Source of the DNA: Sinomicrobium kalidii
Lineage (GTDB): Bacteria > Bacteroidota > Bacteroidia > Flavobacteriales > Flavobacteriaceae
DNA: 64,000 bases
NCBI RefSeq assembly: GCF_021183825.1
Contig: NZ_CP089211.1
Location: 4,322,501-4,386,500, forward strand
Reading direction: 5' to 3'
The position numbers and the translations under genes are program-made. The notes below the pieces were generated by a model that made no database searches, was not told the origin of the DNA, and saw only the letters and a list, made by a program, of their open reading frames with translations. Shown piece after piece: positions 1 to 64,000 of the stretch (positions within the stretch are counted from its first letter, which is position 1; every line of letters begins with the position of its first letter).

Positions 1-119
1 ATAAAAAAACACCGATTACATCCGTATAACAAGTCAATATGTAAAAACCCTTAAAAGATTATTGATTTTTTTTGATATTTGTTAACGTTCACATTTTGAA
101 TTGATTTTTTGGTATCCGA

Positions 120-662
120 ATGAATAACGAAACAGGTATAGTCAATAAATTAAAAAAAGGGGACCACGCCATATTTAAAATAGTGTTTGAAGAACTCTAT
201 CCGTCAGTGGTAGCCTATGTATTGACACTTACGGGCGACGAGGCAAAGGCTAAGGATATTGCCCAGAATAGTTTTATAACCCTTTGGGAAAAAAGGAAAA
301 AACTCCGGGAAAAATCATCACTCAGGCCTTACCTGTTTAAAGTTGCATATAACCTCTATATCAATCAATATCACAAAGAGAAGTTCAGGAAAAAGGTATT
401 GGAAGAATTTAAATACGACGCGCTGCAAAAAATAATATCCAAAGAAGAGGATCAGGATGATGACCGCCAGAAACGATTACAGGAAATTATTGACGCCCTG
501 CCAGTGAAGTGCCGGAAAATCCTCTTGCTAAATAAAAAGGACGGTAAGAAATATAAAGACATTGCGGTTTTATTGAATATTTCCGTCAAAACAGTGGAAT
601 CGCAAATGCGGATCGCTTATATAAAAATAAGAGAAGGGTTTGAGCGGGGAAAAAATGAATAA
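120..662 (+). CDS. RNA polymerase ECF sigma factor
   Basis: A 180-residue sigma-70 family protein of the extracytoplasmic-function type. Region 2 is visible at about residues 22-90 (FEELYPSVVAYVLTLTGDE followed by AKDIAQNSFITLWEKRK), and region 4 at about 120-172 (ALPVKCRKILLLNKKDGKKY, then a helix-turn-helix with ISVKTVESQM). Such proteins direct core polymerase to special promoters and in Bacteroidota are usually held at the membrane by a FecR-like anti-sigma encoded just downstream. No such gene follows here: the next 650 bases carry only short broken reading frames, and the nearest SusC/SusD pair is on the opposite strand, convergent. The partner is therefore lost or elsewhere (inference). 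The family call is secure; the regulon is unknown. Confidence 0.9.
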   Translation: MNNETGIVNKLKKGDHAIFKIVFEELYPSVVAYVLTLTGDEAKAKDIAQNSFITLWEKRKKLREKSSLRPYLFKVAYNLYINQYHKEKFRKKVLEEFKYDALQKIISKEEDQDDDRQKRLQEIIDALPVKCRKILLLNKKDGKKYKDIAVLLNISVKTVESQMRIAYIKIREGFERGKNE

Positions 663-1027
663 TACAAGCTGTTACACATTTTTGAGAAGTTAAATAAAAG
701 TAAAGATATATGTTAAAGGATATTCCTTAACCGTTTTTCACAATGCACTTTGTAAAGGTTGAACAAGAAAGAATTATAATGCCATCAAAAAATATGTTAA
801 TCGTTTTATCAAAAAGGAATTCAAGTCAGATGATGTCCACATAAGTGTGTTAATGAGTTTAGCTGGCCTGTTAACCTTCTCGTGTTACTTTGGCAATAGG
901 GATGTTGTGTTTTTGGCGAGCAAACATTATATCAATCGCACATAGGGGGAAAGGTGCACCTTGACGTGTGAGGAAGGCTTTCGGTATGTGAAACGGTAAT
1001 TTACTGGCCGGAGCTGCAGTTTGCCTT
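663..1027. other. Intergenic stretch with decayed coding debris
   Basis: No intact gene. In frame with position 781 a stop-free run extends from 763 to 942 and encodes a protein-like stretch (VNRFIKKEFKSDDVHISVLM, then LAGLLTFSCYFGNRDVVFLA) but has no suitable start and ends at a stop. This looks like the remnant of a gene in the place where an anti-sigma factor would be expected. I do not recognise the family, and a chance open frame cannot be excluded. Confidence 0.35.
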
Positions 1028-1258
1028 TTGGATTGTGTTAATTATTTGATTAAAAATGATTTGTCCGAATTCGGTAAAGCCTGGTCATTAGCTTCTATGG
1101 TACCGGGTAAACTGATGCACCTTTCAAATTTTCTTCGGGTAGCCGATGTTTGGCGAACGGATATCGGAACCGTGGCCGCCTATATCATTTCACGCGGTAT
1201 CATCCGCGATAAAAATAAGGATACTGGGGCTCCTCATTTTTATTTTGGGCGAAAATGA
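1028..1258 (+). pseudogene. Unrecognised short reading frame, probable gene remnant
   Basis: A 76-codon frame, read from a TTG codon, whose composition is protein-like (SLASMVPGKLMHLSNFLRV, DIGTVAAYIISRGIIRDKN). It has no convincing start signal, no recognised domain and lies in a stretch of broken frames between the sigma factor and the convergent susD-like gene. It may be the 3' piece of a gene disrupted together with the 763-942 frame. I do not assign a function. Confidence 0.25.
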
Positions 1259-1307
1259 TACCTTGTGAAATGGTCAGTACTATAAATAAACCGAACGGGT
1301 ATTAAAG

Positions 1308-2873
1308 TTAATATCCGGGATTCTGCCGCAATTTCGGGTTTGCATTTAATGCGGACTGGGGAATCGGGAATATATTTCTGAAATCTTCCGAAGGGTTTTT
1401 CCATTCCCAGGCATCTCCGTATTTTCCGAATCGGATCAGGTCTCTTCTTCGTCCCATCTCAAATACCAGTTCCCTTCCTCTTTCATCAAGGATGTCCTCT
1501 AAGGACAGCGTCAATAACGCGGAGGCGTTACTCCTTTCCCGGATCTGGTTTACCAGGGGTAAAGCGGCTCCGAAATCTCCTTGCCGTGCCAGGGCCTCTG
1601 CTTTGATCAGGAGAATATCTGCATACCGGAAAAAAGCGACATCATTTCCGGCACTGCCTCCCACGGTATTGGGATCGATCTGCCATTTGATCCATTTGAT
1701 CCCTGCATTCATCGGCTGGCTCCTGATACCTGTGGCGGGAACGATCTCATAAGGTACCGGACCTTCGGTGGAAACGCCTTCTACGTATAAAGCGGAGTTA
1801 TTGTCCGGGACAACTCTCTCTACCATTACGGGTTCGTCATTACGCGGGTCTTTTAGCGGGCCATAGGTAATGAACATGGATTTTCTTATGTCCTGATCTT
1901 CGTATTTTTCTACAACCGACGGACGGGTGGCAAATCCGTTTTGCGGTGTATACGGCAATCCGAATAACCCTCCGGAGATTCCCGGAAGGACTTTTTGTAC
2001 GAACGGATGGCCGATGCCCCCTGTGATATCGGGGTTATATACCGCTCCGAAAACAACTTCATTGTTATTTTGATTGTCCGGGGCAAAGTTGTCAAAATAG
2101 TTAGGGAGCAAAGAATACGATCCGGAATTGATCACCAGGTCGGCGTATTCCTGTGCCTTTTGATATTGTGCATTCCCGGTGTAGACTTCGGCATTCAGGT
2201 ATATGGTGGCCAGAAGGGCATAGGCAGCTTCTTTGGTCAACCTGCCGTAATAACTGCTTCCGGCTTCTGTTTTGGTAGGCAGGTCTTTCAGGGCGTCTTC
2301 CAGTTCCGCAGTGACAAATTCAAAAACCTCGGTCCTTGTGTTTTGTTCGGGAAGGTCCAGTGGGTCTACCTTGGCTCCGGTAAAGATGGGAACGTTACCG
2401 AACAGGTCCATCAGGTAAAAGTAGGCATAGGCCCTTAGTGCTCTTAATTCGGCTTTTGGCCCGGAGATATCCAGGGGAGATTCTTCTAATGAACTCAGCA
2501 GGCCATTGGTTTGCCCCACGGTTTGGAAAAAAGTATCCCAGGTAGAGGATATGTAGGCGTGGTCCGGCTCCCAGGTGTGTTCCATTAACTGCCAGAAGGA
2601 GTCTCCTCCCCACCAGCCCTGGATCTTTTGCTGAACGACAACCTGGTCTGCCGGAAGTTCTAATGTCCTGTATTCGGGGCCCATACCGGTGATCCCTGCG
2701 AAGGCCCTGTAAACTCCCGATAAAGCGGATAATACCTGATATTCGTTAGAATAGAATGTATCTGGGGTATATATGGAGTATGTATCCTCGTCTAAGCTAC
2801 AGCCGTTAAGGAGTAATACCATGATGACCATGCTTTTGATTATGCTTTTTTTGAATTTTATAGTTTTCATCAT
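1308..2873 (-). CDS. SusD/RagB-family nutrient-binding outer-membrane lipoprotein
   Basis: A 521-residue SusD-like protein. It starts with a lipoprotein signal peptide and lipobox ending at Cys25 (LLLNGCS), so it should be anchored in the outer membrane. The helical TPR-like body is typical (LRALRAYAYFYLMDLFGNVP near 140-160), and so is the C-terminus with RGRELVFEMGRRRDLIRFG followed by IFPIPQSALNANPKL. SusD proteins bind a ligand at the cell surface and cap the SusC barrel. The gene follows the susC-like gene after 18 bases and is surely co-transcribed. No glycoside hydrolase or peptidase lies next to the pair, so the substrate (glycan, peptide or other) cannot be read from context. Confidence 0.95.
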   Translation of the reverse strand: MMKTIKFKKSIIKSMVIMVLLLNGCSLDEDTYSIYTPDTFYSNEYQVLSALSGVYRAFAGITGMGPEYRTLELPADQVVVQQKIQGWWGGDSFWQLMEHTWEPDHAYISSTWDTFFQTVGQTNGLLSSLEESPLDISGPKAELRALRAYAYFYLMDLFGNVPIFTGAKVDPLDLPEQNTRTEVFEFVTAELEDALKDLPTKTEAGSSYYGRLTKEAAYALLATIYLNAEVYTGNAQYQKAQEYADLVINSGSYSLLPNYFDNFAPDNQNNNEVVFGAVYNPDITGGIGHPFVQKVLPGISGGLFGLPYTPQNGFATRPSVVEKYEDQDIRKSMFITYGPLKDPRNDEPVMVERVVPDNNSALYVEGVSTEGPVPYEIVPATGIRSQPMNAGIKWIKWQIDPNTVGGSAGNDVAFFRYADILLIKAEALARQGDFGAALPLVNQIRERSNASALLTLSLEDILDERGRELVFEMGRRRDLIRFGKYGDAWEWKNPSEDFRNIFPIPQSALNANPKLRQNPGY

Positions 2874-2891
2874 TGAGTCTTTATGTTGGTT

Positions 2892-5870
2892 CTAAAAAGT
2901 AACACTACCACCTAAAACATAGGTTGTTGGTCTCGGATAGGCCAGATAATCAATTCCCACTGCGGTAGTCCTCACTTCGGGGTCATAACCGGAATAACCG
3001 GTAATCACAAAGAGGTTCTTGCCTGAAATGTATATACGGGCTTTCTTTAAGAATGAGGTGTTTTCCGTATTAAAGGAATATCCGATACTGAGATTGTCTA
3101 TCCTCAGATAACTTCCATCTTCCAGCCATCTCGAAGAAAACTGCGCACTGGTTTCCCTGCTGGTACCATTGGTGAGGGCGGACTCCAGGACATTGAGCGC
3201 AGGGGCCTGCTGAGGATAAGAAAACTCGGCGCCGGTGTTGTTGAATATCTCGTTTCCTACTACTCCGCGCATATTCAGAGAAACGTCAAACCTTTTATAA
3301 TTGATCGTCTGGTTAATGCCAAAAGTAAAATCCGGATTGGGATTTCCGATAAGGACCAGGTCGTCACCTTCTTCGCCATCGACATCCAGAAAAGTTTCCA
3401 TGCCGTTTGCGTCCAGGCCGGTAAATTTTCGCCCGTAAAAAGAACCCAGGGGGAGGCCGGGGCGTATCAACTGTATTCCCACCTTATTGAGTACTACTCC
3501 CGATCCGTCTGAGATCCGGATCTCATCGCGTTGAAAGTTTTCGTTAGACAGGTTTTTTACTTCATTTTTGTTCGCTGAAAAATTGAGGTTGGTGTGCCAC
3601 CGGAAATCCGTGTTGTCAATAATATCGGCGTCCAGGTTAAACTCCCATCCCTTGTTTTCTACCTCGCCCACATTTGCCCATTGCGACTGGACAACCGAAG
3701 GGGCAGCCGTGGAGAATTCCAGGAGCAGATCATCGGTTTTTTTGATATAATAATCTACAGAACCGTACAATCTTTGATTAAAGAACCCAAAATCCAGTCC
3801 GATATTCAGTTGGCTGGTCTGTTCCCATTTTAAATCCGGATTGGCATAGTTGGTAGGGAGTACGCTGGGGATGGCCTGTCCTCCGAAAACATACACGCTG
3901 GAACCGTCAATGGAGAGTTGCTCCCTGTAGAGGTTATTGGGGATCTCCTGGTTACCGGTTATTCCATAGCCCAATCGAAATTTCAGGTTACTTACTTTTG
4001 AGTTGTCCAGAAATTTTTCATTAGTCATATTATAAGCAAATGCTCCGGAAGGAAAAGTCCCCCAGCGGTTGTTTTCCCCGAACCGGCTGGATCCGTCTCT
4101 TCGCAGTGTCAGTGTCAGCAAATATTTATCCCGGAACTTATAGTTCAGTCTTCCATAGTAAGAGGCCAGCCTGTTGGCGTCTTTGAAAGAAGTATTAGCC
4201 AGGATATTACCGGACTGTATAAGATTCCATTTCGTAACCGAGGACACGAACTGATTGGCCATGGTAAAGGTATTTTCATTCTGAAACCGCTGGAAGGAAT
4301 ACCCGGCTAAAAACGTCAAATGATGGGCTTCCCCGAATTGTTCGTCATAAGTCAGTGTAGTTTCTATAAGGGTAGTAGTGTTCTTAAATTTACTTACAGA
4401 CGCCCTTCCGCCTTCGGAGGCAGCAGAAGGATGGGAATCCGGGGCATTGGTGAACCGGTTTACCTGTTCATTGGAGTATCCCATATTTACAGTAAAGGAC
4501 AGTGGTTCTATAATTTGAAAAGTCAGATTTGTATTTCCCAAAAAGAAATCGGTTTCGCTTTCATCCTCCACATCGACCCAGGACACGGGATTGATGCGTA
4601 GTTCCCCGATCTGATAGTAACTGCCATCGGGATTTCTGACTGGCAGCGTGGGAGCCCATCTCAAAGCGTCTTTGAGGATATTCCCTCCTTCGTTATTAAT
4701 GTTGGAGGAGATGGCAACCTTGTCATCATCTAATTTTGCATAGGACATATGGACTCCGATCTTTAATTTGCCGTCCAGCGCATCATGCGACCCGTTTAAC
4801 CGCCCCGTATATTTTTTTAATGCGGAAGAAAGCAGAATACCTTCTTGTTCGGAATAGCCGAAAGAAGCGCGGAATTTGCTCGTTGGTGAACCGCCGGCAA
4901 AGGACAGGTTGTGATTCTGAGAAAAAGCGGCCCTGAAGATCTCCTTTTGCCAGTTGGTATTTGCTCCAAGGTCAGAGTAGGGGAGCCCCAGGCTATTTGC
5001 ATAATCTCTGAATTGACCGGCGGATAAAACAGGGAGAAACTTTCTTATATGGCCGACTCCGGCGTAGGTGTCATACGTAACATTTTCGTCTATTCCTTTT
5101 TTACCTTTTGTTGTGATAATGATCACGCCATTTGCCCCCCTGGACCCGTAGATCGCCGTTGCGGAAGCGTCTTTTAGAACGTCGATACTTTCAATATCCG
5201 CCGGGTTAATGACATTCAGCGGGTTTGGCGATTCATCCGACAATGCCGAGGTACCGTTTTGTGGCCCCAATTGCACGTAATTGTTGGCGCTTCCGAATTG
5301 TAAAGGAACGCCATCTACTACATAAAGCGGGTCGTTTCCCGCCGAAATGGAACTGATCCCCCGAACCCTGACCGTGGAAGCCGCTCCGGGCTGGCCGCTA
5401 TTTTGCACAATGTTTACCCCTGTAATTTTACCCTGCAATATCTGCTCGGGGGCTACGGGTGGAGCATCTTCGATATTACTTGCCTGTATGGAAGAGATGG
5501 CTCCGGTTACGTCACTTCTTTTTTGGGTTCCGTAACCTATAACAACGATCTCGTCTAACTGTTGGGTTTCTTCAGACAGGGTGACATGAATGGTAGTCCT
5601 GTTATTTACGGGTTCTTCAGTCGTTTTAAAACCTATAAAAGAAAAGATCAGGATTTGTTCTCCTTCTTCGAGTTCTATGGAATAATTTCCTTCAAAATCG
5701 GAAACCACACCATTGGCCGTTCCTTTTTGTACGATGCTCACTCCCGGTATTTCGACCCCGTCATCCCCCCGGACTGTCCCGGTAATGACATTCTGGGCAT
5801 GTGTGATGCCCAAAAAGAGCAGCAGAAAACACACAGGAAGTGCATTTTTAATGATTTTTTGGTGTTTCAT
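2892..5870 (-). CDS. SusC/RagA-family TonB-linked outer-membrane transporter
   Basis: A 992-residue barrel protein. Residues 1-25 form a signal peptide (cleavage after THA), about 26-105 a carboxypeptidase-regulatory-like beta-sandwich domain, and 106-114 a TonB-box-like DEIVVIGYG. The plug follows with QILQGKITGVNIVQNSGQPG and the family hallmark IYGSRGANGVIIITTKGKKG. A 22-strand barrel fills the rest and ends in an aromatic residue. Energised by TonB-ExbBD, it would import the ligand captured by the SusD partner encoded 18 bases downstream. No sigma/anti-sigma pair lies immediately upstream; the 700-base upstream region has an inverted repeat at 6041-6062 that could be a control site (inference). 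Confidence 0.96.
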   Translation of the reverse strand: MKHQKIIKNALPVCFLLLFLGITHAQNVITGTVRGDDGVEIPGVSIVQKGTANGVVSDFEGNYSIELEEGEQILIFSFIGFKTTEEPVNNRTTIHVTLSEETQQLDEIVVIGYGTQKRSDVTGAISSIQASNIEDAPPVAPEQILQGKITGVNIVQNSGQPGAASTVRVRGISSISAGNDPLYVVDGVPLQFGSANNYVQLGPQNGTSALSDESPNPLNVINPADIESIDVLKDASATAIYGSRGANGVIIITTKGKKGIDENVTYDTYAGVGHIRKFLPVLSAGQFRDYANSLGLPYSDLGANTNWQKEIFRAAFSQNHNLSFAGGSPTSKFRASFGYSEQEGILLSSALKKYTGRLNGSHDALDGKLKIGVHMSYAKLDDDKVAISSNINNEGGNILKDALRWAPTLPVRNPDGSYYQIGELRINPVSWVDVEDESETDFFLGNTNLTFQIIEPLSFTVNMGYSNEQVNRFTNAPDSHPSAASEGGRASVSKFKNTTTLIETTLTYDEQFGEAHHLTFLAGYSFQRFQNENTFTMANQFVSSVTKWNLIQSGNILANTSFKDANRLASYYGRLNYKFRDKYLLTLTLRRDGSSRFGENNRWGTFPSGAFAYNMTNEKFLDNSKVSNLKFRLGYGITGNQEIPNNLYREQLSIDGSSVYVFGGQAIPSVLPTNYANPDLKWEQTSQLNIGLDFGFFNQRLYGSVDYYIKKTDDLLLEFSTAAPSVVQSQWANVGEVENKGWEFNLDADIIDNTDFRWHTNLNFSANKNEVKNLSNENFQRDEIRISDGSGVVLNKVGIQLIRPGLPLGSFYGRKFTGLDANGMETFLDVDGEEGDDLVLIGNPNPDFTFGINQTINYKRFDVSLNMRGVVGNEIFNNTGAEFSYPQQAPALNVLESALTNGTSRETSAQFSSRWLEDGSYLRIDNLSIGYSFNTENTSFLKKARIYISGKNLFVITGYSGYDPEVRTTAVGIDYLAYPRPTTYVLGGSVTF

Positions 5871-6040
5871 AATAATAGTTTTGGTTCGTTAATTGCATTT
5901 ATCAGGCTGGTGTTTATGGCATTTCAACCTAAAATTAGTTTTGTTTGATGATTATCGCATCCTGTGCTGTCCTGATTTATTATTGAAAAAGAGATACTTA
6001 GAAAATATGAGGGCAAAAATTTCCTTCTGCAGATTTTACA

Positions 6041-6062
6041 CCTGTCTGCCGGAATAGACAGG
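6041..6062. repeat. Short inverted repeat upstream of the susC-like gene
   Basis: Two 7-base arms, CCTGTCT and AGACAGG, are separated by 8 bases. It lies 170 bases upstream of the susC-like start on the minus strand. It could be an operator or just a hairpin; nothing else supports a role. Confidence 0.3.
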
Positions 6063-6123
6063 GATGATCGTAGATTTATCTTTACTGGTAATGCGTAATT
6101 TTATGATATATAGTTACTACTAA

Positions 6124-6243
6124 CAGGTCGAGATTCAACGTCCCAAAAGGGCAGACAAAGCTGCTCCTAAAACCTTAAAGCTATACATCGTGGAAGCCAA
6201 AGAATCCCAGCACACCACTTCGAAAGGCCACCCGGTCCAATAA
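6124..6243 (+). pseudogene. Possible transposase fragment (IS4-like)
   Basis: A stop-bounded run of 40 codons without a start reads QVEIQRPKRADKAAPKTLK then LYIVEAKESQHTTSKGHPVQ. The basic stretch followed by a strand of this kind resembles the central part of IS4-type transposases, from memory and not by search. It lies in an otherwise gene-free 700-base gap together with other repeat material. I treat it as a decayed mobile-element piece with low to moderate confidence. Confidence 0.35.
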
Positions 6244-6414
6244 CCCTAAAAAATGGATTGGACGAATTTAACTCCATTTTCAAAGGATGGTGATTGCTAA
6301 ATTGAGATATGTACACACGGTAGCCCCCCTCAAGGAGGGAGCTCTTAAAAAGGTCAAAAAAATGAGTAAATACGCTTAACTAAGATGACATTGCCTTTAG
6401 GGCAGGGGTAACAA

Positions 6415-6432
6415 TCCCGAAAGCTTTCGGGA
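6415..6432. repeat. Perfect 18-base palindrome in intergenic repeat material
   Basis: The sequence TCCCGAAAGCTTTCGGGA is its own reverse complement. It sits in the gene-free stretch between the susC-like gene and msrA, downstream of a C/G-rich segment at 6325-6341. It would form a hairpin but is not followed by a T-run on either strand, so it is not a clear terminator. Confidence 0.5.
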
Positions 6433-6516
6433 GAGGAATTATCAAATTTCAATTTTTGTCATGTACTGGAATTTCAGGTATAAAAAGGATAATCTGTTTA
6501 TATTGAATAGTATACA

Positions 6517-6547
6517 TTTTTATCCACTATATTTTGGCGTATCTTTG
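6517..6547 (+). promoter_or_regulatory. Bacteroidota-type promoter for msrA-msrB
   Basis: The -7 element TATCTTTG (6540-6547) matches the TAnnTTTG consensus. A T-rich -33 element lies at 6517-6521 with an 18-base spacer. The msrA ATG follows 22 bases after the -7 box. Confidence 0.6.
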
Positions 6548-6568
6548 TAAAACAGGACCACAAAAAGA

Positions 6569-7267
6569 ATGCTTATGAAAGGAAAAAGGATCCCCCCGGT
6601 TGTTAAACATACGGCACTGATATCGTTTCTGTTCCTGGCCGTTGCTTTTTTATTTGCAGAAAAAGGGAAAAGAGGAGAGGGGAAGAAAGTGACCTCAGAA
6701 ACAAACATTTCAAGGAAAGACCTGATTGAAAAGAAAACCGATACGGCAACACTCGCGGCAGGATGTTTCTGGTGTGTGGAAACCCAGTTTGAACAATTAG
6801 AGGGGGTACGGAAAGTAATTTCCGGCTATATCGGCGGTAAGGTGCCTAATCCCACTTATAAACAGGTATGTACCGGGACTACCGGGCATGCGGAAGCCTG
6901 TAACATCGTATATGACCCTTCCGTAATTTCCTTTGACGAATTGCTGGAGGCCTTTTTCATAGCACATGATCCCACGCAGTTGAACCGCCAGGGGAATGAT
7001 ATCGGCACACAATACCGCTCGGCCATATTTTACCATAATGCCACACAGAAGGAAAAAGCCGAATATTACATTAAAAAACTCAATGAAGAACAGGCTTACG
7101 ATAAGCCTGTCGTTACGGAAGTGTCTCCCTATACCGTATTTTACAAGGCGGAGAACTATCACCAGGACTATTACGATCTGAATAAATCGGAACCCTACTG
7201 CCGGTATGTTATTCAGCCCAAGCTGGAGAAATTCAAAAAGATTTTTAAAGCCAAACTGAAACAATAA
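6569..7267 (+). CDS. msrA: Peptide-methionine (S)-S-oxide reductase MsrA, exported
   Basis: A 232-residue protein whose C-terminal 170 residues are a complete MsrA domain. The catalytic motif GCFWC is at residues 65-69 (nucleophile Cys66). It is followed by the typical GYIGG, GHAEACNIVYDP and HDPTQLNRQGNDIGTQYRS segments. It reduces the S epimer of methionine sulfoxide in oxidised proteins. The first 30 residues form a hydrophobic export signal or membrane anchor after a basic N-terminus, so it probably acts in the periplasm. A second ATG two codons downstream (6575) is an equally possible start. msrB follows after 11 bases; the pair should be one transcript. Confidence 0.95.
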   Translation: MLMKGKRIPPVVKHTALISFLFLAVAFLFAEKGKRGEGKKVTSETNISRKDLIEKKTDTATLAAGCFWCVETQFEQLEGVRKVISGYIGGKVPNPTYKQVCTGTTGHAEACNIVYDPSVISFDELLEAFFIAHDPTQLNRQGNDIGTQYRSAIFYHNATQKEKAEYYIKKLNEEQAYDKPVVTEVSPYTVFYKAENYHQDYYDLNKSEPYCRYVIQPKLEKFKKIFKAKLKQ

Positions 7268-7278
7268 TCCCGGATAAA

Positions 7279-7800
7279 ATGAACACGATAAAAAATAGTT
7301 TCGTCCTGCCTGTTTTTCTGTTGACATCATTCTTTATGTGTAATGCACAAAACCAGACTATGGATAACAAACATAAAAATAACCCGTATTATTCCCGAAC
7401 AGATACCACACATTTGGATGTGAGTGATGCAAAATGGAAAAAAATACTTTCTCCCGAATTGTACCACGTGGCCCGGGAGCAGGGCACGGAACGTGCGTTT
7501 ACCGGGAAATACTGGAAAAGCGATACCAAAGGCACCTATTACTGTGCAGTATGCGGTAATCTTCTGTTCCGGTCCGATGCCAAATTTGCCAGCAGTTGCG
7601 GCTGGCCGAGCTTTTTCGAAACGGAAAGGGAGAACAGTGTTATTTACAAGGAAGACCATTCACACGGAATGGAACGTATAGAAGTAGAATGCGCCCGGTG
7701 CAATTCGCACCTCGGCCATATTTTTAACGACGGGCCCGCACCCACCTATAAACGGTATTGTATGAATTCCGTTTCCCTCGATTTTGAACCGGACAGGTAG
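7279..7800 (+). CDS. msrB: Peptide-methionine (R)-S-oxide reductase MsrB, exported
   Basis: A 173-residue MsrB. The structural zinc is held by CAVC (Cys89, Cys92) and CARC (Cys138, Cys141). SCGWPSF lies at 106-112, and the catalytic cysteine is Cys161 in RYCMNSVSLDF. It reduces the R epimer of methionine sulfoxide, complementing MsrA encoded 11 bases upstream. Residues 1-23 are a signal peptide ending FFMCNAQ, with a cysteine that could alternatively be lipidated. The location is therefore periplasmic or membrane-attached, as for the upstream partner. Confidence 0.95.
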   Translation: MNTIKNSFVLPVFLLTSFFMCNAQNQTMDNKHKNNPYYSRTDTTHLDVSDAKWKKILSPELYHVAREQGTERAFTGKYWKSDTKGTYYCAVCGNLLFRSDAKFASSCGWPSFFETERENSVIYKEDHSHGMERIEVECARCNSHLGHIFNDGPAPTYKRYCMNSVSLDFEPDR

Positions 7801-7821
7801 GAACGCATGTGTAGTGGAAGT

Positions 7822-8874
7822 CTATTCTTCGACAGATCCTATACAAAACAGCGTTTCCCCTTTATTCACCGGAGGTGTGCCCACTTTGTAGAGAATGGTC
7901 CCTTCTGCGGGGGAGCGGATTTCGGCTTTCCTGTTCCCGAACTCATCTGTGATAAAGCCCAGAACATCTCCTTTTTTAACCTTGTCCCCGCTTTTATGCT
8001 TGCTGTAAAAAATACCTTTTTCAGGAACACGTATGTATGTCTGGGCATTTAATAATACCGGGGCCCTGGTATCGGGAACGGTTTTGGCAGACGGTGCTTT
8101 ATAGATGCCGAGATGGGCAAGCATGTTGTAAACCGCCTGTTTGGTGGCCCGCACGTTTTCCGGTTGCACATTGCCCAGTTTGCCCGCTTCGATACTCAGA
8201 GCCGTAATACCCTGTTGAGTAGCCTGTTTAAAAGCATATTTTGCCGGTTCTGCTGAAGTTATGGTATAAGGGTAAGAAACAATATGCCGGAAACCAGACT
8301 TTTCAGACAGGGTTTTTGCCAGCTTTGTTTCTTCCGGAGTATCCCGGCGGTTGTAATAGCAAACAAAGGGAAGCAGGTCTTCGCTCGCGTCTCCGCCGTG
8401 AATGTCCAGGAAAAAATCAGAGTGGTCTATGATCTCACGGGTGATGAGATAGGCCAGTTGTTCGGTCACTGTTCCCGTAGCCGATCCGGGGAAGGTGTTG
8501 TTCAGGTTTTTTCCGTCTACCGGGTTGATAAAGGGAGTTCGCCCATAGAACGCTTCTATGTTCGCTATCGGAACTACGATAAGCGTACCGGAAAGCATGT
8601 TGATATCGACCTCGTTCAGCAATTCCTGTACGGCCACGATCGGCGGGTACTCATAACCGTGCACTCCCGCTACAATACTGAATACGGGCCCCTTGTTTTT
8701 TCCCTTGATAACGGTAACGGGAAGCCGGGTTTCATTTGCGCCGTCCTTTACAGAAAAAGCCGTGTCTTTCCGGAAAGCCGATTCCGATCTCAGCAGGGGC
8801 TCTACGGTTTGTCCGTAAGTGACAAGAGAAAAAAAGCTGCAGAACAGTAGTATACCTTTTCTAAAGTTTTTCAT
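7822..8874 (-). CDS. Succinylglutamate desuccinylase/aspartoacylase-type M14 metallohydrolase, exported
   Basis: A 350-residue protein read from the ATG at 8872-8874. A further upstream in-frame ATG would put 22 non-signal-like residues before a clear signal peptide (MKNFRKGILLFCSFFSLVTYGQ). Zinc ligands are visible as VHGYEYPP (His, Glu) and LDIHGGD (His), with IEAGKLG as the likely catalytic region. The C-terminal third, with a SGDKVKKGDVLGFITDEFG segment, forms the usual small beta-domain. Family members cleave amide bonds of N-acyl amino acids; the substrate here is unknown, and the signal peptide suggests an envelope or scavenging role. It is convergent with msrB, only 21 bases away. Confidence 0.85.
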   Translation of the reverse strand: MKNFRKGILLFCSFFSLVTYGQTVEPLLRSESAFRKDTAFSVKDGANETRLPVTVIKGKNKGPVFSIVAGVHGYEYPPIVAVQELLNEVDINMLSGTLIVVPIANIEAFYGRTPFINPVDGKNLNNTFPGSATGTVTEQLAYLITREIIDHSDFFLDIHGGDASEDLLPFVCYYNRRDTPEETKLAKTLSEKSGFRHIVSYPYTITSAEPAKYAFKQATQQGITALSIEAGKLGNVQPENVRATKQAVYNMLAHLGIYKAPSAKTVPDTRAPVLLNAQTYIRVPEKGIFYSKHKSGDKVKKGDVLGFITDEFGNRKAEIRSPAEGTILYKVGTPPVNKGETLFCIGSVEE

Positions 8875-9385
8875 GTTGAAGGGAAACAAAATTGAGCGGC
8901 AAAAATAGTGATACCGAAGGGAAATGCAAGGCACTTGCATTAATGTTCAAATATATTTAACATCGATTTTTGATCCGGCCGCTTCGATACACCCCGGCGG
9001 AGCCGGGGCACTCAGCGGCCTTTGCTTTGGCTGATTTATATAAGTAATCTTTATAAGTTAATAAAGCCAGTACAAGAGGGCTGAGTATTCCGGCTGCGGT
9101 TTGGGTACTCAGCGGTCTTTGTCCCGGCCACTTCGGTACGCTCCGAACGGAGCCGGGGTACTCAGCGGCCTCCGTTCCGGCTGTTTTATACAAGTTAATC
9201 TTCATAAACTAATAGAGTCTGCACAAGGCAGCTGAGTGTCCCGACTACGGTTTGTTTCCTCAGCAACTTCCGTTTGGTCAATTTCAGGTCAACTTACATA
9301 AATTAACAAAGCCTACACAAGAGGGCTGAGTGTCCCGAGCTACGCTCGGGATGTACCGAAGCCAGGCCTCACTATTCCTATTTAT
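8875..9385. repeat. Gene-free stretch with degenerate tandem repeats
   Basis: No gene is seen. From about 8975 to 9372 a GC-rich/AT-rich module recurs with the landmark CTCAGC at 9011, 9161 and 9259. Each copy is followed by a run ending in a CACAAGAGGGCTGAGT-like block (about 9070-9087, 9219-9239 and 9315-9332). Units are 150 and 98 bases apart, so the third is shortened. Inside are short palindromes such as CCCGAGCTACGCTCGGG (9334-9350). These resemble dispersed intergenic repeats of flavobacteria (general knowledge); no protein is encoded. Confidence 0.7.
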
Positions 9386-9393
9386 TATATTTG
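9386..9393 (+). promoter_or_regulatory. -7 promoter element before the GIY-YIG gene
   Basis: TATATTTG matches TAnnTTTG exactly. It lies only one base before the first in-frame ATG (9395), so the transcript would begin inside or after that codon. This favours the second ATG at 9413 as the true start. No clear -33 TTTG is seen. Confidence 0.45.
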
Positions 9394-9412
9394 TATGAAA
9401 ACCAACCAGATA

Positions 9413-9715
9413 ATGGCAAAAGGATACATGTACATTCTGGAATGTAGTGACAATTCCTATTACACCGGAAGCACCAGGGATATCGAGAGGCGGTTACGCC
9501 AGCATATGGAAGGAACAGGGGCCAATCATACCGCAAAACGCTTACCCGTTACCTTGCTGTATTACGAAGAATACGATCGTATAGACCATGCCTTTTATCG
9601 CGAAAAACAGGTACAGGGATGGAGCAGAAAGAAAAAGGAAGCCCTTATGGATGGTAATGTGGAACTGTTGCCGGGCTTAGCTAAAAAAATATTTAATAAG
9701 CACAAAAGGAAGTGA
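9413..9715 (+). CDS. GIY-YIG nuclease-domain protein (UPF0213-like)
   Basis: A 100-residue single-domain GIY-YIG protein. The motif is seen as YMYIL and YYTGS near residues 5-18, with conserved Arg in RRLRQH and the metal-binding Glu in YREKQVQGW. Small stand-alone members of this family are widespread in Bacteroidota; they have the endonuclease fold but mostly unknown roles, possibly in DNA repair. The start at 9413 is chosen over 9395 because a -7 promoter element abuts 9395 and because family members begin just before the YMYIL strand. The gene abuts a broken transposase on the opposite strand. Confidence 0.85.
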   Translation: MAKGYMYILECSDNSYYTGSTRDIERRLRQHMEGTGANHTAKRLPVTLLYYEEYDRIDHAFYREKQVQGWSRKKKEALMDGNVELLPGLAKKIFNKHKRK

Positions 9716-9743
9716 GTAATTGTACCACCGGCCGCGCAGAGTG

Positions 9744-10119
9744 GTTTAGTAAAGATTTTCTTAAACTTGTCCTTTAGCTTGCCGCTGCGGAAGTTGCTGA
9801 TGGTATTGTGGTCAGGTTTGGCCCTGCCACTGAGCCAGACAAGGTGAATGTTCTCGCTCAGGGCCTGCTCAATCTTGCGCGAAGAATACAGGTTACGCAA
9901 GTAGGCATAGACTAAAACTTTTAGCAATACTTTGGGATGATAGCTTGAGGTTCCGCCCTGACGATAGGTCTGCTCCAAACTGCTCAGGTCTGCCGGGTCT
10001 AAAATCGTGTTGACAATACGTACAGGATGGTTTTGTGGTAAAGTTCATCATAACTGGATGGAAGCAGGCTCAACTGACCTTGATCGTAGGGCTTCCAGAT
10101 TGCTTTAGTCTTGTTGTTG
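9744..10119 (-). pseudogene. IS1182-type transposase, truncated and frameshifted
   Basis: Reading the minus strand from 10119, the frame gives NKTKAIWKPYDQGQLSLLP and SYDEL. It then shifts and continues as QNHPVRIVNTILD, SSLEQTYRQGGTSSYHPKVL, VYAYLRNLYSSRKIEQALSE and PDHNTISNFRSGKLKDKFKK. This is the N-terminal dimerisation/DNA-binding part of an IS1182/IS5-superfamily transposase (DUF772). A single-base deletion near 10040 explains the shift: adding one A restores LIPQNHPV. The start codon and the whole catalytic DDE part are missing. Similarity stops at about 9744, beside the GIY-YIG gene. It is a dead remnant. Confidence 0.85.
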
Positions 10120-10735
10120 GGGTAACAGATTAACGACAGGTTATTCAGTTATTGAGTTCGTGCGTGATGCCTAAATAACTGAATAATCAAATAACTAAAT
10201 ACAACCTCATTTGCAACATTCAACCCGAAAAACATTCGTGTATCCGTGGCAAAACCAAAACGGGAAACTTACAACAAGCGAAAAACCCCACAACCTTTGA
10301 TCCTGATCCGTTGCTTTTCGGCTCATGTTTAAATTTACAAACACCTTGCCTTAATACAAAAAAAGAGGCCGCCTTTTAGACAGCCTCTTCTAAACTAACT
10401 AACTCAAATAATCATTAATAAAAGTTCACACGAACACTACAAAATTCAGGGTTTAAATTTTTATTCGCGTTAATTTTACATTAGCAATTTATTAAATAAC
10501 TGAGAAATAAAATAATCAATTAATATATAATTAACATTTTACGAGATGTTAAATCAATTTTTGTTATATTTTCATGTGTTTTCTAAAGAAAACGATAGTT
10601 TTTTTACTCCCCGTTTGTTATATGTGTATTTTTTGAGGTCATTTTGTAATGATGTGTAAAAATAAGGAGGTGTAACATGCTGTAGAATAGAAAATCCTTT
10701 GTTTGACCCCAAAAAATACAGGGGAGCGATGTTTT
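10120..10735. other. Gene-free AT-rich stretch
   Basis: No protein gene is seen. The left part (10150-10200) has short direct repeats of a TAACTGAATAA type. A minus-strand terminator lies at 10358-10389. The right part (10440-10730) is very AT-rich with no open frame of note. The presence of a terminator 350 bases beyond the end of the DUF4197 gene suggests either a long 3' untranslated region or a small untranslated transcript from the minus strand. Confidence 0.5.
10358..10389 (-). terminator. Rho-independent terminator, minus strand
   Basis: On the minus strand the arms AAGAGGC and GCCTCTT (10389-10383 and 10369-10363) enclose 13 bases and are followed by a run of seven T (10364-10358). 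No coding region directly precedes it, see the small-RNA finding. Confidence 0.7.
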
Positions 10736-11440
10736 TTAACGATCTTGCAGGGCAAATACACGTTGTAGCAAATCGGTAGTTCTTGCCGTGGCCTTGTTTC
10801 GTATTTCTTTTTCTTCCACGGCGATCATTGTATATACCCCTTTAAGGGCCTCGTCGGTTACATAATCCGTAAGGTCGGGATTGACATTGTTGGTGAGTGG
10901 TATGGAATTGTACTTGTTAATGATGTTACCCCACACTTCGGTAGCCCCGACGCGGGACAGGGAATTATTGATCACCGGGGAGAATTTGTTGTACAGTTGT
11001 TGTTCCGTAGTGTTTTGCAGGTAGGCGGTTGCTGCATTATCTCCGCCTAACAGAATATTCTTTGCATCTGCAAAAGTGATATTCTTTACAGCATTTACAA
11101 AGATCGGTGTGGCCTCTTTGACTGCGTCTTCCGCAGCCCTGTTGAGCACTTTCAACCCCTCGTCCGCAAGGTTTCCGAGTCCGATGTCGCGCAGGGTCTT
11201 GTCTACTTTCTGTAATTCCGCGGGTAAAAGGATCTTTACCATTTCGTTCTTGAAGAAACCGTCTTTTCGGATGAGTTTGCTTACCTGTTTGTCAATGCCG
11301 AAATCCAGGGCTTGCCGGAGGCCGGAAGCAATTTCTTCATTGCCCAGTGTTGTGGTATTGGGTAATTGATTGACGACCTGCTGCAACTCGGCGCAGGAGA
11401 AAAGTAAGAACACACTTATCAGTGATAATGCTTTTTTCAT
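10736..11440 (-). CDS. DUF4197 family lipoprotein
   Basis: A 234-residue protein with a lipoprotein signal (LISVFLLFSCAEL, Cys16) and a largely helical body containing FDIG-like and KILLPAELQKVDKTLRDIGL segments typical of DUF4197. The family is common in Bacteroidota and Proteobacteria and has no assigned function. The C-terminal part (LTDYVTDEALKGVYTMIAVE) is the best-conserved portion. A -7 element (11471-11478) lies just upstream and overlaps the end of the preceding purU gene, so this gene probably has its own promoter. Confidence 0.85.
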   Translation of the reverse strand: MKKALSLISVFLLFSCAELQQVVNQLPNTTTLGNEEIASGLRQALDFGIDKQVSKLIRKDGFFKNEMVKILLPAELQKVDKTLRDIGLGNLADEGLKVLNRAAEDAVKEATPIFVNAVKNITFADAKNILLGGDNAATAYLQNTTEQQLYNKFSPVINNSLSRVGATEVWGNIINKYNSIPLTNNVNPDLTDYVTDEALKGVYTMIAVEEKEIRNKATARTTDLLQRVFALQDR

Positions 11441-11470
11441 ATTGGATGTTTTTTAATGTAATTGGCAGAA

Positions 11471-11478
11471 CAAATGTA
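11471..11478 (-). promoter_or_regulatory. -7 promoter element for the DUF4197 gene
   Basis: On the minus strand TACATTTG matches TAnnTTTG. It lies 31 bases before the ATG at 11440. A -33 box would have to lie in the end of purU and is not obvious. Confidence 0.4.
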
Positions 11479-12333
11479 CTATGAAAAAACAATAGTCTTG
11501 TTATTATGGGCCATTACTTTCCGTGAGATATGGAGCTTCACAGCGCGGGCGAGAACCATTTTTTCCAGGTCACGGCCTTTCATTACCAGGTCCTGGATGG
11601 AATGGGAATGCGTTACCCGGGTAATGTCCTGCTCTATGATAGGGCCCGCATCGAGTTCTTCGGTGACGTAATGACTGGTGGCGCCAATGATCTTCACACC
11701 TCTTTTGAAGGCCGAATGGTAGGGCTTTGCACCGGGAAAGGCAGGGAGAAAGGAATGGTGGATGTTGATGATCCTGTGCGGGTAATGGTTGATCAGTTTT
11801 TCCGATACGATCTGCATATACCTGGCCAGTACGATAAAATCGACCCGGGATTCTTTGAGAAGGCGCAGTTGTTCGGCTTCCGCCTCCTTTTTATTCGTTT
11901 TGGACACCGGTATGTGATAAAAGGGGATGTCGAAACGTTCGGCTACGGTTTTGAGATCGTTGTGGTTGCTTATGATAAAAGGGATCTCCACACGGAGTTC
12001 TCCCGAATTGTACCTGCCCAGAAGATCGTAGAGACAATGGTCGTACCGGGAAACAAAAACGGCCATTCTGAGTTTGGGGTCTTCAGTGTGGATTTCCCAT
12101 GACATGCCGTATTTTTCCGCTATGGAATGGCCGAATTCGCGTTTGAGGTCTTCGGGTGAACCGGGAAATTTTGCAAACTGGCTTTCCAGTCGCATGAAAA
12201 ATACACCGTGTTCCATGTCCACATGCTGGTCTATATAGATGATATTGCCGTTTTTCTTGTAAATAAAACGGGTTACGGAAGCAATGATCCCTTCGGTATC
12301 CCTGCAGGAAATGAGTAATGTAATTTTGTCCAT
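11479..12333 (-). CDS. purU: Formyltetrahydrofolate deformylase PurU
   Basis: A 284-residue PurU. Residues 1-80 are an ACT domain (LLISCRDTEGIIASVTRFIY) and 85-284 a formyl-transferase/hydrolase domain. The catalytic triad-like residues are Asn190 and His192 in NIHHSFLPAFPGAKPYHSAF and Asp228 in EELDAGPIIEQD. It hydrolyses 10-formyl-THF to THF and formate, balancing one-carbon pools and feeding formate to PurT-type purine synthesis in bacteria that have it. Length matches the family. It is divergent from icmF. Confidence 0.93.
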   Translation of the reverse strand: MDKITLLISCRDTEGIIASVTRFIYKKNGNIIYIDQHVDMEHGVFFMRLESQFAKFPGSPEDLKREFGHSIAEKYGMSWEIHTEDPKLRMAVFVSRYDHCLYDLLGRYNSGELRVEIPFIISNHNDLKTVAERFDIPFYHIPVSKTNKKEAEAEQLRLLKESRVDFIVLARYMQIVSEKLINHYPHRIINIHHSFLPAFPGAKPYHSAFKRGVKIIGATSHYVTEELDAGPIIEQDITRVTHSHSIQDLVMKGRDLEKMVLARAVKLHISRKVMAHNNKTIVFS

Positions 12334-12582
12334 ATCTTTTCGGGGCTTGCTTTAAAGCCCGTCTAAATTAAGCCAAAAAAGCAAAGGATTTTTAACATTG
12401 CTTTAAAATTACAAATTTGCTGAAAAACGGGATATTTTTTAATAAATCCGTAAATTGCACAACCAAAAACGTGATTTTGTTGCAAATGAAACAGTAATTG
12501 TTCAGAATGGCGTCCGGAGTACCGCTTTGTTGAGGTAAAGTCCGGAGGCTTCGGGAACTAACAGGTATAAAATCAGAATTAA
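12334..12582. other. Divergent intergenic region between purU and icmF
   Basis: A 249-base region between divergent genes. Several near matches to TAnnTTTG occur (for example near 12408 and 12471) but none is exact with a good -33. I looked for a cobalamin riboswitch, because icmF needs B12, and saw no B12-box-like segment. Confidence 0.4.
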
Positions 12583-15500
12583 GTGAAAACAGAAATATAC
12601 AAACCAGAGAACAACGTCAGGATCGTTACTGCTGCTTCCCTTTTTGACGGGCACGATGCAGCTATCAATATTATGCGCCGTATTATCCAGTCCACCGGGG
12701 TTGAGGTTATTCATCTCGGGCACGACCGGAGTGTGGAAGAGGTGGTGAATACGGCCATCCAGGAAGATGCCAATGCCATTGCCATGACTTCCTATCAGGG
12801 AGGACATAACGAATACTTTAAATATATGTACGACCTTTTGAAGGAAAGAGGTGCGGACCATATCAGGATATTCGGCGGCGGCGGCGGCGTTATTCTCCCT
12901 GAAGAGATCAAAGCGCTCCATGAATATGGTATTACCCGTATCTATGCTCCCGATGACGGACGGGAAATGGGCTTGCAGGGGATGATCAACGACCTGGTAA
13001 AAAAGGCCGATTTCCGTTCCCCGGCCTTCCGTAACGGGCAGGAAGTAGGCACGCGCCTCAGGAATAAGGATGTAAACACCATTGCGCGTCTCATCACACT
13101 GGCAGAGAACGATCATGAAGCGTTTGAGAAGAAGTTTACCCCCGGCAGCGGAAAAAAAACAGTCCCGGTATTGGGGATAACCGGAACGGGCGGAGCAGGA
13201 AAATCGAGCCTTGTGGATGAGCTTGTACGCCGTTTTCTGGCGGATTTTCCCGAAAAGACCATCGGCATACTTTCCGTAGACCCCTCCAAAAGGAAAACGG
13301 GCGGGGCCTTGCTGGGCGACCGCATACGGATGAATGCCATTAACAATTCAAGGGTATACATGCGTTCACTGGCCACAAGGCAATCCAATCTGGCCCTGTC
13401 AAGACATATCGCGGAAGCCGTTGACGTGCTGAAAGCGGCGGAATATGACCTTATTATCCTGGAAACTTCGGGGATAGGGCAGTCCGATACGGAAATCCTG
13501 GACCATTCCGACACGTCACTCTACGTAATGACCCCTGAATTCGGGGCGGCCACCCAGCTCGAAAAGATCGACATGCTGGATTTTGCCGACCTCGTCGCCA
13601 TTAACAAGTTCGATAAAAGGGGGGCGCTCGATGCCCTGCGGGATGTAAAGAAACAATACCAGCGGAATCACCAGCTTTGGGATGCTGATCCGGACGCACT
13701 TCCCGTTTTCGGTACCATTGCATCGCAGTTCAACGATCCCGGTATGAACAAACTCTACAAGAATGTGATGGATAAAATAGTGGAAAAGACGGGCGCCGAC
13801 CTGCATTCGTCTTTTGAGAGACACCACGAGATGAGTGAAAAAGTGTTTGTGATCCCCCCGAAGCGCGTACGTTATTTATCGGAAATTGCGGATAACAACA
13901 GGCATTATGACGAAACGGTGGAAAAACAGGTAGCCGTGGCGCAGAAACTGTATGGGATATGTATGGCCGTTTGCAGTGTACTGGATGAAAAAACACCGGC
14001 TGCCGTTATTACCAGGTCCGGCCTGGACGGGGATAAGTTGACAGAGCAGGCCGGGGACGACGAACAGCGGTCGTTCCTGAAGTTGCTGCTTGCGGAATTT
14101 GACCGGGTGAGGATGGAACTCGATCCGCACCACTGGGAAACCATCCTGAACTGGGAAGACAAAGTAGGGCGATATAGAGCATCCGAATATGTCTTTAAGG
14201 TCCGGAACAGGGAATTGCGGATTAAAACCCATACCGAATCCTTGTCGCATACACAAGTGCCCAAGATCGCCCTGCCGAAGTATAAGGCCTGGGGCGATAT
14301 ACTCCGATGGAGTTTACAGGAAAATGTGCCGGGGGAATTTCCGTATACTTCCGGATTGTATCCTTTTAAAAGGGAGGGGGAAGACCCCACACGCATGTTT
14401 GCAGGAGAAGGCGGCCCGGAGCGTACCAACCGGCGTTTTCACTATGTAAGTCTGGGTATGGAAGCAAAGCGGCTTTCCACGGCTTTTGATTCGGTAACGC
14501 TTTACGGGAACGACCCTGGCCACCGTCCGGACATTTACGGGAAAATAGGTAACGCAGGCGTTTCCATTTGTTGTCTGGACGATGCCAAAAAGCTGTATTC
14601 CGGGTTTGACCTGGCCGACCCGAAAACTTCGGTGAGTATGACCATTAATGGTCCTGCTCCCATGCTGCTCGGTTTTTTTATGAATGCTGCTATCGACCAG
14701 CAGTGCGAAATCTATATAAAGGAAAACGGCCTGGAAGCCGGGGTGGAGAAAAAACTAAAGGAAAAATTCGACGACCGGGGATTGCCAAGACCGGCCTACA
14801 ATTCCGTGGCGAGCGGAAAAAAACGGTTGCCGGAAGGTAATGACGGCCTCGGGCTTTTATTGCTGGGACTTACCGGTGATGAGGTGTTGCCCGCGGAAGT
14901 GTATAACGAAATAAAACAGCGAACTCTCTCACAGGTACGCGGAACGGTACAGGCCGATATCCTGAAAGAAGACCAGGCACAGAACACCTGTATTTTTTCC
15001 ACAGAATTTGCCCTCAGGCTTATGGGAGACGTACAGGAATATTTTATAGAGAACAATGTGCGGAACTTTTATTCCGTATCCATTTCCGGGTACCACATAG
15101 CGGAGGCCGGGGCCAATCCCATTACACAACTGGCCTTTACCCTCGCCAACGGGTTCACCTATGTGGAGTATTACCTGAGCAGGGATATGGATATTAACAA
15201 ATTCGGCCCCAACCTGTCCTTTTTCTTCTCCAACGGTATCGATCCCGAATATGCGGTGATTGGCCGTGTGGCAAGAAGGATATGGTCCAAGGCCATGAAA
15301 CACAAATACGGCGCCAATGAACGTGCCCAGATGTTAAAGTACCACATCCAGACCTCGGGCCGTTCCCTGCATGCCCAGGAAATCGATTTTAACGATATAC
15401 GTACTACATTACAGGCCTTATATGCCATTTACGATAACTGTAATTCCTTGCATACCAATGCCTACGATGAAGCGATAACCACGCCTACTGAAGAGAGCGT

Positions 15501-16038
15501 ACGCCGTGCAATGGCCATACAACTTATCATCAACAAGGAACTCGGACTGGCAAAAAACGAAAATCCCATCCAGGGTTCCTTTATTATTGAGGAACTGACC
15601 GATCTTGTGGAAGAGGCCGTATTGGCGGAATTTGACCGTATAACCGAACGCGGAGGTGTTCTCGGTGCCATGGAAACCATGTACCAGAGAAGTAAAATAC
15701 AGGAAGAAAGCCTTTATTACGAACATCTGAAACATACGGGCGAATTTCCTATTATCGGGGTAAATACCTTCCTTAGCTCCAAGGGATCGCCCACAGTGAT
15801 CCCCGGTGAAGTGATCCGTGCTACGGAGGAAGAAAAACAGCATCAGATACAAACCGTGGAAAACCTGAAAAAGGCCAATGAAGAAAGCGCGCAGCAGGAA
15901 CTGGAAAATGTACAGCGTGAAGCCGTAGAAAACAGGAATATCTTTGCACAGCTAATGGAAGCCACGAAAGTATGTTCACTCGGACAGATTACCGAAGCCC
16001 TGTTTGAAGTAGGCGGGCAATACAGAAGGAATATGTAG
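12583..16038 (+). CDS. icmF: Fused isobutyryl-CoA mutase IcmF (B12-dependent mutase with built-in GTPase chaperone)
   Basis: A 1151-residue three-part protein. Residues 1-140 bind cobalamin, with the base-off ligand motif DGHD at 22-25 (His24). Residues 190-480 are a MeaB-like G-protein chaperone with P-loop GGAGKSS (203-209) and NKFD near 340. Residues 570-1110 are the acyl-CoA mutase barrel ([20 protein letters not shown]). This order is that of IcmF, which interconverts isobutyryl-CoA and n-butyryl-CoA, and in some members isovaleryl- and pivalyl-CoA; the GTPase helps load and protect the cofactor. The start is GTG at 12583; the N-terminus [11 protein letters not shown] agrees with known members. 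It is monocistronic or followed by the DinB gene after a 107-base gap. Confidence 0.93.
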
Positions 16039-16040
16039 AG

Positions 16041-16125
16041 AATTGATGTTGGACCATAAGACTTGGGGCATACAAACTTTATTTAGGCATGTCATAAGTC
16101 TTGCGTCATATAGTCCTGAGTCAAA
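16041..16125. repeat. Intergenic repeat, family A copy 1
   Basis: This spacer carries the pieces GGACCATAAGACTT, GTCATAAGTCTTGCGTCATA and AGTCCTGAGTC. It is made of short GACTTA/TAAGTC modules in both orientations, shared with spacers at 22952, 24402, 29487, 54365, 56165 and 61957. Confidence 0.6.
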
Positions 16126-16145
16126 TCAACCATAATTATTTTCAG

Positions 16146-16589
16146 ATGAGATCATTATTTACAGAATTGTTTGCCTATAACGACGATTGCAATAAAAGAC
16201 TAATGGATACTTTTCGCGCTGCCGGGGATAAAGTACCCGAAAAGAGCCGAAAACTTTTTGACCATATATTGACCGCCCATCATATCTGGAATGCCAGGTT
16301 AAGTGGCCAGGTTCCGCGATACGGGGTTTGGGAGCGGCTTTCTGCCGATGTTTTGGAAAAAGTACATGAGGAAAATCAAATACTTACCGGGAAAATATTA
16401 GAGGGGAAAGACCTTTCGGAAAAAATTAATTATAAAAACAGTAAAGGAGTTCTTTACCACCGCAATATTGGAGATATCCTGTTTCACATGGTGAATCATG
16501 CTACATATCACCGGGGACAGATAGCGACAAACTTTCGCGAATCCGGCCTGGAGCCATTGGTTACCGATTATATTTATTACAAAAAGTGA
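16146..16589 (+). CDS. DinB-family protein
   Basis: A 147-residue four-helix DinB/YfiT-type protein. The metal-binding His residues are visible in LFDHILTAHH and in MVNHATYHRGQ. The family includes thiol-dependent S-transferases (bacillithiol, mycothiol) and many uncharacterised members. The start at 16146 is preferred to an upstream ATG at 16101, because the upstream extension lies in repeat-derived sequence and the family begins with the MRSLFTELFAYN helix. It is one of three DinB-type genes in this window (also 30205 and 33276). Confidence 0.85.
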   Translation: MRSLFTELFAYNDDCNKRLMDTFRAAGDKVPEKSRKLFDHILTAHHIWNARLSGQVPRYGVWERLSADVLEKVHEENQILTGKILEGKDLSEKINYKNSKGVLYHRNIGDILFHMVNHATYHRGQIATNFRESGLEPLVTDYIYYKK

Positions 16590-16610
16590 AGTGAGAAACA
16601 ACAAAAACCG

Positions 16611-16643
16611 AAAAAGGCCTTCTCGATGAGATGGCCTTTTTTT
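16611..16643 (+). terminator. Rho-independent terminator after the DinB gene
   Basis: An extended stem AAAAAGGCC-T-TCTC / GAGA-T-GGCCTTTTT with the 3-base loop GAT is followed by more T. It sits 22 bases after the DinB stop. The left arm begins with a run of A, so it may also work on the minus strand. Confidence 0.85.
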
Positions 16644-16748
16644 GTACATTTGTTCAGGTATCGAATACTGGCATTTTTATATTAATTATTGTGACCATGA
16701 ATTCCGATAGTGCCTGAAATTATTAACCGAAAACACAACCCGGAAAAA

Positions 16749-17372
16749 ATGAAAGACCCCTGGCTTGAGAAATGGGACGACAGGTACAGCAAGGATGAGT
16801 ATGCCTTTGGCATCCGGCCTAACGACTATCTGAAAGAACAATTAGAGCAATTAGCTGTCGGGAACATCCTTTTTCCGGCGGAAGGGGAAGGACGCAATGC
16901 CGTCTTTGCCGCTAAACTTGGCTGGACCGTTTCCGCATTTGATATCAGTGCTGAAGGAAAAAACAAGGCCCTTCAACTTGCCGGGGCCAATGATGTACAA
17001 ATTGATTACCGGGTAGGCGAGTTGCCGGCATTGAACTATATCCCGGAACAATTTGATGCCGTTGCATTGATTTATGCCCACTTCCCGGCAGACATAAAAT
17101 CAAAATACCACAAGTTGCTTGACCAATATCTTCGCAGGGGCGGAACCGTTATTTTCGAAGCCTTTGGTAAAAAGCACCTCGATTACAGGCTTAAAAACCC
17201 GAAAATCGGCGGACCCAAAGACTTAGCTTCTTTATTTTCAACCGACGAAATAAAGTCGGATTTTTCAAATTATGAAATTATAGCACTGGAGGAAAAGGAA
17301 ATTGAATTGAGCGAGGGCTTATATCACAACGGAAAAGGGTCGGTTGTACGATTTGTCGGACGGAAAAAATAA
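16749..17372 (+). CDS. Class I SAM-dependent methyltransferase (TehB-like)
   Basis: A 207-residue protein starting [20 protein letters not shown]. The Rossmann-fold SAM site appears as [19 protein letters not shown] with the acidic residue in SAFDISAEG, then [11 protein letters not shown] and [13 protein letters not shown]. The closest named relatives, from memory, are TehB-like and thiopurine-type methyltransferases; the substrate is unknown. The ATG at 16749 is chosen because the preceding in-frame ATG at 16710 adds 13 unconserved residues. Confidence 0.8.
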
Positions 17373-17560
17373 AATTCCTCGCATAAAGTGGTTCGGTCAA
17401 TACGAAATCTGATAATGACAAGTCATTTTAAAAACGGGTTGAATATTAACGAATTTGTAGAAAAAGACCCGGAAATTTCCTTTTTCATTTTTCCCGGATT
17501 CAAGAATCTTTTTTGTTGTATATCCATTGTACAGCACAGCTTAAACTCATTCACACAAAA

Positions 17561-17593
17561 TTTTGGATAGTGTCTTTTTATGTTCTACTTTTG
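17561..17593 (+). promoter_or_regulatory. Promoter at the head of the transport cluster
   Basis: A strong match to the Bacteroidota consensus: TTTTG (17561-17565), 20-base spacer, TACTTTTG (17586-17593). The next ATG (17602) is only 8 bases beyond the -7 box, so the transcript would be nearly leaderless. Confidence 0.65.
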
Positions 17594-17601
17594 GAAGCTA
17601 A

Positions 17602-17913
17602 ATGCAACTCGTAGGCAACAAACATAGCATCAGTTTTTTCTTTATCATTGCTTTCTTCCTTTTGAAAGTAGTGAACCTGCATGTTTTTGAGCATATTTCC
17701 GATCAGGATGACGATTTCGGGAACTGTGATATCTGTGCATTGTACACGGTTAATCATCACCATAACCCCATAACGTTTACTCCTGAGATCTCCGAATTTA
17801 CCCCGCCTGTTTTTCCAACAGCCGAACACCTGCCTGCAGTTTATGCGGTTTTGGTGCCGAAAATCCAAACACGGGGATATTATTTTAATAAACCACCACC
17901 TTACCTTTCCTGA
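17602..17913 (+). CDS. Small exported protein with His/Cys cluster, unknown function
   Basis: A 103-residue protein I do not recognise by name. Residues 8-26 form one hydrophobic segment (signal peptide or anchor). A dense set of potential metal ligands follows: HVFEH (His27, His31), DQDDD (34-38), CDIC (Cys42, Cys45) and HHH (52-54). The last 50 residues are Pro-rich and low in structure. It is the first gene after a strong promoter and heads a same-strand run with an ABC ATPase, two TonB-type outer-membrane proteins and two permeases. A metal-binding or metal-sensing envelope role is an inference from residues and context only. Confidence 0.6.
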   Translation: MQLVGNKHSISFFFIIAFFLLKVVNLHVFEHISDQDDDFGNCDICALYTVNHHHNPITFTPEISEFTPPVFPTAEHLPAVYAVLVPKIQTRGYYFNKPPPYLS

Positions 17914-17943
17914 GCAATAATAGCATTTGCGCTGTGAAGAGAG

Positions 17944-17964
17944 CCTGAAAAAGTCCTTTTCAGG
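17944..17964. repeat. Hairpin in the spacer before the ABC ATPase gene
   Basis: Eight-base arms CCTGAAAA and TTTTCAGG enclose a 5-base loop. No T-run follows, so it looks like an attenuating or mRNA-stabilising hairpin and not a full terminator. The rest of the 242-base spacer (17914-18155) shows no gene. Confidence 0.4.
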
Positions 17965-18155
17965 TGAATTCCCTGTTTACATCATTTTTAATACGAGCCA
18001 TACGAGTGACGGCCTCCCGTTATCGCACCGTAACATTTTCGCAAACGGAAGAACTGCATACTTAACGCTGGTCGCATCATGGCAAAAGGGCAGTTGATCG
18101 GCGGAGGGGAATTCCGTTTTCAGGTGTCGTTTATAAACCACTGAAATTCAGATAT

Positions 18156-18851
18156 ATGATAATTACAAAAGACCTTACAAAAAAATACAACGGCTTTACA
18201 GCCTTAAACAAGTTGACCCTGAATATAAACGAAGGTGAGATATTCTGCCTGCTCGGGGCCAATGGAGCGGGAAAGACCACAACCATTAATATTCTCCTGG
18301 GATTTATCGCACCTTCTTCCGGAGAGGCCAGCATCAACGGTTTGTCAGTAACAGGAAATGCCCCGGAAACCAAAAAACACGTGGCCTATATCCCCGAAAC
18401 GGTTACGTTGTACCCCAACCTTACCGGGGTGGAAAATCTGAAATTCTTCTCGTCCCTTGCCGGGTATAAACTTCATCGGGAGGAACTGTCACAATTACTG
18501 CTAAAGGCGGGATTACAGGAAAGCGCCCATCAAAAGCCTTTGCGAAGCTACTCCAAGGGGATGCGCCAAAAGGTGGGAATTGCCATTGCATTGGCCAAAA
18601 ATGCCAAAGTGCTGCTGCTGGACGAACCCATATCCGGCCTGGACCCGAAGGCAGCCAATGAATTTTCGGAGATCCTGAAAGAACTTTCAGCCGGCGGAAC
18701 CACCATTTTAATGGCCACACACGACATTTTCCGGGCCAGGGAAGTCGCCCATCGTATCGGTATCATGAACGAAGGAAACCTCGTCAGTGAACTGGAAGCC
18801 GGTGAAATTTCGGCAAACGAACTGGAGCAACTGTATTTGAAGACCGTATAA
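18156..18851 (+). CDS. ABC transporter ATP-binding protein
   Basis: A 231-residue cytoplasmic ATPase with Walker A GANGAGKTT, signature YSKGMRQK (variant of LSGGQ) and Walker B VLLLDEPISGLDP, ending with the H-loop ATHD. It resembles NosF/CcmA-type ATPases that pair with ABC-2 permeases. Two such permeases are encoded 2.6 and 4.2 kb downstream on the same strand and lack their own ATPase, so this is their likely motor. The substrate is unknown. Confidence 0.92.
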   Translation: MIITKDLTKKYNGFTALNKLTLNINEGEIFCLLGANGAGKTTTINILLGFIAPSSGEASINGLSVTGNAPETKKHVAYIPETVTLYPNLTGVENLKFFSSLAGYKLHREELSQLLLKAGLQESAHQKPLRSYSKGMRQKVGIAIALAKNAKVLLLDEPISGLDPKAANEFSEILKELSAGGTTILMATHDIFRAREVAHRIGIMNEGNLVSELEAGEISANELEQLYLKTV

Positions 18852-18884
18852 AGAGCAGATTCGATTTAATGATTTGATTTATAG

Positions 18885-18935
18885 GATATTGATTCCGACT
18901 TTGTCGGAAGGTTGATGAAGATTGAATTAAAAGTC
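18885..18935. repeat. Intergenic repeat, family B copy 1
   Basis: This copy reads TTGATTCCGACTTTGTCGGA followed by GATTGA-type words. Its reverse complement matches the element at 60396-60447. The core is the small palindrome CCGAC-N3-GTCGG. Further CAATCT words fill the rest of the spacer to 18972. Confidence 0.6.
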
Positions 18936-19003
18936 ATTATAAATCAATCTCATTCAATCTTTCTCAATCTCTTAAAAACAACAGTACCAAAACACAATAA
19001 CTT

Positions 19004-21466
19004 ATGACACGTATATTCACCCTGGCATTCCTTCTTTTCTTCGGTTATCTCCAGGCGCAAACCATTACCGGAAAGGTCACCGATACGGAGACCGGTATTC
19101 CCGTTTTCGGGGCTTCCGTAACCCTTGTGGATATGAACCGCGGAACCGTTACCGACGAAGACGGCAATTTTTCACTGGAAGGAGAGGGGACCATCCTGGT
19201 TTCGTATGTCGGGTATAAAAGCTACCGGGCCAAAGCGGGCAACAATTTTATGAACATCCGTTTGATTCCCGAGATCACTGAATTACAGACCGTTGAGGTT
19301 GTAGGCCGGACATTAAGAAGTTATGACAGCAAATATTCTTTTTCCGCTACCAAAACTGCCATGGAAAACAAGGATATCCCGCAGGCCATAAGTACGGTCA
19401 CCAAAGAACTGATCGCCGACAGGCAGGCTTTCCAACTGGCAGATGCCGTTAAAGCAGTCAGTGGTGTTACGCCTTCCAGCTATTACAACCAGTATAACAT
19501 ACGGGGGATAAGTCAGAATGAAGAAGGGCAGATCATCAATGGGATGCGCACACGGCAGTTTTATTTTTTACAACCCTTAACCACCAATATAGAACGTGTG
19601 GAAGTGATAAAGGGCCCTGCAAGTGCCACTTTTGCCAGTGTAGATCCGGGGGGAAGTATCAATATGGTTACCAAAAAGCCGCTGCCCGTAGAACGGCAAG
19701 AGGTGAGCATCGGGGTAGGCAGTTTCAGTACTTTTATAGGGACACTGGATTTTACCGGCCCTTTGAACGAATCGAAAACGTTGTTATACCGTGTTAACGG
19801 GGCTTACCGGGAGGCACGCTCTTACAGGGATCTGGTCAACAATAAAACCATTCTGGTGTCTCCTTCCTTCAGCTATATCCCCAATGATAAAACCGCTATT
19901 AATGCCGAACTGATCTACAATGACATGAACGGGATGCTGGACCGGGGACAGCCCATTTTCGGGGCTGAAGCCGGGGTTACCGATCTTAAAAGCACTCCGA
20001 TCAGCATGAATCTGAGTGCCCCGAACGACTTTTTCCGGTCGAAAGAACTTATTATCATGGGAAATATCACCCATAAATTCAACTCCAATATCAGTTTCAA
20101 CACCTCCTACATGAAGCAATCGTGGACGGAAGATTTACAGGAACACCGCACTACGGGGGCATTCGCCGTGGATATGAACAATGCACCCGTGACCTCCCTG
20201 GCCGCCATGCAGTTTGTACAACGCGAACAATACTGGAATATAGACAACGTGAGCAGCTATTTCAATTTTGATTTTAAGACCGGGGACTTCGGGCACAAAT
20301 TCCTGGTGGGCTATGACCTGCATTACTGGGAAAAAACAAAGGGCGGCGGACAAAATGCAGCCCGGGGATTCCTCTTGAAGGATGGTTCTGCCGTACGAAC
20401 TTTTGATGTATCCCGTGCAGACGACTATCAAACCGTAGAAATTGACGGGACTACCTTACCCAGGCCGAATGTGGACCATGTTGATCTGAACAACCCCGCC
20501 CACGAGATCAGAAATACCCGGGATTATACGATGAACTCACGTATAGCCATACCCTCGGCGCTTACCACGAATAATGCCGTATACATACAGGAACAATTAA
20601 AGTTTAAACGATGGACCCTGCTTCTCAGCCTCAGGCAGGAGTGGTTCAAAGACATTACCAATTACGAAACCCCGAACAAAACCTCTTTTGAGAACCAGAG
20701 GCTTATACCGAGGATAGGACTTACCTATGCCCTGAATGACAATATTAACATTTACGGTACTTACCTGGAAGGATTTCAGCCCCAGTCGAATACAACAACA
20801 CTTTTACCGAGTACGGCCAACTTTTTATGGTCGGATGTTTCTGCCGCCCTGTTCGACCCTTTGATCAGTAACCTGAAGGAGGCAGGGGCAAAGATCGACC
20901 TGTTCCACAAGCACATGAGCCTGAATCTGTCTGTGTATGAGATCAATCAGAAAAACATACTGATGAGTGCCAACAACCCTTCCCAACCCGATTTGCTGAT
21001 ACAGCGGGGAGCCGACAGGAGCCGTGGTTTTGAGATGGATGTCACGGGCTATATCAATCCGGACTGGCAGGTTATTGCTTCTTATAGCTATATAGATGCC
21101 AAAATCGTAAATGATGCCAATGAAGACCTGGTTGGTCAAAGAAAGGAAAACACCCCGAAAAACAGTGCCAATCTGTGGACCAAGTATAATTTCAGGAACT
21201 CATCAGCGCTGAAAGACCTGGGGATCGGATTTGGCGTACAGCACCAGAGCAGCAAGATCCCCTGGTTCACACGCGATTTTAAAGTGCCGGCGTTTACCGT
21301 CTTTGATGCCGCCGTGTATTATGCGCCGAACAATAGCAATATCCGGCTGGCCCTGAATATGGGTAACCTGTTTAATACCACGTATTGGCTGGGGGCACAG
21401 AATTACCTGCGTTTGTTTCCCGGAGCACCGAGGAACGGTTCACTCACACTGAATTACAGATTTTAA
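19004..21466 (+). CDS. TonB-dependent receptor with siderophore-receptor-like barrel
   Basis: An 820-residue outer-membrane receptor: signal peptide 1-18, carboxypeptidase-regulatory-like domain about 20-90, then plug (MENKDIPQAISTVTKELIAD, GGSINMVTKKP) and a barrel ending NGSLTLNYRF with a terminal Phe. The plug with YNQYNIRGISQNEEGQIING and IERVEVIKGPASATFASVDP is typical of FhuA/FoxA-like siderophore receptors. It would import a large or scarce ligand, classically a ferric siderophore. Here it sits between an ABC ATPase and two ABC-2 permeases, so the ligand may differ. The downstream permease begins 23 bases after its stop. Confidence 0.9.
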   Translation: MTRIFTLAFLLFFGYLQAQTITGKVTDTETGIPVFGASVTLVDMNRGTVTDEDGNFSLEGEGTILVSYVGYKSYRAKAGNNFMNIRLIPEITELQTVEVVGRTLRSYDSKYSFSATKTAMENKDIPQAISTVTKELIADRQAFQLADAVKAVSGVTPSSYYNQYNIRGISQNEEGQIINGMRTRQFYFLQPLTTNIERVEVIKGPASATFASVDPGGSINMVTKKPLPVERQEVSIGVGSFSTFIGTLDFTGPLNESKTLLYRVNGAYREARSYRDLVNNKTILVSPSFSYIPNDKTAINAELIYNDMNGMLDRGQPIFGAEAGVTDLKSTPISMNLSAPNDFFRSKELIIMGNITHKFNSNISFNTSYMKQSWTEDLQEHRTTGAFAVDMNNAPVTSLAAMQFVQREQYWNIDNVSSYFNFDFKTGDFGHKFLVGYDLHYWEKTKGGGQNAARGFLLKDGSAVRTFDVSRADDYQTVEIDGTTLPRPNVDHVDLNNPAHEIRNTRDYTMNSRIAIPSALTTNNAVYIQEQLKFKRWTLLLSLRQEWFKDITNYETPNKTSFENQRLIPRIGLTYALNDNINIYGTYLEGFQPQSNTTTLLPSTANFLWSDVSAALFDPLISNLKEAGAKIDLFHKHMSLNLSVYEINQKNILMSANNPSQPDLLIQRGADRSRGFEMDVTGYINPDWQVIASYSYIDAKIVNDANEDLVGQRKENTPKNSANLWTKYNFRNSSALKDLGIGFGVQHQSSKIPWFTRDFKVPAFTVFDAAVYYAPNNSNIRLALNMGNLFNTTYWLGAQNYLRLFPGAPRNGSLTLNYRF

Positions 21467-21489
21467 GGACACTTTCTAAAACTTTAACC

Positions 21490-22938
21490 ATGATGAAGAA
21501 CGCAGAAGTACGTATCGCAAAGCTGTTCTGGAAAATAACCTTTAAGAACAAGGCAGTTTTTATCCTGACCTTTATCATCGGGATCTTACTGGCCTATGCC
21601 GTTTTTACCGGATGGGAAAATTTCAAGACCCAGGATGAGATCAGGGCTGAATACCAGGAACAGGCCAGGCAGGACTGGCTCGACAATCCCGATAAACATC
21701 CCCACAGAATGGCACATTACGGGCATTTTGCCTTTCGCCCCAAAACCCCGCTAAGTGTTTTTGATTTCGGTATGGAAAGCTTTCTAGGGAGTTCCATTTT
21801 CCTGGAAGCCCATGTCCAGAACCCTACCAACTTTTCCGAAGCGGAGTTTTCCACGGGAATGTTGCGGTTCGGGGAGATAAGCATTGCCATGATCCTGCAA
21901 ACCCTGTTGCCTCTGCTGATCTTCTTTTTAGGATTCAGAAGTATAGCTGCCGAAAGGGAGAACGGCACGCTAAAGATACTCATGAGCCAGGGGTTGAGCC
22001 GGAAGCAGTTATTAGCGGGCAAAAGCCTGGGAATGACCCTTGTAATGTCCACCCTTTATTTTCCGGTGATCCTCACTACGGTACTTCTCTGGACACTGCT
22101 CCAGGAAATGAATATCAGTATGGACGAAACATACAGGCTTTTACTCATTGTAGTGATGTATTTTATTTACCTGTGCATTTTTTGTGTTATAGCGGTCATC
22201 ATTTCCGCACTGAGCAAAACGTCAAAAACAGCGCTTACCTCGTCTATAGGTGTATGGTTGTTGCTTACCATTTTGCTGCCGAGAGCAGGGCAATCCCTGG
22301 GGTCTTATTTATACCGCCCCCCGTCCAAAGCCGGGTTTCAGGCACAGATAGAAAATGACATTTTAAAAACCGGGGACAGTCACAATCCGGATGATCCGCA
22401 TTATCAGGCCCTCAAAGATTCTGTCCTTGCTGTTTACAACGTGGATTCTGTTACGCAGTTACCCTTTAATTACAGCGGACTTGTGATGAAAGAGGGAGAA
22501 AAGATCACCGCGGGAATTCACAATGACCACCTTAAAAGATTACGGGGAATATATGCCCGGCAAAACAGTTTTTCGCGTTACCTGGCCTTTCTCGATCCCT
22601 ATATGGGTATAAAGAACCTGTCCATGGCCCTGTCCGGCACAGATTACAATTCCTTTACTGATTTCCAGGACCAGGCGGAGGAATACAGGTACCACCTGGC
22701 CCAAAGCCTGAATGACCTGCAGATAAAGCACATAAGTAATACGGCCAAGAGTTCGGCAGATCCTGCCAGCAGGCTTGATAAAAGACATTGGGCAGAAATA
22801 GAGGATTTTGAATACCGGCCACTCGGGATAGGGGGTGCCTTCCGGAGCGAACTTATTTCGTTTTTGTCACTCCTGTTCTGGGTATTGCTGCTTGCACTGA
22901 TCCTTAACCGACTCTCTAAAACCTTAAAAGTACTGTAG
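21490..22938 (+). CDS. ABC-2 permease with large periplasmic domain (DUF3526-type), first of two
   Basis: A 482-residue membrane protein. One N-terminal helix (KAVFILTFIIGILLAYAVF) is followed by a roughly 120-residue soluble loop. A cluster of helices comes next (LQTLLPLLIFFLGFRSIAAE and following), then a second large soluble loop (about 280-440) and a final helix near the C-terminus. The sequence RSIAAERENGTLKILMSQGL is the hallmark of NosY-like ABC-2 permeases. Start 21490 is chosen because it gives the first hydrophobic helix and lies just after the receptor stop; a second ATG follows at 21493. It pairs with the permease at 23051. Confidence 0.85.
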   Translation: MMKNAEVRIAKLFWKITFKNKAVFILTFIIGILLAYAVFTGWENFKTQDEIRAEYQEQARQDWLDNPDKHPHRMAHYGHFAFRPKTPLSVFDFGMESFLGSSIFLEAHVQNPTNFSEAEFSTGMLRFGEISIAMILQTLLPLLIFFLGFRSIAAERENGTLKILMSQGLSRKQLLAGKSLGMTLVMSTLYFPVILTTVLLWTLLQEMNISMDETYRLLLIVVMYFIYLCIFCVIAVIISALSKTSKTALTSSIGVWLLLTILLPRAGQSLGSYLYRPPSKAGFQAQIENDILKTGDSHNPDDPHYQALKDSVLAVYNVDSVTQLPFNYSGLVMKEGEKITAGIHNDHLKRLRGIYARQNSFSRYLAFLDPYMGIKNLSMALSGTDYNSFTDFQDQAEEYRYHLAQSLNDLQIKHISNTAKSSADPASRLDKRHWAEIEDFEYRPLGIGGAFRSELISFLSLLFWVLLLALILNRLSKTLKVL

Positions 22939-22951
22939 TGAAAAATGGATA

Positions 22952-23030
22952 CAGGACGATAAGACTTAAGATGTGCGACACAGGAACCAATACACTACTA
23001 CATCTTACGTCCTGAGGTCTTAAGTCCGAA
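22952..23030. repeat. Intergenic repeat, family A copy 2
   Basis: This copy contains GACGATAAGACTTAAGATG and, in reverse, ACATCTTACGTCCTGAGGTC followed by TTAAGTCC, so the spacer can fold into a long hairpin. Its first 36 bases nearly match 24414-24449. Confidence 0.65.
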
Positions 23031-23050
23031 TCATCAAAAAATTAAAGTAA

Positions 23051-24400
23051 ATGAAACTGCTATTTATAAATTTTACCCGCTCCAACAATGTCAAGATAGG
23101 GCTGTCTTTTATCATTCTGGCCGGTGTCATAAGCCTTTTGGTAGGGAAACAGCATATCGAAAAAATAAACCGGAGTGTTGACGAAACGGCCCGGTACCAG
23201 CAGGAGCATATAGAACGCCATGCCGAATACAACAAGGACGACCTGGGGCTGATGCTGTACTATATCAAATTTTCACTGGTAAACAGTACCCCGGCGTTAA
23301 ATGCCCTCTCCATCGGACAGCGCGATGTTAATCCTTCGGTAAAAAGTGTAACCATACGTACTCTTGAAGCCCAGAAATACGATGCAGACCTTAACAATCC
23401 GTACAACCTGCTTATCGGGAATATCGATTTCAGTTTTGTGCTTATCTTTCTGTTTCCGCTGCTTATCATTTCCTTTACCTATAACCTGGTATCCGAAGAG
23501 AAAGAAAGCGGTATCTGGAAGATCATTGCCGTACAGAGTAAAAATCCCCTGGGGTTTGTGCTGAAGGCCTTTGGTGTAAGGCTCCTGGTAACCATCGGGG
23601 GCTTACTGCTTTTGTATGCCATAGCAGTTCCGGTATTAGGTATTGCACCCGATGCGGATTTAGGGAAATTCTTCCTGGCCTCCGTCTTATATATTCTGGT
23701 GTGGTTTGCCATATGTTTTTTTGTGGTGTCGCTGCAAAAAAGTTCCAGTTTTAATGCGATTATCCTGCTCACCATATGGATATTGCTTGTATTTGTCCTG
23801 CCGGCGGCTATCAATAATGATCTGCAGAACAGGTATCCGCTTCCCGAAGCACTTGAAACCACGGTGAAACAACGAAAGGGCTATCACGAAAAATGGGATA
23901 TGGATAAGGAACTGACCATGGACAAATTCTATGCGCATTATCCTCAATTCAAAAAATATGCCCTGCCCGAAGGTGATTTCAGCTGGCTCTGGTATTATGC
24001 CATGCAGCAGATGGGAGATGACGAAGTCTCGGAACAATCAGCAGCATTAAGGAAAAAACTCGGACAAAGGAACACAGCCGCTTCCCGGATCGCACAATTT
24101 ATCCCGACACTCCATTTGCAGCTTTCACTCAACGATATTGCCAAATCCGGATTGGACAATCAATTACGCTTTCTGGACGAAACGGGGCGGTTTCACGAAA
24201 GGCTGAAGCTGCACTTTTATCCGAAAATATTCGGCGGAGCCCCGGTAACTTCTGAAAACTGGGACGATTTTAAGGTAGAAGTTTTTTCTGATGAAACCAC
24301 GTTGAGCAGAACAAGGTTATACACACCACTACTCATTTTTATCGTGGTTTTCAATATTCTCGGCTGGTTTATTTTCAAAAAGCGGTTGCACCGTCTTTGA
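23051..24400 (+). CDS. ABC-2 permease with large periplasmic domain (DUF3526-type), second of two
   Basis: A 449-residue paralogue of the preceding permease with the same plan: one N-terminal helix (VKIGLSFIILAGVISLLVG), a soluble loop, a helix bundle with the NosY-like ITYNLVSEEKESGIWKI-type segment (FTYNLVSEEKESGIWKIIAV), a second long loop and a C-terminal helix (LLIFIVVFNILGWFIF). The two probably form a heterodimer driven by the ATPase at 18156. Many members are annotated from general knowledge as involved in multicopper-enzyme maturation, but that role is not shown here. Confidence 0.85.
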   Translation: MKLLFINFTRSNNVKIGLSFIILAGVISLLVGKQHIEKINRSVDETARYQQEHIERHAEYNKDDLGLMLYYIKFSLVNSTPALNALSIGQRDVNPSVKSVTIRTLEAQKYDADLNNPYNLLIGNIDFSFVLIFLFPLLIISFTYNLVSEEKESGIWKIIAVQSKNPLGFVLKAFGVRLLVTIGGLLLLYAIAVPVLGIAPDADLGKFFLASVLYILVWFAICFFVVSLQKSSSFNAIILLTIWILLVFVLPAAINNDLQNRYPLPEALETTVKQRKGYHEKWDMDKELTMDKFYAHYPQFKKYALPEGDFSWLWYYAMQQMGDDEVSEQSAALRKKLGQRNTAASRIAQFIPTLHLQLSLNDIAKSGLDNQLRFLDETGRFHERLKLHFYPKIFGGAPVTSENWDDFKVEVFSDETTLSRTRLYTPLLIFIVVFNILGWFIFKKRLHRL

Positions 24401-24401
24401 C

Positions 24402-24480
24402 GAATTGATGTAAGACGATAAGACTTAAGACATACGACACACAGGAACCGAATCAGTCCTAAGTCCCAAATTAATGACTT
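24402..24480. repeat. Intergenic repeat, family A copy 3
   Basis: This copy contains GACGATAAGACTTAAGACA and ends with AGTCCTAAGTCCC. It nearly repeats the first 36 bases of the copy at 22955. Confidence 0.65.
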
Positions 24481-26841
24481 ATGAAATTTAGCTTTTATCT
24501 GTTATTGAACCTGTTGTTGTTATCCCATACAGCAACAGCCCAGCAAAAAAAGGTGACCGGGATGGTTTCGGATGCACAGGGCCGGCCATTGCCCGGGGCG
24601 ACCGTTATAGTGAAGGAAAGTACAAACGGTACACAAACGGACTTTGACGGCAATTATGCCATCGATGTTACCGATGGGGCCGTATTGGTATTCTCCTATA
24701 TCGGTATGTCCACCGTAGAAATCGAAGTAAAAGAATCATCCCGTATAGACGTTGTATTGAGAGAAGATACACAGAAACTGGACGAAGTGGTTGTAACCTT
24801 TAAAGAGCCCCTTGTTGAGGCAGGTAAAGGGAAGGTTACCTTCAACGTTGCTTCTTCCGCTACGTCGAGCGGAGTGTCTTCCTTCGACCTGCTGAAAAAA
24901 ATTCCGGGAGTGAGTATCGGGCAGAGCGACGAGATCGTTTTGAGAGGAACAACCGGGGTCAACGTGATGATCGACGGCAAGATGAGCTATCTTTCGGGCA
25001 ACCAGTTAGGCATATTGCTCAGGGGATTAAGCGCCGAAGACATTGACAAAGTGGAGCTCATCACCAACCCTTCCGCAGCTTATGATGCTGCCGGAAATTC
25101 GGGGATCATCAATATCGTTACCAAAAAGAACAGGGCCAGAGGGTATGCTTTGAGTTTAAAAAGTAGTGTGTCCAAAGGGAGGTCGTGGATGAACAACCAG
25201 AATATTTCGGGCAGTGTCAATAGCGAGCGATGGAATGCCTACGCCTCTTTCGATTACAACACGCCACATCGTTTTCGTAAAAGTAAAAGCGGAAATACCA
25301 TTGTGGAGAACGAAGAGCAGATCATATTGAACAGGGAAAACCAAAACCCGTTCGACATCAATTTCTATACCTGGAAGGCCGGGGGCGACTGGCAATTTGC
25401 TCCCAAGCACCGGATCGGTGTGCATTATCACGGTTATTTTGATGATTTTACAAGTTACAAAACCTCGTCGATCCGCAAAGAACGGACGGACGGCAGCCTG
25501 TTTTCCGATGTGTATTCTACATATGACCTGGAGGAGCCCTATCATTACGACGCTATAAACATGGATTACCGGTTTGACATCGATACCACAGGAAAAAAAA
25601 TAACCGCAGATGCCCGGTACATTTCGTATCGCAATTTTTCGGACGGATTGATGGAGGGAAAGCATTATGATGCCGAAGGGCAGTTGCTCCGTACCCATAC
25701 CATGCGTATACATCAACCGGGTTTTATCAAAATAAAGTCGGTACAGGCCGATGCCGACCTGCCGTTCCCGGAAGTGGGCTTTAAGGCCGGATTAAAGTTT
25801 GCCAAGGCGAGCAATGACAACAATTTCCGTTCCGAAGAAAAAACAGGGGATGATTTTGTGGAGCTCCCCGAACTCACCAATCATTTTAAGTACAAGGAAC
25901 AGATCAGTGCGGCTTATGTGTCGGCCTCCGGAACATTGGGGAACGCCGAGATTGAAGCCGGGATAAGGTTGGAGCACACCCGGGCGGAAGCATTGTTGCT
26001 GGACGGTTCGTTTGACAACGATTGGGAATATACCCGTTTGTTCCCCAATCTGTCTTTAGCCTATTATTTGGGCGATGACCACAAACTCGATCTGGCCGTC
26101 AGCCGGAGGATCAACCGCCCGTCGTATTCCAGCCTGAACCCCGTACGCTGGTATAACGACGAATACTTCTATTATTCCGGGAATCCGGAGCTTGTCCCCG
26201 AAATGGGATGGTTGTTTTCGGCTTCCTATACCTTCATGAAAAAATATATTCTTTCCGCCGAATACAGCAAACGCAACAATTATATTTCATACAATTTGTC
26301 TTACGATGATAACGGAGTGACGGTCAGAAGCCGGAGCGCCAATTTCAGTCACTTCGACCGGGTAGACTTTAACCTGATCGCCCCTTTTCCGATTGCTGAT
26401 TTTTGGGAAATACAATTTTTCGGCGGACTCAACTATACCACTTACCCGCTTTCGGAGGCGGGGAAGGAGCGCGACCTCGGCAAATGGGCCGCAACACTAT
26501 CGGTACAGCAACAACTGAAATTCCTGGAACATTATTCGGCAGATATTTCTGTGAAATACACCACGGCCGAACTGCGCGGGGTGTATATGACCAAAGCGGT
26601 GTTTTTTACGGATCTCGGGATTAAACGTTCTTTTCTGGACGGTAAACTTGATGCTGTTTTTACACTGAGCGATGTTTTTAACGGTTACTGGATGTACGGA
26701 ACCTCCCAGAGCAGCTTAACAGATTATTATTATGAAGACAAACCCGACTCCAGGAGGGTCGGGCTGACCCTTCGGTACCACTTTGGCGGAAACCTCATTA
26801 AGGAAAAGACAACGAAAACAGATGAGCAAAAACGTCTGTAA
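24481..26841 (+). CDS. TonB-linked outer-membrane beta-barrel family protein
   Basis: A 786-residue protein with a signal peptide (1-20, ending TATA), a carboxypeptidase-regulatory-like domain (about 22-95, QKKVTGMVSDAQGRPLPGAT), a plug (FDLLKKIPGVSIGQSDEIVL, IDKVELITNPSAAYDAAGNS) and a barrel of the OMP_b-brl_3 type. This group is close to TonB-dependent receptors but has the shorter IDGK-type plug (VMIDGKMSYLSG). It is the last gene of the same-strand transport run. The end has a soluble tail (LIKEKTTKTDEQKRL) after the barrel. The ligand is unknown. Confidence 0.9.
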   Translation: MKFSFYLLLNLLLLSHTATAQQKKVTGMVSDAQGRPLPGATVIVKESTNGTQTDFDGNYAIDVTDGAVLVFSYIGMSTVEIEVKESSRIDVVLREDTQKLDEVVVTFKEPLVEAGKGKVTFNVASSATSSGVSSFDLLKKIPGVSIGQSDEIVLRGTTGVNVMIDGKMSYLSGNQLGILLRGLSAEDIDKVELITNPSAAYDAAGNSGIINIVTKKNRARGYALSLKSSVSKGRSWMNNQNISGSVNSERWNAYASFDYNTPHRFRKSKSGNTIVENEEQIILNRENQNPFDINFYTWKAGGDWQFAPKHRIGVHYHGYFDDFTSYKTSSIRKERTDGSLFSDVYSTYDLEEPYHYDAINMDYRFDIDTTGKKITADARYISYRNFSDGLMEGKHYDAEGQLLRTHTMRIHQPGFIKIKSVQADADLPFPEVGFKAGLKFAKASNDNNFRSEEKTGDDFVELPELTNHFKYKEQISAAYVSASGTLGNAEIEAGIRLEHTRAEALLLDGSFDNDWEYTRLFPNLSLAYYLGDDHKLDLAVSRRINRPSYSSLNPVRWYNDEYFYYSGNPELVPEMGWLFSASYTFMKKYILSAEYSKRNNYISYNLSYDDNGVTVRSRSANFSHFDRVDFNLIAPFPIADFWEIQFFGGLNYTTYPLSEAGKERDLGKWAATLSVQQQLKFLEHYSADISVKYTTAELRGVYMTKAVFFTDLGIKRSFLDGKLDAVFTLSDVFNGYWMYGTSQSSLTDYYYEDKPDSRRVGLTLRYHFGGNLIKEKTTKTDEQKRL

Positions 26842-27033
26842 AAGAGCACAAAACAATAATTGAAAAATCAGAATTTATTGAATTCCATTGAATGGGCTTA
26901 CATTTTACATCACAAAAATAAAATGACTGTTACCCCTTCAAACCTTGACAGTTGTATGCAATTAAAGCAAAAACTGTAACCAATCGGAAATTTTATAGTC
27001 TTATCCGTATAAAACTATAAAACAACAGACAGA

Positions 27034-28533
27034 ATGAATCGAGTTATCCGCCCACAATTTTTAATACTGTTTTTGCTGATTTCATTTTCCTGTAAGACAA
27101 ACAGGGATTCTACACCTCAAAACATAAACAAATTCCGGGAAGACCATCCTCAGTTTTCATCAAAATTTGAAACACGGCTAAAAGGCATCTTCAAAGAAAA
27201 AGAATTGTTTGGCGATTTTATTTTTGCTGTGGTTGATGAGAATGGATTGGCTTATTCATTTGCTTTTAACAGGGAGATTTTAAATGGCAAAGAATCGTCT
27301 CTTGACAATAATTCCCCCATTTATATTGCATCGGGCACCAAATCATTTACAGGGACATTACTCAAAATATTAGAACAAAAAAAAATACTGGAATTAAACA
27401 AATCACTTCATGATTACCTTCCTCAACTAAATTATAATGACAGTATAGACACAGAGAACATTACCATTAAAAGCCTTTTAAACCACACTCACGGGACATT
27501 TAGTACAAGTATGACATGGAAAACAGCCTTTTTGGGATATAGTGGTAAAAATGAAGAATTGATCAACGATCTGAATACCGACTTTCTTCTTGACCCATCA
27601 GGTAAATTTCGATATTCAAATGTCGGTCCGATCATTGCCGGTATGGTGGTGGAAAACGTAACGGGAAAAACGTGGAAATCAGAAATGAAAGACTATATTT
27701 TCACACCTTTAAAAATGGAAAACACAAGTGCGAATGTCAGTGATTATAAACTAAGAGACATTCGTCCGTCACTTACTGTTTCCAATGAAAAAGGAGTCAT
27801 TGAAAAGGGTTTTTATAAAAATGATATCACAATGCATGCAGCAGGAGGAATAATTTCAACTGTAAACGACCTTTCAAAATGGTTAAGCACAAACATTGGA
27901 GAAGGCACTGTTTTACTGAATAAAAATTCCTGGTCGGAACTTCACACATCAACCACATCACAAGACAGGGAATATTTCACTTACCATCGCTCGGGCTATA
28001 GTTTAGGTTGGGACGTTGCTGAATATCAGAATGAAAAAATACTGACACGTTTTGGAGGTTTGGCGGGGATCAGTTTTCATATGTCATTTATGCCGGAGAA
28101 AAAAGTTGGAGTTATTGCTTTTTCGAATGACAACAGAGCTTATCTGTTGCCTCATTTAATGGCCGATTATGCGTACAATCTGATAAATACGTTACCGGCC
28201 GACAGTATTTTCAGGAGTGAAAAACCAAAATTTGATAAAAGTTTTGAAAGGGAGAATGAAATCGCATACCCTAAAGATTCGCAAATTCTAACCGCAAGCA
28301 ATGATAACGATAAGATAGCGGGCGCATATCAAAATGCGGAAAATTGGCCGGCCATTTCCATTGACAAAAAGGACGATTACTACATATTTAACTGGGGCAT
28401 ATTAAAGGGTAAAATATATAAAAACGAAGAAAACGGCTACTTTAGTAATCTGGGCGTTTTAACGCGCGACTTTGAAATAACGAATGACACTCTTTTGACG
28501 GGGTCATTGATTTATAAAAAAGCGAAGGAATAA
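27034..28533 (+). CDS. Serine hydrolase, beta-lactamase/class C PBP-like lipoprotein
   Basis: A 499-residue lipoprotein (lipobox LISFSC, Cys20). The nucleophile motif SxxK is seen as SGTK (Ser100, Lys103). The second motif is YSN in RYSNVGPIIAGMVVENVTG and the third region is RFGGLAGISF. These enzymes include DD-peptidases, esterases and lactamases; the substrate cannot be told. Codons and spacers here are visibly more AT-rich than in the flanking clusters, which may reflect recent acquisition. It has no operon partner: the next gene is 220 bases away. Confidence 0.85.
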   Translation: MNRVIRPQFLILFLLISFSCKTNRDSTPQNINKFREDHPQFSSKFETRLKGIFKEKELFGDFIFAVVDENGLAYSFAFNREILNGKESSLDNNSPIYIASGTKSFTGTLLKILEQKKILELNKSLHDYLPQLNYNDSIDTENITIKSLLNHTHGTFSTSMTWKTAFLGYSGKNEELINDLNTDFLLDPSGKFRYSNVGPIIAGMVVENVTGKTWKSEMKDYIFTPLKMENTSANVSDYKLRDIRPSLTVSNEKGVIEKGFYKNDITMHAAGGIISTVNDLSKWLSTNIGEGTVLLNKNSWSELHTSTTSQDREYFTYHRSGYSLGWDVAEYQNEKILTRFGGLAGISFHMSFMPEKKVGVIAFSNDNRAYLLPHLMADYAYNLINTLPADSIFRSEKPKFDKSFERENEIAYPKDSQILTASNDNDKIAGAYQNAENWPAISIDKKDDYYIFNWGILKGKIYKNEENGYFSNLGVLTRDFEITNDTLLTGSLIYKKAKE

Positions 28534-28754
28534 AAAACGTACACAATATAGGCTGTTAATTAATTGTTCTCGCATTTTCTGGTCGGCGTGTACTTGTAAA
28601 ATTAAGTGCTAACTCAGGCAACAATTCATGGCCAAAATCATTGGTAGTAATTCGGCATTCAAATAAAATTTATCTTCAGAATATTAAAAAGCAGTGTAAC
28701 AAATTTTCATTTAAGTTGTCTTTAGTTTAATTAACAGCTTAAATCGAATGAAAA

Positions 28755-29486
28755 ATGAATAAGTCCCGGATTACATTAGTAATAATTTTAACAGTACTTT
28801 TTTCCACGCATAGTTATGCTACATGGTCTATCATCGCGGTAGACCGGAGCACAGGTGAAATAGGTATTGCAGGCGCTTCCTGTACTTTTGATGTGTCCGG
28901 AATAGCTTCAATCGTTCCGGGAAAAGGAGCCATCGTGGTTCAGGCCGGAAGTGATTATTTTGCACGAATGAAAGGCGTGGAATTAATGAACCAGGGAAAA
29001 GCCCCCGAAGAGATATTGATGGCCATGAAAGATGAAAAATTCAATCCCGAAAGACAACAATACGGGGTAATTTTATTAAACACCGGCACAAGTCCTCTTA
29101 TTTATTCCGGTACCGAAATCAGGGATTGGAATGGCGAAAAGGCGGGCATCGATTTTGCCGTTATGGGCAATATCCTTCCGGGGGAACAGGTCGTTTTAAA
29201 CGCTTACAAGGCATTTAATGAAAACAGGGACAAACCTTTAGCCGAGAGGCTGATGCTGGCCCTGAAAGCCGGCGAAGAAGCGGGTGGCGATAAAAGATGT
29301 GAAACCCAATATGCAAGGTCAGCTTTTATAATGGTTTACAAGCCTCAGGACGAAGCTATTTTAAAACTTGCAGTTCAGGGTATAAAAAAAGGGGGGAAAC
29401 CTGCCGTAACTTTACTCAATCAACAATTTGCTTTCTGGCGCAAAGAGGAAGGTGAAAAAGGATCAAGATCAAATGTTGTGGAGTAA
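28755..29486 (+). CDS. DUF1028 family exported protein (Ntn-hydrolase-like)
   Basis: A 243-residue protein with a signal peptide (1-22, ending HSYA). The mature N-terminus reads TWSIIAVDRSTGEIGIAGAS, as in DUF1028. These proteins have the Ntn-hydrolase fold, and the residue after the cleavage site may serve as a nucleophile; activity is unproven for the family. Conserved pieces include QYGVILLNTG, DFAVMGNILPG and AGGDKRCETQYARSAFIMV. Most members are longer or carry a C-terminal peptidoglycan-binding domain; here only the core is present. Confidence 0.85.
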   Translation: MNKSRITLVIILTVLFSTHSYATWSIIAVDRSTGEIGIAGASCTFDVSGIASIVPGKGAIVVQAGSDYFARMKGVELMNQGKAPEEILMAMKDEKFNPERQQYGVILLNTGTSPLIYSGTEIRDWNGEKAGIDFAVMGNILPGEQVVLNAYKAFNENRDKPLAERLMLALKAGEEAGGDKRCETQYARSAFIMVYKPQDEAILKLAVQGIKKGGKPAVTLLNQQFAFWRKEEGEKGSRSNVVE

Positions 29487-29752
29487 AGTGGATTTCAGAT
29501 ATGAGACGTTAGATATACGACCTATGACTATAAAGGTGTAAGAATTAAAAACTGAGTTCTTAAATCGTTAGATGTTACAGGAAGTTCTTCAGGTATTGTT
29601 ACCCGGATTTCTGATATATTAACTTGTAACCCGCAACGTATAACACCTTTTCATTTCCGCATTAATAGGTTAGAATATTTGTTACATAGTCCACAACATT
29701 TGGGCATGGTCCATGATCCCCGTTCTCTGTGCAACAATGAAATATCCCAAAC
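29487..29752. repeat. Intergenic repeats downstream of tRNA-Leu
   Basis: The first part (29487-29535) has family A words (ATGAGACGTTAGATATACGA, CCTATGACTATAA). The part at about 29617-29715 is similar to 54465-54560, which lies at the same place downstream of tRNA-Gly: both contain ACGTATAA, CTTTTCATTT, GCAT, AACAGGTTA/ATAGGTTA and CATAGTCC/TATAGTCC words in the same order. No gene is seen. Confidence 0.55.
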
Positions 29753-29792
29753 AAAAAACGGAACAAAGAAGAATTTTTCTTCTTTGTTCCGT
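29753..29792 (-). terminator. Terminator of tRNA-Leu
   Basis: A long perfect stem on the minus strand (arms ACGGAACAAAGAAGAA and its complement, 29758-29792) has a 5-base loop and is followed by a run of T (29758-29753). It begins a few bases after the tRNA 3' end. Confidence 0.9.
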
Positions 29793-29796
29793 CGAG

Positions 29797-29878
29797 TGCG
29801 CTCGAGAGGATTCGAACCTCCACACCTTGCGGCACTGCCGCCTGAAGACAGCGTGTCTACCAATTTCACCACGAGCGC
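29797..29878 (-). tRNA. tRNA-Leu, anticodon CAG
   Basis: The 82-base gene folds with acceptor GCGCTCG/CGAGCGC, anticodon stem CTGTC/GGCAG with loop TTCAGGC (anticodon CAG), a long variable arm (TGCCGCAAGGTGT) as in class II tRNAs, and T arm GGAGGTTCGAATCCTC. The discriminator is A. CCA is not encoded. A promoter and a terminator flank it closely, so it is a single-gene unit. Confidence 0.95.
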
Positions 29879-29885
29879 ATTTTCA

Positions 29886-29919
29886 GTAAAGTATCCCTTT
29901 CTTTAAAGGGTAGGCAAAA
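29886..29919 (-). promoter_or_regulatory. Promoter of tRNA-Leu
   Basis: On the minus strand TTTTG (29919-29915), a 21-base spacer and TACTTTAC (29893-29886) form a near-consensus promoter. Transcription would begin within a few bases of the tRNA 5' end. Confidence 0.5.
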
Positions 29920-30078
29920 CTAAATAAACTTTGGGAATTGACAAAGCGTTATTTTAAAACATTTTTGAAAATAATTATAAAGTGTTGGGAGTTAAGGACG
30001 GTAATATTTCATTCATTCGGTTTTACCGATCTGAAGTGAGGCGATGGTCGAAATTCTGAGACAGAAAAGTAGTTTAAA

Positions 30079-30151
30079 CTGTCATTTCGGGCGGAGTCGG
30101 GAAATATATCGATCGGATAATAAATCTTCTCGACTTCGCCCGGGGTGACAG
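30079..30151. repeat. Imperfect palindromic intergenic repeat, family C copy 1
   Basis: A 73-base element begins CTGTCATTTCGGGCGGAGTC and ends GACTTCGCCCGGGGTGACAG, the two ends being imperfect inverted copies. Elements of this kind (TGTCATTTCGAGC...) are, from memory, widespread between genes in Bacteroidota. It lies in the 326-base gap between tRNA-Leu and a DinB gene, which is otherwise empty. Confidence 0.75.
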
Positions 30152-30204
30152 AATTGGGAAAGAAGCTGCTTTTCAGACATCTTCTTAGTGATAAGGACCG
30201 GTGC

Positions 30205-30702
30205 TTATCTTTCCCAGAACGGAGGCGGGGTCATCCCCAGCGCACGCAGATATACATATCCCTGCCCGCGGTGGTGTATTTCATTGTCAATAAAATAGAA
30301 CAGGGAAGCATAAATCTGGTTTTCATACTGGCCAAAGGCAACATCTGTTTCCTGGAAGCGCTCCGGGGAAATCTGTGGCCAGAAAGCATCGATCTGTTCT
30401 GTGACCTTATCCCAGAGTTCAAGAATACCTTCCCTGGTTTTTGGCGTGGGCATGTCGTCCATATTGTCCCATTTTCCTGTGGCCACTCCTACAATACCCG
30501 GCCGGGCGATCTTTATCATTTCCATAGCCAGTTCTGCGAACGGGCGCATACCGCCTATGGAGAATTCGAAAAGTTCTTTTTCCGGGAAGGCCTCTATGAC
30601 GCGACGGGTAAGCCTGCGGTGTCCCTGCCAGTGATTAACAAGGTCTTCGGAAGTAACTACGGGATGACCGATGGTTGCGTTTTCAACATTTTTGTTTTCC
30701 AT
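30205..30702 (-). CDS. DinB-family protein
   Basis: A 165-residue DinB-type four-helix protein. Metal ligands are visible as His in LVNHWQGHRRL and as NEIHHRGQGYVYLRALG near the C-terminus. It resembles the DUF664/YfiT-like branch that may act on thiols or nucleic acids; no function is assigned. It stands alone, flanked by a repeat on its 3' side and a divergent ABC protein on its 5' side. Confidence 0.85.
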   Translation of the reverse strand: MENKNVENATIGHPVVTSEDLVNHWQGHRRLTRRVIEAFPEKELFEFSIGGMRPFAELAMEMIKIARPGIVGVATGKWDNMDDMPTPKTREGILELWDKVTEQIDAFWPQISPERFQETDVAFGQYENQIYASLFYFIDNEIHHRGQGYVYLRALGMTPPPFWER

Positions 30703-30966
30703 GATTCTGAAGTTTTAAGGTTTCTGTACTACAAAGTAAATAGCAGGTGGTGACAGCCCTATGTCAACAGGAAAAAAGGAATTTTTAAAATAATTGTTAT
30801 TGTAGTATTTGTCCTTTTATTTTTTTGAAAATGAGTTATTTGTCGTCCGTATAATTCGGTTAAGTGTCGTTGGAACGAAAGGAAGAATATCCGGGGAACA
30901 CAGGTAAGTTGTACATTCGTTTGAAGAAATAGAACAGAAGAGTTAAAACGCAACCAACGATTTATT

Positions 30967-32490
30967 ATGTCAGGAAACTTGTCCGATACCGTTATAGACT
31001 GTAAAGAAATTTCCTTTGTCCGAAAGGGATTTACCATTTTGGATACTGTTTCTTTTCAACTACAGCACAACGAATTCCTCGCTATTGTGGGGAGGTCCGG
31101 CGCCGGGAAAACCACTTTGGGAAGGTTGCTTGCCAGAAAACTGCAACCTGTTTCCGGAGAACTTATGGTCAGTGCAGCCCGAATAGTGATGGTGGAACAG
31201 CAGGACCGGTTTCTGTCTGTTTCCGGAAGGGGGAATACGCATTACAGTCAGCGGTACGAGGCACAGGATACTTCAGACCTGTTAAGTGTTGATGGATATT
31301 TACGCCGGGTTCGGAAGGAGATCGGGGTAACAAATGAAGACATCAACAGGGTAGTGGAGCAAACGGGTATAGCCCATATTACCGATAGCAAATTGCTTCA
31401 GCTTAGTAACGGAGAGCGAAAACGGACCCAGCTGGCCGTGGCCTTGCTTCGCAAACCGGAAATGCTGGTGCTGGACCAACCTTTTGTGGGGCTCGATGTA
31501 GCGTCCAGGGAAAAATTGTCGGAGATTTTGCAGGATATGGTAAATAAAGCTGCCGTAATTCTTATTTGCGGGGCCAACCAGGTTCCGGATTTTACAGATA
31601 AAGTGCTGGAACTCGAAAAAGGCAGGGTAACAACCTTTCGGGACCGGGAGGCTTACAATCCGCCGCAAGACCGGGAGCACTTTGCATTGAACGGGACGCT
31701 TTTCAGTAAATTACAGCTACCGGCCGATAAAAAGGTGTTTGATACCATTGTGGATATGACAGATGTCAATGTAAGACTTGGCGGGAAGCATATACTGAAA
31801 GACATCAACTGGAAAGTGAAAAGGGGAGAGCAATGGGCCCTTATCGGCCATAATGGTGCCGGGAAAACCACATTACTCAGCCTGATCACTGCCGATAATC
31901 CGCAGGGCTATAACAACAACCTGACGCTGTTCGACCGTCGTCGCGGTACGGGAGAGAGTATCTGGGATATCAAAGGGGAGATAGGTTTTGTATCTTCCGA
32001 ACTGCATCTGTATTTTTTGAGGGGAAAAGGCATATTCAATACCATACCCGGTATAGACAATGGTTCCGGGGAAATCTACAGCACTTTAAGTTGTCTGGAT
32101 GTTATCGTATCCGGTTTCAATGATGAAGTGGGGCTGGTTACCGAACCATCCGAATACCAGTTGAACATTGCGGGGCAATGGTTACACATTCTGGGATTGG
32201 AACGTTTGGAAAAAAGTCTTTTTGCCCATGCTTCGCTCGGGGAACAGCGAAGTATACTGCTGGCACGTGCCCTGGTGAAATTCCCTTCCCTGCTTATTCT
32301 GGACGAACCGCTACAGGGACTGGACGATCACCAGACGACATATTTTAAGGCACTTCTGAACCGGCTTTGTGAAACCCTGGGCACGACCATGATCTACGTA
32401 TCGCATTACAGGGATGAAATACCGGATTGTGTAAGCCATATCATTGAGATCAGCCGGGGAGAAGTGGTCCGGAAGGCACATCTTAACTGA
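30967..32490 (+). CDS. modF: ModF-like twin-domain ABC ATPase
   Basis: A 507-residue soluble protein with two ATPase domains. Domain 1 has Walker A GRSGAGKTT (42-50), signature LSNGE (146-150) and Walker B LVLDQP, where Gln replaces the usual catalytic Glu. Domain 2 has Walker A GHNGAGKTT (294-302), the ModF-typical DNPQGYNNNLTLFDRRRGTG and IWDIKGEIGFVSSELHL, and an intact LLILDEPLQGLD. It has no membrane part. E. coli ModF (also called photorepair protein PhrA) has the same layout, and its role is unclear. No molybdate transporter lies nearby. The name rests on the domain 2 resemblance. Confidence 0.85.
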   Translation: MSGNLSDTVIDCKEISFVRKGFTILDTVSFQLQHNEFLAIVGRSGAGKTTLGRLLARKLQPVSGELMVSAARIVMVEQQDRFLSVSGRGNTHYSQRYEAQDTSDLLSVDGYLRRVRKEIGVTNEDINRVVEQTGIAHITDSKLLQLSNGERKRTQLAVALLRKPEMLVLDQPFVGLDVASREKLSEILQDMVNKAAVILICGANQVPDFTDKVLELEKGRVTTFRDREAYNPPQDREHFALNGTLFSKLQLPADKKVFDTIVDMTDVNVRLGGKHILKDINWKVKRGEQWALIGHNGAGKTTLLSLITADNPQGYNNNLTLFDRRRGTGESIWDIKGEIGFVSSELHLYFLRGKGIFNTIPGIDNGSGEIYSTLSCLDVIVSGFNDEVGLVTEPSEYQLNIAGQWLHILGLERLEKSLFAHASLGEQRSILLARALVKFPSLLILDEPLQGLDDHQTTYFKALLNRLCETLGTTMIYVSHYRDEIPDCVSHIIEISRGEVVRKAHLN

Positions 32491-32565
32491 TTTTAACACA
32501 GGAGAAAGTTGATAAACATTTTGATAAGGGCTATATTTAAGGAGTGTTTATTAAAAATCAGACGT

Positions 32566-33198
32566 ATGCTAAAAACAATATTACTTTCGTTGGGCCTGAT
32601 GTTCTGCTGCTATGGCAGTGCACAGAATTGCAAACAGGACCTGAAACTTATCCTTTCAGAAGGGGAGCACCTTTTTAAGGAGATACACTTTAAGCACAAG
32701 GGAAAAGAAACTCGTCGGGGTTTTCTCGAAAACCTGTCGTATGTTGACCATCAGGGCAGGATACACGGTGTGGTTCCTGATACAGTGTATAATGTTATGG
32801 TAAACAATGAGATCAATTTTAAAAAGAAAACCGGAGCAACGGATATGGTAATCAGTGAAACCGGAACGCAATACAAAGTGATTTTCAGTGGAGAAGTGGT
32901 GAAGTTTATTCCTTCAGAAGAAAATAGTCGCCTTAAACCCTTTGCCATAAATTGCAATACCAATATGCTGATCCTCGGAAAGGAGAAAATTGAACTGGAA
33001 AGGAAAAAAGTAGTTGTAGAATATCCTGATAACATATTCAAAAGTCAGTGGGAAGGTTATTTGTGGACACCGGCCGAAAAAAATTCAGAGCATGTTTTGT
33101 CCTATAATTTCACTATTGCCAAAATACGGAATAATGGTAAGACCTATATTGAAATAAAAACTCCGGATGACAGGAGTTACAGATTATTATCGAGCTAA
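32566..33198 (+). CDS. Exported protein of unknown function
   Basis: A 210-residue protein with a signal peptide (MLKTILLSLGLMFCCYGSAQ). I do not recognise a domain; the rest is beta-rich, with repeated short strands and no cysteine or metal cluster. It starts 75 bases after modF and may be co-transcribed. The start at 32566 is chosen because an in-frame codon further upstream (32509) gives a non-signal N-terminus and 32566 begins a clean signal peptide. Confidence 0.6.
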   Translation: MLKTILLSLGLMFCCYGSAQNCKQDLKLILSEGEHLFKEIHFKHKGKETRRGFLENLSYVDHQGRIHGVVPDTVYNVMVNNEINFKKKTGATDMVISETGTQYKVIFSGEVVKFIPSEENSRLKPFAINCNTNMLILGKEKIELERKKVVVEYPDNIFKSQWEGYLWTPAEKNSEHVLSYNFTIAKIRNNGKTYIEIKTPDDRSYRLLSS

Positions 33199-33224
33199 GT
33201 TCATTCTTTCTTTCCGTATGAAAG

Positions 33225-33260
33225 AAATACCCGGAAGCATTTCAATACTTCCGGGTATTT
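33225..33260. terminator. Bidirectional terminator between convergent genes
   Basis: A 13-base perfect stem, AAATACCCGGAAG and CTTCCGGGTATTT (33225-33237 and 33248-33260), has a 10-base loop, with T following on the plus strand. It serves the convergent gene ends at 33198 and 33276. Confidence 0.9.
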
Positions 33261-33275
33261 TTCTATTAGATTGTA

Positions 33276-33803
33276 CTATTGACGTTCTACATTGTACAGG
33301 TTATAGTCCGTCATCGGGGCATCCGTAAAACCGAGGTTACGGCCTATGGTAATGACCTGTCCCCGGTGATAAGTACTGTGGTTAACACTGTGCATTACAT
33401 ATTCGAAACCCCGAAAATCGGAACTGAACCACGGGCTTTCGATCAGGATTTTTTCTTCGATGTTCTCTTCTGCCAATGTATTGATGTAGTCGGCAAGTTC
33501 CGAGGATTGTTTTAAAATACCCGTAAAGACATCTTCCAGGGTACCGCTAAATGCTTCGAAGGTTAGGGGTTCTTCTTTCTTTAAAATGGAAAACCAGTAT
33601 CTTTCGGTTTGCCAGATATGTACCAGGGTCTGCTTTATACCGGGAAAGCTGGAAGGAACCTCTTGCTCCACAACATTTTCAGGTTTGGTTCTTAACCATT
33701 CAACGAGCCGGGTATTGGCCCAGAGGTTGTAATTGGCGTAGTTTTTCGTTAAAGAACTGATAACGGCCTCTTTTGTTTTGACCGGTGGTTTTGCTTGTGA
33801 CAT
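33276..33803 (-). CDS. DinB-family protein
   Basis: A 175-residue DinB-type protein starting MSQAKPPVKTKEAVISSLTK. The triad histidines are seen in LVHIWQTERYW and MHSVNHSTYHRGQVITIGRN; the final helix ends DAPMTDYNLYNV. It is the third DinB member in the window and resembles the 16146 gene in its HRGQ region. The start at 33803 is preferred to an ATG at 33866, which would add 21 Cys/His-rich residues not seen in the family. Confidence 0.88.
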   Translation of the reverse strand: MSQAKPPVKTKEAVISSLTKNYANYNLWANTRLVEWLRTKPENVVEQEVPSSFPGIKQTLVHIWQTERYWFSILKKEEPLTFEAFSGTLEDVFTGILKQSSELADYINTLAEENIEEKILIESPWFSSDFRGFEYVMHSVNHSTYHRGQVITIGRNLGFTDAPMTDYNLYNVERQ

Positions 33804-33938
33804 GTTTTGCGATTTGGATCTTGTTAAAGATAACACATCGCAGTGACAACAGTGTGGCGGCAGCAACAGAAATTCAAAGAAATAATATAAAGAATTCCCC
33901 CGGCCTTAATTTTGCCGGGGGATTATATTATCTACAGA

Positions 33939-35057
33939 TCACTTTTTTATAAGTTCTTTGATCTCCACATCAAACACCAGGTCGGCATTGGGTGGAATGA
34001 CCCCGCCGGCCCCGGCTTCACCATATCCGAGGTGAGATGGGATAAACAGCCGGGCCCTGTCACCCACATTCATTTGCAGCAATCCTTCTTTAAATCCGGG
34101 GATCAGGGGAGAATCGGGGCCGTATAACATACGGACGGGAGTGTAGCCTCCGGCCTGTTTTCTTCTTTCGTTCACAGCGTGGAATTTTTCGGCTATGTTC
34201 AATATGTTGGAATCGAACAGTTTGCCCGAATCGAGGAAACCTGCATAATTGACCATGACATAACTTCCTTCCCGGGGCTTTTCGCCGTTTTCTGCCTTGT
34301 TGACGTATAATATTTTCAGCCCGCTGGGCAGTTCTTCGGCCTTACTTTGCTGTTTTTCGAAGGTGGCTGCCATATCTTCTGCAGCCTTTTTTGCTTCTTC
34401 CTCCCGCTTGTTTACCCTGTCAAAATAGTTGGTCATCACCTTAACGGCATTGAATTTCCTGGCCTCCTTGCCGTTCCGGATAATGGTGACTTTGCTCATC
34501 ACCACATCTTTCAAAGGTTTGTTGTTTTCCGGATCGGTTTTTACTTGGGCTATGGTATCTACAACCTCCAGTCCTTTTACCACTTTGCCGAACACGGTAT
34601 GGCGACCGTCAAGATGCGGTGTGGGAGCATGAGTAATGAAGAACTGACTGCCATTGGTACCAGGTCCCGCGTTGGCCATGGACAAGATACCTTTACTGTC
34701 GTGTTTTAGCGTATCCACAAACTCGTCTTCGAACTTATAACCCGGACCAGACTTCCCGGTACCGGACGGGTCGCCGCCCTGTATCATAAAATCCTTGATC
34801 ACCCGGTGGAAAGTGACCCCGTTGTAATACTTTTTGTTTTTAAGGCTGTCCGAAACAAAAGGGTTGGTCCCTTCGGCCAGCGACACGAAATTGGCCACCG
34901 TAACCGGGGTTTGTTCATAGTATAATTGCAGGACCATCTCGCCCTTGTTTGTTTCTATATCGGCAAAAATGCCGTCGCCGAGGTCGGAGTGTTTGGTACT
35001 TTTACACCCGATGGAGAGCAGGGCGAGAAGCAGAAAAGCTACATTGATTTTTTTCAT
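33939..35057 (-). CDS. Lipoprotein with cyclophilin and FKBP peptidyl-prolyl isomerase domains
   Basis: A 372-residue lipoprotein (LLSIGC, Cys18). Residues 28-198 are a cyclophilin ([39 protein letters not shown]). A charged linker follows (about 205-245, [20 protein letters not shown]), then an FKBP domain (about 255-372, [40 protein letters not shown]). Both are proline isomerase folds, joined on one chain in the envelope. It follows gldI by 96 bases on the same strand, which suggests a folding module used with gliding or secretion proteins. Confidence 0.92.
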
Positions 35058-35153
35058 TTATGCTATTGTTTATGGTTTTTAGTTGTTTAATTCCGGAATC
35101 CGGTAATTTATTAATTATATAACTCTTTGTTACATGGTCGGGTTTTACGGCAG

Positions 35154-35774
35154 TTATTGGAGGGTATCACCAACCGCTGTTTCCGTGCCGTTACTACCGG
35201 TTTGTATGCTGTCTTTCGCAATGTCCAGTATGTCTATTAAGGTCACAGTACTTTTAACGGGTACGTTGACACCTACCCTGTTTTCGTCACCGTGGTAGCC
35301 ATAGGCCAGGGAGGAGGGAAACATAAAAGTGGCCGTTTCTCCTTTTTTTAATAATTTCACTGCTGTGCGCAATCCCGGGAACAGATCTTCCTTATCCACT
35401 TTAAAACGCACTTCCCCGATCTCTTCTTTACTGTATATAATACTGTCATTGAGGTAGCGGATATCATAATTGATGTGTATTACATCGTCCGGTTGTGGCG
35501 TATAGGCCGCCGTACTGTCTTTTGTCTGATAAAAATACCAGTAACCGTTGGGAGAAGTGTAATAGGTGTGTACGCTGTCCTTTTGTATCAGTGCCTTGAT
35601 GAAATTTTGTTCCTTTTCCAGGAGCCCTTTATTTCTTTCCACTGATTTTTTAAAGAATTCACCTGTTTTAACAGTTACGGGGCGACGGGCTTCGGGTTCC
35701 TTGCAGCTACAGATAATCAGCCCGGAACACAGCAACAGAAAAAAGCGGTTTATGTTTTTTTTGTAGTGATTCAT
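35154..35774 (-). CDS. gldI: GldI, gliding-motility-associated FKBP-type isomerase lipoprotein
   Basis: A 206-residue lipoprotein (lipobox ending Cys24, IICSC). The FKBP domain spans about residues 90-190, with VRFKVDKEDLFPGLRTAVKL and AYGYHGDENRVGVNVPVKST. In Flavobacterium johnsoniae GldI is needed for gliding and is required for stability of other Gld proteins (general knowledge). The gene overlaps the nrnA stop by 4 bases, the arrangement usual in flavobacteria. The last 17 residues are a low-complexity tail. Confidence 0.9.
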   Translation of the reverse strand: MNHYKKNINRFFLLLCSGLIICSCKEPEARRPVTVKTGEFFKKSVERNKGLLEKEQNFIKALIQKDSVHTYYTSPNGYWYFYQTKDSTAAYTPQPDDVIHINYDIRYLNDSIIYSKEEIGEVRFKVDKEDLFPGLRTAVKLLKKGETATFMFPSSLAYGYHGDENRVGVNVPVKSTVTLIDILDIAKDSIQTGSNGTETAVGDTLQ

Positions 35775-36784
35775 CGGGTTAAATCCTCTTTATAATCGGC
35801 CAGTAGTGTTTTGAATTTTTCCACGGTCTTTGGCATGGGGAGGTCACTTCGGCCTCCTGCGGCATTGATATGACCACCGCCGTTGAAGTGCTTCCTTGCC
35901 AGTTTGTTTACAGAGAAATCACCAACGGAACGAAGGGATAATTTTATAAAATCTTCCTGGGTATCTTCAATAAAGATCACTGAAAACCGGACGTCCTTGA
36001 GCGACAATCCGTAGTTGACAAAACCTTCGGTATCTCCCTTTTTAAACCCGAATTGTTCGAGTTCCTTCCGGCTGAGGGTAATATAAACGGTATTGTATTC
36101 TTCCAACAACACCAGGTTTTTGAGCGCACACCCCAGCAGGTGGAGCCTGCTGATCCCGTTAGTGTCATAAACGGCACTGTGTATCTTCGCATTTTCGGCT
36201 CCTTTGTCGATAAGGTCGGCTACAACCTTGTGCGTAATACTGGTTGTGGAGGGAAACCGGAACGATCCGCTATCGGTCATGATCCCTGTATAGATACATG
36301 TGGCGATATCCTTGTTTATTTTTTCACGATGCCCCAGGCTGTCCAGGAAGTGATATATCATTTCGCAGGTAGAACCCATTTTGGGATCGGAATACATATA
36401 GGTGGCATAATCGCCCGGTTGTTCGTGATGGTCGATCATTGCAAAGACCGCTTTACTGTCTTCCAGCACGGGCTTCATGTCCTCTACGCGGTCCAGCGAA
36501 TTAAAATCGAGCGTAAAAATAAGGTCGGCCTCGTCAATAAGGGCCTTTGCGGTTTTGCGTTTGGTCCCGAATTTCAGGATATGTTCGTTGCCGGGCATCC
36601 ATTTCAGGAAATCCGGGTATTCGTTGGGGGCAATAACCGAAGCATTGTGCCCCATAAGTGTTACATAGTGATATAAGGCGAGGGAAGCCCCGATGGCATC
36701 CCCGTCCGGGTTTTTATGTGGAACGATGACTATGTTTTTCGGGGCGGCCAGCACGGGCCCGAGTGCGTTGATGTTCGTGTTCAT
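35771..36784 (-). CDS. nrnA: Bifunctional oligoribonuclease/PAP phosphatase NrnA
   Basis: A 337-residue DHH-family phosphoesterase. Metal-binding motifs are HKNPDGDAIG (23-32), LDFN with Asp93 and DHH (118-120); the C-terminal DHHA1 domain ends with GGGHINAAGG. It degrades short RNA oligonucleotides to mononucleotides and hydrolyses 3'-phosphoadenosine-5'-phosphate in the cytoplasm. It is the first gene of a minus-strand set with gldI (4-base overlap) and the isomerase lipoprotein. Confidence 0.95.
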   Translation of the reverse strand: MNTNINALGPVLAAPKNIVIVPHKNPDGDAIGASLALYHYVTLMGHNASVIAPNEYPDFLKWMPGNEHILKFGTKRKTAKALIDEADLIFTLDFNSLDRVEDMKPVLEDSKAVFAMIDHHEQPGDYATYMYSDPKMGSTCEMIYHFLDSLGHREKINKDIATCIYTGIMTDSGSFRFPSTTSITHKVVADLIDKGAENAKIHSAVYDTNGISRLHLLGCALKNLVLLEEYNTVYITLSRKELEQFGFKKGDTEGFVNYGLSLKDVRFSVIFIEDTQEDFIKLSLRSVGDFSVNKLARKHFNGGGHINAAGGRSDLPMPKTVEKFKTLLADYKEDLTR

Positions 36785-36899
36785 AAGCGGCTAAGATACA
36801 ATTTATCCTGATTTTTTATTAAAAATTACTTCCAAGATATACGGCTGTTAAAATTGCTGATCCAAAAAAAGTATAACACAGGGTTAATACGGCAAGTCG

Positions 36900-36907
36900 T
36901 ACATTTG
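36900..36907 (+). promoter_or_regulatory. -7 promoter element of the phosphatase gene
   Basis: TACATTTG is an exact TAnnTTTG match. It lies 21 bases before the ATG at 36929, in the divergent region with nrnA. No strong -33 box is seen. Confidence 0.45.
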
Positions 36908-36928
36908 TTGCTCATTAAAAACGAACAA

Positions 36929-37954
36929 ATGCGACGATTATTTTTACTCCTGTTCTCTGTGTATTTTTTGGGATGCCATTCGGCGAAGCAGGTGTCGTCT
37001 GTTCCGGAGGAAGAGACCGGTTATGTCATAGCTTTCGGATCGTGTAATAACCAAAGACTCAAAAACGTGCTCTGGAAAGCGGTGCTGGAAAACGACCCCG
37101 AAGTGTGGATTTGGGGCGGGGATAATATTTATTCGGATACGGATAGTATGGAGGTGATGCAGCAACACTACAACAACCAGTTGCAGAAAAAAGATTACCG
37201 GGAGGTTATGCAACATATGAAAATACTGGGAACCTGGGACGATCACGATTACGGACTGAACGACGGAGGGGCAGCGTATCACGCTAAAAAGGAAAGCCAG
37301 CGGCTTTTCCTGGATTTTATGGGCGTGGATGAGAACGATCCCCGACGCAACAGGGAAGGGGTCTACCATTCGGAAGTAATTGAAACTGCCCGGGGAACCA
37401 TCAATATCATTGTGCTGGATAGCCGTTATTTCCGTTCGGCATTGACCGAAGCCGGGGAAAGCGGGAAAAGGTATGAACCTAATCCTTATGGCGAGGGGAC
37501 CATGCTGGGGGAGCGGCAATGGCAATGGCTGGAGAAGGAACTGTCTTCTTCCGAAGCAGATTTTAACCTTATTGTAAGCAGTATCCAGTTTTTATCCGGG
37601 GAGCACGGATTCGAGACCTGGGGCAATTTCCCGCATGAGGTGGACCGGTTAAAGCGGTTGATAGCAGATTCCGGGGCCCGGGGCGTGATTGTCCTTTCGG
37701 GCGACCGGCATATATCCGAATTTTCCAGGGCTTCGGTAAAAGGAGTACCGTATCCGCTTGTGGATTTTACCAGCAGCGGACTTACACATTCTTATTCGGC
37801 ATTCACTTCCGAATACAACCCTTATCGCGTTGGTGAGGTAGTCTCTGATATCAGCTTCGGCCTGCTCCGGCTTGATTTTGAGAAAAAGGAAGTGACTATG
37901 CAGATACGGGGCAGGGGAAATAAGGTGTTGGGGGAATTGGTACAGCGATATTAG
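36929..37954 (+). CDS. PhoD-like metallophosphatase/alkaline phosphatase D family lipoprotein
   Basis: A 341-residue protein with a lipobox (YFLGC, Cys15). Metal-binding motifs are FGSCNNQ, VWIWGGDNIYSD, GTWDDHDYGLNDGG and VLSGDRHISEFS. These hydrolyse phosphomonoesters or diesters outside the cytoplasm. The start at 36929 is chosen over 36854 because it directly begins the lipoprotein signal and a -7 box lies just upstream of it. It ends 105 bases before the convergent folP gene. Confidence 0.9.
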   Translation: MRRLFLLLFSVYFLGCHSAKQVSSVPEEETGYVIAFGSCNNQRLKNVLWKAVLENDPEVWIWGGDNIYSDTDSMEVMQQHYNNQLQKKDYREVMQHMKILGTWDDHDYGLNDGGAAYHAKKESQRLFLDFMGVDENDPRRNREGVYHSEVIETARGTINIIVLDSRYFRSALTEAGESGKRYEPNPYGEGTMLGERQWQWLEKELSSSEADFNLIVSSIQFLSGEHGFETWGNFPHEVDRLKRLIADSGARGVIVLSGDRHISEFSRASVKGVPYPLVDFTSSGLTHSYSAFTSEYNPYRVGEVVSDISFGLLRLDFEKKEVTMQIRGRGNKVLGELVQRY

Positions 37955-38058
37955 TTTTTTGGTGCCGCTCCGGGATCCGGAGGTGCACTGTATTTCAATG
38001 AGGAATATGGCAGGACAGGAGGTAATATCTTGTTTGTGATCAGGAACACTACCAGAAA

Positions 38059-38883
38059 TCACCCTTTCAACTGTGCTGTGAGTTTCACACATTCCACTGC
38101 TTCCCTTACATCGTGAGTACGTAATATGTGCGCTCCCTTGAGTAAAGCTATGGTATTCAGTACGGTGGTGCCGTTCAGGGCTTTCTGTGGGGTGCTGCCG
38201 AGCAATTTGTATATCATGGACTTCCGGCTTATGCCTACAAGCAAGGGTAATTCGAAATGGTGCAACAACTCCATGTGGTTCATTAATTCGTAATTGTGTG
38301 CAAGTGATTTGGCAAAGCCGAAACCGGGGTCGATAATAAGGTCGTTAATACCTGCTTTTCGTGCTTCGGCTACTTTTTCGGAAAAATAATAACAAACCTC
38401 TTTGGTGATGTTTTTGTATTGCGGTGACTGTTGCATGTTTTGCGGTGTACCTTTCATATGCATCATGATGTAGGGGACCTGTAATTCCCCTACAGTGGCG
38501 ATCATCCCGGAATCGAGGTTCCCGGCGGAAATATCGTTGATAATGGCTGCACCTTCCTGTACGCATGCCCTGGCCACAGCGGCACGAAAAGTGTCTGCGG
38601 AGATCAGTATACCCGGAAAATGCCTGACCATCAGTGCAATTACGGGCACGATACGCCGCAATTCTTCTTCTTCCGAAACGTGTTCGGCGCCCGGACGCGA
38701 GCTGTAAGCCCCTACATCTATGAAAGCAGCCCCTTCGTCCAGCATTTTTTCCGTTCGGTGCAGTATACCGGTTTCATCCTTATATTTTCCGCCGTCGTAG
38801 AAAGAATCGGGGGTAATGTTGAGTATCCCCATGACTTTCGGGGTGGAGAGGTCGGTCAGTTTGCCTTTGCAGTTTATGGTCAT
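38059..38883 (-). CDS. folP: Dihydropteroate synthase
   Basis: A 274-residue FolP: substrate pterin site VMGILNITPDSFYDGGKY, the loop DVGAYSSRPGAEHVSEEEEL, IINDISAGN, MHMKGTPQNMQ and DPGFGFAKSLAHNYELM. It joins p-aminobenzoate to the pterin pyrophosphate in folate synthesis and is the target of sulfonamides. It is divergent from the DUF1599 gene, the usual layout in this group. Confidence 0.95.
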   Translation of the reverse strand: MTINCKGKLTDLSTPKVMGILNITPDSFYDGGKYKDETGILHRTEKMLDEGAAFIDVGAYSSRPGAEHVSEEEELRRIVPVIALMVRHFPGILISADTFRAAVARACVQEGAAIINDISAGNLDSGMIATVGELQVPYIMMHMKGTPQNMQQSPQYKNITKEVCYYFSEKVAEARKAGINDLIIDPGFGFAKSLAHNYELMNHMELLHHFELPLLVGISRKSMIYKLLGSTPQKALNGTTVLNTIALLKGAHILRTHDVREAVECVKLTAQLKG

Positions 38884-39096
38884 TGTTATACAGGTTTGCT
38901 ACAGCCTTATTTTTGCCGCGGATATTAAGTCGGTTTATGCTGCCGTAAGGCAGAAGATAATAAAAACGTCCGTATATCCTTGGCTCAAAAATAAAGACAA
39001 TAATTGCTGTTTTTCCGCTTGCGCGGTGAAATTTCCCTTCAGGAGTTGAGCAATTCAAAAAATTAAGCGAAATTTACGCAAAATACATTCAACAGT

Positions 39097-39633
39097 ATGC
39101 AGGATACTTCAAAACAATACGACGAAGTGATTGCCGCTTGTCGCGAATTGTTCGTTAATAAGATGAAAGATTACGGAAGTGCATGGCGGATATTACGATT
39201 GCCTTCCCTTACCGACCAGATATTTATAAAAGCCCAGAGAATACGAAGTTTACAGGAAAAGAAAACCCGGAAGGTGAACGAAGGGGAAGCCCCCGAATTT
39301 ATCGGGATCATCAATTATTCGGTCATGGCATTGATACAACTGGATAAAGGCATTGCCGAACAGCCCGACCTGAATGTTGAAGAAGCTACGGCACTGTACG
39401 ATGAAAAAATAGGGGAGACCAGGGCCCTGATGGAAGCCAAGAACCACGACTACGGCGAAGCCTGGAGAGACATGCGGGTCAGTTCCCTTACCGATCTGAT
39501 CCTTCAGAAGCTGTTGCGTGTTAAACAAATAGAGAGTAACGAAGGCAAAACCCTGGTCAGTGAAGGTATTGATGCCAATTACCAGGATATGATAAATTAT
39601 GCCGTTTTTGCGTTAATATTATTAGACCGTTAA
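39097..39633 (+). CDS. DUF1599 protein with two tandem copies of the domain
   Basis: A 178-residue cytoplasmic protein made of two similar halves (about 8-85 and 100-178). Each has DYGSAWR/DYGEAWR, SLTDQI/SLTDLI and INYSVMALIQLD/INYAVFALILLD. DUF1599 is described as a nucleotide-modification-associated domain; the role here is unknown. The gene sits between folP and a DoxX-thioredoxin protein, a conserved neighbourhood of Bacteroidota. Confidence 0.88.
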   Translation: MQDTSKQYDEVIAACRELFVNKMKDYGSAWRILRLPSLTDQIFIKAQRIRSLQEKKTRKVNEGEAPEFIGIINYSVMALIQLDKGIAEQPDLNVEEATALYDEKIGETRALMEAKNHDYGEAWRDMRVSSLTDLILQKLLRVKQIESNEGKTLVSEGIDANYQDMINYAVFALILLDR

Positions 39634-39725
39634 CCCGTGGAGATGCACGACCGTGTATCTCGACATGCCTGTTGTTCAAATGCAGATATCAATCCCAAAT
39701 CTGAAATCATAATTCGTATAACATA

Positions 39726-40823
39726 ATGAAATATATCGTCAACCTGTCCAGGATCATAGTCGGGATTTTGTTTATCATCAGCGGGGCCATAAAGCTGAAC
39801 GACCCCGTGGGATTTTCGTTCAAACTCGAAGAATATTTTGCTCCTGATGTACTAAACCTGCCTTTCCTGTCACCTTATGCACTGGGTATTGCGCTCTTCC
39901 TGGTAGTCCTGGAGGTAATGCTGGGCATTATGCTGCTCCTGGGCTATAAATCGAAATTCACGGTCTGGAGCCTGCTGCTCATGATAGTGTTCTTTACCTT
40001 CCTGACCTTTTATTCGGCATACTTCAACAAGGTGACCGACTGCGGTTGTTTTGGCGATGCCATAAAACTGACCCCGTGGGAGTCCTTCAGTAAGGACGTG
40101 GTGTTGTTAATACTTATTCTCCTGTTATTCTTCGGCAGAAAATATATTAAACCCCTGGCGTCGCCAAGGATAGGGCTTATAGGGACGGTCGTTGCCCTGG
40201 CCGCCTGTATCCTGTTTGCCGATCATGTACTGAACCACCTGCCCGTTATAGATTTTCGTCCGTACAAGGTCGGGGCAAACATAGAGGAAGGAATGATCAT
40301 CCCCGAAGGCGCTCCGAAACCCATCTATGAATATTCCTGGAAATTCGATGTGGACGGCTCGGAGAAGGTAATTGTAACCAACGGGGATTATCCGTCGGTA
40401 GATGGCGAGTTTATCAGTGTGGATACTAAAGAGATACAGAAAGGATATGAACCTCCCGTCCATGATTTTACTATTGAGAAAGGAGGAGAGGACTATGCGG
40501 AAGCCATGCTGGCAGAGGACAGGCTTATTATGGTTATTGCCTATGACCTGCGGAAGGCAAGCCCCGAAGGGATGGAAAAACTGAAAGGGGTGACCGACAA
40601 GGCCATTGCCGATGGGTATAAAGTGATCGGAATGTCGGCATCGGACGAAAAACTGACCCTGCCGGCCCAGAAGGAATACGGACTGGACTTTGAATTTTAC
40701 TTTACCGATGCCACTACCCTCAAAACCATTGTCCGGTCTAATCCCGGTATCCTGAAACTGCACCGGGGCACCATTCAGCAAAAACTGCATTTTAATGATG
40801 CAGATGAACTGGACACAGACTAA
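39726..40823 (+). CDS. DoxX/MauE-like membrane protein with thioredoxin-like C-terminal domain (BT_3928 family)
   Basis: A 365-residue protein with a four-helix DoxX/MauE-like membrane region in residues 1-140, including the conserved motif TDCGCFGDAIKLTPWESF after helix 3. Then one more helix (about 150-167) leads to a soluble domain (170-365) with a thioredoxin-like fold lacking a CxxC. The family was named after a Bacteroides thetaiotaomicron locus. A role in envelope redox traffic is inferred from the TlpA-like gene 109 bases downstream. Confidence 0.85.
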   Translation: MKYIVNLSRIIVGILFIISGAIKLNDPVGFSFKLEEYFAPDVLNLPFLSPYALGIALFLVVLEVMLGIMLLLGYKSKFTVWSLLLMIVFFTFLTFYSAYFNKVTDCGCFGDAIKLTPWESFSKDVVLLILILLLFFGRKYIKPLASPRIGLIGTVVALAACILFADHVLNHLPVIDFRPYKVGANIEEGMIIPEGAPKPIYEYSWKFDVDGSEKVIVTNGDYPSVDGEFISVDTKEIQKGYEPPVHDFTIEKGGEDYAEAMLAEDRLIMVIAYDLRKASPEGMEKLKGVTDKAIADGYKVIGMSASDEKLTLPAQKEYGLDFEFYFTDATTLKTIVRSNPGILKLHRGTIQQKLHFNDADELDTD

Positions 40824-40932
40824 AATATTATTTTAAATTTGTAACATTGTCTTTATCAGGAAGACATGTTCCGGTCTTGTGAGAAGACCATTAAAACTGT
40901 CGAGGCCTTTTGCCGATAAATAAAAAACTGCT

Positions 40933-41436
40933 ATGAAAAAGAATGTTTTGACCGTATTCTTTACGGTCGTTAGCCTGGCGCTCTATGCCCAGACCCGGGA
41001 GTTTTCAGAAGAAGCGTTGCAGGATGTGTTCCTCACTACGGAAGGAAATGATATTACCTTTTCGGAGATTCTGGATGCCAATAAGGGAAAAACACTGTTT
41101 ATAGATGTCTGGGCTTCCTGGTGTAAGGATTGTCTGGAGAGTATCCCCGAATTAAAGGAAATCAATGCCAGGCACGGTGATGTGACTTTTATCTTCCTGT
41201 CTCTGGACCGCAGTGTGAAAGGCTGGGAGAGAGGCCGTAAAAAACATAAACTGGATTACGGGCAGCACTATTTCATCAAGGCCGGATGGAAGAAAAGTCC
41301 TTTCTGTCAGTCCATTGAACTGGACTGGATACCGCGGTATATGGTGGTGGACCCGGAAGGAAGAATAGCGCTGTTCAAAGCTATAGAAACTGATGACACA
41401 CAATTAATAAATACCTTAAACCAAACCATAAAATGA
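40933..41436 (+). CDS. TlpA-like exported thioredoxin-fold protein
   Basis: A 167-residue protein with signal peptide 1-19 (ending LYA) and a thioredoxin fold with the active site WCKDC (Cys64, Cys67). The end of the domain has WIPRYMVVDPEGRIALFKA, the cis-Pro loop. It would reduce or shuffle disulfides in the periplasm. tpiA begins inside its stop codon (4-base overlap), so they are co-translated. Confidence 0.9.
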   Translation: MKKNVLTVFFTVVSLALYAQTREFSEEALQDVFLTTEGNDITFSEILDANKGKTLFIDVWASWCKDCLESIPELKEINARHGDVTFIFLSLDRSVKGWERGRKKHKLDYGQHYFIKAGWKKSPFCQSIELDWIPRYMVVDPEGRIALFKAIETDDTQLINTLNQTIK

Positions 41437-42182
41437 GAAAAAAAATTGTTGCCGGAAACTGGAAAATGAACAATGATTTAGGGCAAACCGAAGCGCTTTT
41501 GTCCAAACTGCTGAAAAAGATGCCGGAAACCGAGACAGAGGTAATGGTGGCCCCCGCATTTACCAACCTCAGAATGGCTTTTGATACCCTGATCCAGAGT
41601 CCTGTTGAAGTGATAGCACAGAACATGCACTTTGCGGAAAACGGGGCTTATACAGGAGAGATTTCTGCGGATATGCTGAAAAGTGTAGGGATACAGACTG
41701 TTATCCTGGGGCATTCCGAAAGAAGGGCATATTTTAATGAAACTGATGAAACCCTGGCAAAAAAGGTAGACACTGCTCTCGAACATGATATGACCGTAAT
41801 GTTCTGCTTTGGAGAAGAGCTGGAAGACCGTAAAGGTGATAATCATTTTAAAGTCGTAGAGAGCCAACTGGAAAAGGCGCTGTTCCACCTGAAGGCGGCA
41901 GCCTGGAAAAACATTATCCTCGCCTACGAACCCGTATGGGCCATAGGAACAGGAGAAACAGCCACTCCCGAACAGGCACAGGAAATGCACAAATTTATCC
42001 GTAAAACCGTTGCGGAAAAATACAGTGACAAGGTTGCCGATGGCGTATCCATCCTTTACGGCGGTAGTGTAAAACCACAAAACGCCAAAGAGATCTTTTC
42101 ACAGCCTGATGTTGACGGCGGACTTATAGGAGGGGCCTCTCTGAAAGCCAAGGATTTTGTGGCTATTGTAGAAGCGATATAA
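41433..42182 (+). CDS. tpiA: Triosephosphate isomerase
   Basis: A 249-residue glycolytic enzyme: KIVAGNWKMN, LGHSERR (with catalytic His), AYEPVWAIGTGETATPEQAQ (catalytic Glu) and GGSVKPQNA near the phosphate site. It interconverts dihydroxyacetone phosphate and glyceraldehyde 3-phosphate. It overlaps the upstream gene by 4 bases. Confidence 0.97.
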   Translation: MRKKIVAGNWKMNNDLGQTEALLSKLLKKMPETETEVMVAPAFTNLRMAFDTLIQSPVEVIAQNMHFAENGAYTGEISADMLKSVGIQTVILGHSERRAYFNETDETLAKKVDTALEHDMTVMFCFGEELEDRKGDNHFKVVESQLEKALFHLKAAAWKNIILAYEPVWAIGTGETATPEQAQEMHKFIRKTVAEKYSDKVADGVSILYGGSVKPQNAKEIFSQPDVDGGLIGGASLKAKDFVAIVEAI

Positions 42183-42238
42183 TATAGCAACGGTTATATG
42201 CCTGAAAGCATTTTTGCTTCAGTTGAAAACTGGGGAGA

Positions 42239-42297
42239 CTGTCACGTCGAATGTGGTCGGATATTTTACCTGAACCCGACTGTGCCCGGAGTGGCAG
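42239..42297. repeat. Intergenic inverted repeat, family C copy 2
   Basis: It begins CTGTCACGTCGAATGTGGTC and ends CCGGAGTGGCAG, imperfect inverted ends similar to the element at 30079-30151. It lies between the convergent tpiA and slipin genes. A small hairpin of terminator type (42201-42221) precedes it. Confidence 0.55.
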
Positions 42298-42326
42298 TCC
42301 TTTCATCTACAACCGCAGTTTGCCTG

Positions 42327-43070
42327 TTACTTCTTTTTTTTGCCCATTCGGTATAATGCTTCCTCCGGAAAAGGAAATACGATAGTGGAGTTTTTTTCAG
42401 CAGCAATGTTGGAGAGTGTCTGATAGAGGCGGAGTTTAATGGCAGAGGGCGATTTATCGATGAGCTCTCCCGCTTCAACCAGGGCTTTTGCCGCTTGTTT
42501 TTCGGCCTCGGCAAGGATAATACGTGCCCTGCGCGAACGTTCGGCCTCGGCCTGGTTGGCCATGGAACGTTTCATGTTTTCAGGGAGTTCGATATCCTTG
42601 ATCTTTACATCTATGATGGTAATGCCCCAGTCTTTGGTTTCATTATCTACAATTTCCCGGATATTTTCGCCTATTTCTTCCCGTTTGGAAAGTATAGTGT
42701 CCAGTTCCACTCTTCCGCAAACATCCCGCAGCGAGGCCTGGGCCAGTTGTGATATGGCAAAATGATAGTCTTCCACTTCCAGTATGGACTGCGTGGCATT
42801 TATGATCCGGAAGAAAAGGACGCCGTTGATTTTTGAAGGTACATTATCCTCCGTCATAATTTCCTGGGTGGGGATATTGATGGTAATTACCCGGATATCT
42901 ACAAACTGGGTGGTTTCTATAATGGGGATAATCCACCGGAATCCGGGATTAAGTACTTTTACATAACCGCCCAGCCTGAATTTTAATGCTCTTTTGTATT
43001 CAAAGACGATACGTATCCCCGAAAGGAAAAACAGAAAGGCGAATATTAGAAAAATTGGCAGAACAGACAT
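42327..43070 (-). CDS. Slipin family (SPFH/stomatin-like) membrane protein
   Basis: A 247-residue protein with one N-terminal membrane helix (PIFLIFAFLFFLSGIRIVF), then an SPFH/band-7 domain (about 25-200, GYVKVLNPGFRWIIPIIETT, INIPTQEIMTEDNVPSKING) and a helical stalk rich in Ala/Glu (AEAERSRRARIILAEAEKQA). Such proteins assemble into membrane scaffolds and often pair with a NfeD-type protein or protease; neither is adjacent here. The short C-terminus ends in a lysine run. Confidence 0.92.
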   Translation of the reverse strand: MSVLPIFLIFAFLFFLSGIRIVFEYKRALKFRLGGYVKVLNPGFRWIIPIIETTQFVDIRVITINIPTQEIMTEDNVPSKINGVLFFRIINATQSILEVEDYHFAISQLAQASLRDVCGRVELDTILSKREEIGENIREIVDNETKDWGITIIDVKIKDIELPENMKRSMANQAEAERSRRARIILAEAEKQAAKALVEAGELIDKSPSAIKLRLYQTLSNIAAEKNSTIVFPFPEEALYRMGKKKK

Positions 43071-43356
43071 TGTTATGTGATTGTATAAGCCTTATAAAGT
43101 TAAGTAATAATTATTTGATAATCAATATTTTATTTGTTTTTTAGTGGATTTCGTTCTGAAAGTGGTGGTTTGAAGCGCTACCCGGAGCCAAACTGTTGCT
43201 GTTCGTCACAGAATAAGGAAGGTATTTGCAGGGAAGGGAAGTAGTCATAAACAGCCCAAATATCCGGATGGCCTTAAAGACTGTTGATTAGTTTCCATAA
43301 AAGCATGCACTCCATTTAAACGTACCGTTGTATTTTTACCGGGTAAATTCAATATC

Positions 43357-44202
43357 ATGGACACGTCATATATCGCTTGTCATTTTAAGGTGGAACCTTC
43401 TCAACCGGGAACGGAGATACTGATTGCCGAACTCGGGGATATCGGGTTTGAGAGTTTTGTAGAAAATGAAGAAGGAGTCACGGCCTACATACAGAAGAGC
43501 GAATGGACTCCTTCCTGTCTGGATGATCTTTTTATTTTAAAGAACGAAGAGTTCAGTATCACCTATGATCTGGAGGAAATAGAGCAGGTGAACTGGAACG
43601 AGGAATGGGAAAAAAACTTCCGCCCCATAGAAGTAGACGGAACCTGTACCGTAAGGGCACCGTTTCACCCTGATCCCGATACGAAGTATGATATTATTAT
43701 CGAACCCAAAATGAGTTTCGGGACCGGGCATCACGAGACCACACATATGATGATACAACATTTGCTGAAACTTGACCTTGCCGGCAAAAAGGTCCTGGAT
43801 ATGGGCTGTGGTACGGGAGTACTTGCCATCCTGGCCGAAAAACTGAGAGCTTCTGCAGTGGATGCCATAGATATTGATAACTGGTGTTACCAGAATTCCC
43901 TGGAAAACGTGGACAGGAACCGCTGCAAAAATATCTCCGTATATGAAGGAGATGCCGGCCTGCTTGAAGGAAAGCATTACGATGCGATCATTGCCAACAT
44001 AAACAGGAACATCCTGTTGGAAGACATTCCCGGATATGCGGCCTGCTTACGTACGGATGGTATATTATTGCTAAGCGGATTTTACAGGGACGATATACCT
44101 GTTATTGATGAACTATGTGTAAAATTTTCATTAAATTCTGTGGAAAAATTCGAAAAAAATCACTGGGTAGCGGTCAAATATAAAAAGGGGGGATCCCGGT
44201 GA
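43357..44202 (+). CDS. prmA: Ribosomal protein L11 methyltransferase
   Basis: A 281-residue PrmA with the SAM-binding core KVLDMGCGTGVLAILAEKL, the lead-in FGTGHHETTHMM and the NANINRNILLEDIP-type active loop (IIANINRNILLEDI). The N-terminal 110 residues bind L11. It methylates L11 at several sites. clpS lies 271 bases downstream; the two are usual neighbours in this group. Confidence 0.94.
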   Translation: MDTSYIACHFKVEPSQPGTEILIAELGDIGFESFVENEEGVTAYIQKSEWTPSCLDDLFILKNEEFSITYDLEEIEQVNWNEEWEKNFRPIEVDGTCTVRAPFHPDPDTKYDIIIEPKMSFGTGHHETTHMMIQHLLKLDLAGKKVLDMGCGTGVLAILAEKLRASAVDAIDIDNWCYQNSLENVDRNRCKNISVYEGDAGLLEGKHYDAIIANINRNILLEDIPGYAACLRTDGILLLSGFYRDDIPVIDELCVKFSLNSVEKFEKNHWVAVKYKKGGSR

Positions 44203-44339
44203 TTTTCCTGTCAGGGAACTGCTAAAAGCCGATATACGGGTGTTTGACCGGTATTTAAGAGCTCCGGGAGTAAACAGAAAAAATACACCGTACCGATCTG
44301 TTCCCTGAAAACCGGGATCTCTCAAAAATAAATTTTGTT

Positions 44340-44347
44340 TAATTTTG
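44340..44347 (+). promoter_or_regulatory. Possible -7 element before clpS
   Basis: TAATTTTG is an exact TAnnTTTG match, but no -33 TTTG lies at the right distance and the stretch is generally AT-rich. Confidence 0.3.
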
Positions 44348-44473
44348 TATAAAAGTTGTTCACATCATACCTTTATAGCAATGCGTATAAAAGAAAACAT
44401 ACACTTACGGGAACACACCGATGAGCTGGAAAACACGGCGGGTCTATGCCGTGCTTCCCTTCAGGAGGAAACC

Positions 44474-44728
44474 ATGGAAGAGGTGTTGGTGGAAGAGGAT
44501 GTGCAAAAACAAAACGAGATCGTCCTGTACAACGACGATGTCAATACTTTCGACCATGTAATAGAAACCCTGATACAGGTGTGCGACCACACTCCCGAGC
44601 AGGCCGAGCAATGCTCCATTATCGTACATTATAAGGGAAAATGTACCGTAAAAACCGGGGCATACGAAGATTTGAAGCCCCGTTGTTCCATGCTTCTGGA
44701 TGCCGGCCTGAGTGCGGAGATCGTATAG
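44474..44728 (+). CDS. clpS: ATP-dependent Clp protease adaptor ClpS
   Basis: An 84-residue N-degron adaptor with the signature LYNDDVNTFDHVIETL, QAEQCSIIVHYKGKCTVKTG and the end LLDAGLSAEIV. It delivers substrates with certain N-terminal residues to ClpAP-type machinery. The start at 44474 is chosen because family proteins have about 15-20 residues before the NEIVLYNDD segment and because AGGAGG lies 5 bases upstream. An in-frame ATG at 44381 would add 31 residues and cannot be excluded. Confidence 0.9.
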   Translation: MEEVLVEEDVQKQNEIVLYNDDVNTFDHVIETLIQVCDHTPEQAEQCSIIVHYKGKCTVKTGAYEDLKPRCSMLLDAGLSAEIV

Positions 44729-44752
44729 ACTCCTGCTTTCCGCCATTTATTC

Positions 44753-45787
44753 TTATTCTTGTTTTTCTGCGGGCTGTAAGGCCTTGAACAGCCCGAATGC
44801 TTTAAAAAGGTGAAACAATCCGGGAAGTATCAGTACCGAGCCCGCGAGGAGGGCTGAGGCTATGGAGTTGATGACAGCCTTGTCCGCAATCTTCTCATAA
44901 ATACTTACGGGGCCTTCCGTGGTAAAGATCAGGTTGGGGAAGTTGGATTGTGCCCATGCCCCGAGGATAAGAAATACTTGGATGGCGACAATGGCCCTTA
45001 CCGTTATTTTTTTTCCTTTTCCCAGGAATATCCATATCGGGATCAGCAATGAACTGGCCAGTACTACCAATGCTATGCTGAACAGGTTGTCAAAGAAATG
45101 ATCGATAAACATTTCGCGGGCATAAAAACCGTAGCCGAAAATAAGCATACTGCTCAGGGCGACCATAATATTTGCCTTTCTGGCTTTTTTGATAAACAGC
45201 CGTTGCTCTTCCCCGGCAGTCTCACCTACCAGGAACACTGCCGATAAAAAGGCAACGAGCGAAGCGACAAACATTCCCATGAATAGGGAAGTCACATTAA
45301 ACCAGGGATTGATATAAACCTCGGTAAAACTGTGGTTTTCCATGGCATCTACGGGGATGAGTTTACCGGAGATCAGTGCGCCGGCACTGATGCCCAGTAG
45401 AAACGGGGTGATAATGCTGGAATACTGGAATAATTTGTTGTATACTTTTTGCGAACCGTCAACTACCGCGTCGTAATGCCGGAAGATAAAAGCCGTTCCC
45501 CTTACAACAATGCCGAACAGTAATAAAGTGAGCGGAATGTGTAACTGGGTGGTGATAATGTAGTAGTAGTTCGGGAACGCGATCCACATGATAACAATGA
45601 CAATGATAAGCCATACGTGATTGGCTTCCCATACCGGTCCTATGATCTGGTAGGCGATTTTTTTGGTGACTTTCCTGTTCTCCCCCGAAGAGAGCAATTC
45701 GAGGATGCCCACACCAAAATCCGCACCGCCGAAAATGATGTAGAAATATACCGAAACAAACAGGAACAAAAATACTATGGTGGTCAT
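44753..45787 (-). CDS. cydB: Cytochrome bd ubiquinol oxidase subunit II
   Basis: A 344-residue membrane protein with eight or nine helices and the CydB pieces FGGADFGVGILELL, YQIIGPVWEANHVWLI and FRHYDAV. It partners CydA, encoded just upstream with a 4-base overlap. It ends 25 bases from the convergent clpS, so there is no room for a separate terminator. Confidence 0.95.
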   Translation of the reverse strand: MTTIVFLFLFVSVYFYIIFGGADFGVGILELLSSGENRKVTKKIAYQIIGPVWEANHVWLIIVIVIMWIAFPNYYYIITTQLHIPLTLLLFGIVVRGTAFIFRHYDAVVDGSQKVYNKLFQYSSIITPFLLGISAGALISGKLIPVDAMENHSFTEVYINPWFNVTSLFMGMFVASLVAFLSAVFLVGETAGEEQRLFIKKARKANIMVALSSMLIFGYGFYAREMFIDHFFDNLFSIALVVLASSLLIPIWIFLGKGKKITVRAIVAIQVFLILGAWAQSNFPNLIFTTEGPVSIYEKIADKAVINSIASALLAGSVLILPGLFHLFKAFGLFKALQPAEKQE

Positions 45788-47142
45788 TTTTTAAGAGATT
45801 TGGTTTTCGGATCATCGGTTTTCCGGCCCATGGGCGGAGTCGAAGGGTGACGGTTAAACACTGTAATCTGTCTTCCCATCAACCAGCTCACGGCTATGGC
45901 AAGCACAACGTATAAAAAGATAAAGAGGAACAGGCTGTATTCGATCCCGTTCATCGGGGTAACGGAATCTTCCGTGCGCATGATATTGTAGATTACCCAG
46001 GGTTGCCGTCCCACTTCGGTTACGATCCACCCTGCCTCAACGGCTATAAATCCCAGCGGGGCCGCGAGGGCAAATAAAAGCCAGAACCATGTTTTCTGAA
46101 GTAGCGATCGTTTTTTCCTGCTTATAAAGAAAATAATGGCCAGCAGGGCCAGAAAAGTACCCAGCCCTACCATGAGCTGAAAGGCATAGTGTGTAATGGC
46201 CACGGGAGGAAGGTTTTCCTGCGGAAAATCATTAAGCCCTTTTACTTCTGCATTAAAATCGCCGAAAGCGAGGAAAGAGAGCATTTTCGGAATTTCTATC
46301 TTGTGGGTAACCTCTTGTGTTTCTTCGTTGACGATACCGCCGATGTAGAGCGGGGCACCCTTTTCGGTATGGTAATGGGCCTCAAGGGCAGCGAGTTTTA
46401 CAGGTTGCCGCACAGCGATATCCTTTGCGGAGATATCGCCGCTTATGGGTTGTAATATGGCAGCAACAGCGCCGAAAGTAATGGCAATGTTAAAAGCCTT
46501 TCGGTGTACCGCAATATTTCGCTTTTTATAGATCTGCCAGGCGTGTATCCCCGCCACGGCGAATCCCGTAGCGGTGAAAGCGGCAAGAACCATGTGCAGG
46601 GCCTGTGAAAACCAGGCATCGTTCAACAGGGCCTGTACGGGATCGATATTCAGGAACTCGCCGTTTACATAATCAAATCCCGTAGGTGCATTCATCCAGC
46701 CGTTGGCCGAGACCACGAGGATACCTGAGGCCACACCGGCAAGGCCTATGATAAGCCCGGTAAACCAGTGGAACCATTCACTCTTTATCTTTTTCCAGCC
46801 ATACAGGTAAAACCCCAGGGCAATGGCCTCCACAAAAAAGGCTGCGCCTTCCAGCGAAAAGGGCATCCCGATAATAGGGCCGGCATGCAGCATGAATTTC
46901 GGCCATAACAACCCGAGTTCAAACGAAAGTATGGTGCCCGATACGGCTCCGGTGACAAAGAAGATGGCCACACCTTTCTGCCAGGCTTTGGTGAGGGAAA
47001 GGTATACCTTGTCCCTGGTCTTTAGCCATTTGTAGTGCGAAACTACCATAAAAAAGGGCATGACCATACCAATACAGGCAAAAACGATGTGAAAGATCAT
47101 TGAAACGGCCATTTGCAAGCGGGCGGCATCAAGGGTTTCCAT
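45784..47142 (-). CDS. cydA: Cytochrome bd ubiquinol oxidase subunit I
   Basis: A 452-residue protein that carries the haems and the quinol site. Helices are clear, and the motifs GRQPWVIYNIMRTEDSVTP and HAGPIIGMPFSLEGAAFFVE are typical. The Q-loop is of the short type (no insertion), as usual in Bacteroidota. The bd oxidase gives respiration at low oxygen and resists nitric oxide and sulfide. A -7 element TAAATTTG lies just upstream. Confidence 0.96.
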   Translation of the reverse strand: METLDAARLQMAVSMIFHIVFACIGMVMPFFMVVSHYKWLKTRDKVYLSLTKAWQKGVAIFFVTGAVSGTILSFELGLLWPKFMLHAGPIIGMPFSLEGAAFFVEAIALGFYLYGWKKIKSEWFHWFTGLIIGLAGVASGILVVSANGWMNAPTGFDYVNGEFLNIDPVQALLNDAWFSQALHMVLAAFTATGFAVAGIHAWQIYKKRNIAVHRKAFNIAITFGAVAAILQPISGDISAKDIAVRQPVKLAALEAHYHTEKGAPLYIGGIVNEETQEVTHKIEIPKMLSFLAFGDFNAEVKGLNDFPQENLPPVAITHYAFQLMVGLGTFLALLAIIFFISRKKRSLLQKTWFWLLFALAAPLGFIAVEAGWIVTEVGRQPWVIYNIMRTEDSVTPMNGIEYSLFLFIFLYVVLAIAVSWLMGRQITVFNRHPSTPPMGRKTDDPKTKSLKK

Positions 47143-47161
47143 AGGCGGGAAGTTTACCCTG

Positions 47162-47169
47162 CAAATTTA
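47162..47169 (-). promoter_or_regulatory. -7 promoter element of cydAB
   Basis: On the minus strand TAAATTTG matches TAnnTTTG and lies 20 bases before the cydA ATG at 47142. The -33 box is not clear. Confidence 0.45.
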
Positions 47170-47330
47170 CGGCTTTATACCCGTATTTCCCGGTTTGCAA
47201 GTGTTAAAGATAACAGATTCCGAAGTGGAAAACGATTGAAAATAAAGTACTGCGATACCGGACATAAAATAAAGCTTTCACTATCCGAAATCTGTTATCA
47301 GTTTTATACCGTATGCTTTTAATTTTATTC

Positions 47331-47957
47331 CTAATACGATAATCCGGGCGTTTTTTTCAGGTATTGGTCCGTCTGCAGTTGCATTAAAAGGAACATGGCC
47401 ATATCTGCTTTGGATATCTTTAATGTGACAGACCGGTCATCAGGGGGAAATCCGTGCCTGAAATTACCGGTGGCCTTACCGTCTGTAAAAGCCCCGGGAC
47501 GGACGAGGGTCCAGTCCAGGTCACTGTCCGTTACATATTTTTCCTGTAACAGGTGATCCCGGTAAGCTTCTTTCAGGTACCAGCCGAACATGACGTATTT
47601 CCAGAAAAAATTGAGGTTCCCCCTGCTGTCACCTGCGCCGAGGGTACTTTGACAAATAAGGCGTTTTACTCCGGTTTTCCGCATCCCTCTGATAATGTTC
47701 CGGGTGCCCTGTGCCCGTATTGTGCCTTTCCTGCCTGCACCGAGGACACAAATTACGGCATCGTGGCCTTTGATGGCCTTTTCTACCGCAATTTCGTCCA
47801 GGACATTTCCTTCCGCAATGTTGAGGTTGTCGTGTTCAATATCCTGTGACCTTTCCCTGTTCCGGGTAAATGCTGTTACCGAATACCCCAGGGTGAGGGC
47901 CTGTAGCACCAGCGGTTTTCCAATATTGCCGGTGGCGCCGAAAATGATAACTTTCAT
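47331..47957 (-). CDS. NAD(P)-binding protein, atypical SDR/NmrA-like
   Basis: A 208-residue Rossmann-fold protein with the dinucleotide motif GATGNIG near residues 8-14, HDAVICVLGAGRKG and LDWTLVRPGAFTDG. These proteins act as oxidoreductases, isomerases or redox sensors; no substrate can be named. An AraC-type regulator begins 163 bases away and is divergent, so it may control this gene (inference). Confidence 0.85.
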   Translation of the reverse strand: MKVIIFGATGNIGKPLVLQALTLGYSVTAFTRNRERSQDIEHDNLNIAEGNVLDEIAVEKAIKGHDAVICVLGAGRKGTIRAQGTRNIIRGMRKTGVKRLICQSTLGAGDSRGNLNFFWKYVMFGWYLKEAYRDHLLQEKYVTDSDLDWTLVRPGAFTDGKATGNFRHGFPPDDRSVTLKISKADMAMFLLMQLQTDQYLKKTPGLSY

Positions 47958-48120
47958 AATTGTTGTTTTTTATCAAAATTAAGAAGGAAAATATGCCGTA
48001 GATAGAACGAAACCGACACTGTTGTTAAACCGATATGTGCAATTTTTCAGCAATGCGCTGTGTGGTTCCTGAAATAAGGAGTATTTTAACGGCATCGATA
48101 ATTTGGGAAGAAAATAAAAA

Positions 48121-48918
48121 ATGGTCATTACCCTGCATGAAGGCGAATACCTGGGCCAGACCAGGAAAAGTATGGAGTGTGATTCCATGAAGTTCAGTCA
48201 GACCTTTCATGGAAATAACAGCCGTACAAAAACGCACAGGCACGAGAACCAGTATTTCAGTATGCTGTTAAACGGAGTGTACCTGGAAAAAAATGAAATT
48301 TCCGAAACCCGGGTGTTGCCCGGAGATGCATTGTTCAGGCCGGAGGGGTATGTGCATCAGAATTACTTTACAGACAAGGACGTGCACTGCTTTAATGTGG
48401 AATTCGGGAAGGAATGGATGCACAAATACGACAGTGATTTTAAATTCCCGCAACAGATGCTCCATTTCAAAGCGGGTATAACTCCTTTTTTGGTCCGGAT
48501 GCTCGTGGGGTTTATGAAGGGTGGGCAAACGGACCTGGTTGAAGAAACAGTTGCCGATTTCCTTTTACGGGTTAATGAAAAATCTGTAAAATTACGCCAG
48601 CCCTGGCTGGAAAAACTGCTTGATATATTGAAAAACGAATTGGAAATATTCCATTCGTTGCACTCATTATCTGAAAGAGTTGCTGTTCATCCCATCTATA
48701 TGGCCCGTGCATTTAAACAAAATACCGGGATGACCATAGGTCAGTACCAGTTGAAAATGAAACTGGCCAACGCATTTCACTTGCTTGTAAATTCGTCCAC
48801 ACCTGTTAGTGAGATCAGTCACCTGAACGGTTTTTATGACGATCCGCATTTTATCAACTCCTTTAAGTCCCGCTACCGTATTTCGCCACATCAGTTCAGG
48901 TTATTGCTAAAAAGTTAA
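48121..48918 (+). CDS. AraC-family transcription regulator
   Basis: A 265-residue regulator. The N-terminal cupin-like sensor has GDALFRPEGYVHQNYFTDKD with possible ligand-binding His residues. The C-terminal 100 residues hold two helix-turn-helix motifs ending DDPHFINSFKSRYRISPHQF. It is divergent from the NAD(P)-binding protein gene and may control it. It is followed after 56 bases by the M61 peptidase gene. Confidence 0.9.
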   Translation: MVITLHEGEYLGQTRKSMECDSMKFSQTFHGNNSRTKTHRHENQYFSMLLNGVYLEKNEISETRVLPGDALFRPEGYVHQNYFTDKDVHCFNVEFGKEWMHKYDSDFKFPQQMLHFKAGITPFLVRMLVGFMKGGQTDLVEETVADFLLRVNEKSVKLRQPWLEKLLDILKNELEIFHSLHSLSERVAVHPIYMARAFKQNTGMTIGQYQLKMKLANAFHLLVNSSTPVSEISHLNGFYDDPHFINSFKSRYRISPHQFRLLLKS

Positions 48919-48974
48919 TCTGCTACAATTTTTTGATAACAAGGTCTTTTTTCTTTGCCTGAAAACAAATAACA

Positions 48975-50795
48975 ATGAAAAAAACAGGCATTCATTTACC
49001 GATCCTATCCCTTTGTTTGATCATTTTCACTTCATATTATGGTTACGGGCAAGACGACGTATTCCGGTATGAACTGGATTTAACAGGAAAAAACGATGCG
49101 TTTAACGTAAGCCTGCAAACGCCCCGGTTATCAGAAAAGGATAGTGTATACAGTTTCGTTTCCTATGCGCCCGGTGTTCACCAGCCTTTGGATTTTGGCC
49201 GTTTCATAAAGGTTTTTAAGGTGTATGACAAGTACGATAAAGAACTTCTTACCAAAAAAATATCGACCAATAGTTTTGAGATATGTGAACCTGCAAAGGT
49301 GGACAGGATTGTCTATGAGATAGATGATTCGTTTGATATGAGTATCGATTACCATCCCATTTATCCCATGAGCGGGACCGGGATTACGGAGAACTTCACC
49401 ATCATCAACACTTTTGGTGTATTCGGATATTTTGAACATCGTAAGGACAATCCCGTCGAACTCCGGTTAAAATTTGACGGAACGCCAAAAGTAGGAACGG
49501 CCTTGAACAGGAATAATAAAGGCGTGTATGAAGCAGACTCTTACTATCACTTTACGGATTCCCCGATACTGATCGGAGAAAAGCTGTCATATGCATCGGC
49601 CATGATTAACGGTATCCGGGTTGAAGTGTTCGCATATTCCCCCGACGAAGAAATATTCTCCGCACAAAGTATCCTGGAGAATGCCAGACCCATTTTAAAT
49701 GCAGCCACGGAGTACATCGGTTATGCCCCGGTTCCGCGATATACCTTTTTAATGTATTTTTCCGATGAAGACGATAAGATAAAAATGCCGGTTTTTAACT
49801 ATGCCGGTGCGTTGGAACATTCGCTGAGTTCAACTTACACATTGCCTGCCAAACGCAGGTTTATTCCTTATCTGAAAAATAACATAGCCCATGAGTTCAT
49901 GCATATTTTAAGTCCGTTGCACCTGCATAGCAATGTCCTGGCAAACTTTGATTACGCGCATCCTTCTTCCGGGGACCAGCACCTGTGGTTGTATGAGGGG
50001 CTGACCGAATGGGTGTCATACAAAATGCAGGTAAGTGCGTGCCTGGTCGGTTTTGAGGATTATCTGCACTACCTGTCGGAAAAAATAACGAATAGCCAAA
50101 ACTACAGTACCGATTATAGCCTGACACGTCTCAGCAGGGAGTGGTCTACGGATGAAGGCAATAAGCAGTACAATAACATCTACCAGCTGGGAGCGCTCAC
50201 CGCGGCCATGCTCGATATTAAACTCCTGCAACTTTCCGGCGGGGAAAAAGGATTGCGCGAAGTTTACCTGGAACTGATAAAAAAATACGGGAAAGACCAC
50301 CCTTTTGACAACGATACTTTTTTCGATACGCTGGTGGAAATGACCTATCCGGAAATCCGGGATTTTATTGATGAACACATCAGGGCCAATACGCCCTTTG
50401 ATTTTGAGAAAGAACTAAAAGCAGTAGGGGTACAATACCTCCCGAAGCGTAAAAACAGTGAGAACAAGTCCACCCCCGGAATAACTATTCGTTTCAGAAG
50501 CAGAACAAAAGCGGTTATAACATCGATTTCTCAGGATTACAAGGGATCGGTATTGAGAAAAGGGGACATCGTTACCCACATTAACGGTAAAGAGCTCACC
50601 CGTGACTCATTCGATAAAATAATGACTGCGATTCAGGAAATGAAAACAGGAGAGACGTATCAAATCAATCTTATCCGGGATGGCCGAAAAATGGAAGTTA
50701 CGGAAAAACTGTATCCCGAATACGACAGGAACGTATTGGAAATCGATCCGGGCGCCACCCCGGAGGCTGTTAAACTGCGGGAAAGGTTAAAGTAA
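48975..50795 (+). CDS. M61-family metallopeptidase with PDZ domain
   Basis: A 606-residue exported protein (signal peptide 1-25, ending YGYG). The gluzincin motif HEFMH lies at 306-310, and the third zinc ligand is likely Glu341 or Glu345 in LYEGLTEW. The C-terminal 110 residues are a PDZ domain (KGDIVTHINGKELTRDSFDK). Family M61 includes glycyl aminopeptidases, found in the envelope of Bacteroidota and others. The length of about 600 residues is usual. Confidence 0.93.
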   Translation: MKKTGIHLPILSLCLIIFTSYYGYGQDDVFRYELDLTGKNDAFNVSLQTPRLSEKDSVYSFVSYAPGVHQPLDFGRFIKVFKVYDKYDKELLTKKISTNSFEICEPAKVDRIVYEIDDSFDMSIDYHPIYPMSGTGITENFTIINTFGVFGYFEHRKDNPVELRLKFDGTPKVGTALNRNNKGVYEADSYYHFTDSPILIGEKLSYASAMINGIRVEVFAYSPDEEIFSAQSILENARPILNAATEYIGYAPVPRYTFLMYFSDEDDKIKMPVFNYAGALEHSLSSTYTLPAKRRFIPYLKNNIAHEFMHILSPLHLHSNVLANFDYAHPSSGDQHLWLYEGLTEWVSYKMQVSACLVGFEDYLHYLSEKITNSQNYSTDYSLTRLSREWSTDEGNKQYNNIYQLGALTAAMLDIKLLQLSGGEKGLREVYLELIKKYGKDHPFDNDTFFDTLVEMTYPEIRDFIDEHIRANTPFDFEKELKAVGVQYLPKRKNSENKSTPGITIRFRSRTKAVITSISQDYKGSVLRKGDIVTHINGKELTRDSFDKIMTAIQEMKTGETYQINLIRDGRKMEVTEKLYPEYDRNVLEIDPGATPEAVKLRERLK

Positions 50796-50985
50796 CTTGA
50801 ATAATGGATAAGGAGAAAATATTTCCGTCGTGTTTAACGGGATGAATTTTAATATCTTCTTTGATCATTCCTGGTATAAGTTCAATATCGGTTTCAATGA
50901 TACGCCTTATTATTTTTCTTGATATGAATTTACAGGAAATTATAGGAGGTACTCTTAAACATTGCCCGCGTTGGAATAAAACCTG

Positions 50986-51780
50986 TTATGGGTTGTCCTG
51001 TGTAAAACCATTCAGAAAATCGGATGGGGTATGGCCTGTGAATTCCTGGAAGGTACGTATAAAGTGTGACTGGTCGGCGTAACCATTGTCATAGGCAATA
51101 TCCGTGAGCTTTGAATAGTTGTCGGATTGTAATTGCATCATGGCCGATTGAAACCGGCATATCCGGGCGTAAAGCCGGGGTGAAATACCTACGTGTTCCC
51201 GGAATTTACGTTCAAAAGTACGCTCGGAAACCTGTATGTCCGTTCGAAGGGTCTTTAACGGCAGGTCACCTTTGGCCAGTGTTAAACGGGAAGTGGCATA
51301 AATGAGTTTCCGGTCCATGACAATCTTTTTCCGTTTCGTCAAACGGAGAAGAAAATCCGAAAGGACAGCCTTTCGGGCTTCGGTTGAAGTTGAAGCGGAA
51401 AGGCGTTCCCTCACATGTTTTGCTTCCGGAAAGGGCAGCAACTCGAGATCGACACAATTGTCCCTCAGTTCATCGGCACGTATGCCGAACAGGGAGCGTA
51501 TAACATGAGGGTACAGGAAAAATATAATGGCATTGACTTCTCCGAAGGTGTAAATATTTATGGGTTTTATGGTCTGGCCATAAAGGAACAGGGCCGATAA
51601 TTTTTTGCGGTTCAGAAATATATCGGCCCCGGATTCCATATACATGATACCGGGACAACCATCGGCAAAGAAAGGCATGTCGTTGGGCAGGTGGTCCGGT
51701 CCCGATTTTTGAAAAGACAGGACGGATTTCACGTACGGCTGCAGTGTTTCCGGGATGGTATATTCGTTAAGGTTTTGCAC
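50986..51780 (-). CDS. AraC-family transcription regulator
   Basis: A 264-residue regulator read from the GTG at 51780. A longer frame reaches an ATG at 51846, but a promoter (51820-51848) overlaps that extension, so it is not translated. The N-terminal part (DUF6597-like, with MPFFADGCPGIMYMESGADI) resembles XylS-type sensor domains. The C-terminal HTH pair ends NGYADQSHFIRTFQEFTGHT. It lies beside the alpha/beta hydrolase genes on the same strand, separated by 107 bases, and may regulate them or itself (inference). Confidence 0.85.
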   Translation of the reverse strand: MQNLNEYTIPETLQPYVKSVLSFQKSGPDHLPNDMPFFADGCPGIMYMESGADIFLNRKKLSALFLYGQTIKPINIYTFGEVNAIIFFLYPHVIRSLFGIRADELRDNCVDLELLPFPEAKHVRERLSASTSTEARKAVLSDFLLRLTKRKKIVMDRKLIYATSRLTLAKGDLPLKTLRTDIQVSERTFERKFREHVGISPRLYARICRFQSAMMQLQSDNYSKLTDIAYDNGYADQSHFIRTFQEFTGHTPSDFLNGFTQDNP

Positions 51781-51819
51781 AATTTGTTTTTTTGTAAAAT
51801 GTATTCGGGACGACTGCTG

Positions 51820-51848
51820 CAAAAATAGAAAGCACAATTTACACAAAA
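51820..51848 (-). promoter_or_regulatory. Promoter of the AraC-type gene
   Basis: On the minus strand TTTTG (51848-51844), a 16-base spacer and TATTTTTG (51827-51820) fit the Bacteroidota consensus. The start of transcription would fall near 51813, which places the start codon at the GTG of 51780. Confidence 0.6.
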
Positions 51849-51887
51849 TTGAACAAAACCTACAGGCATATAGCGGTTTATAAATAG

Positions 51888-52745
51888 CTATTCACCTTCT
51901 GCGGTAAGAAACTCCTCAATAAGGATTATGGTCGCTTCAGGTGTTTTGCTGTTTTCCTGCACTGTGCAGATTTCCGCGATATAGGACCCGTGATTTGCCG
52001 GGAGGATCATCAATCTTGCATTGGGAATCATACGGGACATTTTTGCAGCGTGTTCGGGTAATACGATATCCCGGTCACCGATAAGGATAAGGGAAGGGGC
52101 TTTTATGGATTGTAACGCTTCATCTTTCCAGTCCTTAAACCGTAACACTCTTTCCTTGTCTTTGTCGTGCATGGTTTGTAGCCCTTTTTTATCCGGGTTT
52201 ACGTCCAGGAAAGCTTCTTTTAAAGGGGTGGGCATGTTTTCCAGGCTGGCGTTTTTCATCCCTTCGAAAAATCCGGGGGGCAGTCCGTTCCGTTGGTAAA
52301 AGGAAGAGGCTATAACCAGTTTGTTTACGATCTCCGGGTGTCTCATGCCGATTTTCATGGCAGTGTTTCCCCCGTTGCTGAACCCGAAAAAATCGGCTTT
52401 ATCTATCCCGAGATGAGCGAGAAGTGCGGCAATATCGTCAGCATCCTGTTCAAAAGATACCGGAGTGTCCCTGTCTTCCGTACGCCCGTGAGCCTGGAGA
52501 TCCATGGCGATGATTTTCCTGTTTTCAGACAGCATGGGGATCACGTTTCCGAAATTGCTCTGTATGGTAGAGCCCCCGCCGTGGATAAGCACCAGAGGGA
52601 TTTTGCCTTCGCCGTATATTTCATAATACATCTTTATACCGTTTACGGGGGCATATCCGGACGTAAACGAAGTTTTCGGGTTTTGGGATAGTGCAGTGTT
52701 CATAGTGGTTATGTAAATCAGCAGTATTAAAAGATCTGTTCTCAC
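51888..52745 (-). CDS. Exported alpha/beta hydrolase
   Basis: A 285-residue hydrolase with a signal peptide (about 1-20). The oxyanion segment is LVLIHGGGSTIQ, the nucleophile elbow GFSNGG, the acid GDRDIV and the base His in PANHGSYI. It is paralogous to the next gene upstream on the same strand. The substrate is not known: esters, lactones and haloalkanes are all possible. It follows its paralogue by 78 bases and is probably co-transcribed. Confidence 0.9.
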   Translation of the reverse strand: MRTDLLILLIYITTMNTALSQNPKTSFTSGYAPVNGIKMYYEIYGEGKIPLVLIHGGGSTIQSNFGNVIPMLSENRKIIAMDLQAHGRTEDRDTPVSFEQDADDIAALLAHLGIDKADFFGFSNGGNTAMKIGMRHPEIVNKLVIASSFYQRNGLPPGFFEGMKNASLENMPTPLKEAFLDVNPDKKGLQTMHDKDKERVLRFKDWKDEALQSIKAPSLILIGDRDIVLPEHAAKMSRMIPNARLMILPANHGSYIAEICTVQENSKTPEATIILIEEFLTAEGE

Positions 52746-52823
52746 GGTTGTAATTTGTTTGAATGGTACTGTACACGATTAATTTGGGGGCGGCAGGAGC
52801 AGGTAACACAGAGCATGACTATT

Positions 52824-53708
52824 TTAATGTTGTATCGAAGCATTTTGCGCCGGGGCTTTGTCCAGGAAAGGTGTTATGAAAGACAGGATATGTTCCGTAT
52901 CCATCATCAGGCCCACATGGGTTTTCCCGGGCAGAATGGCCAGTTGGGATTCCGGTAGTCCTTCCACATCCCCGAATACACTTCCGCCGCACAGTTTGTA
53001 CATGTCTATGATATGACCGGGGTCAACGCCGTCATTGTCACCCATGATGAACAATACGGGCGATTTTAAATTTCCGATGTTTTCTGCACCCAGATCGTAG
53101 TTTTTCTTGTCGAATGCGATGAACTTTTCAACAAATGCGGTCCAGTGACCGGGATCGGGGGCAATTTTGTCGTATTGGGTCTTCAGCGGTGTATTGTCCA
53201 GAAAGCCGGGATCCATGGAAAGAAATGTTTCGCGGGCGGCAGGCATCCACCCTTCGGATTTATATGCAGTGGAGATAATGACCATTTTGTCTACCCGTTT
53301 CGGGTAGTCGATACCTGTTTTAAGGGCAACTGTACCTCCGAAGCTATATCCGATTATATCGGCCTTGTCAATTTTGAGATGCTTTAACAACGCTGCTATA
53401 TCCGAGGCGAGAGCCTTGTAATCAAGGGGCCTCTCAATATCCGCCGTATGGCCATGCCCCTGCATTTCCACGGCAACCACTTTTCTGGTTTCCGATAATT
53501 TCGGGATGATCCGGGCCCAGTTGAGGTTAATGGTCATATATGCGCCATGCAAAAGGACTACGGGCTTGCCTTCCCCGTAGATTTCGTAATACATATCCAG
53601 CCCGTTTACATCGGCATACCCGGTAGTTTCAGGTTTGACAGCATTTTGCGAGAAGACAGACATAACGGATGCTATCATAACGCCTGCAGTTAAGAGCAAT
53701 GTTTTCAT
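52824..53708 (-). CDS. Exported alpha/beta hydrolase, paralogue of the neighbour
   Basis: A 294-residue hydrolase with a signal peptide (1-20, ending VFS). The nucleophile elbow is GYSFGG, the acid is in GDNDGVD and the base His in PGKTHVG. The overall plan and motifs (YYEIYGEGKP, KVVAVEMQGHGHTAD) match the gene at 51888, so the two are an old tandem duplication. It follows the SRPBCC gene by 35 bases. Confidence 0.9.
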   Translation of the reverse strand: MKTLLLTAGVMIASVMSVFSQNAVKPETTGYADVNGLDMYYEIYGEGKPVVLLHGAYMTINLNWARIIPKLSETRKVVAVEMQGHGHTADIERPLDYKALASDIAALLKHLKIDKADIIGYSFGGTVALKTGIDYPKRVDKMVIISTAYKSEGWMPAARETFLSMDPGFLDNTPLKTQYDKIAPDPGHWTAFVEKFIAFDKKNYDLGAENIGNLKSPVLFIMGDNDGVDPGHIIDMYKLCGGSVFGDVEGLPESQLAILPGKTHVGLMMDTEHILSFITPFLDKAPAQNASIQH

Positions 53709-53743
53709 AATGGTAATGTTTTTGGTTTGTAAAGAAATCGGGC

Positions 53744-54154
53744 TTAGCTTTTTTCCGTATAAGCCTTAAAGTTGTCCAGGATAGCCTGCCATCCCCCGCG
53801 TTGCATTTCTACAGAATTTGTGGTCTCGGCATCAAAAGTTGTGGTGACTTCGGTCTTACCGTCCACATCCTCAAAATCGGTAATTGCTTTTCGGCCGTCT
53901 GTCATGGTGTAAACGATCTTTTTATGATCAATGACCTCGTCGTATACAGCTTCAAAGTCAAATCCGAAACTACCGTCTTTGGCCTCCATTCGCGACTTGA
54001 GTTTCCCGCCTACTTTCAAATCGTTCTCTGCCTTCGGACAATGCCAGTCGTCTGATGCGAAATTCCATTTTGTAATGTGTTCGGGTTTTGTCCACAGCTC
54101 CCATACCTTGGCTACGGGGGCGTTTACAGTGTTTTTCACAGTGATCTGTTCCAT
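53744..54154 (-). CDS. SRPBCC/AHSA1-type START-like domain protein
   Basis: A 136-residue single-domain protein: VKNTVNAPVAKVWELWTKPE and the end VEMQRGGWQAILDNFKAYTE are typical of the AHSA1 group (polyketide-cyclase-like helix-grip fold). It binds hydrophobic ligands; no reaction is known. It is the first gene of a minus-strand run with the two hydrolases. Confidence 0.9.
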   Translation of the reverse strand: MEQITVKNTVNAPVAKVWELWTKPEHITKWNFASDDWHCPKAENDLKVGGKLKSRMEAKDGSFGFDFEAVYDEVIDHKKIVYTMTDGRKAITDFEDVDGKTEVTTTFDAETTNSVEMQRGGWQAILDNFKAYTEKS

Positions 54155-54605
54155 GATTTCTGTTTTAAGATTATTGTTGTTTTAAAGGTCAAATTTGAAT
54201 TTTAATACGGACTAAGAATAGAACAAAACCGACATATTCACGGACTTTTTTGATCGGAGGCTATGCGTGCATACTATCGCTTTCGTCTGTATTACAAAGT
54301 TGCAGCGAAATCCCGGAATGTATGGGGTGTAAAAATGTCAATTAAAAGGGGTTGTTTTGCCAAATGTCTTTAGATGTGGGACATTAGACGTAGGATATAG
54401 GACCCGAGATTTGGGGATTACGGATATGTTGAAAATCTTTATGACCTTTAAGCTCCTCTGGTGACAGTGAAAGCAACCTGAAACGTATAATATCTTTTCA
54501 TTTTGGCATGAACAGGTTACCGTAATTTTTATATAGTCCCCAATTTTAGGAATGATCCGGTATTGGACAAACTGTAGCTTTTTAAATACGGAAAAAGGAG
54601 GGATA
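54155..54605. repeat. Intergenic repeats downstream of tRNA-Gly
   Basis: No gene is seen. About 54365-54425 carries family A words (GGACATTAGACGTAGGATAT, AGGACCCGAG). About 54465-54560 is similar to 29617-29715, which lies downstream of tRNA-Leu. The rest is unremarkable. Confidence 0.5.
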
Positions 54606-54635
54606 AAAAAAATACCGGTCTGTAAAACCGGTATT
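54606..54635 (-). terminator. Terminator of tRNA-Gly
   Basis: On the minus strand the arms AATACCGGT and ACCGGTATT (54635-54611) close a 7-base loop and are followed by a T-run (54612-54606). Confidence 0.9.
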
Positions 54636-54638
54636 TTC

Positions 54639-54714
54639 TGGAGCGGGAGACGAGGTTCGAACTCGCGACATTCAGCTTGGAAGGCTGACGCTCTACCAAC
54701 TGAGCTACTCCCGC
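54639..54714 (-). tRNA. tRNA-Gly, anticodon TCC
   Basis: The 76-base gene with encoded CCA has acceptor GCGGGAG/CTCCCGC, discriminator T, D arm GCTCAGTTGGTAGAGC, anticodon stem TCAGC/GCTGA with loop CTTCCAA (anticodon TCC) and T arm GCGAGTTCGAACCTCGT. A promoter and a terminator flank it closely. Confidence 0.96.
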
Positions 54715-54772
54715 CTGTTTCACCCGTATGCAGGTGGTTGTGTCAATAAGAGCATTTGCGATAAATGCGGGG

Positions 54773-54804
54773 CAAATATAAATAATCGGATGTATACCTT
54801 CCAA
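54773..54804 (-). promoter_or_regulatory. Promoter of tRNA-Gly
   Basis: On the minus strand TTG (54804-54802), a 21-base spacer and TATATTTG (54780-54773) match the consensus. The transcript would carry a leader of about 50 bases. Confidence 0.55.
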
Positions 54805-54965
54805 GAAAAGTGTTGAATTTTTTATGCTGTTTATTGAAGTTGCGAGGAAAGTATGCAGATAGCCTGTGATATCCTTTTTAGGCTCAGTTCATTACAATGA
54901 TGGTTAGCGATTTGGTCAAAAAAAGATTAATTTTAGCCTTATAAAATTGCCGAAAAGAAAAGATC

Positions 54966-55421
54966 ATGGAAAAAACAGCTTTTTATACCGTAAAACAGAT
55001 TCCCCCGGAGGAAACCTATCCCGTACGTCACCCCGTGTTACGTACCGGTCTGCCCTTAGCCACCTGCGAGTTCGACGGGGACGATGCGCCCACTACGTTT
55101 CATATAGGGGTGTACATTGAAGGTAAGCTTGCGGGAGTGGTGACTATACTGGAGAACGCGCATTCCCGGTTTGATGAGGAACGGCAGTTTCAGCTCAGGG
55201 GAATGGCCGTACTCGAAGAATTCCAAAAGCAGGGGCTCGGCCAGGTCCTTGTACGGGAAGCGGAAAAGGAAGTGGAACGAAGAGGAGGATATTTTATGTG
55301 GATGAATGCAAGGAAAGTGGCTGTGAGGTTTTACGAAAAGCTGGGGTACATTATTGACGGTGACGAATTTATCATTGAAACCGTAGGCCCGCATTATGTG
55401 ATGTGTAAAAAATGGAAATAA
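54966..55421 (+). CDS. GNAT-family N-acetyltransferase
   Basis: A 151-residue GNAT protein with the acetyl-CoA motif RGMAVLEEFQKQGLGQVLV and the C-terminal MNARKVAVRFYEKLGYIIDG. The substrate is unknown. The Tat-exported peptidase gene follows after 12 bases, so they are probably one transcript. Confidence 0.9.
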   Translation: MEKTAFYTVKQIPPEETYPVRHPVLRTGLPLATCEFDGDDAPTTFHIGVYIEGKLAGVVTILENAHSRFDEERQFQLRGMAVLEEFQKQGLGQVLVREAEKEVERRGGYFMWMNARKVAVRFYEKLGYIIDGDEFIIETVGPHYVMCKKWK

Positions 55422-55433
55422 ACCGGAAAAGGT

Positions 55434-56165
55434 ATGAAAAGAAGAACTTTTATAAAATCTGCAACGGCAACTGCGATAGCACTGGGAACCGTTCCTGCCG
55501 GGGTGTTCGCTTCACCACGTTATTCTTATGACGAACTTATAGGCAAGGGAGATCCGGAACTCTTTGGTGAGGGAATAAACCTGCGCAGGAAGGCCTGGGA
55601 AGCTTTTTTGAAAATGAAAAATGATGCCGCCAAAGAAGGACTGGACATAAAAATAGTGTCCGGCTACCGCGATTTCTATCATCAAAAAAGGATATGGGAA
55701 AGAAAATATGAACGGTACACCCGGGACGGATTGACTCCTGAACAGGCTATAGCGAAGATTATCGAATATTCCACCATACCGGGGACTTCCCGGCATCACT
55801 GGGCTACAGATATTGATATTATAGACGGTGCAGCCAGTTATTCGGGCGATGTCCTTGAGGCCGATAAGTTTCATGGCGACGGTCCGTTCCGTCCCCTGAA
55901 AGAATGGCTGGATGAAAACGTGACCAAATACGGTTTCTATATGGTATACACCGATAAACCGGGCAGGAAAGGGTTTAAATACGAACCCTGGCACTACAGT
56001 TATGCCCCGGTTTCCATCCCCATGCTAAGGGAATACGAAAAACTCGGTATAAAAAAGATCATCACGGCAGAGAAAGTGGCCGGCGCTTCACATTTTACCG
56101 ATGCCTTCATAGCAAAATATAAAAATGAAAATGTGCTGGACATCAACCCCGAACTTATTCCGTAG
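55434..56165 (+). CDS. M15-family D-alanyl-D-alanine carboxypeptidase-like peptidase with Tat signal
   Basis: A 243-residue peptidase. Residues 1-27 are a twin-arginine signal (KRRTFIKSATATAIALGTVP). The zinc site is SRHHWATDID at 119-128 (His121/122, Asp128) and EPWH at 184-187. The VanY/DacB-like core cleaves D-Ala-D-Ala or trims peptidoglycan. Export folded through Tat fits a metal-loaded enzyme; tatA lies 2.7 kb downstream. Family members often use a Sec signal, so the Tat signal is notable. Confidence 0.88.
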   Translation: MKRRTFIKSATATAIALGTVPAGVFASPRYSYDELIGKGDPELFGEGINLRRKAWEAFLKMKNDAAKEGLDIKIVSGYRDFYHQKRIWERKYERYTRDGLTPEQAIAKIIEYSTIPGTSRHHWATDIDIIDGAASYSGDVLEADKFHGDGPFRPLKEWLDENVTKYGFYMVYTDKPGRKGFKYEPWHYSYAPVSIPMLREYEKLGIKKIITAEKVAGASHFTDAFIAKYKNENVLDINPELIP

Positions 56166-56215
56166 AAAGATGGACCGGGATTAGGGATGAGATGTATGAC
56201 CTATGGACTTAGGAC
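56165..56215. repeat. Intergenic repeat, family A copy 6
   Basis: It carries GGGATGAGATGTATGACC and CTATGGACTTAGGACTG, words of the family A modules, directly after the M15 peptidase stop. Confidence 0.45.
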
Positions 56216-56299
56216 TGTGTGAAGTGGGTATTAGGTGTTAAATTGTTGAATGTTGCAGGGTATTGGGCACGGGAAGATTCGGACGTGTCAATAAATTTA

Positions 56300-56325
56300 G
56301 AAACCCCGCCGGATGGCGGGGTTTC
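56300..56325. terminator. Terminator between convergent genes
   Basis: A 10-11 base stem, GAAACCCCGCC and GGCGGGGTTTC, has a 4-base loop. It sits between the M15 peptidase (plus) and the ankyrin protein (minus). The T-run is weak on both sides. Confidence 0.75.
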
Positions 56326-56361
56326 AAGCTAATTAAATAATCAAAAATGAGAACAAAGTCC

Positions 56362-56754
56362 TCATGCGTTTAATGCCTCCTTGATCAGGGTAGCGGCTTC
56401 CGTCGCATTGGATAATTCGGCATGTTTAAGAGCAGTAAAGCCTTTGTCATCCTTAACTTTGAGTTTGGCACCGTTGGCAATGAGCAGTTTTATGATTTCA
56501 ACCTTGTTGTACCTTGCGGCATACATCAGTGGGGTCATCCCCCTGGACTTCTGGTTGACATCGGTACCGAGTTCTATGAGTTTCTTTACGGTCGTAATGT
56601 CTCCTTTGGATATGGCGAGGCAAAACGGACTTACATTTGGTATTTTTGTCACTTCAACTTTATAGTTGTCATAAGGTCTTTCGTTGGATGCTAAGGAAGT
56701 ATTAGTGAAGGTTACCATAGCTATCCCTGCTAAAATGAGAGCTGTTTTTTTCAT
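56362..56754 (-). CDS. Exported ankyrin-repeat protein
   Basis: A 130-residue protein with a signal peptide (1-22, ending SLA) and about two and a half ankyrin repeats: ISKGDITTVKKLIELGTDVN, GMTPLMYAARYNKVEIIKLL and GFTALKHAELSNATEAATLI. Ankyrin repeats bind proteins; the partner is unknown. It stands alone. Confidence 0.9.
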   Translation of the reverse strand: MKKTALILAGIAMVTFTNTSLASNERPYDNYKVEVTKIPNVSPFCLAISKGDITTVKKLIELGTDVNQKSRGMTPLMYAARYNKVEIIKLLIANGAKLKVKDDKGFTALKHAELSNATEAATLIKEALNA

Positions 56755-57079
56755 GATGCTTGTTGAGTTTACGGATTACGATTTATATGATTTAAAATTA
56801 AAAGCGCTTTTGTCTAAAAGACGGCAGGAATCTTTTTTTGTTACACCGGGGGCATTTTTATAACAAAAGATTAACAAATAAGAAGTGGTTGTATTAATAA
56901 AATATTAAAAAGAGGTTTGCTTATTATTATCCTGTCAAAAACAGCAGGCAAAAAGTATGTTTTATATATGAAACGGGGCAGGGATTGCCGTGATAATTTA
57001 AGAACCGGGTTTAAAAACTTTATCGTTTTCGGTGTATATCTTAACAGGGAAACGCCGGTTATTTGTGGATAGTTATTCG
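56755..57079. other. Gene-free AT-rich stretch
   Basis: No gene or repeat is recognised. The stretch holds the divergent 5' regions of the ankyrin and gpmI genes; only a -7 element for gpmI stands out. Confidence 0.5.
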
Positions 57080-57087
57080 TATTTTTG
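57080..57087 (+). promoter_or_regulatory. -7 promoter element of gpmI
   Basis: TATTTTTG is an exact TAnnTTTG match 54 bases before the ATG. A TTTG lies upstream at 57063-57066, with a spacer shorter than usual. Confidence 0.4.
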
Positions 57088-57141
57088 CTTGCTGGCACGA
57101 TATAGCCTTTCATTCTTCATATTTAAACAGAACTGTAGAAC

Positions 57142-58659
57142 ATGAACAAAAAAGTTTTATTGATGATCCTGGACGGGTGGGGAAAATCCCCCGATCCGAA
57201 GATCTCGGCGATAGACAATGCAAATACACCTTTTATAGATTCCCTTTATAAAAAATACCCGAATGCCAACCTGCTGACAGATGGCATGAATGTAGGGCTT
57301 CCGGAAGGGCAGATGGGCAACAGTGAAGTGGGGCATATGAACCTCGGTGCCGGACGGATAGTGTACCAGGACCTGGCCAAGATCAACCTGGCGGTGGAAA
57401 ACAATACCCTATCGGAAGAAAAAGTACTTAGGGATGCTTTTTCCCATGCAAAGGAAAATAACAGGAAGGTTCATTTTCTCGGACTGATCAGTGACGGAGG
57501 GGTGCATTCGCATATCAAACACCTCAAGGGGTTGCTGGATGCGGCCAACGGAGCCGGGCTGGAAAATGTATATGTTCATGCGTTCACCGACGGGCGTGAC
57601 GTTGACCCGAAAAGCGGAAAAGGTTTTATAGAGGACATACAACAATACTGTACGAAAAAAAATGCGGCCCTGGCCACGATTACCGGGCGCTATTATGCGA
57701 TGGACAGGGACAAGCGCTGGGAACGGGTAAAACTGGCTTACGATGCCCTGGTCAACGGTACGGGTTACCTTACGGACGATCCGGTAGGTGCCGTACAGAA
57801 AAGTTATGACGAAGGCATTACCGATGAGTTTATTAAGCCCATCATTGTTGAAAGTAAACAGGGAGGCCCCACGGCAACGATAGAAGAGGGCGATGTGGTT
57901 ATTTTCTTCAACTTCCGTACCGACAGGGGGAGGCAACTTACCCAGGCCCTGAGCCAGCAGGATTTCCACGAGCAGAATATGCACAAGCTCAACCTGTATT
58001 TTGTAACCATGACCAACTATGATAATACCTTCGGGAATATCCATGTGATATACGACAAGGAAAATATAAAGAAAACCCTCGGCGAAGTATTGTCCCGGGC
58101 GGGGAAAAAGCAGATAAGGATAGCGGAAACCGAAAAGTATCCGCATGTTACTTTCTTCTTCAACGGAGGGCGCGAAGAACCTTTTGAAGGGGAAAGCAGG
58201 ATACTGTGCCCCTCACCCAAGGTAGCCACCTATGACCTGCAACCGGAGATGAGTGCCTATGACATCCGTGATGGCATTGTCCCCGAACTGAAAAAAGGAG
58301 AGGTGGATTTTGTGTGTCTCAATTTTGCCAATCCGGATATGGTGGGGCATACGGGAGTCATGGAAGCGGCAATTAAAGCCTGTGAAGCTGTTGATGAATG
58401 TGCCCGCGATGTAGTTACGGCAGCTTCGGAGAACGGGTATGCTTCCATTATCATCGCCGATCACGGTAACTGTGATACCATGGTGAATCCGGACGGAAGC
58501 CCCAATACGGCGCATACCACTAATCCGGTACCGATAATCCTGGTGGATGAAGATATAAAGGAGATCCATAACGGTATCCTGGGCGATATTGCCCCTACGA
58601 TCCTGAAATTGATAGGGATAGCCCAACCGGAAGAAATGACCCGGAAACCATTGGTGTAA
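57142..58659 (+). CDS. gpmI: 2,3-bisphosphoglycerate-independent phosphoglycerate mutase
   Basis: A 505-residue cofactor-independent mutase: LLMILDGWGKS with the first metal ligand Asp, then MGNSEVGHMNLGAGR with the phospho-serine Ser, and VHAFTDGRDVDPKSGKGFI. The end has IIADHGNCDTMVNPDGSPNT. It interconverts 3- and 2-phosphoglycerate with two manganese ions. The length is typical. Confidence 0.97.
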   Translation: MNKKVLLMILDGWGKSPDPKISAIDNANTPFIDSLYKKYPNANLLTDGMNVGLPEGQMGNSEVGHMNLGAGRIVYQDLAKINLAVENNTLSEEKVLRDAFSHAKENNRKVHFLGLISDGGVHSHIKHLKGLLDAANGAGLENVYVHAFTDGRDVDPKSGKGFIEDIQQYCTKKNAALATITGRYYAMDRDKRWERVKLAYDALVNGTGYLTDDPVGAVQKSYDEGITDEFIKPIIVESKQGGPTATIEEGDVVIFFNFRTDRGRQLTQALSQQDFHEQNMHKLNLYFVTMTNYDNTFGNIHVIYDKENIKKTLGEVLSRAGKKQIRIAETEKYPHVTFFFNGGREEPFEGESRILCPSPKVATYDLQPEMSAYDIRDGIVPELKKGEVDFVCLNFANPDMVGHTGVMEAAIKACEAVDECARDVVTAASENGYASIIIADHGNCDTMVNPDGSPNTAHTTNPVPIILVDEDIKEIHNGILGDIAPTILKLIGIAQPEEMTRKPLV

Positions 58660-58788
58660 CAAAAACTGGGCGTTAAGTGCCGGGAAAGTATATCTTTTGG
58701 TAAGCCCCGTAATACTTAGCGCCTCCCCAGTACGTTTGCCGGGATATAACTTTTAACACCAATGCGGTAAAAGCAGGGTAAACTTCAT

Positions 58789-58796
58789 TATATTTG
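58789..58796 (+). promoter_or_regulatory. -7 promoter element of tatA
   Basis: TATATTTG is an exact TAnnTTTG match, 21 bases before the ATG at 58818. Confidence 0.45.
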
Positions 58797-58817
58797 TATA
58801 TATATTTAAAGAAGGAT

Positions 58818-59090
58818 ATGTTTTTATTTATCAGTGGCCCGGAAATACTTTTTATTCTCCTTATAGTAGTGATGGTTTTTGGTGCCGATAAGATACCTGA
58901 AATAGCCAAAGGGCTCGGTAAGGGCATGCAGCAACTCAGGAACGCTACCAATGACATCAAGAGTGAGATACAGAAAAGTGCTGAAAAACAGGGGATAGAC
59001 AGTAGTCTGACCAAGGACATAAACGAGGAAATAAATAAAGTAAAGGACGATATGGACGACATTACCGGGTCTATTAAAAGACGGCTTTAA
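58818..59090 (+). CDS. tatA: Sec-independent translocase subunit TatA/TatB-like
   Basis: A 90-residue protein with one N-terminal membrane helix (PEILFILLIVVMVFGADKIP), the FG hinge and an amphipathic helix (EIAKGLGKGMQQLRNATNDI), then a charged tail. It forms the pore of the twin-arginine pathway. The start at 58818 is chosen because the GAAGGAT ribosome site is 5 bases upstream and family proteins begin at this point; an in-frame ATG at 58794 overlaps the -7 box. tatC is not in this window. It overlaps the PAP2 gene by one base. Confidence 0.9.
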   Translation: MFLFISGPEILFILLIVVMVFGADKIPEIAKGLGKGMQQLRNATNDIKSEIQKSAEKQGIDSSLTKDINEEINKVKDDMDDITGSIKRRL

Positions 59091-59677
59091 TGATCGCTTC
59101 ATGGCCGGAATACGATAAGGGCCTTCTTGTATTTATTAATCATCTCGGAAATGTCCGGTGGGATGTTTTTTGGGTTTACGCCACCAGTATTGTCGCCTGG
59201 ATTCCGCTCTACCTGGTTTTTGTTTATCTCATTATAAAAAATTTTTCCAGGCAAAAAGCTCTGGCTGTCCTCACCACCTTAGTATTCACACTTATTTTTA
59301 CCCTTCTGTTTACTGAAATTACAAAAGAACTGGTACAACGCTCCAGACCGGTGAATGATCCCCGTGTGCTACAGGAGTTGCGTATTGTTATCCGGGCGCA
59401 TGGTTACAGCTTTTTCTCCGGGCATGCATCAAACGCCATGGCGGTGACCACGCTTTTTATCCTTTTTTTGCGAAAAAAGCGGAAATGGGTGTATGTTCTG
59501 TACGTCTGGCCCCTGTTCTTCGGCCTCAGCAGACTTTACTTTGCCGTGCATTACCCTACGGATGTATTGATGGGATGGCTGACCGGATTTTTAATTGCTG
59601 TCGGTTTTTACAGGTATCTGGGACGTGCACTTTTAGACTACGCGGCTTATCGTGAGACCATCCCGGACGGGAAGTAA
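59090..59677 (+). CDS. PAP2-family membrane phosphatase
   Basis: A 195-residue membrane protein with the three PAP2 motifs: KELVQRSRP, YSFFSGHAS and SRLYFAVHYPTD. Active sites face the periplasm. Members dephosphorylate lipid phosphates such as undecaprenyl pyrophosphate or phosphatidate. The gene starts on the last base of the tatA stop and runs 45 bases into the convergent O-methyltransferase. Confidence 0.92.
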   Translation: MIASWPEYDKGLLVFINHLGNVRWDVFWVYATSIVAWIPLYLVFVYLIIKNFSRQKALAVLTTLVFTLIFTLLFTEITKELVQRSRPVNDPRVLQELRIVIRAHGYSFFSGHASNAMAVTTLFILFLRKKRKWVYVLYVWPLFFGLSRLYFAVHYPTDVLMGWLTGFLIAVGFYRYLGRALLDYAAYRETIPDGK

Positions 59678-60274
59678 TACGGTTTCAACCCTGGGGTCTT
59701 CCCTGAGTTTTTTATTGTATTTAAGAAGGGCAAGAGTATTTTTGTCGTCCGGTTTGACTTCCTCGACCACTTTTCCGCTCCACAACACATTGTCCGAAAG
59801 TATGATCCCGCCTTTGTTCATCTTGTCCAGCACAAGATCAAAGTAACGGGGATAGTTCGGTTTGTCGGCATCGATAAAGACCAGGTCAAAGTTTATATTC
59901 AGTGTGGGAATAATGTCAAGAGCATCTCCGGTGTGCTGTTTTATTTGTTCGCCATAGTCGCTCCTGTCAAAATATTTCCGTTGCAGGTCATACAGTTCTT
60001 CGTTGATGTCTATAGTGTGCAGTTCTCCGTCTTTTTGAAGCCCTTCTGCCATACACAGGGCCGAATATCCCGTATATGTCCCTATTTCCAGGATATACCG
60101 GGGAGCCATCAGTTTGGACAGGAGACTCAGCAGCCTGCCCTGGAAATGTCCGCTCAGCATCCGGGGGCGCAATACCTTGAGATGAGTCTCACGGTTGAGT
60201 TCGCGCAGCAGTTCCGGTTCTTCCTCGGTGTGTTGCTCTACGTAATTTTCCAAAACTTCTGATAAAAAATGCAT
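59633..60274 (-). CDS. O-methyltransferase, class I SAM-dependent (COMT-like)
   Basis: A 213-residue methyltransferase: EIGTYTGYSALCMAEGL binds SAM, and the metal site is seen as FIDADKPNYPRYFD and LSDNVLWSGKV. Enzymes of this group methylate catechol-type hydroxyls with magnesium. It overlaps the convergent PAP2 gene by 45 bases (59633-59677). A consensus promoter precedes it. Confidence 0.92.
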   Translation of the reverse strand: MHFLSEVLENYVEQHTEEEPELLRELNRETHLKVLRPRMLSGHFQGRLLSLLSKLMAPRYILEIGTYTGYSALCMAEGLQKDGELHTIDINEELYDLQRKYFDRSDYGEQIKQHTGDALDIIPTLNINFDLVFIDADKPNYPRYFDLVLDKMNKGGIILSDNVLWSGKVVEEVKPDDKNTLALLKYNKKLREDPRVETVLLPVRDGLTISRVV

Positions 60275-60288
60275 AAGTCTCTTTTTTA

Positions 60289-60317
60289 CAAAGATAATGG
60301 ATTGCGTTTTAGTACAA
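60289..60317 (-). promoter_or_regulatory. Promoter of the O-methyltransferase gene
   Basis: On the minus strand TTG (60317-60315), an 18-base spacer and TATCTTTG (60296-60289) match the Bacteroidota consensus. The ATG lies 14 bases after the -7 box. Confidence 0.65.
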
Positions 60318-60675
60318 GATAAAATTTATTTCAGGATGGGGTGGCTTGTAAAGGATTGAGTGAGATTGACAGGAGATTGGTTTTAAGGGATATGTTCAAT
60401 CTCTTTCAATCTCCCGACGCAGTCGGAATCAATCTCCCGTCAATCTTATTCAGGTAGTGCTCAAAACATGCCCGTTTTCTCACAAATCAATCCGAGAACA
60501 AATTTTGTCATGTACAAAGGGATTTGAAGCCATAAAAAGCAGTGATACCAAAAGGGCATATTGTTTTCCGTAACGTGTAATGATTTTTAACCTGTAATTC
60601 CCGGATTTATCACTTTCCCGGTTTCCCCGTCTGTCAATTTCCGGGAAATCCTTACTTTTACCGAAACAAACAGGA
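60318..60675. repeat. Gene-free stretch before kynU, with intergenic repeat family B copy 2
   Basis: The repeat (60396-60447) contains TTCAATCTCCCGACGCAGTC and GGAATCAATCTCCC. In reverse complement it matches 18885-18935. The first part (60354-60390) has GAGTGAGATTGACAGGAGAT, more of the same words. No gene is seen in this 358-base stretch. Confidence 0.6.
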
Positions 60676-61956
60676 ATGCAATTTCAGAATACGAGGGCAT
60701 TTGCACAGGAAATGGATGCCCGGGATCCACTAAAAAAGTACAAGGACGAATTTATTTTTCCGCAGGTAAACGGGAAACCGGTGATTTATTTTACGGGAAA
60801 TTCCCTGGGACTGCAACCGCGGAGCGCCCGGAAATATGTTGACGAAATTATGGAAGACTGGGCGGAAATGGCCGTGGAGGGTCATTTTTACGCCCGGAAA
60901 CCCTGGTGGGACTATCACGAACGTTTTGCTGCCCCTCTCGGCAGGATCGTAGGGGCAAAACCTTCCGAGGTTACCGTCATGAACACCCTTACGGTAAACC
61001 TTCACCTCTTAATGGTCTCTTTTTACAGACCGACACCAAAGCGCTATAAAATATTGTGCGAGGCCAAAGCCTTTCCCAGTGACCAGTACATGCTGGAAAG
61101 CCAGGTGAAGTTTCACGGTTTTGATCCGGCCGATGCCATTGTGGAAGTGGAAAAGCGGGAAGGAGAGCATCATATCCGTACGGAAGATGTGATTTCCAGG
61201 ATTAAAGAGGCCGGGGACAAACTGGCACTGGTACTTATTGGCGGGGTCAACTATTATACCGGGCAAGTATTTGACGTGGAAGCCATAACCCGTGCCGGAC
61301 ACCAGGCAGGTGCTCTCGTGGGATGGGACCTGGCACATGCTGCGGGAAACGTAAAACTGCAACTGCACGACTGGAAGGTGGACTTCGCCGCCTGGTGCAG
61401 TTATAAGTATATGAACAGCGGCCCCGGAAATGCATCGGGAGCCTTTGTGCACGAAAAGCACCATAACAATAAAGACCTTCCCCGCTTTGCAGGCTGGTGG
61501 GGGCATAACAAGGAACGCCGTTTTCTTATGGAGCCCGGTTTTGACCCTGTTCGCGGAGCCGATGGCTGGCAGGTAAGTAATCTTCCCGTGTTGTCGCTTG
61601 CCCCTTATCTGGCTTCCGTGGAAATGTTTGACGAAGTGGGGATGGATGCATTGATCCGAAAACGGGATCAACTCACTGCATACCTCGAATTTGTGCTGGA
61701 ACAGGTAGATGAGGATACCGAAGGCGAATTTGAGATCATTACTCCGAAACAACCGGAAGAAAGGGCCTGTCAACTCTCCGTATTTTTACACGGACAGGGA
61801 CGGGCGTTGTTTGACTACCTGATGAAAAACGGGGTGATCACCGACTGGCGCGAACCTAATGTCATCCGGCTGGCGCCCGCACCTTTTTACTGTTCTTTTG
61901 AAGACATGTATGAATTCGGGCAGATATTGAAAAACGGGATTAATCAAAAGACATAG
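60676..61956 (+). CDS. kynU: Kynureninase
   Basis: A 426-residue PLP enzyme: YFTGNSLGLQPRS, GWDLAHAAGNVKLQLHDW and the PLP lysine Lys244 in CSYKYMNSGPG. It cleaves kynurenine or 3-hydroxykynurenine to anthranilate or 3-hydroxyanthranilate. With Kmo, encoded 87 bases downstream, it leads from kynurenine towards quinolinate and NAD, or to tryptophan breakdown. The spacer holds a family A repeat. Confidence 0.96.
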   Translation: MQFQNTRAFAQEMDARDPLKKYKDEFIFPQVNGKPVIYFTGNSLGLQPRSARKYVDEIMEDWAEMAVEGHFYARKPWWDYHERFAAPLGRIVGAKPSEVTVMNTLTVNLHLLMVSFYRPTPKRYKILCEAKAFPSDQYMLESQVKFHGFDPADAIVEVEKREGEHHIRTEDVISRIKEAGDKLALVLIGGVNYYTGQVFDVEAITRAGHQAGALVGWDLAHAAGNVKLQLHDWKVDFAAWCSYKYMNSGPGNASGAFVHEKHHNNKDLPRFAGWWGHNKERRFLMEPGFDPVRGADGWQVSNLPVLSLAPYLASVEMFDEVGMDALIRKRDQLTAYLEFVLEQVDEDTEGEFEIITPKQPEERACQLSVFLHGQGRALFDYLMKNGVITDWREPNVIRLAPAPFYCSFEDMYEFGQILKNGINQKT

Positions 61957-62043
61957 GATTTCGGGACTTATGACGTAGGGTTTTAGAAATTGTCATATGT
62001 CTTAAGTCGTGTAGTCGTACGTCATAAATTGTAAATATAGCCG
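61957..62043. repeat. Intergenic repeat, family A copy 7
   Basis: The kynU-kmo spacer contains GGGACTTATGACGTAGGG, GTCATATGTCTTAAGTCGTG and CGTACGTCATAA. It is mostly made of direct and inverted GACTTA/TAAGTC words, as in the other family A copies. Confidence 0.6.
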
Positions 62044-63411
62044 ATGCAGACGCCTAAAAAAACAGCAATAGTAGGGAGTGGATTGGTTGGATCTCTACTG
62101 GCCATATATTTAAAACACCGGGGACATGAAGTGGATGTTTACGACCGTAGGCCGGACATACGGACCATAGAATTTTCGGGAAGGTCCATAAACCTGGCCA
62201 TGTCGCGACGGGGCTGGAAGGCCCTGGAGGAAGTGGGAATAGCGGATGAGGTGAGAAAAGTGGCCATTAAAATGGATAAAAGGGCTATTCACACGCTGGA
62301 TAAACCCTTGTACTTCCAGCCGTATGGTAAAGAGGGGCAAGCCATATACTCCATTTCACGGGGGATTTTAAACAAAAAAATGATCGATCTTGCCGAACAG
62401 GCCGGTGCCGGATTTGTTTTCGAATCCAAAGTGTGGGATGTGGACCTTCCCGAAGCGACCATCCGTACCGGGGAAAGCGAGAATACAGTATGGCAGGCCC
62501 GGAAATACGACCTGGTCTTTGGTGCGGACGGTGCGTTTTCCAGGGTGCGCCACAAAATGCAGCGTCAGAGCCGGTTTAATTACTCACAGGAATTTCTGGA
62601 TACGGGATATAAGGAACTCACCATACCGCCTAATACCGACGGTTCGCATAAACTTGACAAACATTCCCTGCATATCTGGCCCAGGGGGGCGTTTATGTTC
62701 ATTGCCCTGCCCAATCTGGACGGCAGCTTTACGGGAACGCTTTTTATGCCTTTTGAAGGAAAAAATTCCTTTGAGACCCTGGACACCGAGAAAAAGGTAC
62801 AGGCCTTTTTTGAACACTATTTTCCCGATGTGGTTGAGGATATCCCGAGTTTGCTAAAGGACTTTTTTAAAAATCCGACCAGTGCTTTGGTAACCGTAAA
62901 ATGCTTTCCCTGGACGTATTGGGACAAGGTGGCGCTGGTGGGTGATGCTGCCCATGCCATCGTGCCTTTTTACGGGCAGGGAATGAATGCCGGGTTTGAA
63001 GATATCCGGTTACTGAACCACCTGATGAATATACACGGGGACGATTGGGAAGCCATTTTTAAACAATATCAGACGGAGCGCAAACCCAATGCCGATGCCA
63101 TTGCCGAACTCAGTTTCCGCAATTTTATGGAGATGAGTTCCAAAACGGCCGATGCCGATTTTATTCTGCAGAAAAAGATAGAAAGCAGGTTTGCCGAAAA
63201 GTACCCCGGGAAATGGATGCCCCTGTACAGCAGGGTAACCTTCTCAGACCGGCCCTATGCCGAAGCCCTGGCCGAAGGCGATCGCCAGAGGGCGATTATG
63301 GAAAAGGTCATGCAAATGGACAATATAGCCGAAATATGGGATAGCGAAACCGTAGAAGAAAAAATACTTTCACTTCTGGAAGAGATGGCTCCCGGGGCGT
63401 TTAGCAGATAG
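62044..63411 (+). CDS. kmo: Kynurenine 3-monooxygenase
   Basis: A 455-residue FAD monooxygenase: GSGLVGSLLAIYLKHRG with GxGxxG, GADGAFSRVRHKM, and LVGDAAHAIVPFYGQGMNAG. It hydroxylates L-kynurenine with NADPH and O2. The conserved Arg of the active site region is in MSRRGWKAL. It lies downstream of kynU in the same direction. The remaining steps (tryptophan dioxygenase, 3-hydroxyanthranilate dioxygenase) are not in the window. Confidence 0.96.
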   Translation: MQTPKKTAIVGSGLVGSLLAIYLKHRGHEVDVYDRRPDIRTIEFSGRSINLAMSRRGWKALEEVGIADEVRKVAIKMDKRAIHTLDKPLYFQPYGKEGQAIYSISRGILNKKMIDLAEQAGAGFVFESKVWDVDLPEATIRTGESENTVWQARKYDLVFGADGAFSRVRHKMQRQSRFNYSQEFLDTGYKELTIPPNTDGSHKLDKHSLHIWPRGAFMFIALPNLDGSFTGTLFMPFEGKNSFETLDTEKKVQAFFEHYFPDVVEDIPSLLKDFFKNPTSALVTVKCFPWTYWDKVALVGDAAHAIVPFYGQGMNAGFEDIRLLNHLMNIHGDDWEAIFKQYQTERKPNADAIAELSFRNFMEMSSKTADADFILQKKIESRFAEKYPGKWMPLYSRVTFSDRPYAEALAEGDRQRAIMEKVMQMDNIAEIWDSETVEEKILSLLEEMAPGAFSR

Positions 63412-63419
63412 GGAAAAGG

Positions 63420-63878
63420 CTATCTCCCGGTCCGGATCACAAAGAAATATACCCAGGCTATAAAAAGCAGTTGCAGGGGAACCCTGAACCAGAGATAATT
63501 TATCCCGTCTCCGTCGTATGAAGCCTTTTCGAGGTTGACGTTATGCAGTGCGGCATGAATATTGGCCGGAAAGATCAGTACAAAGAAAAGGATAAGCAAC
63601 CAGGCCGTAAGTATCCGCAGGGAAGGGATAAAAAGTCCTACGGCAGCAATAAGCTCTATAATTCCGGTAGCCAGCACCATCTCTCTTTTGGCAGGAACGA
63701 AATCGGGCAACATCAGGATCATGCCTTCCGTGAATTTGAAATGCCCTATGGCCGTAAAGATCAGCATAACGGCCATGGCCACCCTGCCGGAGCGATAAAT
63801 GTCCCATTGCCCGTAAACTATTCGCGTTACGGCAAGTATGAGGGTGAAAATAGTGATAAGCACGATTAACGGTTTCAT
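63420..63878 (-). CDS. DoxX-family membrane protein
   Basis: A 152-residue protein with four predicted helices (LIVLITIFTLILAVTRIVYG, IIELIAAVGLFIPSLRILTA). The DoxX family is linked to membrane respiratory or redox chains with unknown function. An AraC-type C-terminus lies 71 bases upstream on the same strand, at the end of the window. Confidence 0.88.
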   Translation of the reverse strand: MKPLIVLITIFTLILAVTRIVYGQWDIYRSGRVAMAVMLIFTAIGHFKFTEGMILMLPDFVPAKREMVLATGIIELIAAVGLFIPSLRILTAWLLILFFVLIFPANIHAALHNVNLEKASYDGDGINYLWFRVPLQLLFIAWVYFFVIRTGR

Positions 63879-63949
63879 TTTCTGGAACGTTTAAGGTTTT
63901 GTGAGTGGCAAAGCTATGGCAGAAAATGGCGGAAGTCAATGAACCCGGG

Positions 63950-64000
63950 TTAAGAAATCCGTTTTCTTATCCTGCTCAGTGCCTGGGGGGTAATACCTAT
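63950..64000 (-). CDS. AraC-family regulator, C-terminal end only (cut by the window)
   Basis: The last 51 bases of the window, read on the minus strand, encode the 16-residue end IGITPQALSRIRKRIS and a stop at 63952-63950. This is the C-terminal signature of AraC/XylS regulators (PQALSRIRKR). The rest of the gene lies beyond the window. It precedes the DoxX gene on the same strand. Confidence 0.7.
   Translation of the reverse strand: MGITPQALSRIRKRIS

Follow-up and report, generated by a model that had tools for sequence, protein, structure and literature searches.

A TonB receptor and DUF3526 ABC-2 permease gene set of Sinomicrobium kalidii as a candidate operon for capture of a scarce metal chelate

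We propose that a head peptide, an ABC ATPase, a TonB-dependent receptor and two DUF3526 permeases of Sinomicrobium kalidii form an operon that captures a scarce metal chelate, most likely of zinc, a reading that we consider somewhat more likely than not. The genes lie in a window, by which we mean the whole stretch of 64,000 nucleotides that was analysed (contig NZ_CP089211.1, positions 4,322,501 to 4,386,500), and a sixth gene, for an outer-membrane protein (OMP), would encode an accessory outer-membrane partner. A preliminary description of this DNA was right about the open reading frames and their families and less so about the spacers, the promoter and the likeness of the receptor to FhuA/FoxA. 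Its interpretation has held for the gene order, the metal-type head peptide and the NosY link, and not for the OMP as a fixed member or for the absence of a known substrate.

All six open reading frames were found on the plus strand at the coordinates given in Table 1, as first described; alignment with relatives places the start of permease A at 21490, against 21385 as called earlier. Pfam agreed with the proposed families, that is an ATPase (ABC_tran), two permeases with DUF3526 (E 2.3e-31 and 1.7e-27) and outer-membrane proteins of two different families, one with a TonB receptor barrel and Plug and the other with OMP_b-brl_3, while the head gene matched neither a Pfam nor an NCBIfam model. 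The dN/dS ratios indicate purifying selection on all six genes, at 0.05-0.11 for the ATPase, receptor and permeases and 0.23-0.24 for the head gene (both compared with S. pectinilyticum and Galbibacter), and at 0.10 for the OMP (compared with S. pectinilyticum only).

Table 1. Features of the gene set, in window coordinates
Feature	Position	Strand	Basis or remark
Bacteroidota-type promoter TTTG-N20-TACTTTTG (assumed consensus)	17562..17593	+	Pattern search; ends 8 nt before head ATG
Head peptide, 103 aa	17602..17913	+	CruR-like leader peptide (predicted), long-spaced [RK]PPP class
CxxC codons (CDIC, from residue 42)	17725..17736	+	Motif position
KPPP codons (from residue 97), at the RAPP arrest motif position	17890..17901	+	Motif position
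Head peptide-ATPase gap, 242 nt	17914..18155	+	No Rfam match
ABC ATPase, 231 aa, ZnuG-like	18156..18851	+	PF00005, E 4.2e-31
ATPase-receptor spacer, 152 nt	18852..19003	+	Partial matches at two other places in the genome
TonB-dependent receptor, 820 aa (CarboxypepD_reg, Plug, barrel)	19004..21466	+	Pfam; TIGR01783 siderophore subfamily; ZnuK-like by position
ABC-2 permease A with DUF3526, 482 aa; residues 131-262 NosY-related	21490..22938	+	Pfam, alignment, profile
HPHRMAHYG codons of permease A	21697..21723	+	Alignment of 33 sequences
ABC-2 permease B with DUF3526, 449 aa	23051..24400	+	Pfam
OMP_b-brl_3 outer-membrane protein, 786 aa, accessory	24481..26841	+	Pfam

According to the preliminary description, a gene order not kept in related genomes would have made these genes unrelated neighbours. 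We compared 79 intact loci of named Bacteroidota genomes, a non-independent sample dominated by Flavobacterium from which locus L108 was left out. Of these, 74 have the order ATPase, receptor, permease A, permease B, which is conserved across Flavobacteriaceae, Weeksellaceae, Cytophagales and Chitinophagaceae. Three of the 79 have the receptor first and the ATPase last, two are missing the receptor, and 77 have an adjacent TonB-dependent receptor; a small CxxC...PP protein usually precedes the set. The OMP does not share in this conservation, being missing from 78 of the 79 loci, and we rejected it as a core member, against its description as a fixed one. S. pectinilyticum has a counterpart (79%), and the distant, box-bearing cluster L188 is an exception with a homologue of 58.9% identity over 768 aa that overlaps the end of permease B; because this homologue adjoins the permeases, we keep the OMP as accessory. 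For the five genes of the conserved set, a trans-envelope metal unit is the best reading.

The metal is suggested by what lies upstream of and around the related loci. A palindrome, TTGCAAC-N3-GTTGC (the box), precedes 68 of the 79 loci, whereas 99 shuffled control palindromes reached a mean of 1.1 and a maximum of 14 of the same loci; L085 and L095 were counted as boxless though boxes occur further upstream of their operons, and no box was found at the four Weeksellaceae loci. On sequence grounds we regard the box as a candidate, and probable, Zur operator. In the S. kalidii genome the box occurs at 17 sites and the control pattern at 3: boxes precede a COG0523 gene and a folE gene (of the PF01227 type; the accessible part of a Zur review lists folE2), one box pair is flanked by a DtxR-type regulator/ZIP pair and by a TonB receptor, and a weight-matrix scan placed tandem boxes between merC and an operon of LolD, FtsX, a 145-aa companion without a Pfam match and FUR. 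Unrelated genes stood at five of the 12 sites read among the 17, and ABC-3 (ZnuB) had no match in this genome. In genus g52, taken as Flavobacterium-like because its head peptides and neighbours are near-identical, the box separates merC from a FUR gene in both genomes searched, and there the gene 3' of FUR resembles, by eye, an Nramp (manganese/iron) transporter; this and the DtxR-type neighbour in S. kalidii count against zinc. Unrelated genes were present at 10 of the 15 g52 box stretches read. In Larkinella a receptor 66% identical to that of the window is directly preceded by the box, a pair of COG0523 genes and a FUR-like gene (match 0.00029, just under the Pfam cut-off).

Of 423 confirmed matches, the scan of genome contigs retained the 80 best. 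A phylum-wide comparison covered 47 fetched stretches, with eight g52 genomes and some weak places left out. Among the clusters covered, COG0523, FUR, merC, folE or the 145-aa companion occurred within 8 kb in 14 of 31 with a strong DUF3526 match and in none of 16 with a weak one. In these clusters the box was found at up to two mismatches anywhere in the stretch in 19 of 31 strong and five of 16 weak clusters, and at up to one mismatch, in one of two patterns, in nine and none, respectively. The window locus itself is boxless, with a best score of 5.8 between 17200 and 18200 against a site median of 22.3, and so are the two loci closest to it, which score 3.9 and -3.0. In a tree of 79 of the 126 permease A sequences, the window protein falls in a clade with box-bearing permeases (support 100/99), the order inside the clade being unresolved and the box mark, any box within 7.5 kb, being noisier than the 79-locus count.

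The earlier statement that no substrate is known for this combination is not supported: zinc-type genes accompany the kindred loci, as does the probable Zur box, and the znuGHI/znuK genes of Caulobacter are published (PMC4176598). These are Zur-repressed ABC-2 and TonB genes, znuK being needed under zinc starvation (PMC4176598), and as in the window they comprise one ATPase, two ABC-2 permeases and an adjacent TonB receptor. The Zur operator overlaps the -10 in Caulobacter (PMC4176598), and the box overlaps TAnnTTTG in the Flavobacterium loci examined; the operators differ in sequence, GTTAT-type in Caulobacter (PMC4176598) and TTGCAAC-N3-GTTGC in the kin of the window. In the window, unlike in Caulobacter, the receptor gene sits within a single operon that begins with a leader peptide, and there is no operator. 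DUF3526 was found in one of 14 control genomes, that of Caulobacter vibrioides, as a genome-level match not assigned to ZnuH/ZnuI or to CC1519/CC1520, and a full-text literature search for DUF3526 by name returned no paper. ZepA, to judge from the accessible part of its description (PMC10957091), is a different system.

The receptor had been called FhuA/FoxA-like. It passes the cut-off of the siderophore subfamily model TIGR01783 only, and falls below the equivalog models of the ferric hydroxamate receptors FhuA (210.5 of 803 bits) and FoxA (140 of 1300); the solved structures that match it best are siderophore and metallophore receptors. These matches favour iron as the alternative to zinc: a ferric (xeno)siderophore would enter through the receptor, and its uptake would be completed, or the empty ligand recycled, by the ABC-2 pair. 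The missing zinc-type box at the window copy speaks for this too, as do a beta-proteobacterial set in Eleftheria (DUF2946, receptor, ATPase and two DUF3526 genes) with TGAGAATGATCTCTCA, which resembles what we take to be the Fur consensus, and two loci, L188 and L214, where DUF4374 lipoproteins, presumably of the siderophore-binding family of XusB, stand with a TonB receptor beside DUF3526 sets. This is the arrangement of the XusABC type, which are xenosiderophore systems, and the window set differs from it in having no DUF4374. Against iron, the close orthologs share the box with COG0523/merC/FUR genes, L188 itself carries tandem boxes, and no common Fur-like motif was found upstream of 11 boxless loci. 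Those 11 regions held two weak A/T-rich palindromes at most, and a shared alternative operator was rejected there, the best 8-mer occurring in three of them, no better than in shuffles. We give iron a minority chance at this locus; the apparent Fur box of Eleftheria and the two DUF4374 sets make iron use likely somewhere in the family.

The head peptide has a hydrophobic N-terminus, H27/H31, CDIC at residues 42-45 and KPPP at residues 97-100. The comparison drew on 87 peptides, mostly from Flavobacterium and non-independent (L034, the same locus as L051, was left out and L166 was counted twice). CxxC with a hydrophobic or export-type N-terminus was found in 86 of them, and the window peptide (hydropathy 2.41) has both features. 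C-terminal RAPP occurs in 65 of the 87, with a CxxC-to-motif spacing of 45 in 57 of these 65, whereas the window peptide has KPPP at a spacing of 51 (counted to Lys; 50 counted to Asn). The peptides fall into a RAPP-like class with spacings of 42-47 and the box at 61 of 76, and a [RK]PPP class with spacings of 49-53 and the box at none of 11. As our peptide label demanded a C-terminal PP motif, the unbiased count is the one by position only, and by it both motifs were found in 65 of 72 loci. A head frame of the right size was missing in eight of 80 loci, including the truncated L108; of the other seven, a peptide is listed for L075, L081, L106, L122 and L125 and none for L085 and L127. The predicted product of the head gene belongs among the metal-ligand peptides found at the front of operons of this kind, and the earlier suggestion that its His/Cys cluster would suit a metal is upheld by this CxxC...PP type. 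The type in general is already in print, since TonB-related RAPP/RGPP leader frames have been described before TonB-receptor genes in all parts of the Gram-negative bacteria (PMC12992588, as far as its accessible text goes); the accessible main text of that paper does not mention zinc, Zur or DUF3526.

A copper role would have the head peptide sense copper and the set import copper or mature copper sites. The model is CruR (Bp2923, DUF2946), a copper-responsive Bordetella leader peptide that, like the head peptide, is a small CxxC protein with a hydrophobic N-terminus and a basic-x-PP end, encoded first before a TonB receptor operon with a long gap to the next gene (PMC9426467). Most kin match CruR in RAPP and the spacing of 45, but the window peptide fails on both and has no DUF2946 match; among 10 peptides scanned, DUF2946 was matched in Flavobacterium (0.021, under the cut-off) and Eleftheria (2e-6) and in no others. 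The arginine has been reported irreplaceable for stalling, and KPPP is without it. CruR senses copper, whereas the genes linked in the kin point to zinc, although the search was not aimed at copper genes, and according to the accessible part of PMC12992588 Bacteroidota have no copper-related RAPP leader genes. CutF of Rhodobacter, an exported metal-ligand protein with a C-terminal proline motif before metal genes, is of a design that the head peptide would share. It acts on a copper oxidase gene, whose translation it promotes via a stem-loop by the start (PMC9973294); the window has a long gap instead, and 12 aligned Flavobacterium gaps, judged by eye, show no conservation apart from the end of the peptide and the start of the following gene.

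NosDFY acts in copper-site maturation. The claimed link to NosY was borne out at the sequence level, and is limited to residues 131-262 of permease A (E 1.5e-4; profile 8.9e-10); the window set has in addition a DUF3526 region and a second permease, and none of 10 proteins scanned at the locus was NosD-like or another Nos protein. With this relationship and the CruR-like design on one side and the points above on the other, we consider copper unlikely.

The same genome has a paralogous DUF3526 set that adjoins a box-preceded His-rich lanthipeptide, which on its residues is a candidate zincophore. ABC-2 permeases are for the most part exporters, LanFEG being ABC-2 systems that pump out peptide, and the pair could accordingly expel a peptide or emptied chelator, with the receptor merely co-regulated. 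The adjoining lanthipeptide cluster and a match of the permease A profile to the peptide exporter PmtD would fit export or immunity, but that cluster has a C39 exporter of its own, lanthipeptide genes occur only in three clusters of this genus among those listed (with seeds from this genome), and 74 of the 79 loci have the receptor gene interposed between the ATPase and permease genes; we find this reading very unlikely.

The strong promoter described at the head is borne out as an element: TTTG-N20-TACTTTTG has its -7 part, TACTTTTG, identical in S. pectinilyticum (L051) and Galbibacter (L052). Its strength is not, as the pattern occurs three times in the window against 1.96 expected, unremarkable alone, and sigma-70-like sites are at chance level (26 against 25.3). 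Nor are the spacers only short, with gaps of 242, 152, 112 and 80 nt. The head-to-ATPase gap has a median of 243 nt over 88 loci (range 40-814), and an RNA element in it was rejected, the two sub-threshold Rfam matches both lying before the gene set. The ATPase-receptor gap is 14 nt at the S. pectinilyticum locus (L034), and the 112- and 80-nt gaps flanking permease B have a 16-nt repeat in common. Although such spacers and the OMP missing from nearly all loci might suggest unrelated, separately controlled neighbours, the order kept across four Bacteroidota groups and the 1-nt overlap of permease A stop and permease B start in Galbibacter (TAATG) make this hardly credible.

Under the zinc-chelate reading, the receptor, going by its family, would import the chelate into the periplasm, and the ATPase-driven permease pair would take it over from there; H72, H76 and H108 of permease A, invariant in 33 aligned sequences, may touch either the metal or its ligand. 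The complex would be moved inward or stripped. To judge from the orthologs, metal scarcity would raise expression, in most relatives examined through a Zur-type repressor on TTGCAAC-N3-GTTGC and a CruR-like leader with CxxC as sensor and RAPP as stall motif. Because the Sinomicrobium/Galbibacter copy is boxless and has a long-spaced KPPP peptide, it may be more constitutive or sensed in some other way, and with no box, KPPP in place of RAPP and a spacing of 51 in place of 45, the metal and control of the window copy are uncertain. More tentatively, and with a modest chance of being right as a whole, the family may be a ZnuABC-independent zinc-chelate machine of Bacteroidota, built from a TonB receptor and DUF3526 ABC-2 permeases and gated by Zur and a zinc-responsive RAPP-type nascent peptide, in which the window would carry a derived class that lost the Zur box and relies on the long-spaced [RK]PPP peptide alone, and the paralogous set of the same genome would import a self-made, box-controlled, His-rich lanthipeptide zincophore.

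A probable metal and control circuit can now be proposed for DUF3526 permeases, a probable metal also for receptors so far annotated merely as siderophore receptors, and a Zur operator for Bacteroidota. The question is raised whether RAPP leader peptides may sense zinc besides copper. The RAPP-like and [RK]PPP classes, in loci that are related and non-independent, would offer a natural experiment on transcriptional and nascent-peptide control replacing each other.

The six ORFs of the set all lie on the forward strand of the window (positions 4322501-4386500 of a 5.36-Mb single-contig genome), as the preliminary description had them. By Pfam and NCBIfam, the set encodes an ABC ATPase (ATP), a siderophore-subfamily TonB-dependent receptor (TBDT), two DUF3526 ABC-2 permeases (PermA and PermB) and an OMP_b-brl_3 protein (OMP), and neither gave a match to the 103-aa head gene. 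All six genes are under purifying selection. The flanking genes encode DinB-like, methyltransferase, beta-lactamase-fold and DUF1028 proteins, for which no link to the set was seen among the relatives listed. Residues 131-262 of PermA are related to NosY, and its H72, H76 and H108 are invariant in 33 aligned sequences; we propose that the permeases receive either the chelate or the metal from it on the periplasmic side, with direction, binding and topology putative. The spacers around PermB share a 16-nt repeat that occurs nowhere else in the window at ≤ 2 mismatches (0.04 expected).

Scanning the named genomes with a PermA alignment yielded 423 confirmed matches, and 79 of the best 80 loci were intact. 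These 79 loci, from Flavobacteriaceae, Weeksellaceae, Cytophagales and Chitinophagaceae, show the order ATP-TBDT-PermA-PermB in 74 cases, TBDT-PermA-PermB-ATP in 3 (Spirosoma, Larkinella) and no receptor in 2 (Dyadobacter). The preliminary description had suggested that all six genes may form one system; among these best 80 of 423 the four-gene order is kept in relatives, while OMP follows it only in Sinomicrobium pectinilyticum, which together with a Galbibacter is the nearest named relative at the locus among the matches listed. A far more distant cluster (L188), whose PermA is 28% identical to the window's, has the order TBDT, DUF4374 lipoprotein, ATP, PermA, PermB, OMP behind tandem copies of the palindrome described below. 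Its OMP, with 58.9% identity to the window's across 768 aa, overlaps PermB at the latter's end, and because OMP abuts PermB again there we regard it as a recurring accessory partner.

In 68 of the 79 loci (from the best 80 of 423) the palindrome TTGCAAC-N3-GTTGC[AG], here called the box, is found ahead of the first gene with ≤ 2 mismatches, compared with a mean of 1.1 and a maximum of 14 loci for 99 palindromes with shuffled half-sites. The box and the end of a TAnnTTTG promoter element overlap in the Flavobacterium loci printed. The window's own genome has 17 sites (≤ 2 mismatches) versus 3 for the reversed pattern. The surroundings were read for 12 of the 17: five sites stand ahead of a COG0523 gene or a GTP cyclohydrolase I gene, or in the gap separating a DtxR-type/ZIP pair from a TonB receptor; one precedes a lanthipeptide precursor, one is weak (L207 in the table), and the remaining five adjoin unrelated genes. 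A weight-matrix scan added a tandem pair, absent from the pattern search, between merC and a LolD-FtsX-companion-FUR operon; two genomes of the Flavobacterium-like genus g52 likewise carry a tandem pair in the merC/FUR divergent promoter. The g52 genomes also have single sites before head peptides; of 15 stretches read in these genomes, 10 are at unrelated genes. One further box-preceded head peptide in g52 is not followed by a receptor (L247). Since Zur commonly controls COG0523, folE-type and TonB receptor genes (PMC6103462), we read the box as a putative Zur operator. Three points count against this reading: the gene after FUR in g52 resembles an Nramp transporter, a DtxR-type gene adjoins one box pair of the own genome, and folE2 is what that source names in the part bearing on this, whereas the own-genome gene is of the PF01227 type.

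A published counterpart exists in Caulobacter: microarray, lacZ fusions and EMSA are reported to show that Zur represses both znuGHI, for an ABC-2 ATPase with two permeases, and znuK, the receptor gene next to it, and cells starved of zinc need znuK (PMC4176598). Because DUF3526 turned up in Caulobacter vibrioides alone among 14 control genomes, the window transporter likely matches the znuGHI type, with CC1519/CC1520 as the putative DUF3526 genes. The ABC-3 permease of ZnuABC systems, matched in 202 of 392 genomes of the phylum, had no match in the own genome.

DUF3526 is present in 62 of 392 Bacteroidota genomes. Among the 31 fetched clusters with strong matches, 28 have ATP, 14 have any zinc-type gene (COG0523, FUR, merC, folE or a 145-aa companion), 12 have COG0523, 12 a head peptide, 10 a TonB receptor and 10 a DUF5916 protein; 19 have a box somewhere in the stretch (9 at ≤ 1 mismatch). 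The 16 weak-match clusters include none with a zinc-type gene, one with a TonB receptor and five with a box (none at ≤ 1 mismatch). DUF5916 proteins stand beside DUF3526 sets in L043, L095, L169, L171 and others, often without a TonB receptor, and are perhaps an alternative outer-membrane partner. One cluster holds an apparent COG0523-ATPase fusion (L044). Among plasmids, 7 of 12 matches were opened, two of these without annotation. TonB receptor, ATP and two DUF3526 genes are found on plasmids of Spirosoma, Hymenobacter, Aureibacter and Eleftheria, and a Methylocystis plasmid has ATP and two permeases amid mobile elements, the receptor being absent from the stretch. The Spirosoma oryzicola plasmid has the box, and the Hymenobacter plasmid (L211) has, after DUF3526, an annotated M14 metallopeptidase gene. 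The Eleftheria set opens with a DUF2946 gene and includes a sequence resembling a Fur box; the family thus probably works for iron too, beside the inferred zinc.

The own genome carries a paralogous set, divergent from a class I lanthipeptide cluster (C39-peptidase exporter, split lanthipeptide dehydratase (LanB), LanC-like cyclase), with two weaker boxes between them; two congeners (L035/L215, L036/L216) also have a lanthipeptide-linked DUF3526-TonB set. A 59-aa precursor-like ORF with the His/Cys core GLGNLSHPTHTEPTD...C..C has a box (one mismatch) 82 nt upstream, and the 63-aa version of the two congeners has an exact box likewise 82 nt upstream. The ORF is a candidate lanthipeptide zincophore and the best lead we have to a zincophore of peptide type. 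The own 18-kb stretch yielded no ATPase gene of the type belonging to such a set (L032 4600-5510 is without it), unlike the congeners L035 and L036, where one follows the receptor; the ATPase of the window might therefore be shared by the two sets.

Locations of the features discussed, by genome or fetched stretch (L-numbers)
Feature	Location	Strand	Remarks
16-nt repeat	window 22956-22971, 24415-24430		exact copies
Paralogous PermA-PermB-TBDT set	own genome 334.8-346 kb (L032, L146)		27-32% identical to the window's
Tandem boxes	own genome, L148 6297-9455		between DtxR-type regulator with ZIP transporter and 777-aa TonB receptor
Weak box	own genome, L207 4646-7302		between a further FUR gene and a P-type metal ATPase gene
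Remnant of further DUF3526 gene	own genome 1748243-1748437 (L033, L005)		several stops
Aspartoacylase-family gene by lanthipeptide precursor	L215 4410-5450	-	AstE_AspA_cat; box-like site nearby
Aspartoacylase-family gene by lanthipeptide precursor	L216 2193-3239	+	by eye; box-like site nearby
COG0523-like (CobW-type) protein, apparently fused to ATPase of DUF3526 set	L044 5364-7304		one 646-aa frame
Box-preceded head peptide, g52	L247 1107-1460	-	end SLRAPPIFTI; lipoprotein-like ORF next

A small ORF picked by position alone has CxxC, and basic-or-Asn-x-PP in its last 20 residues, at 65 of 72 loci. Only 74 of 1034 ORFs of like size from the same loci have the PP motif, 71 of them with CxxC, and therefore nearly all of these are head peptides. 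The C-terminal motif in 87 peptides (one locus counted twice) is RAPP in 65, RPPP in 7, KGPP in 6, KPPP in 4, RGPP in 4 and RDPP in 1, and exactly 45 residues separate CxxC from RAPP in 57 of the 65 RAPP peptides. The Flavobacterium-type peptides resemble CruR of Bordetella, which has CxxC and RAPP with 45 residues between; there copper sensing relieves a ribosome stall and Rho then stops transcription before the TonB receptor gene, a response strongly reduced by a +5 spacing change (PMC9426467). The one Flavobacterium-type peptide that scored with DUF2946, the CruR family, stayed below the cut-off. The leader type itself is not new, since leader ORFs with RAPP/RGPP have been reported ahead of TonB-related genes across Gram-negative bacteria (PMC12992588). 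Two classes can be told apart among the head peptides. The box accompanies 61 of 76 peptides of the first (RAPP-like, spacing 42-47). The second, which includes the window's peptide, has [RK]PPP at a spacing of 49-53 and the box at 0 of 11. In other arrest peptides arginine is reported as irreplaceable and Ala-to-Pro as partly tolerated (PMC12992588), and by that analogy KPPP should stall poorly; lysine recurs in 10 of the 87 motifs, so it may be tolerated here.

In a tree of 79 of 126 PermA sequences the window's copy groups with those of S. pectinilyticum and Galbibacter, within a clade that also holds Arcicella aurantiaca and a Cytophagales bacterium (with box) and Cellulophaga/Flagellimonas (boxless); its support of 100/99 applies to the clade as a whole and not to its inner order. 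Loss of the box within this clade would be the simplest account, and the 11 boxless upstream regions gave no other shared operator. A remnant of a further DUF3526 gene also lies in the own genome.

The single parts have published counterparts; no description of the box, of the two peptide classes or of the parts combined was found in the openly licensed PMC papers searched. The ordinary-looking cluster of the window is a derived member of a conserved, probably zinc-linked receptor/ABC-2 system with a leader of the metal-sensing type.
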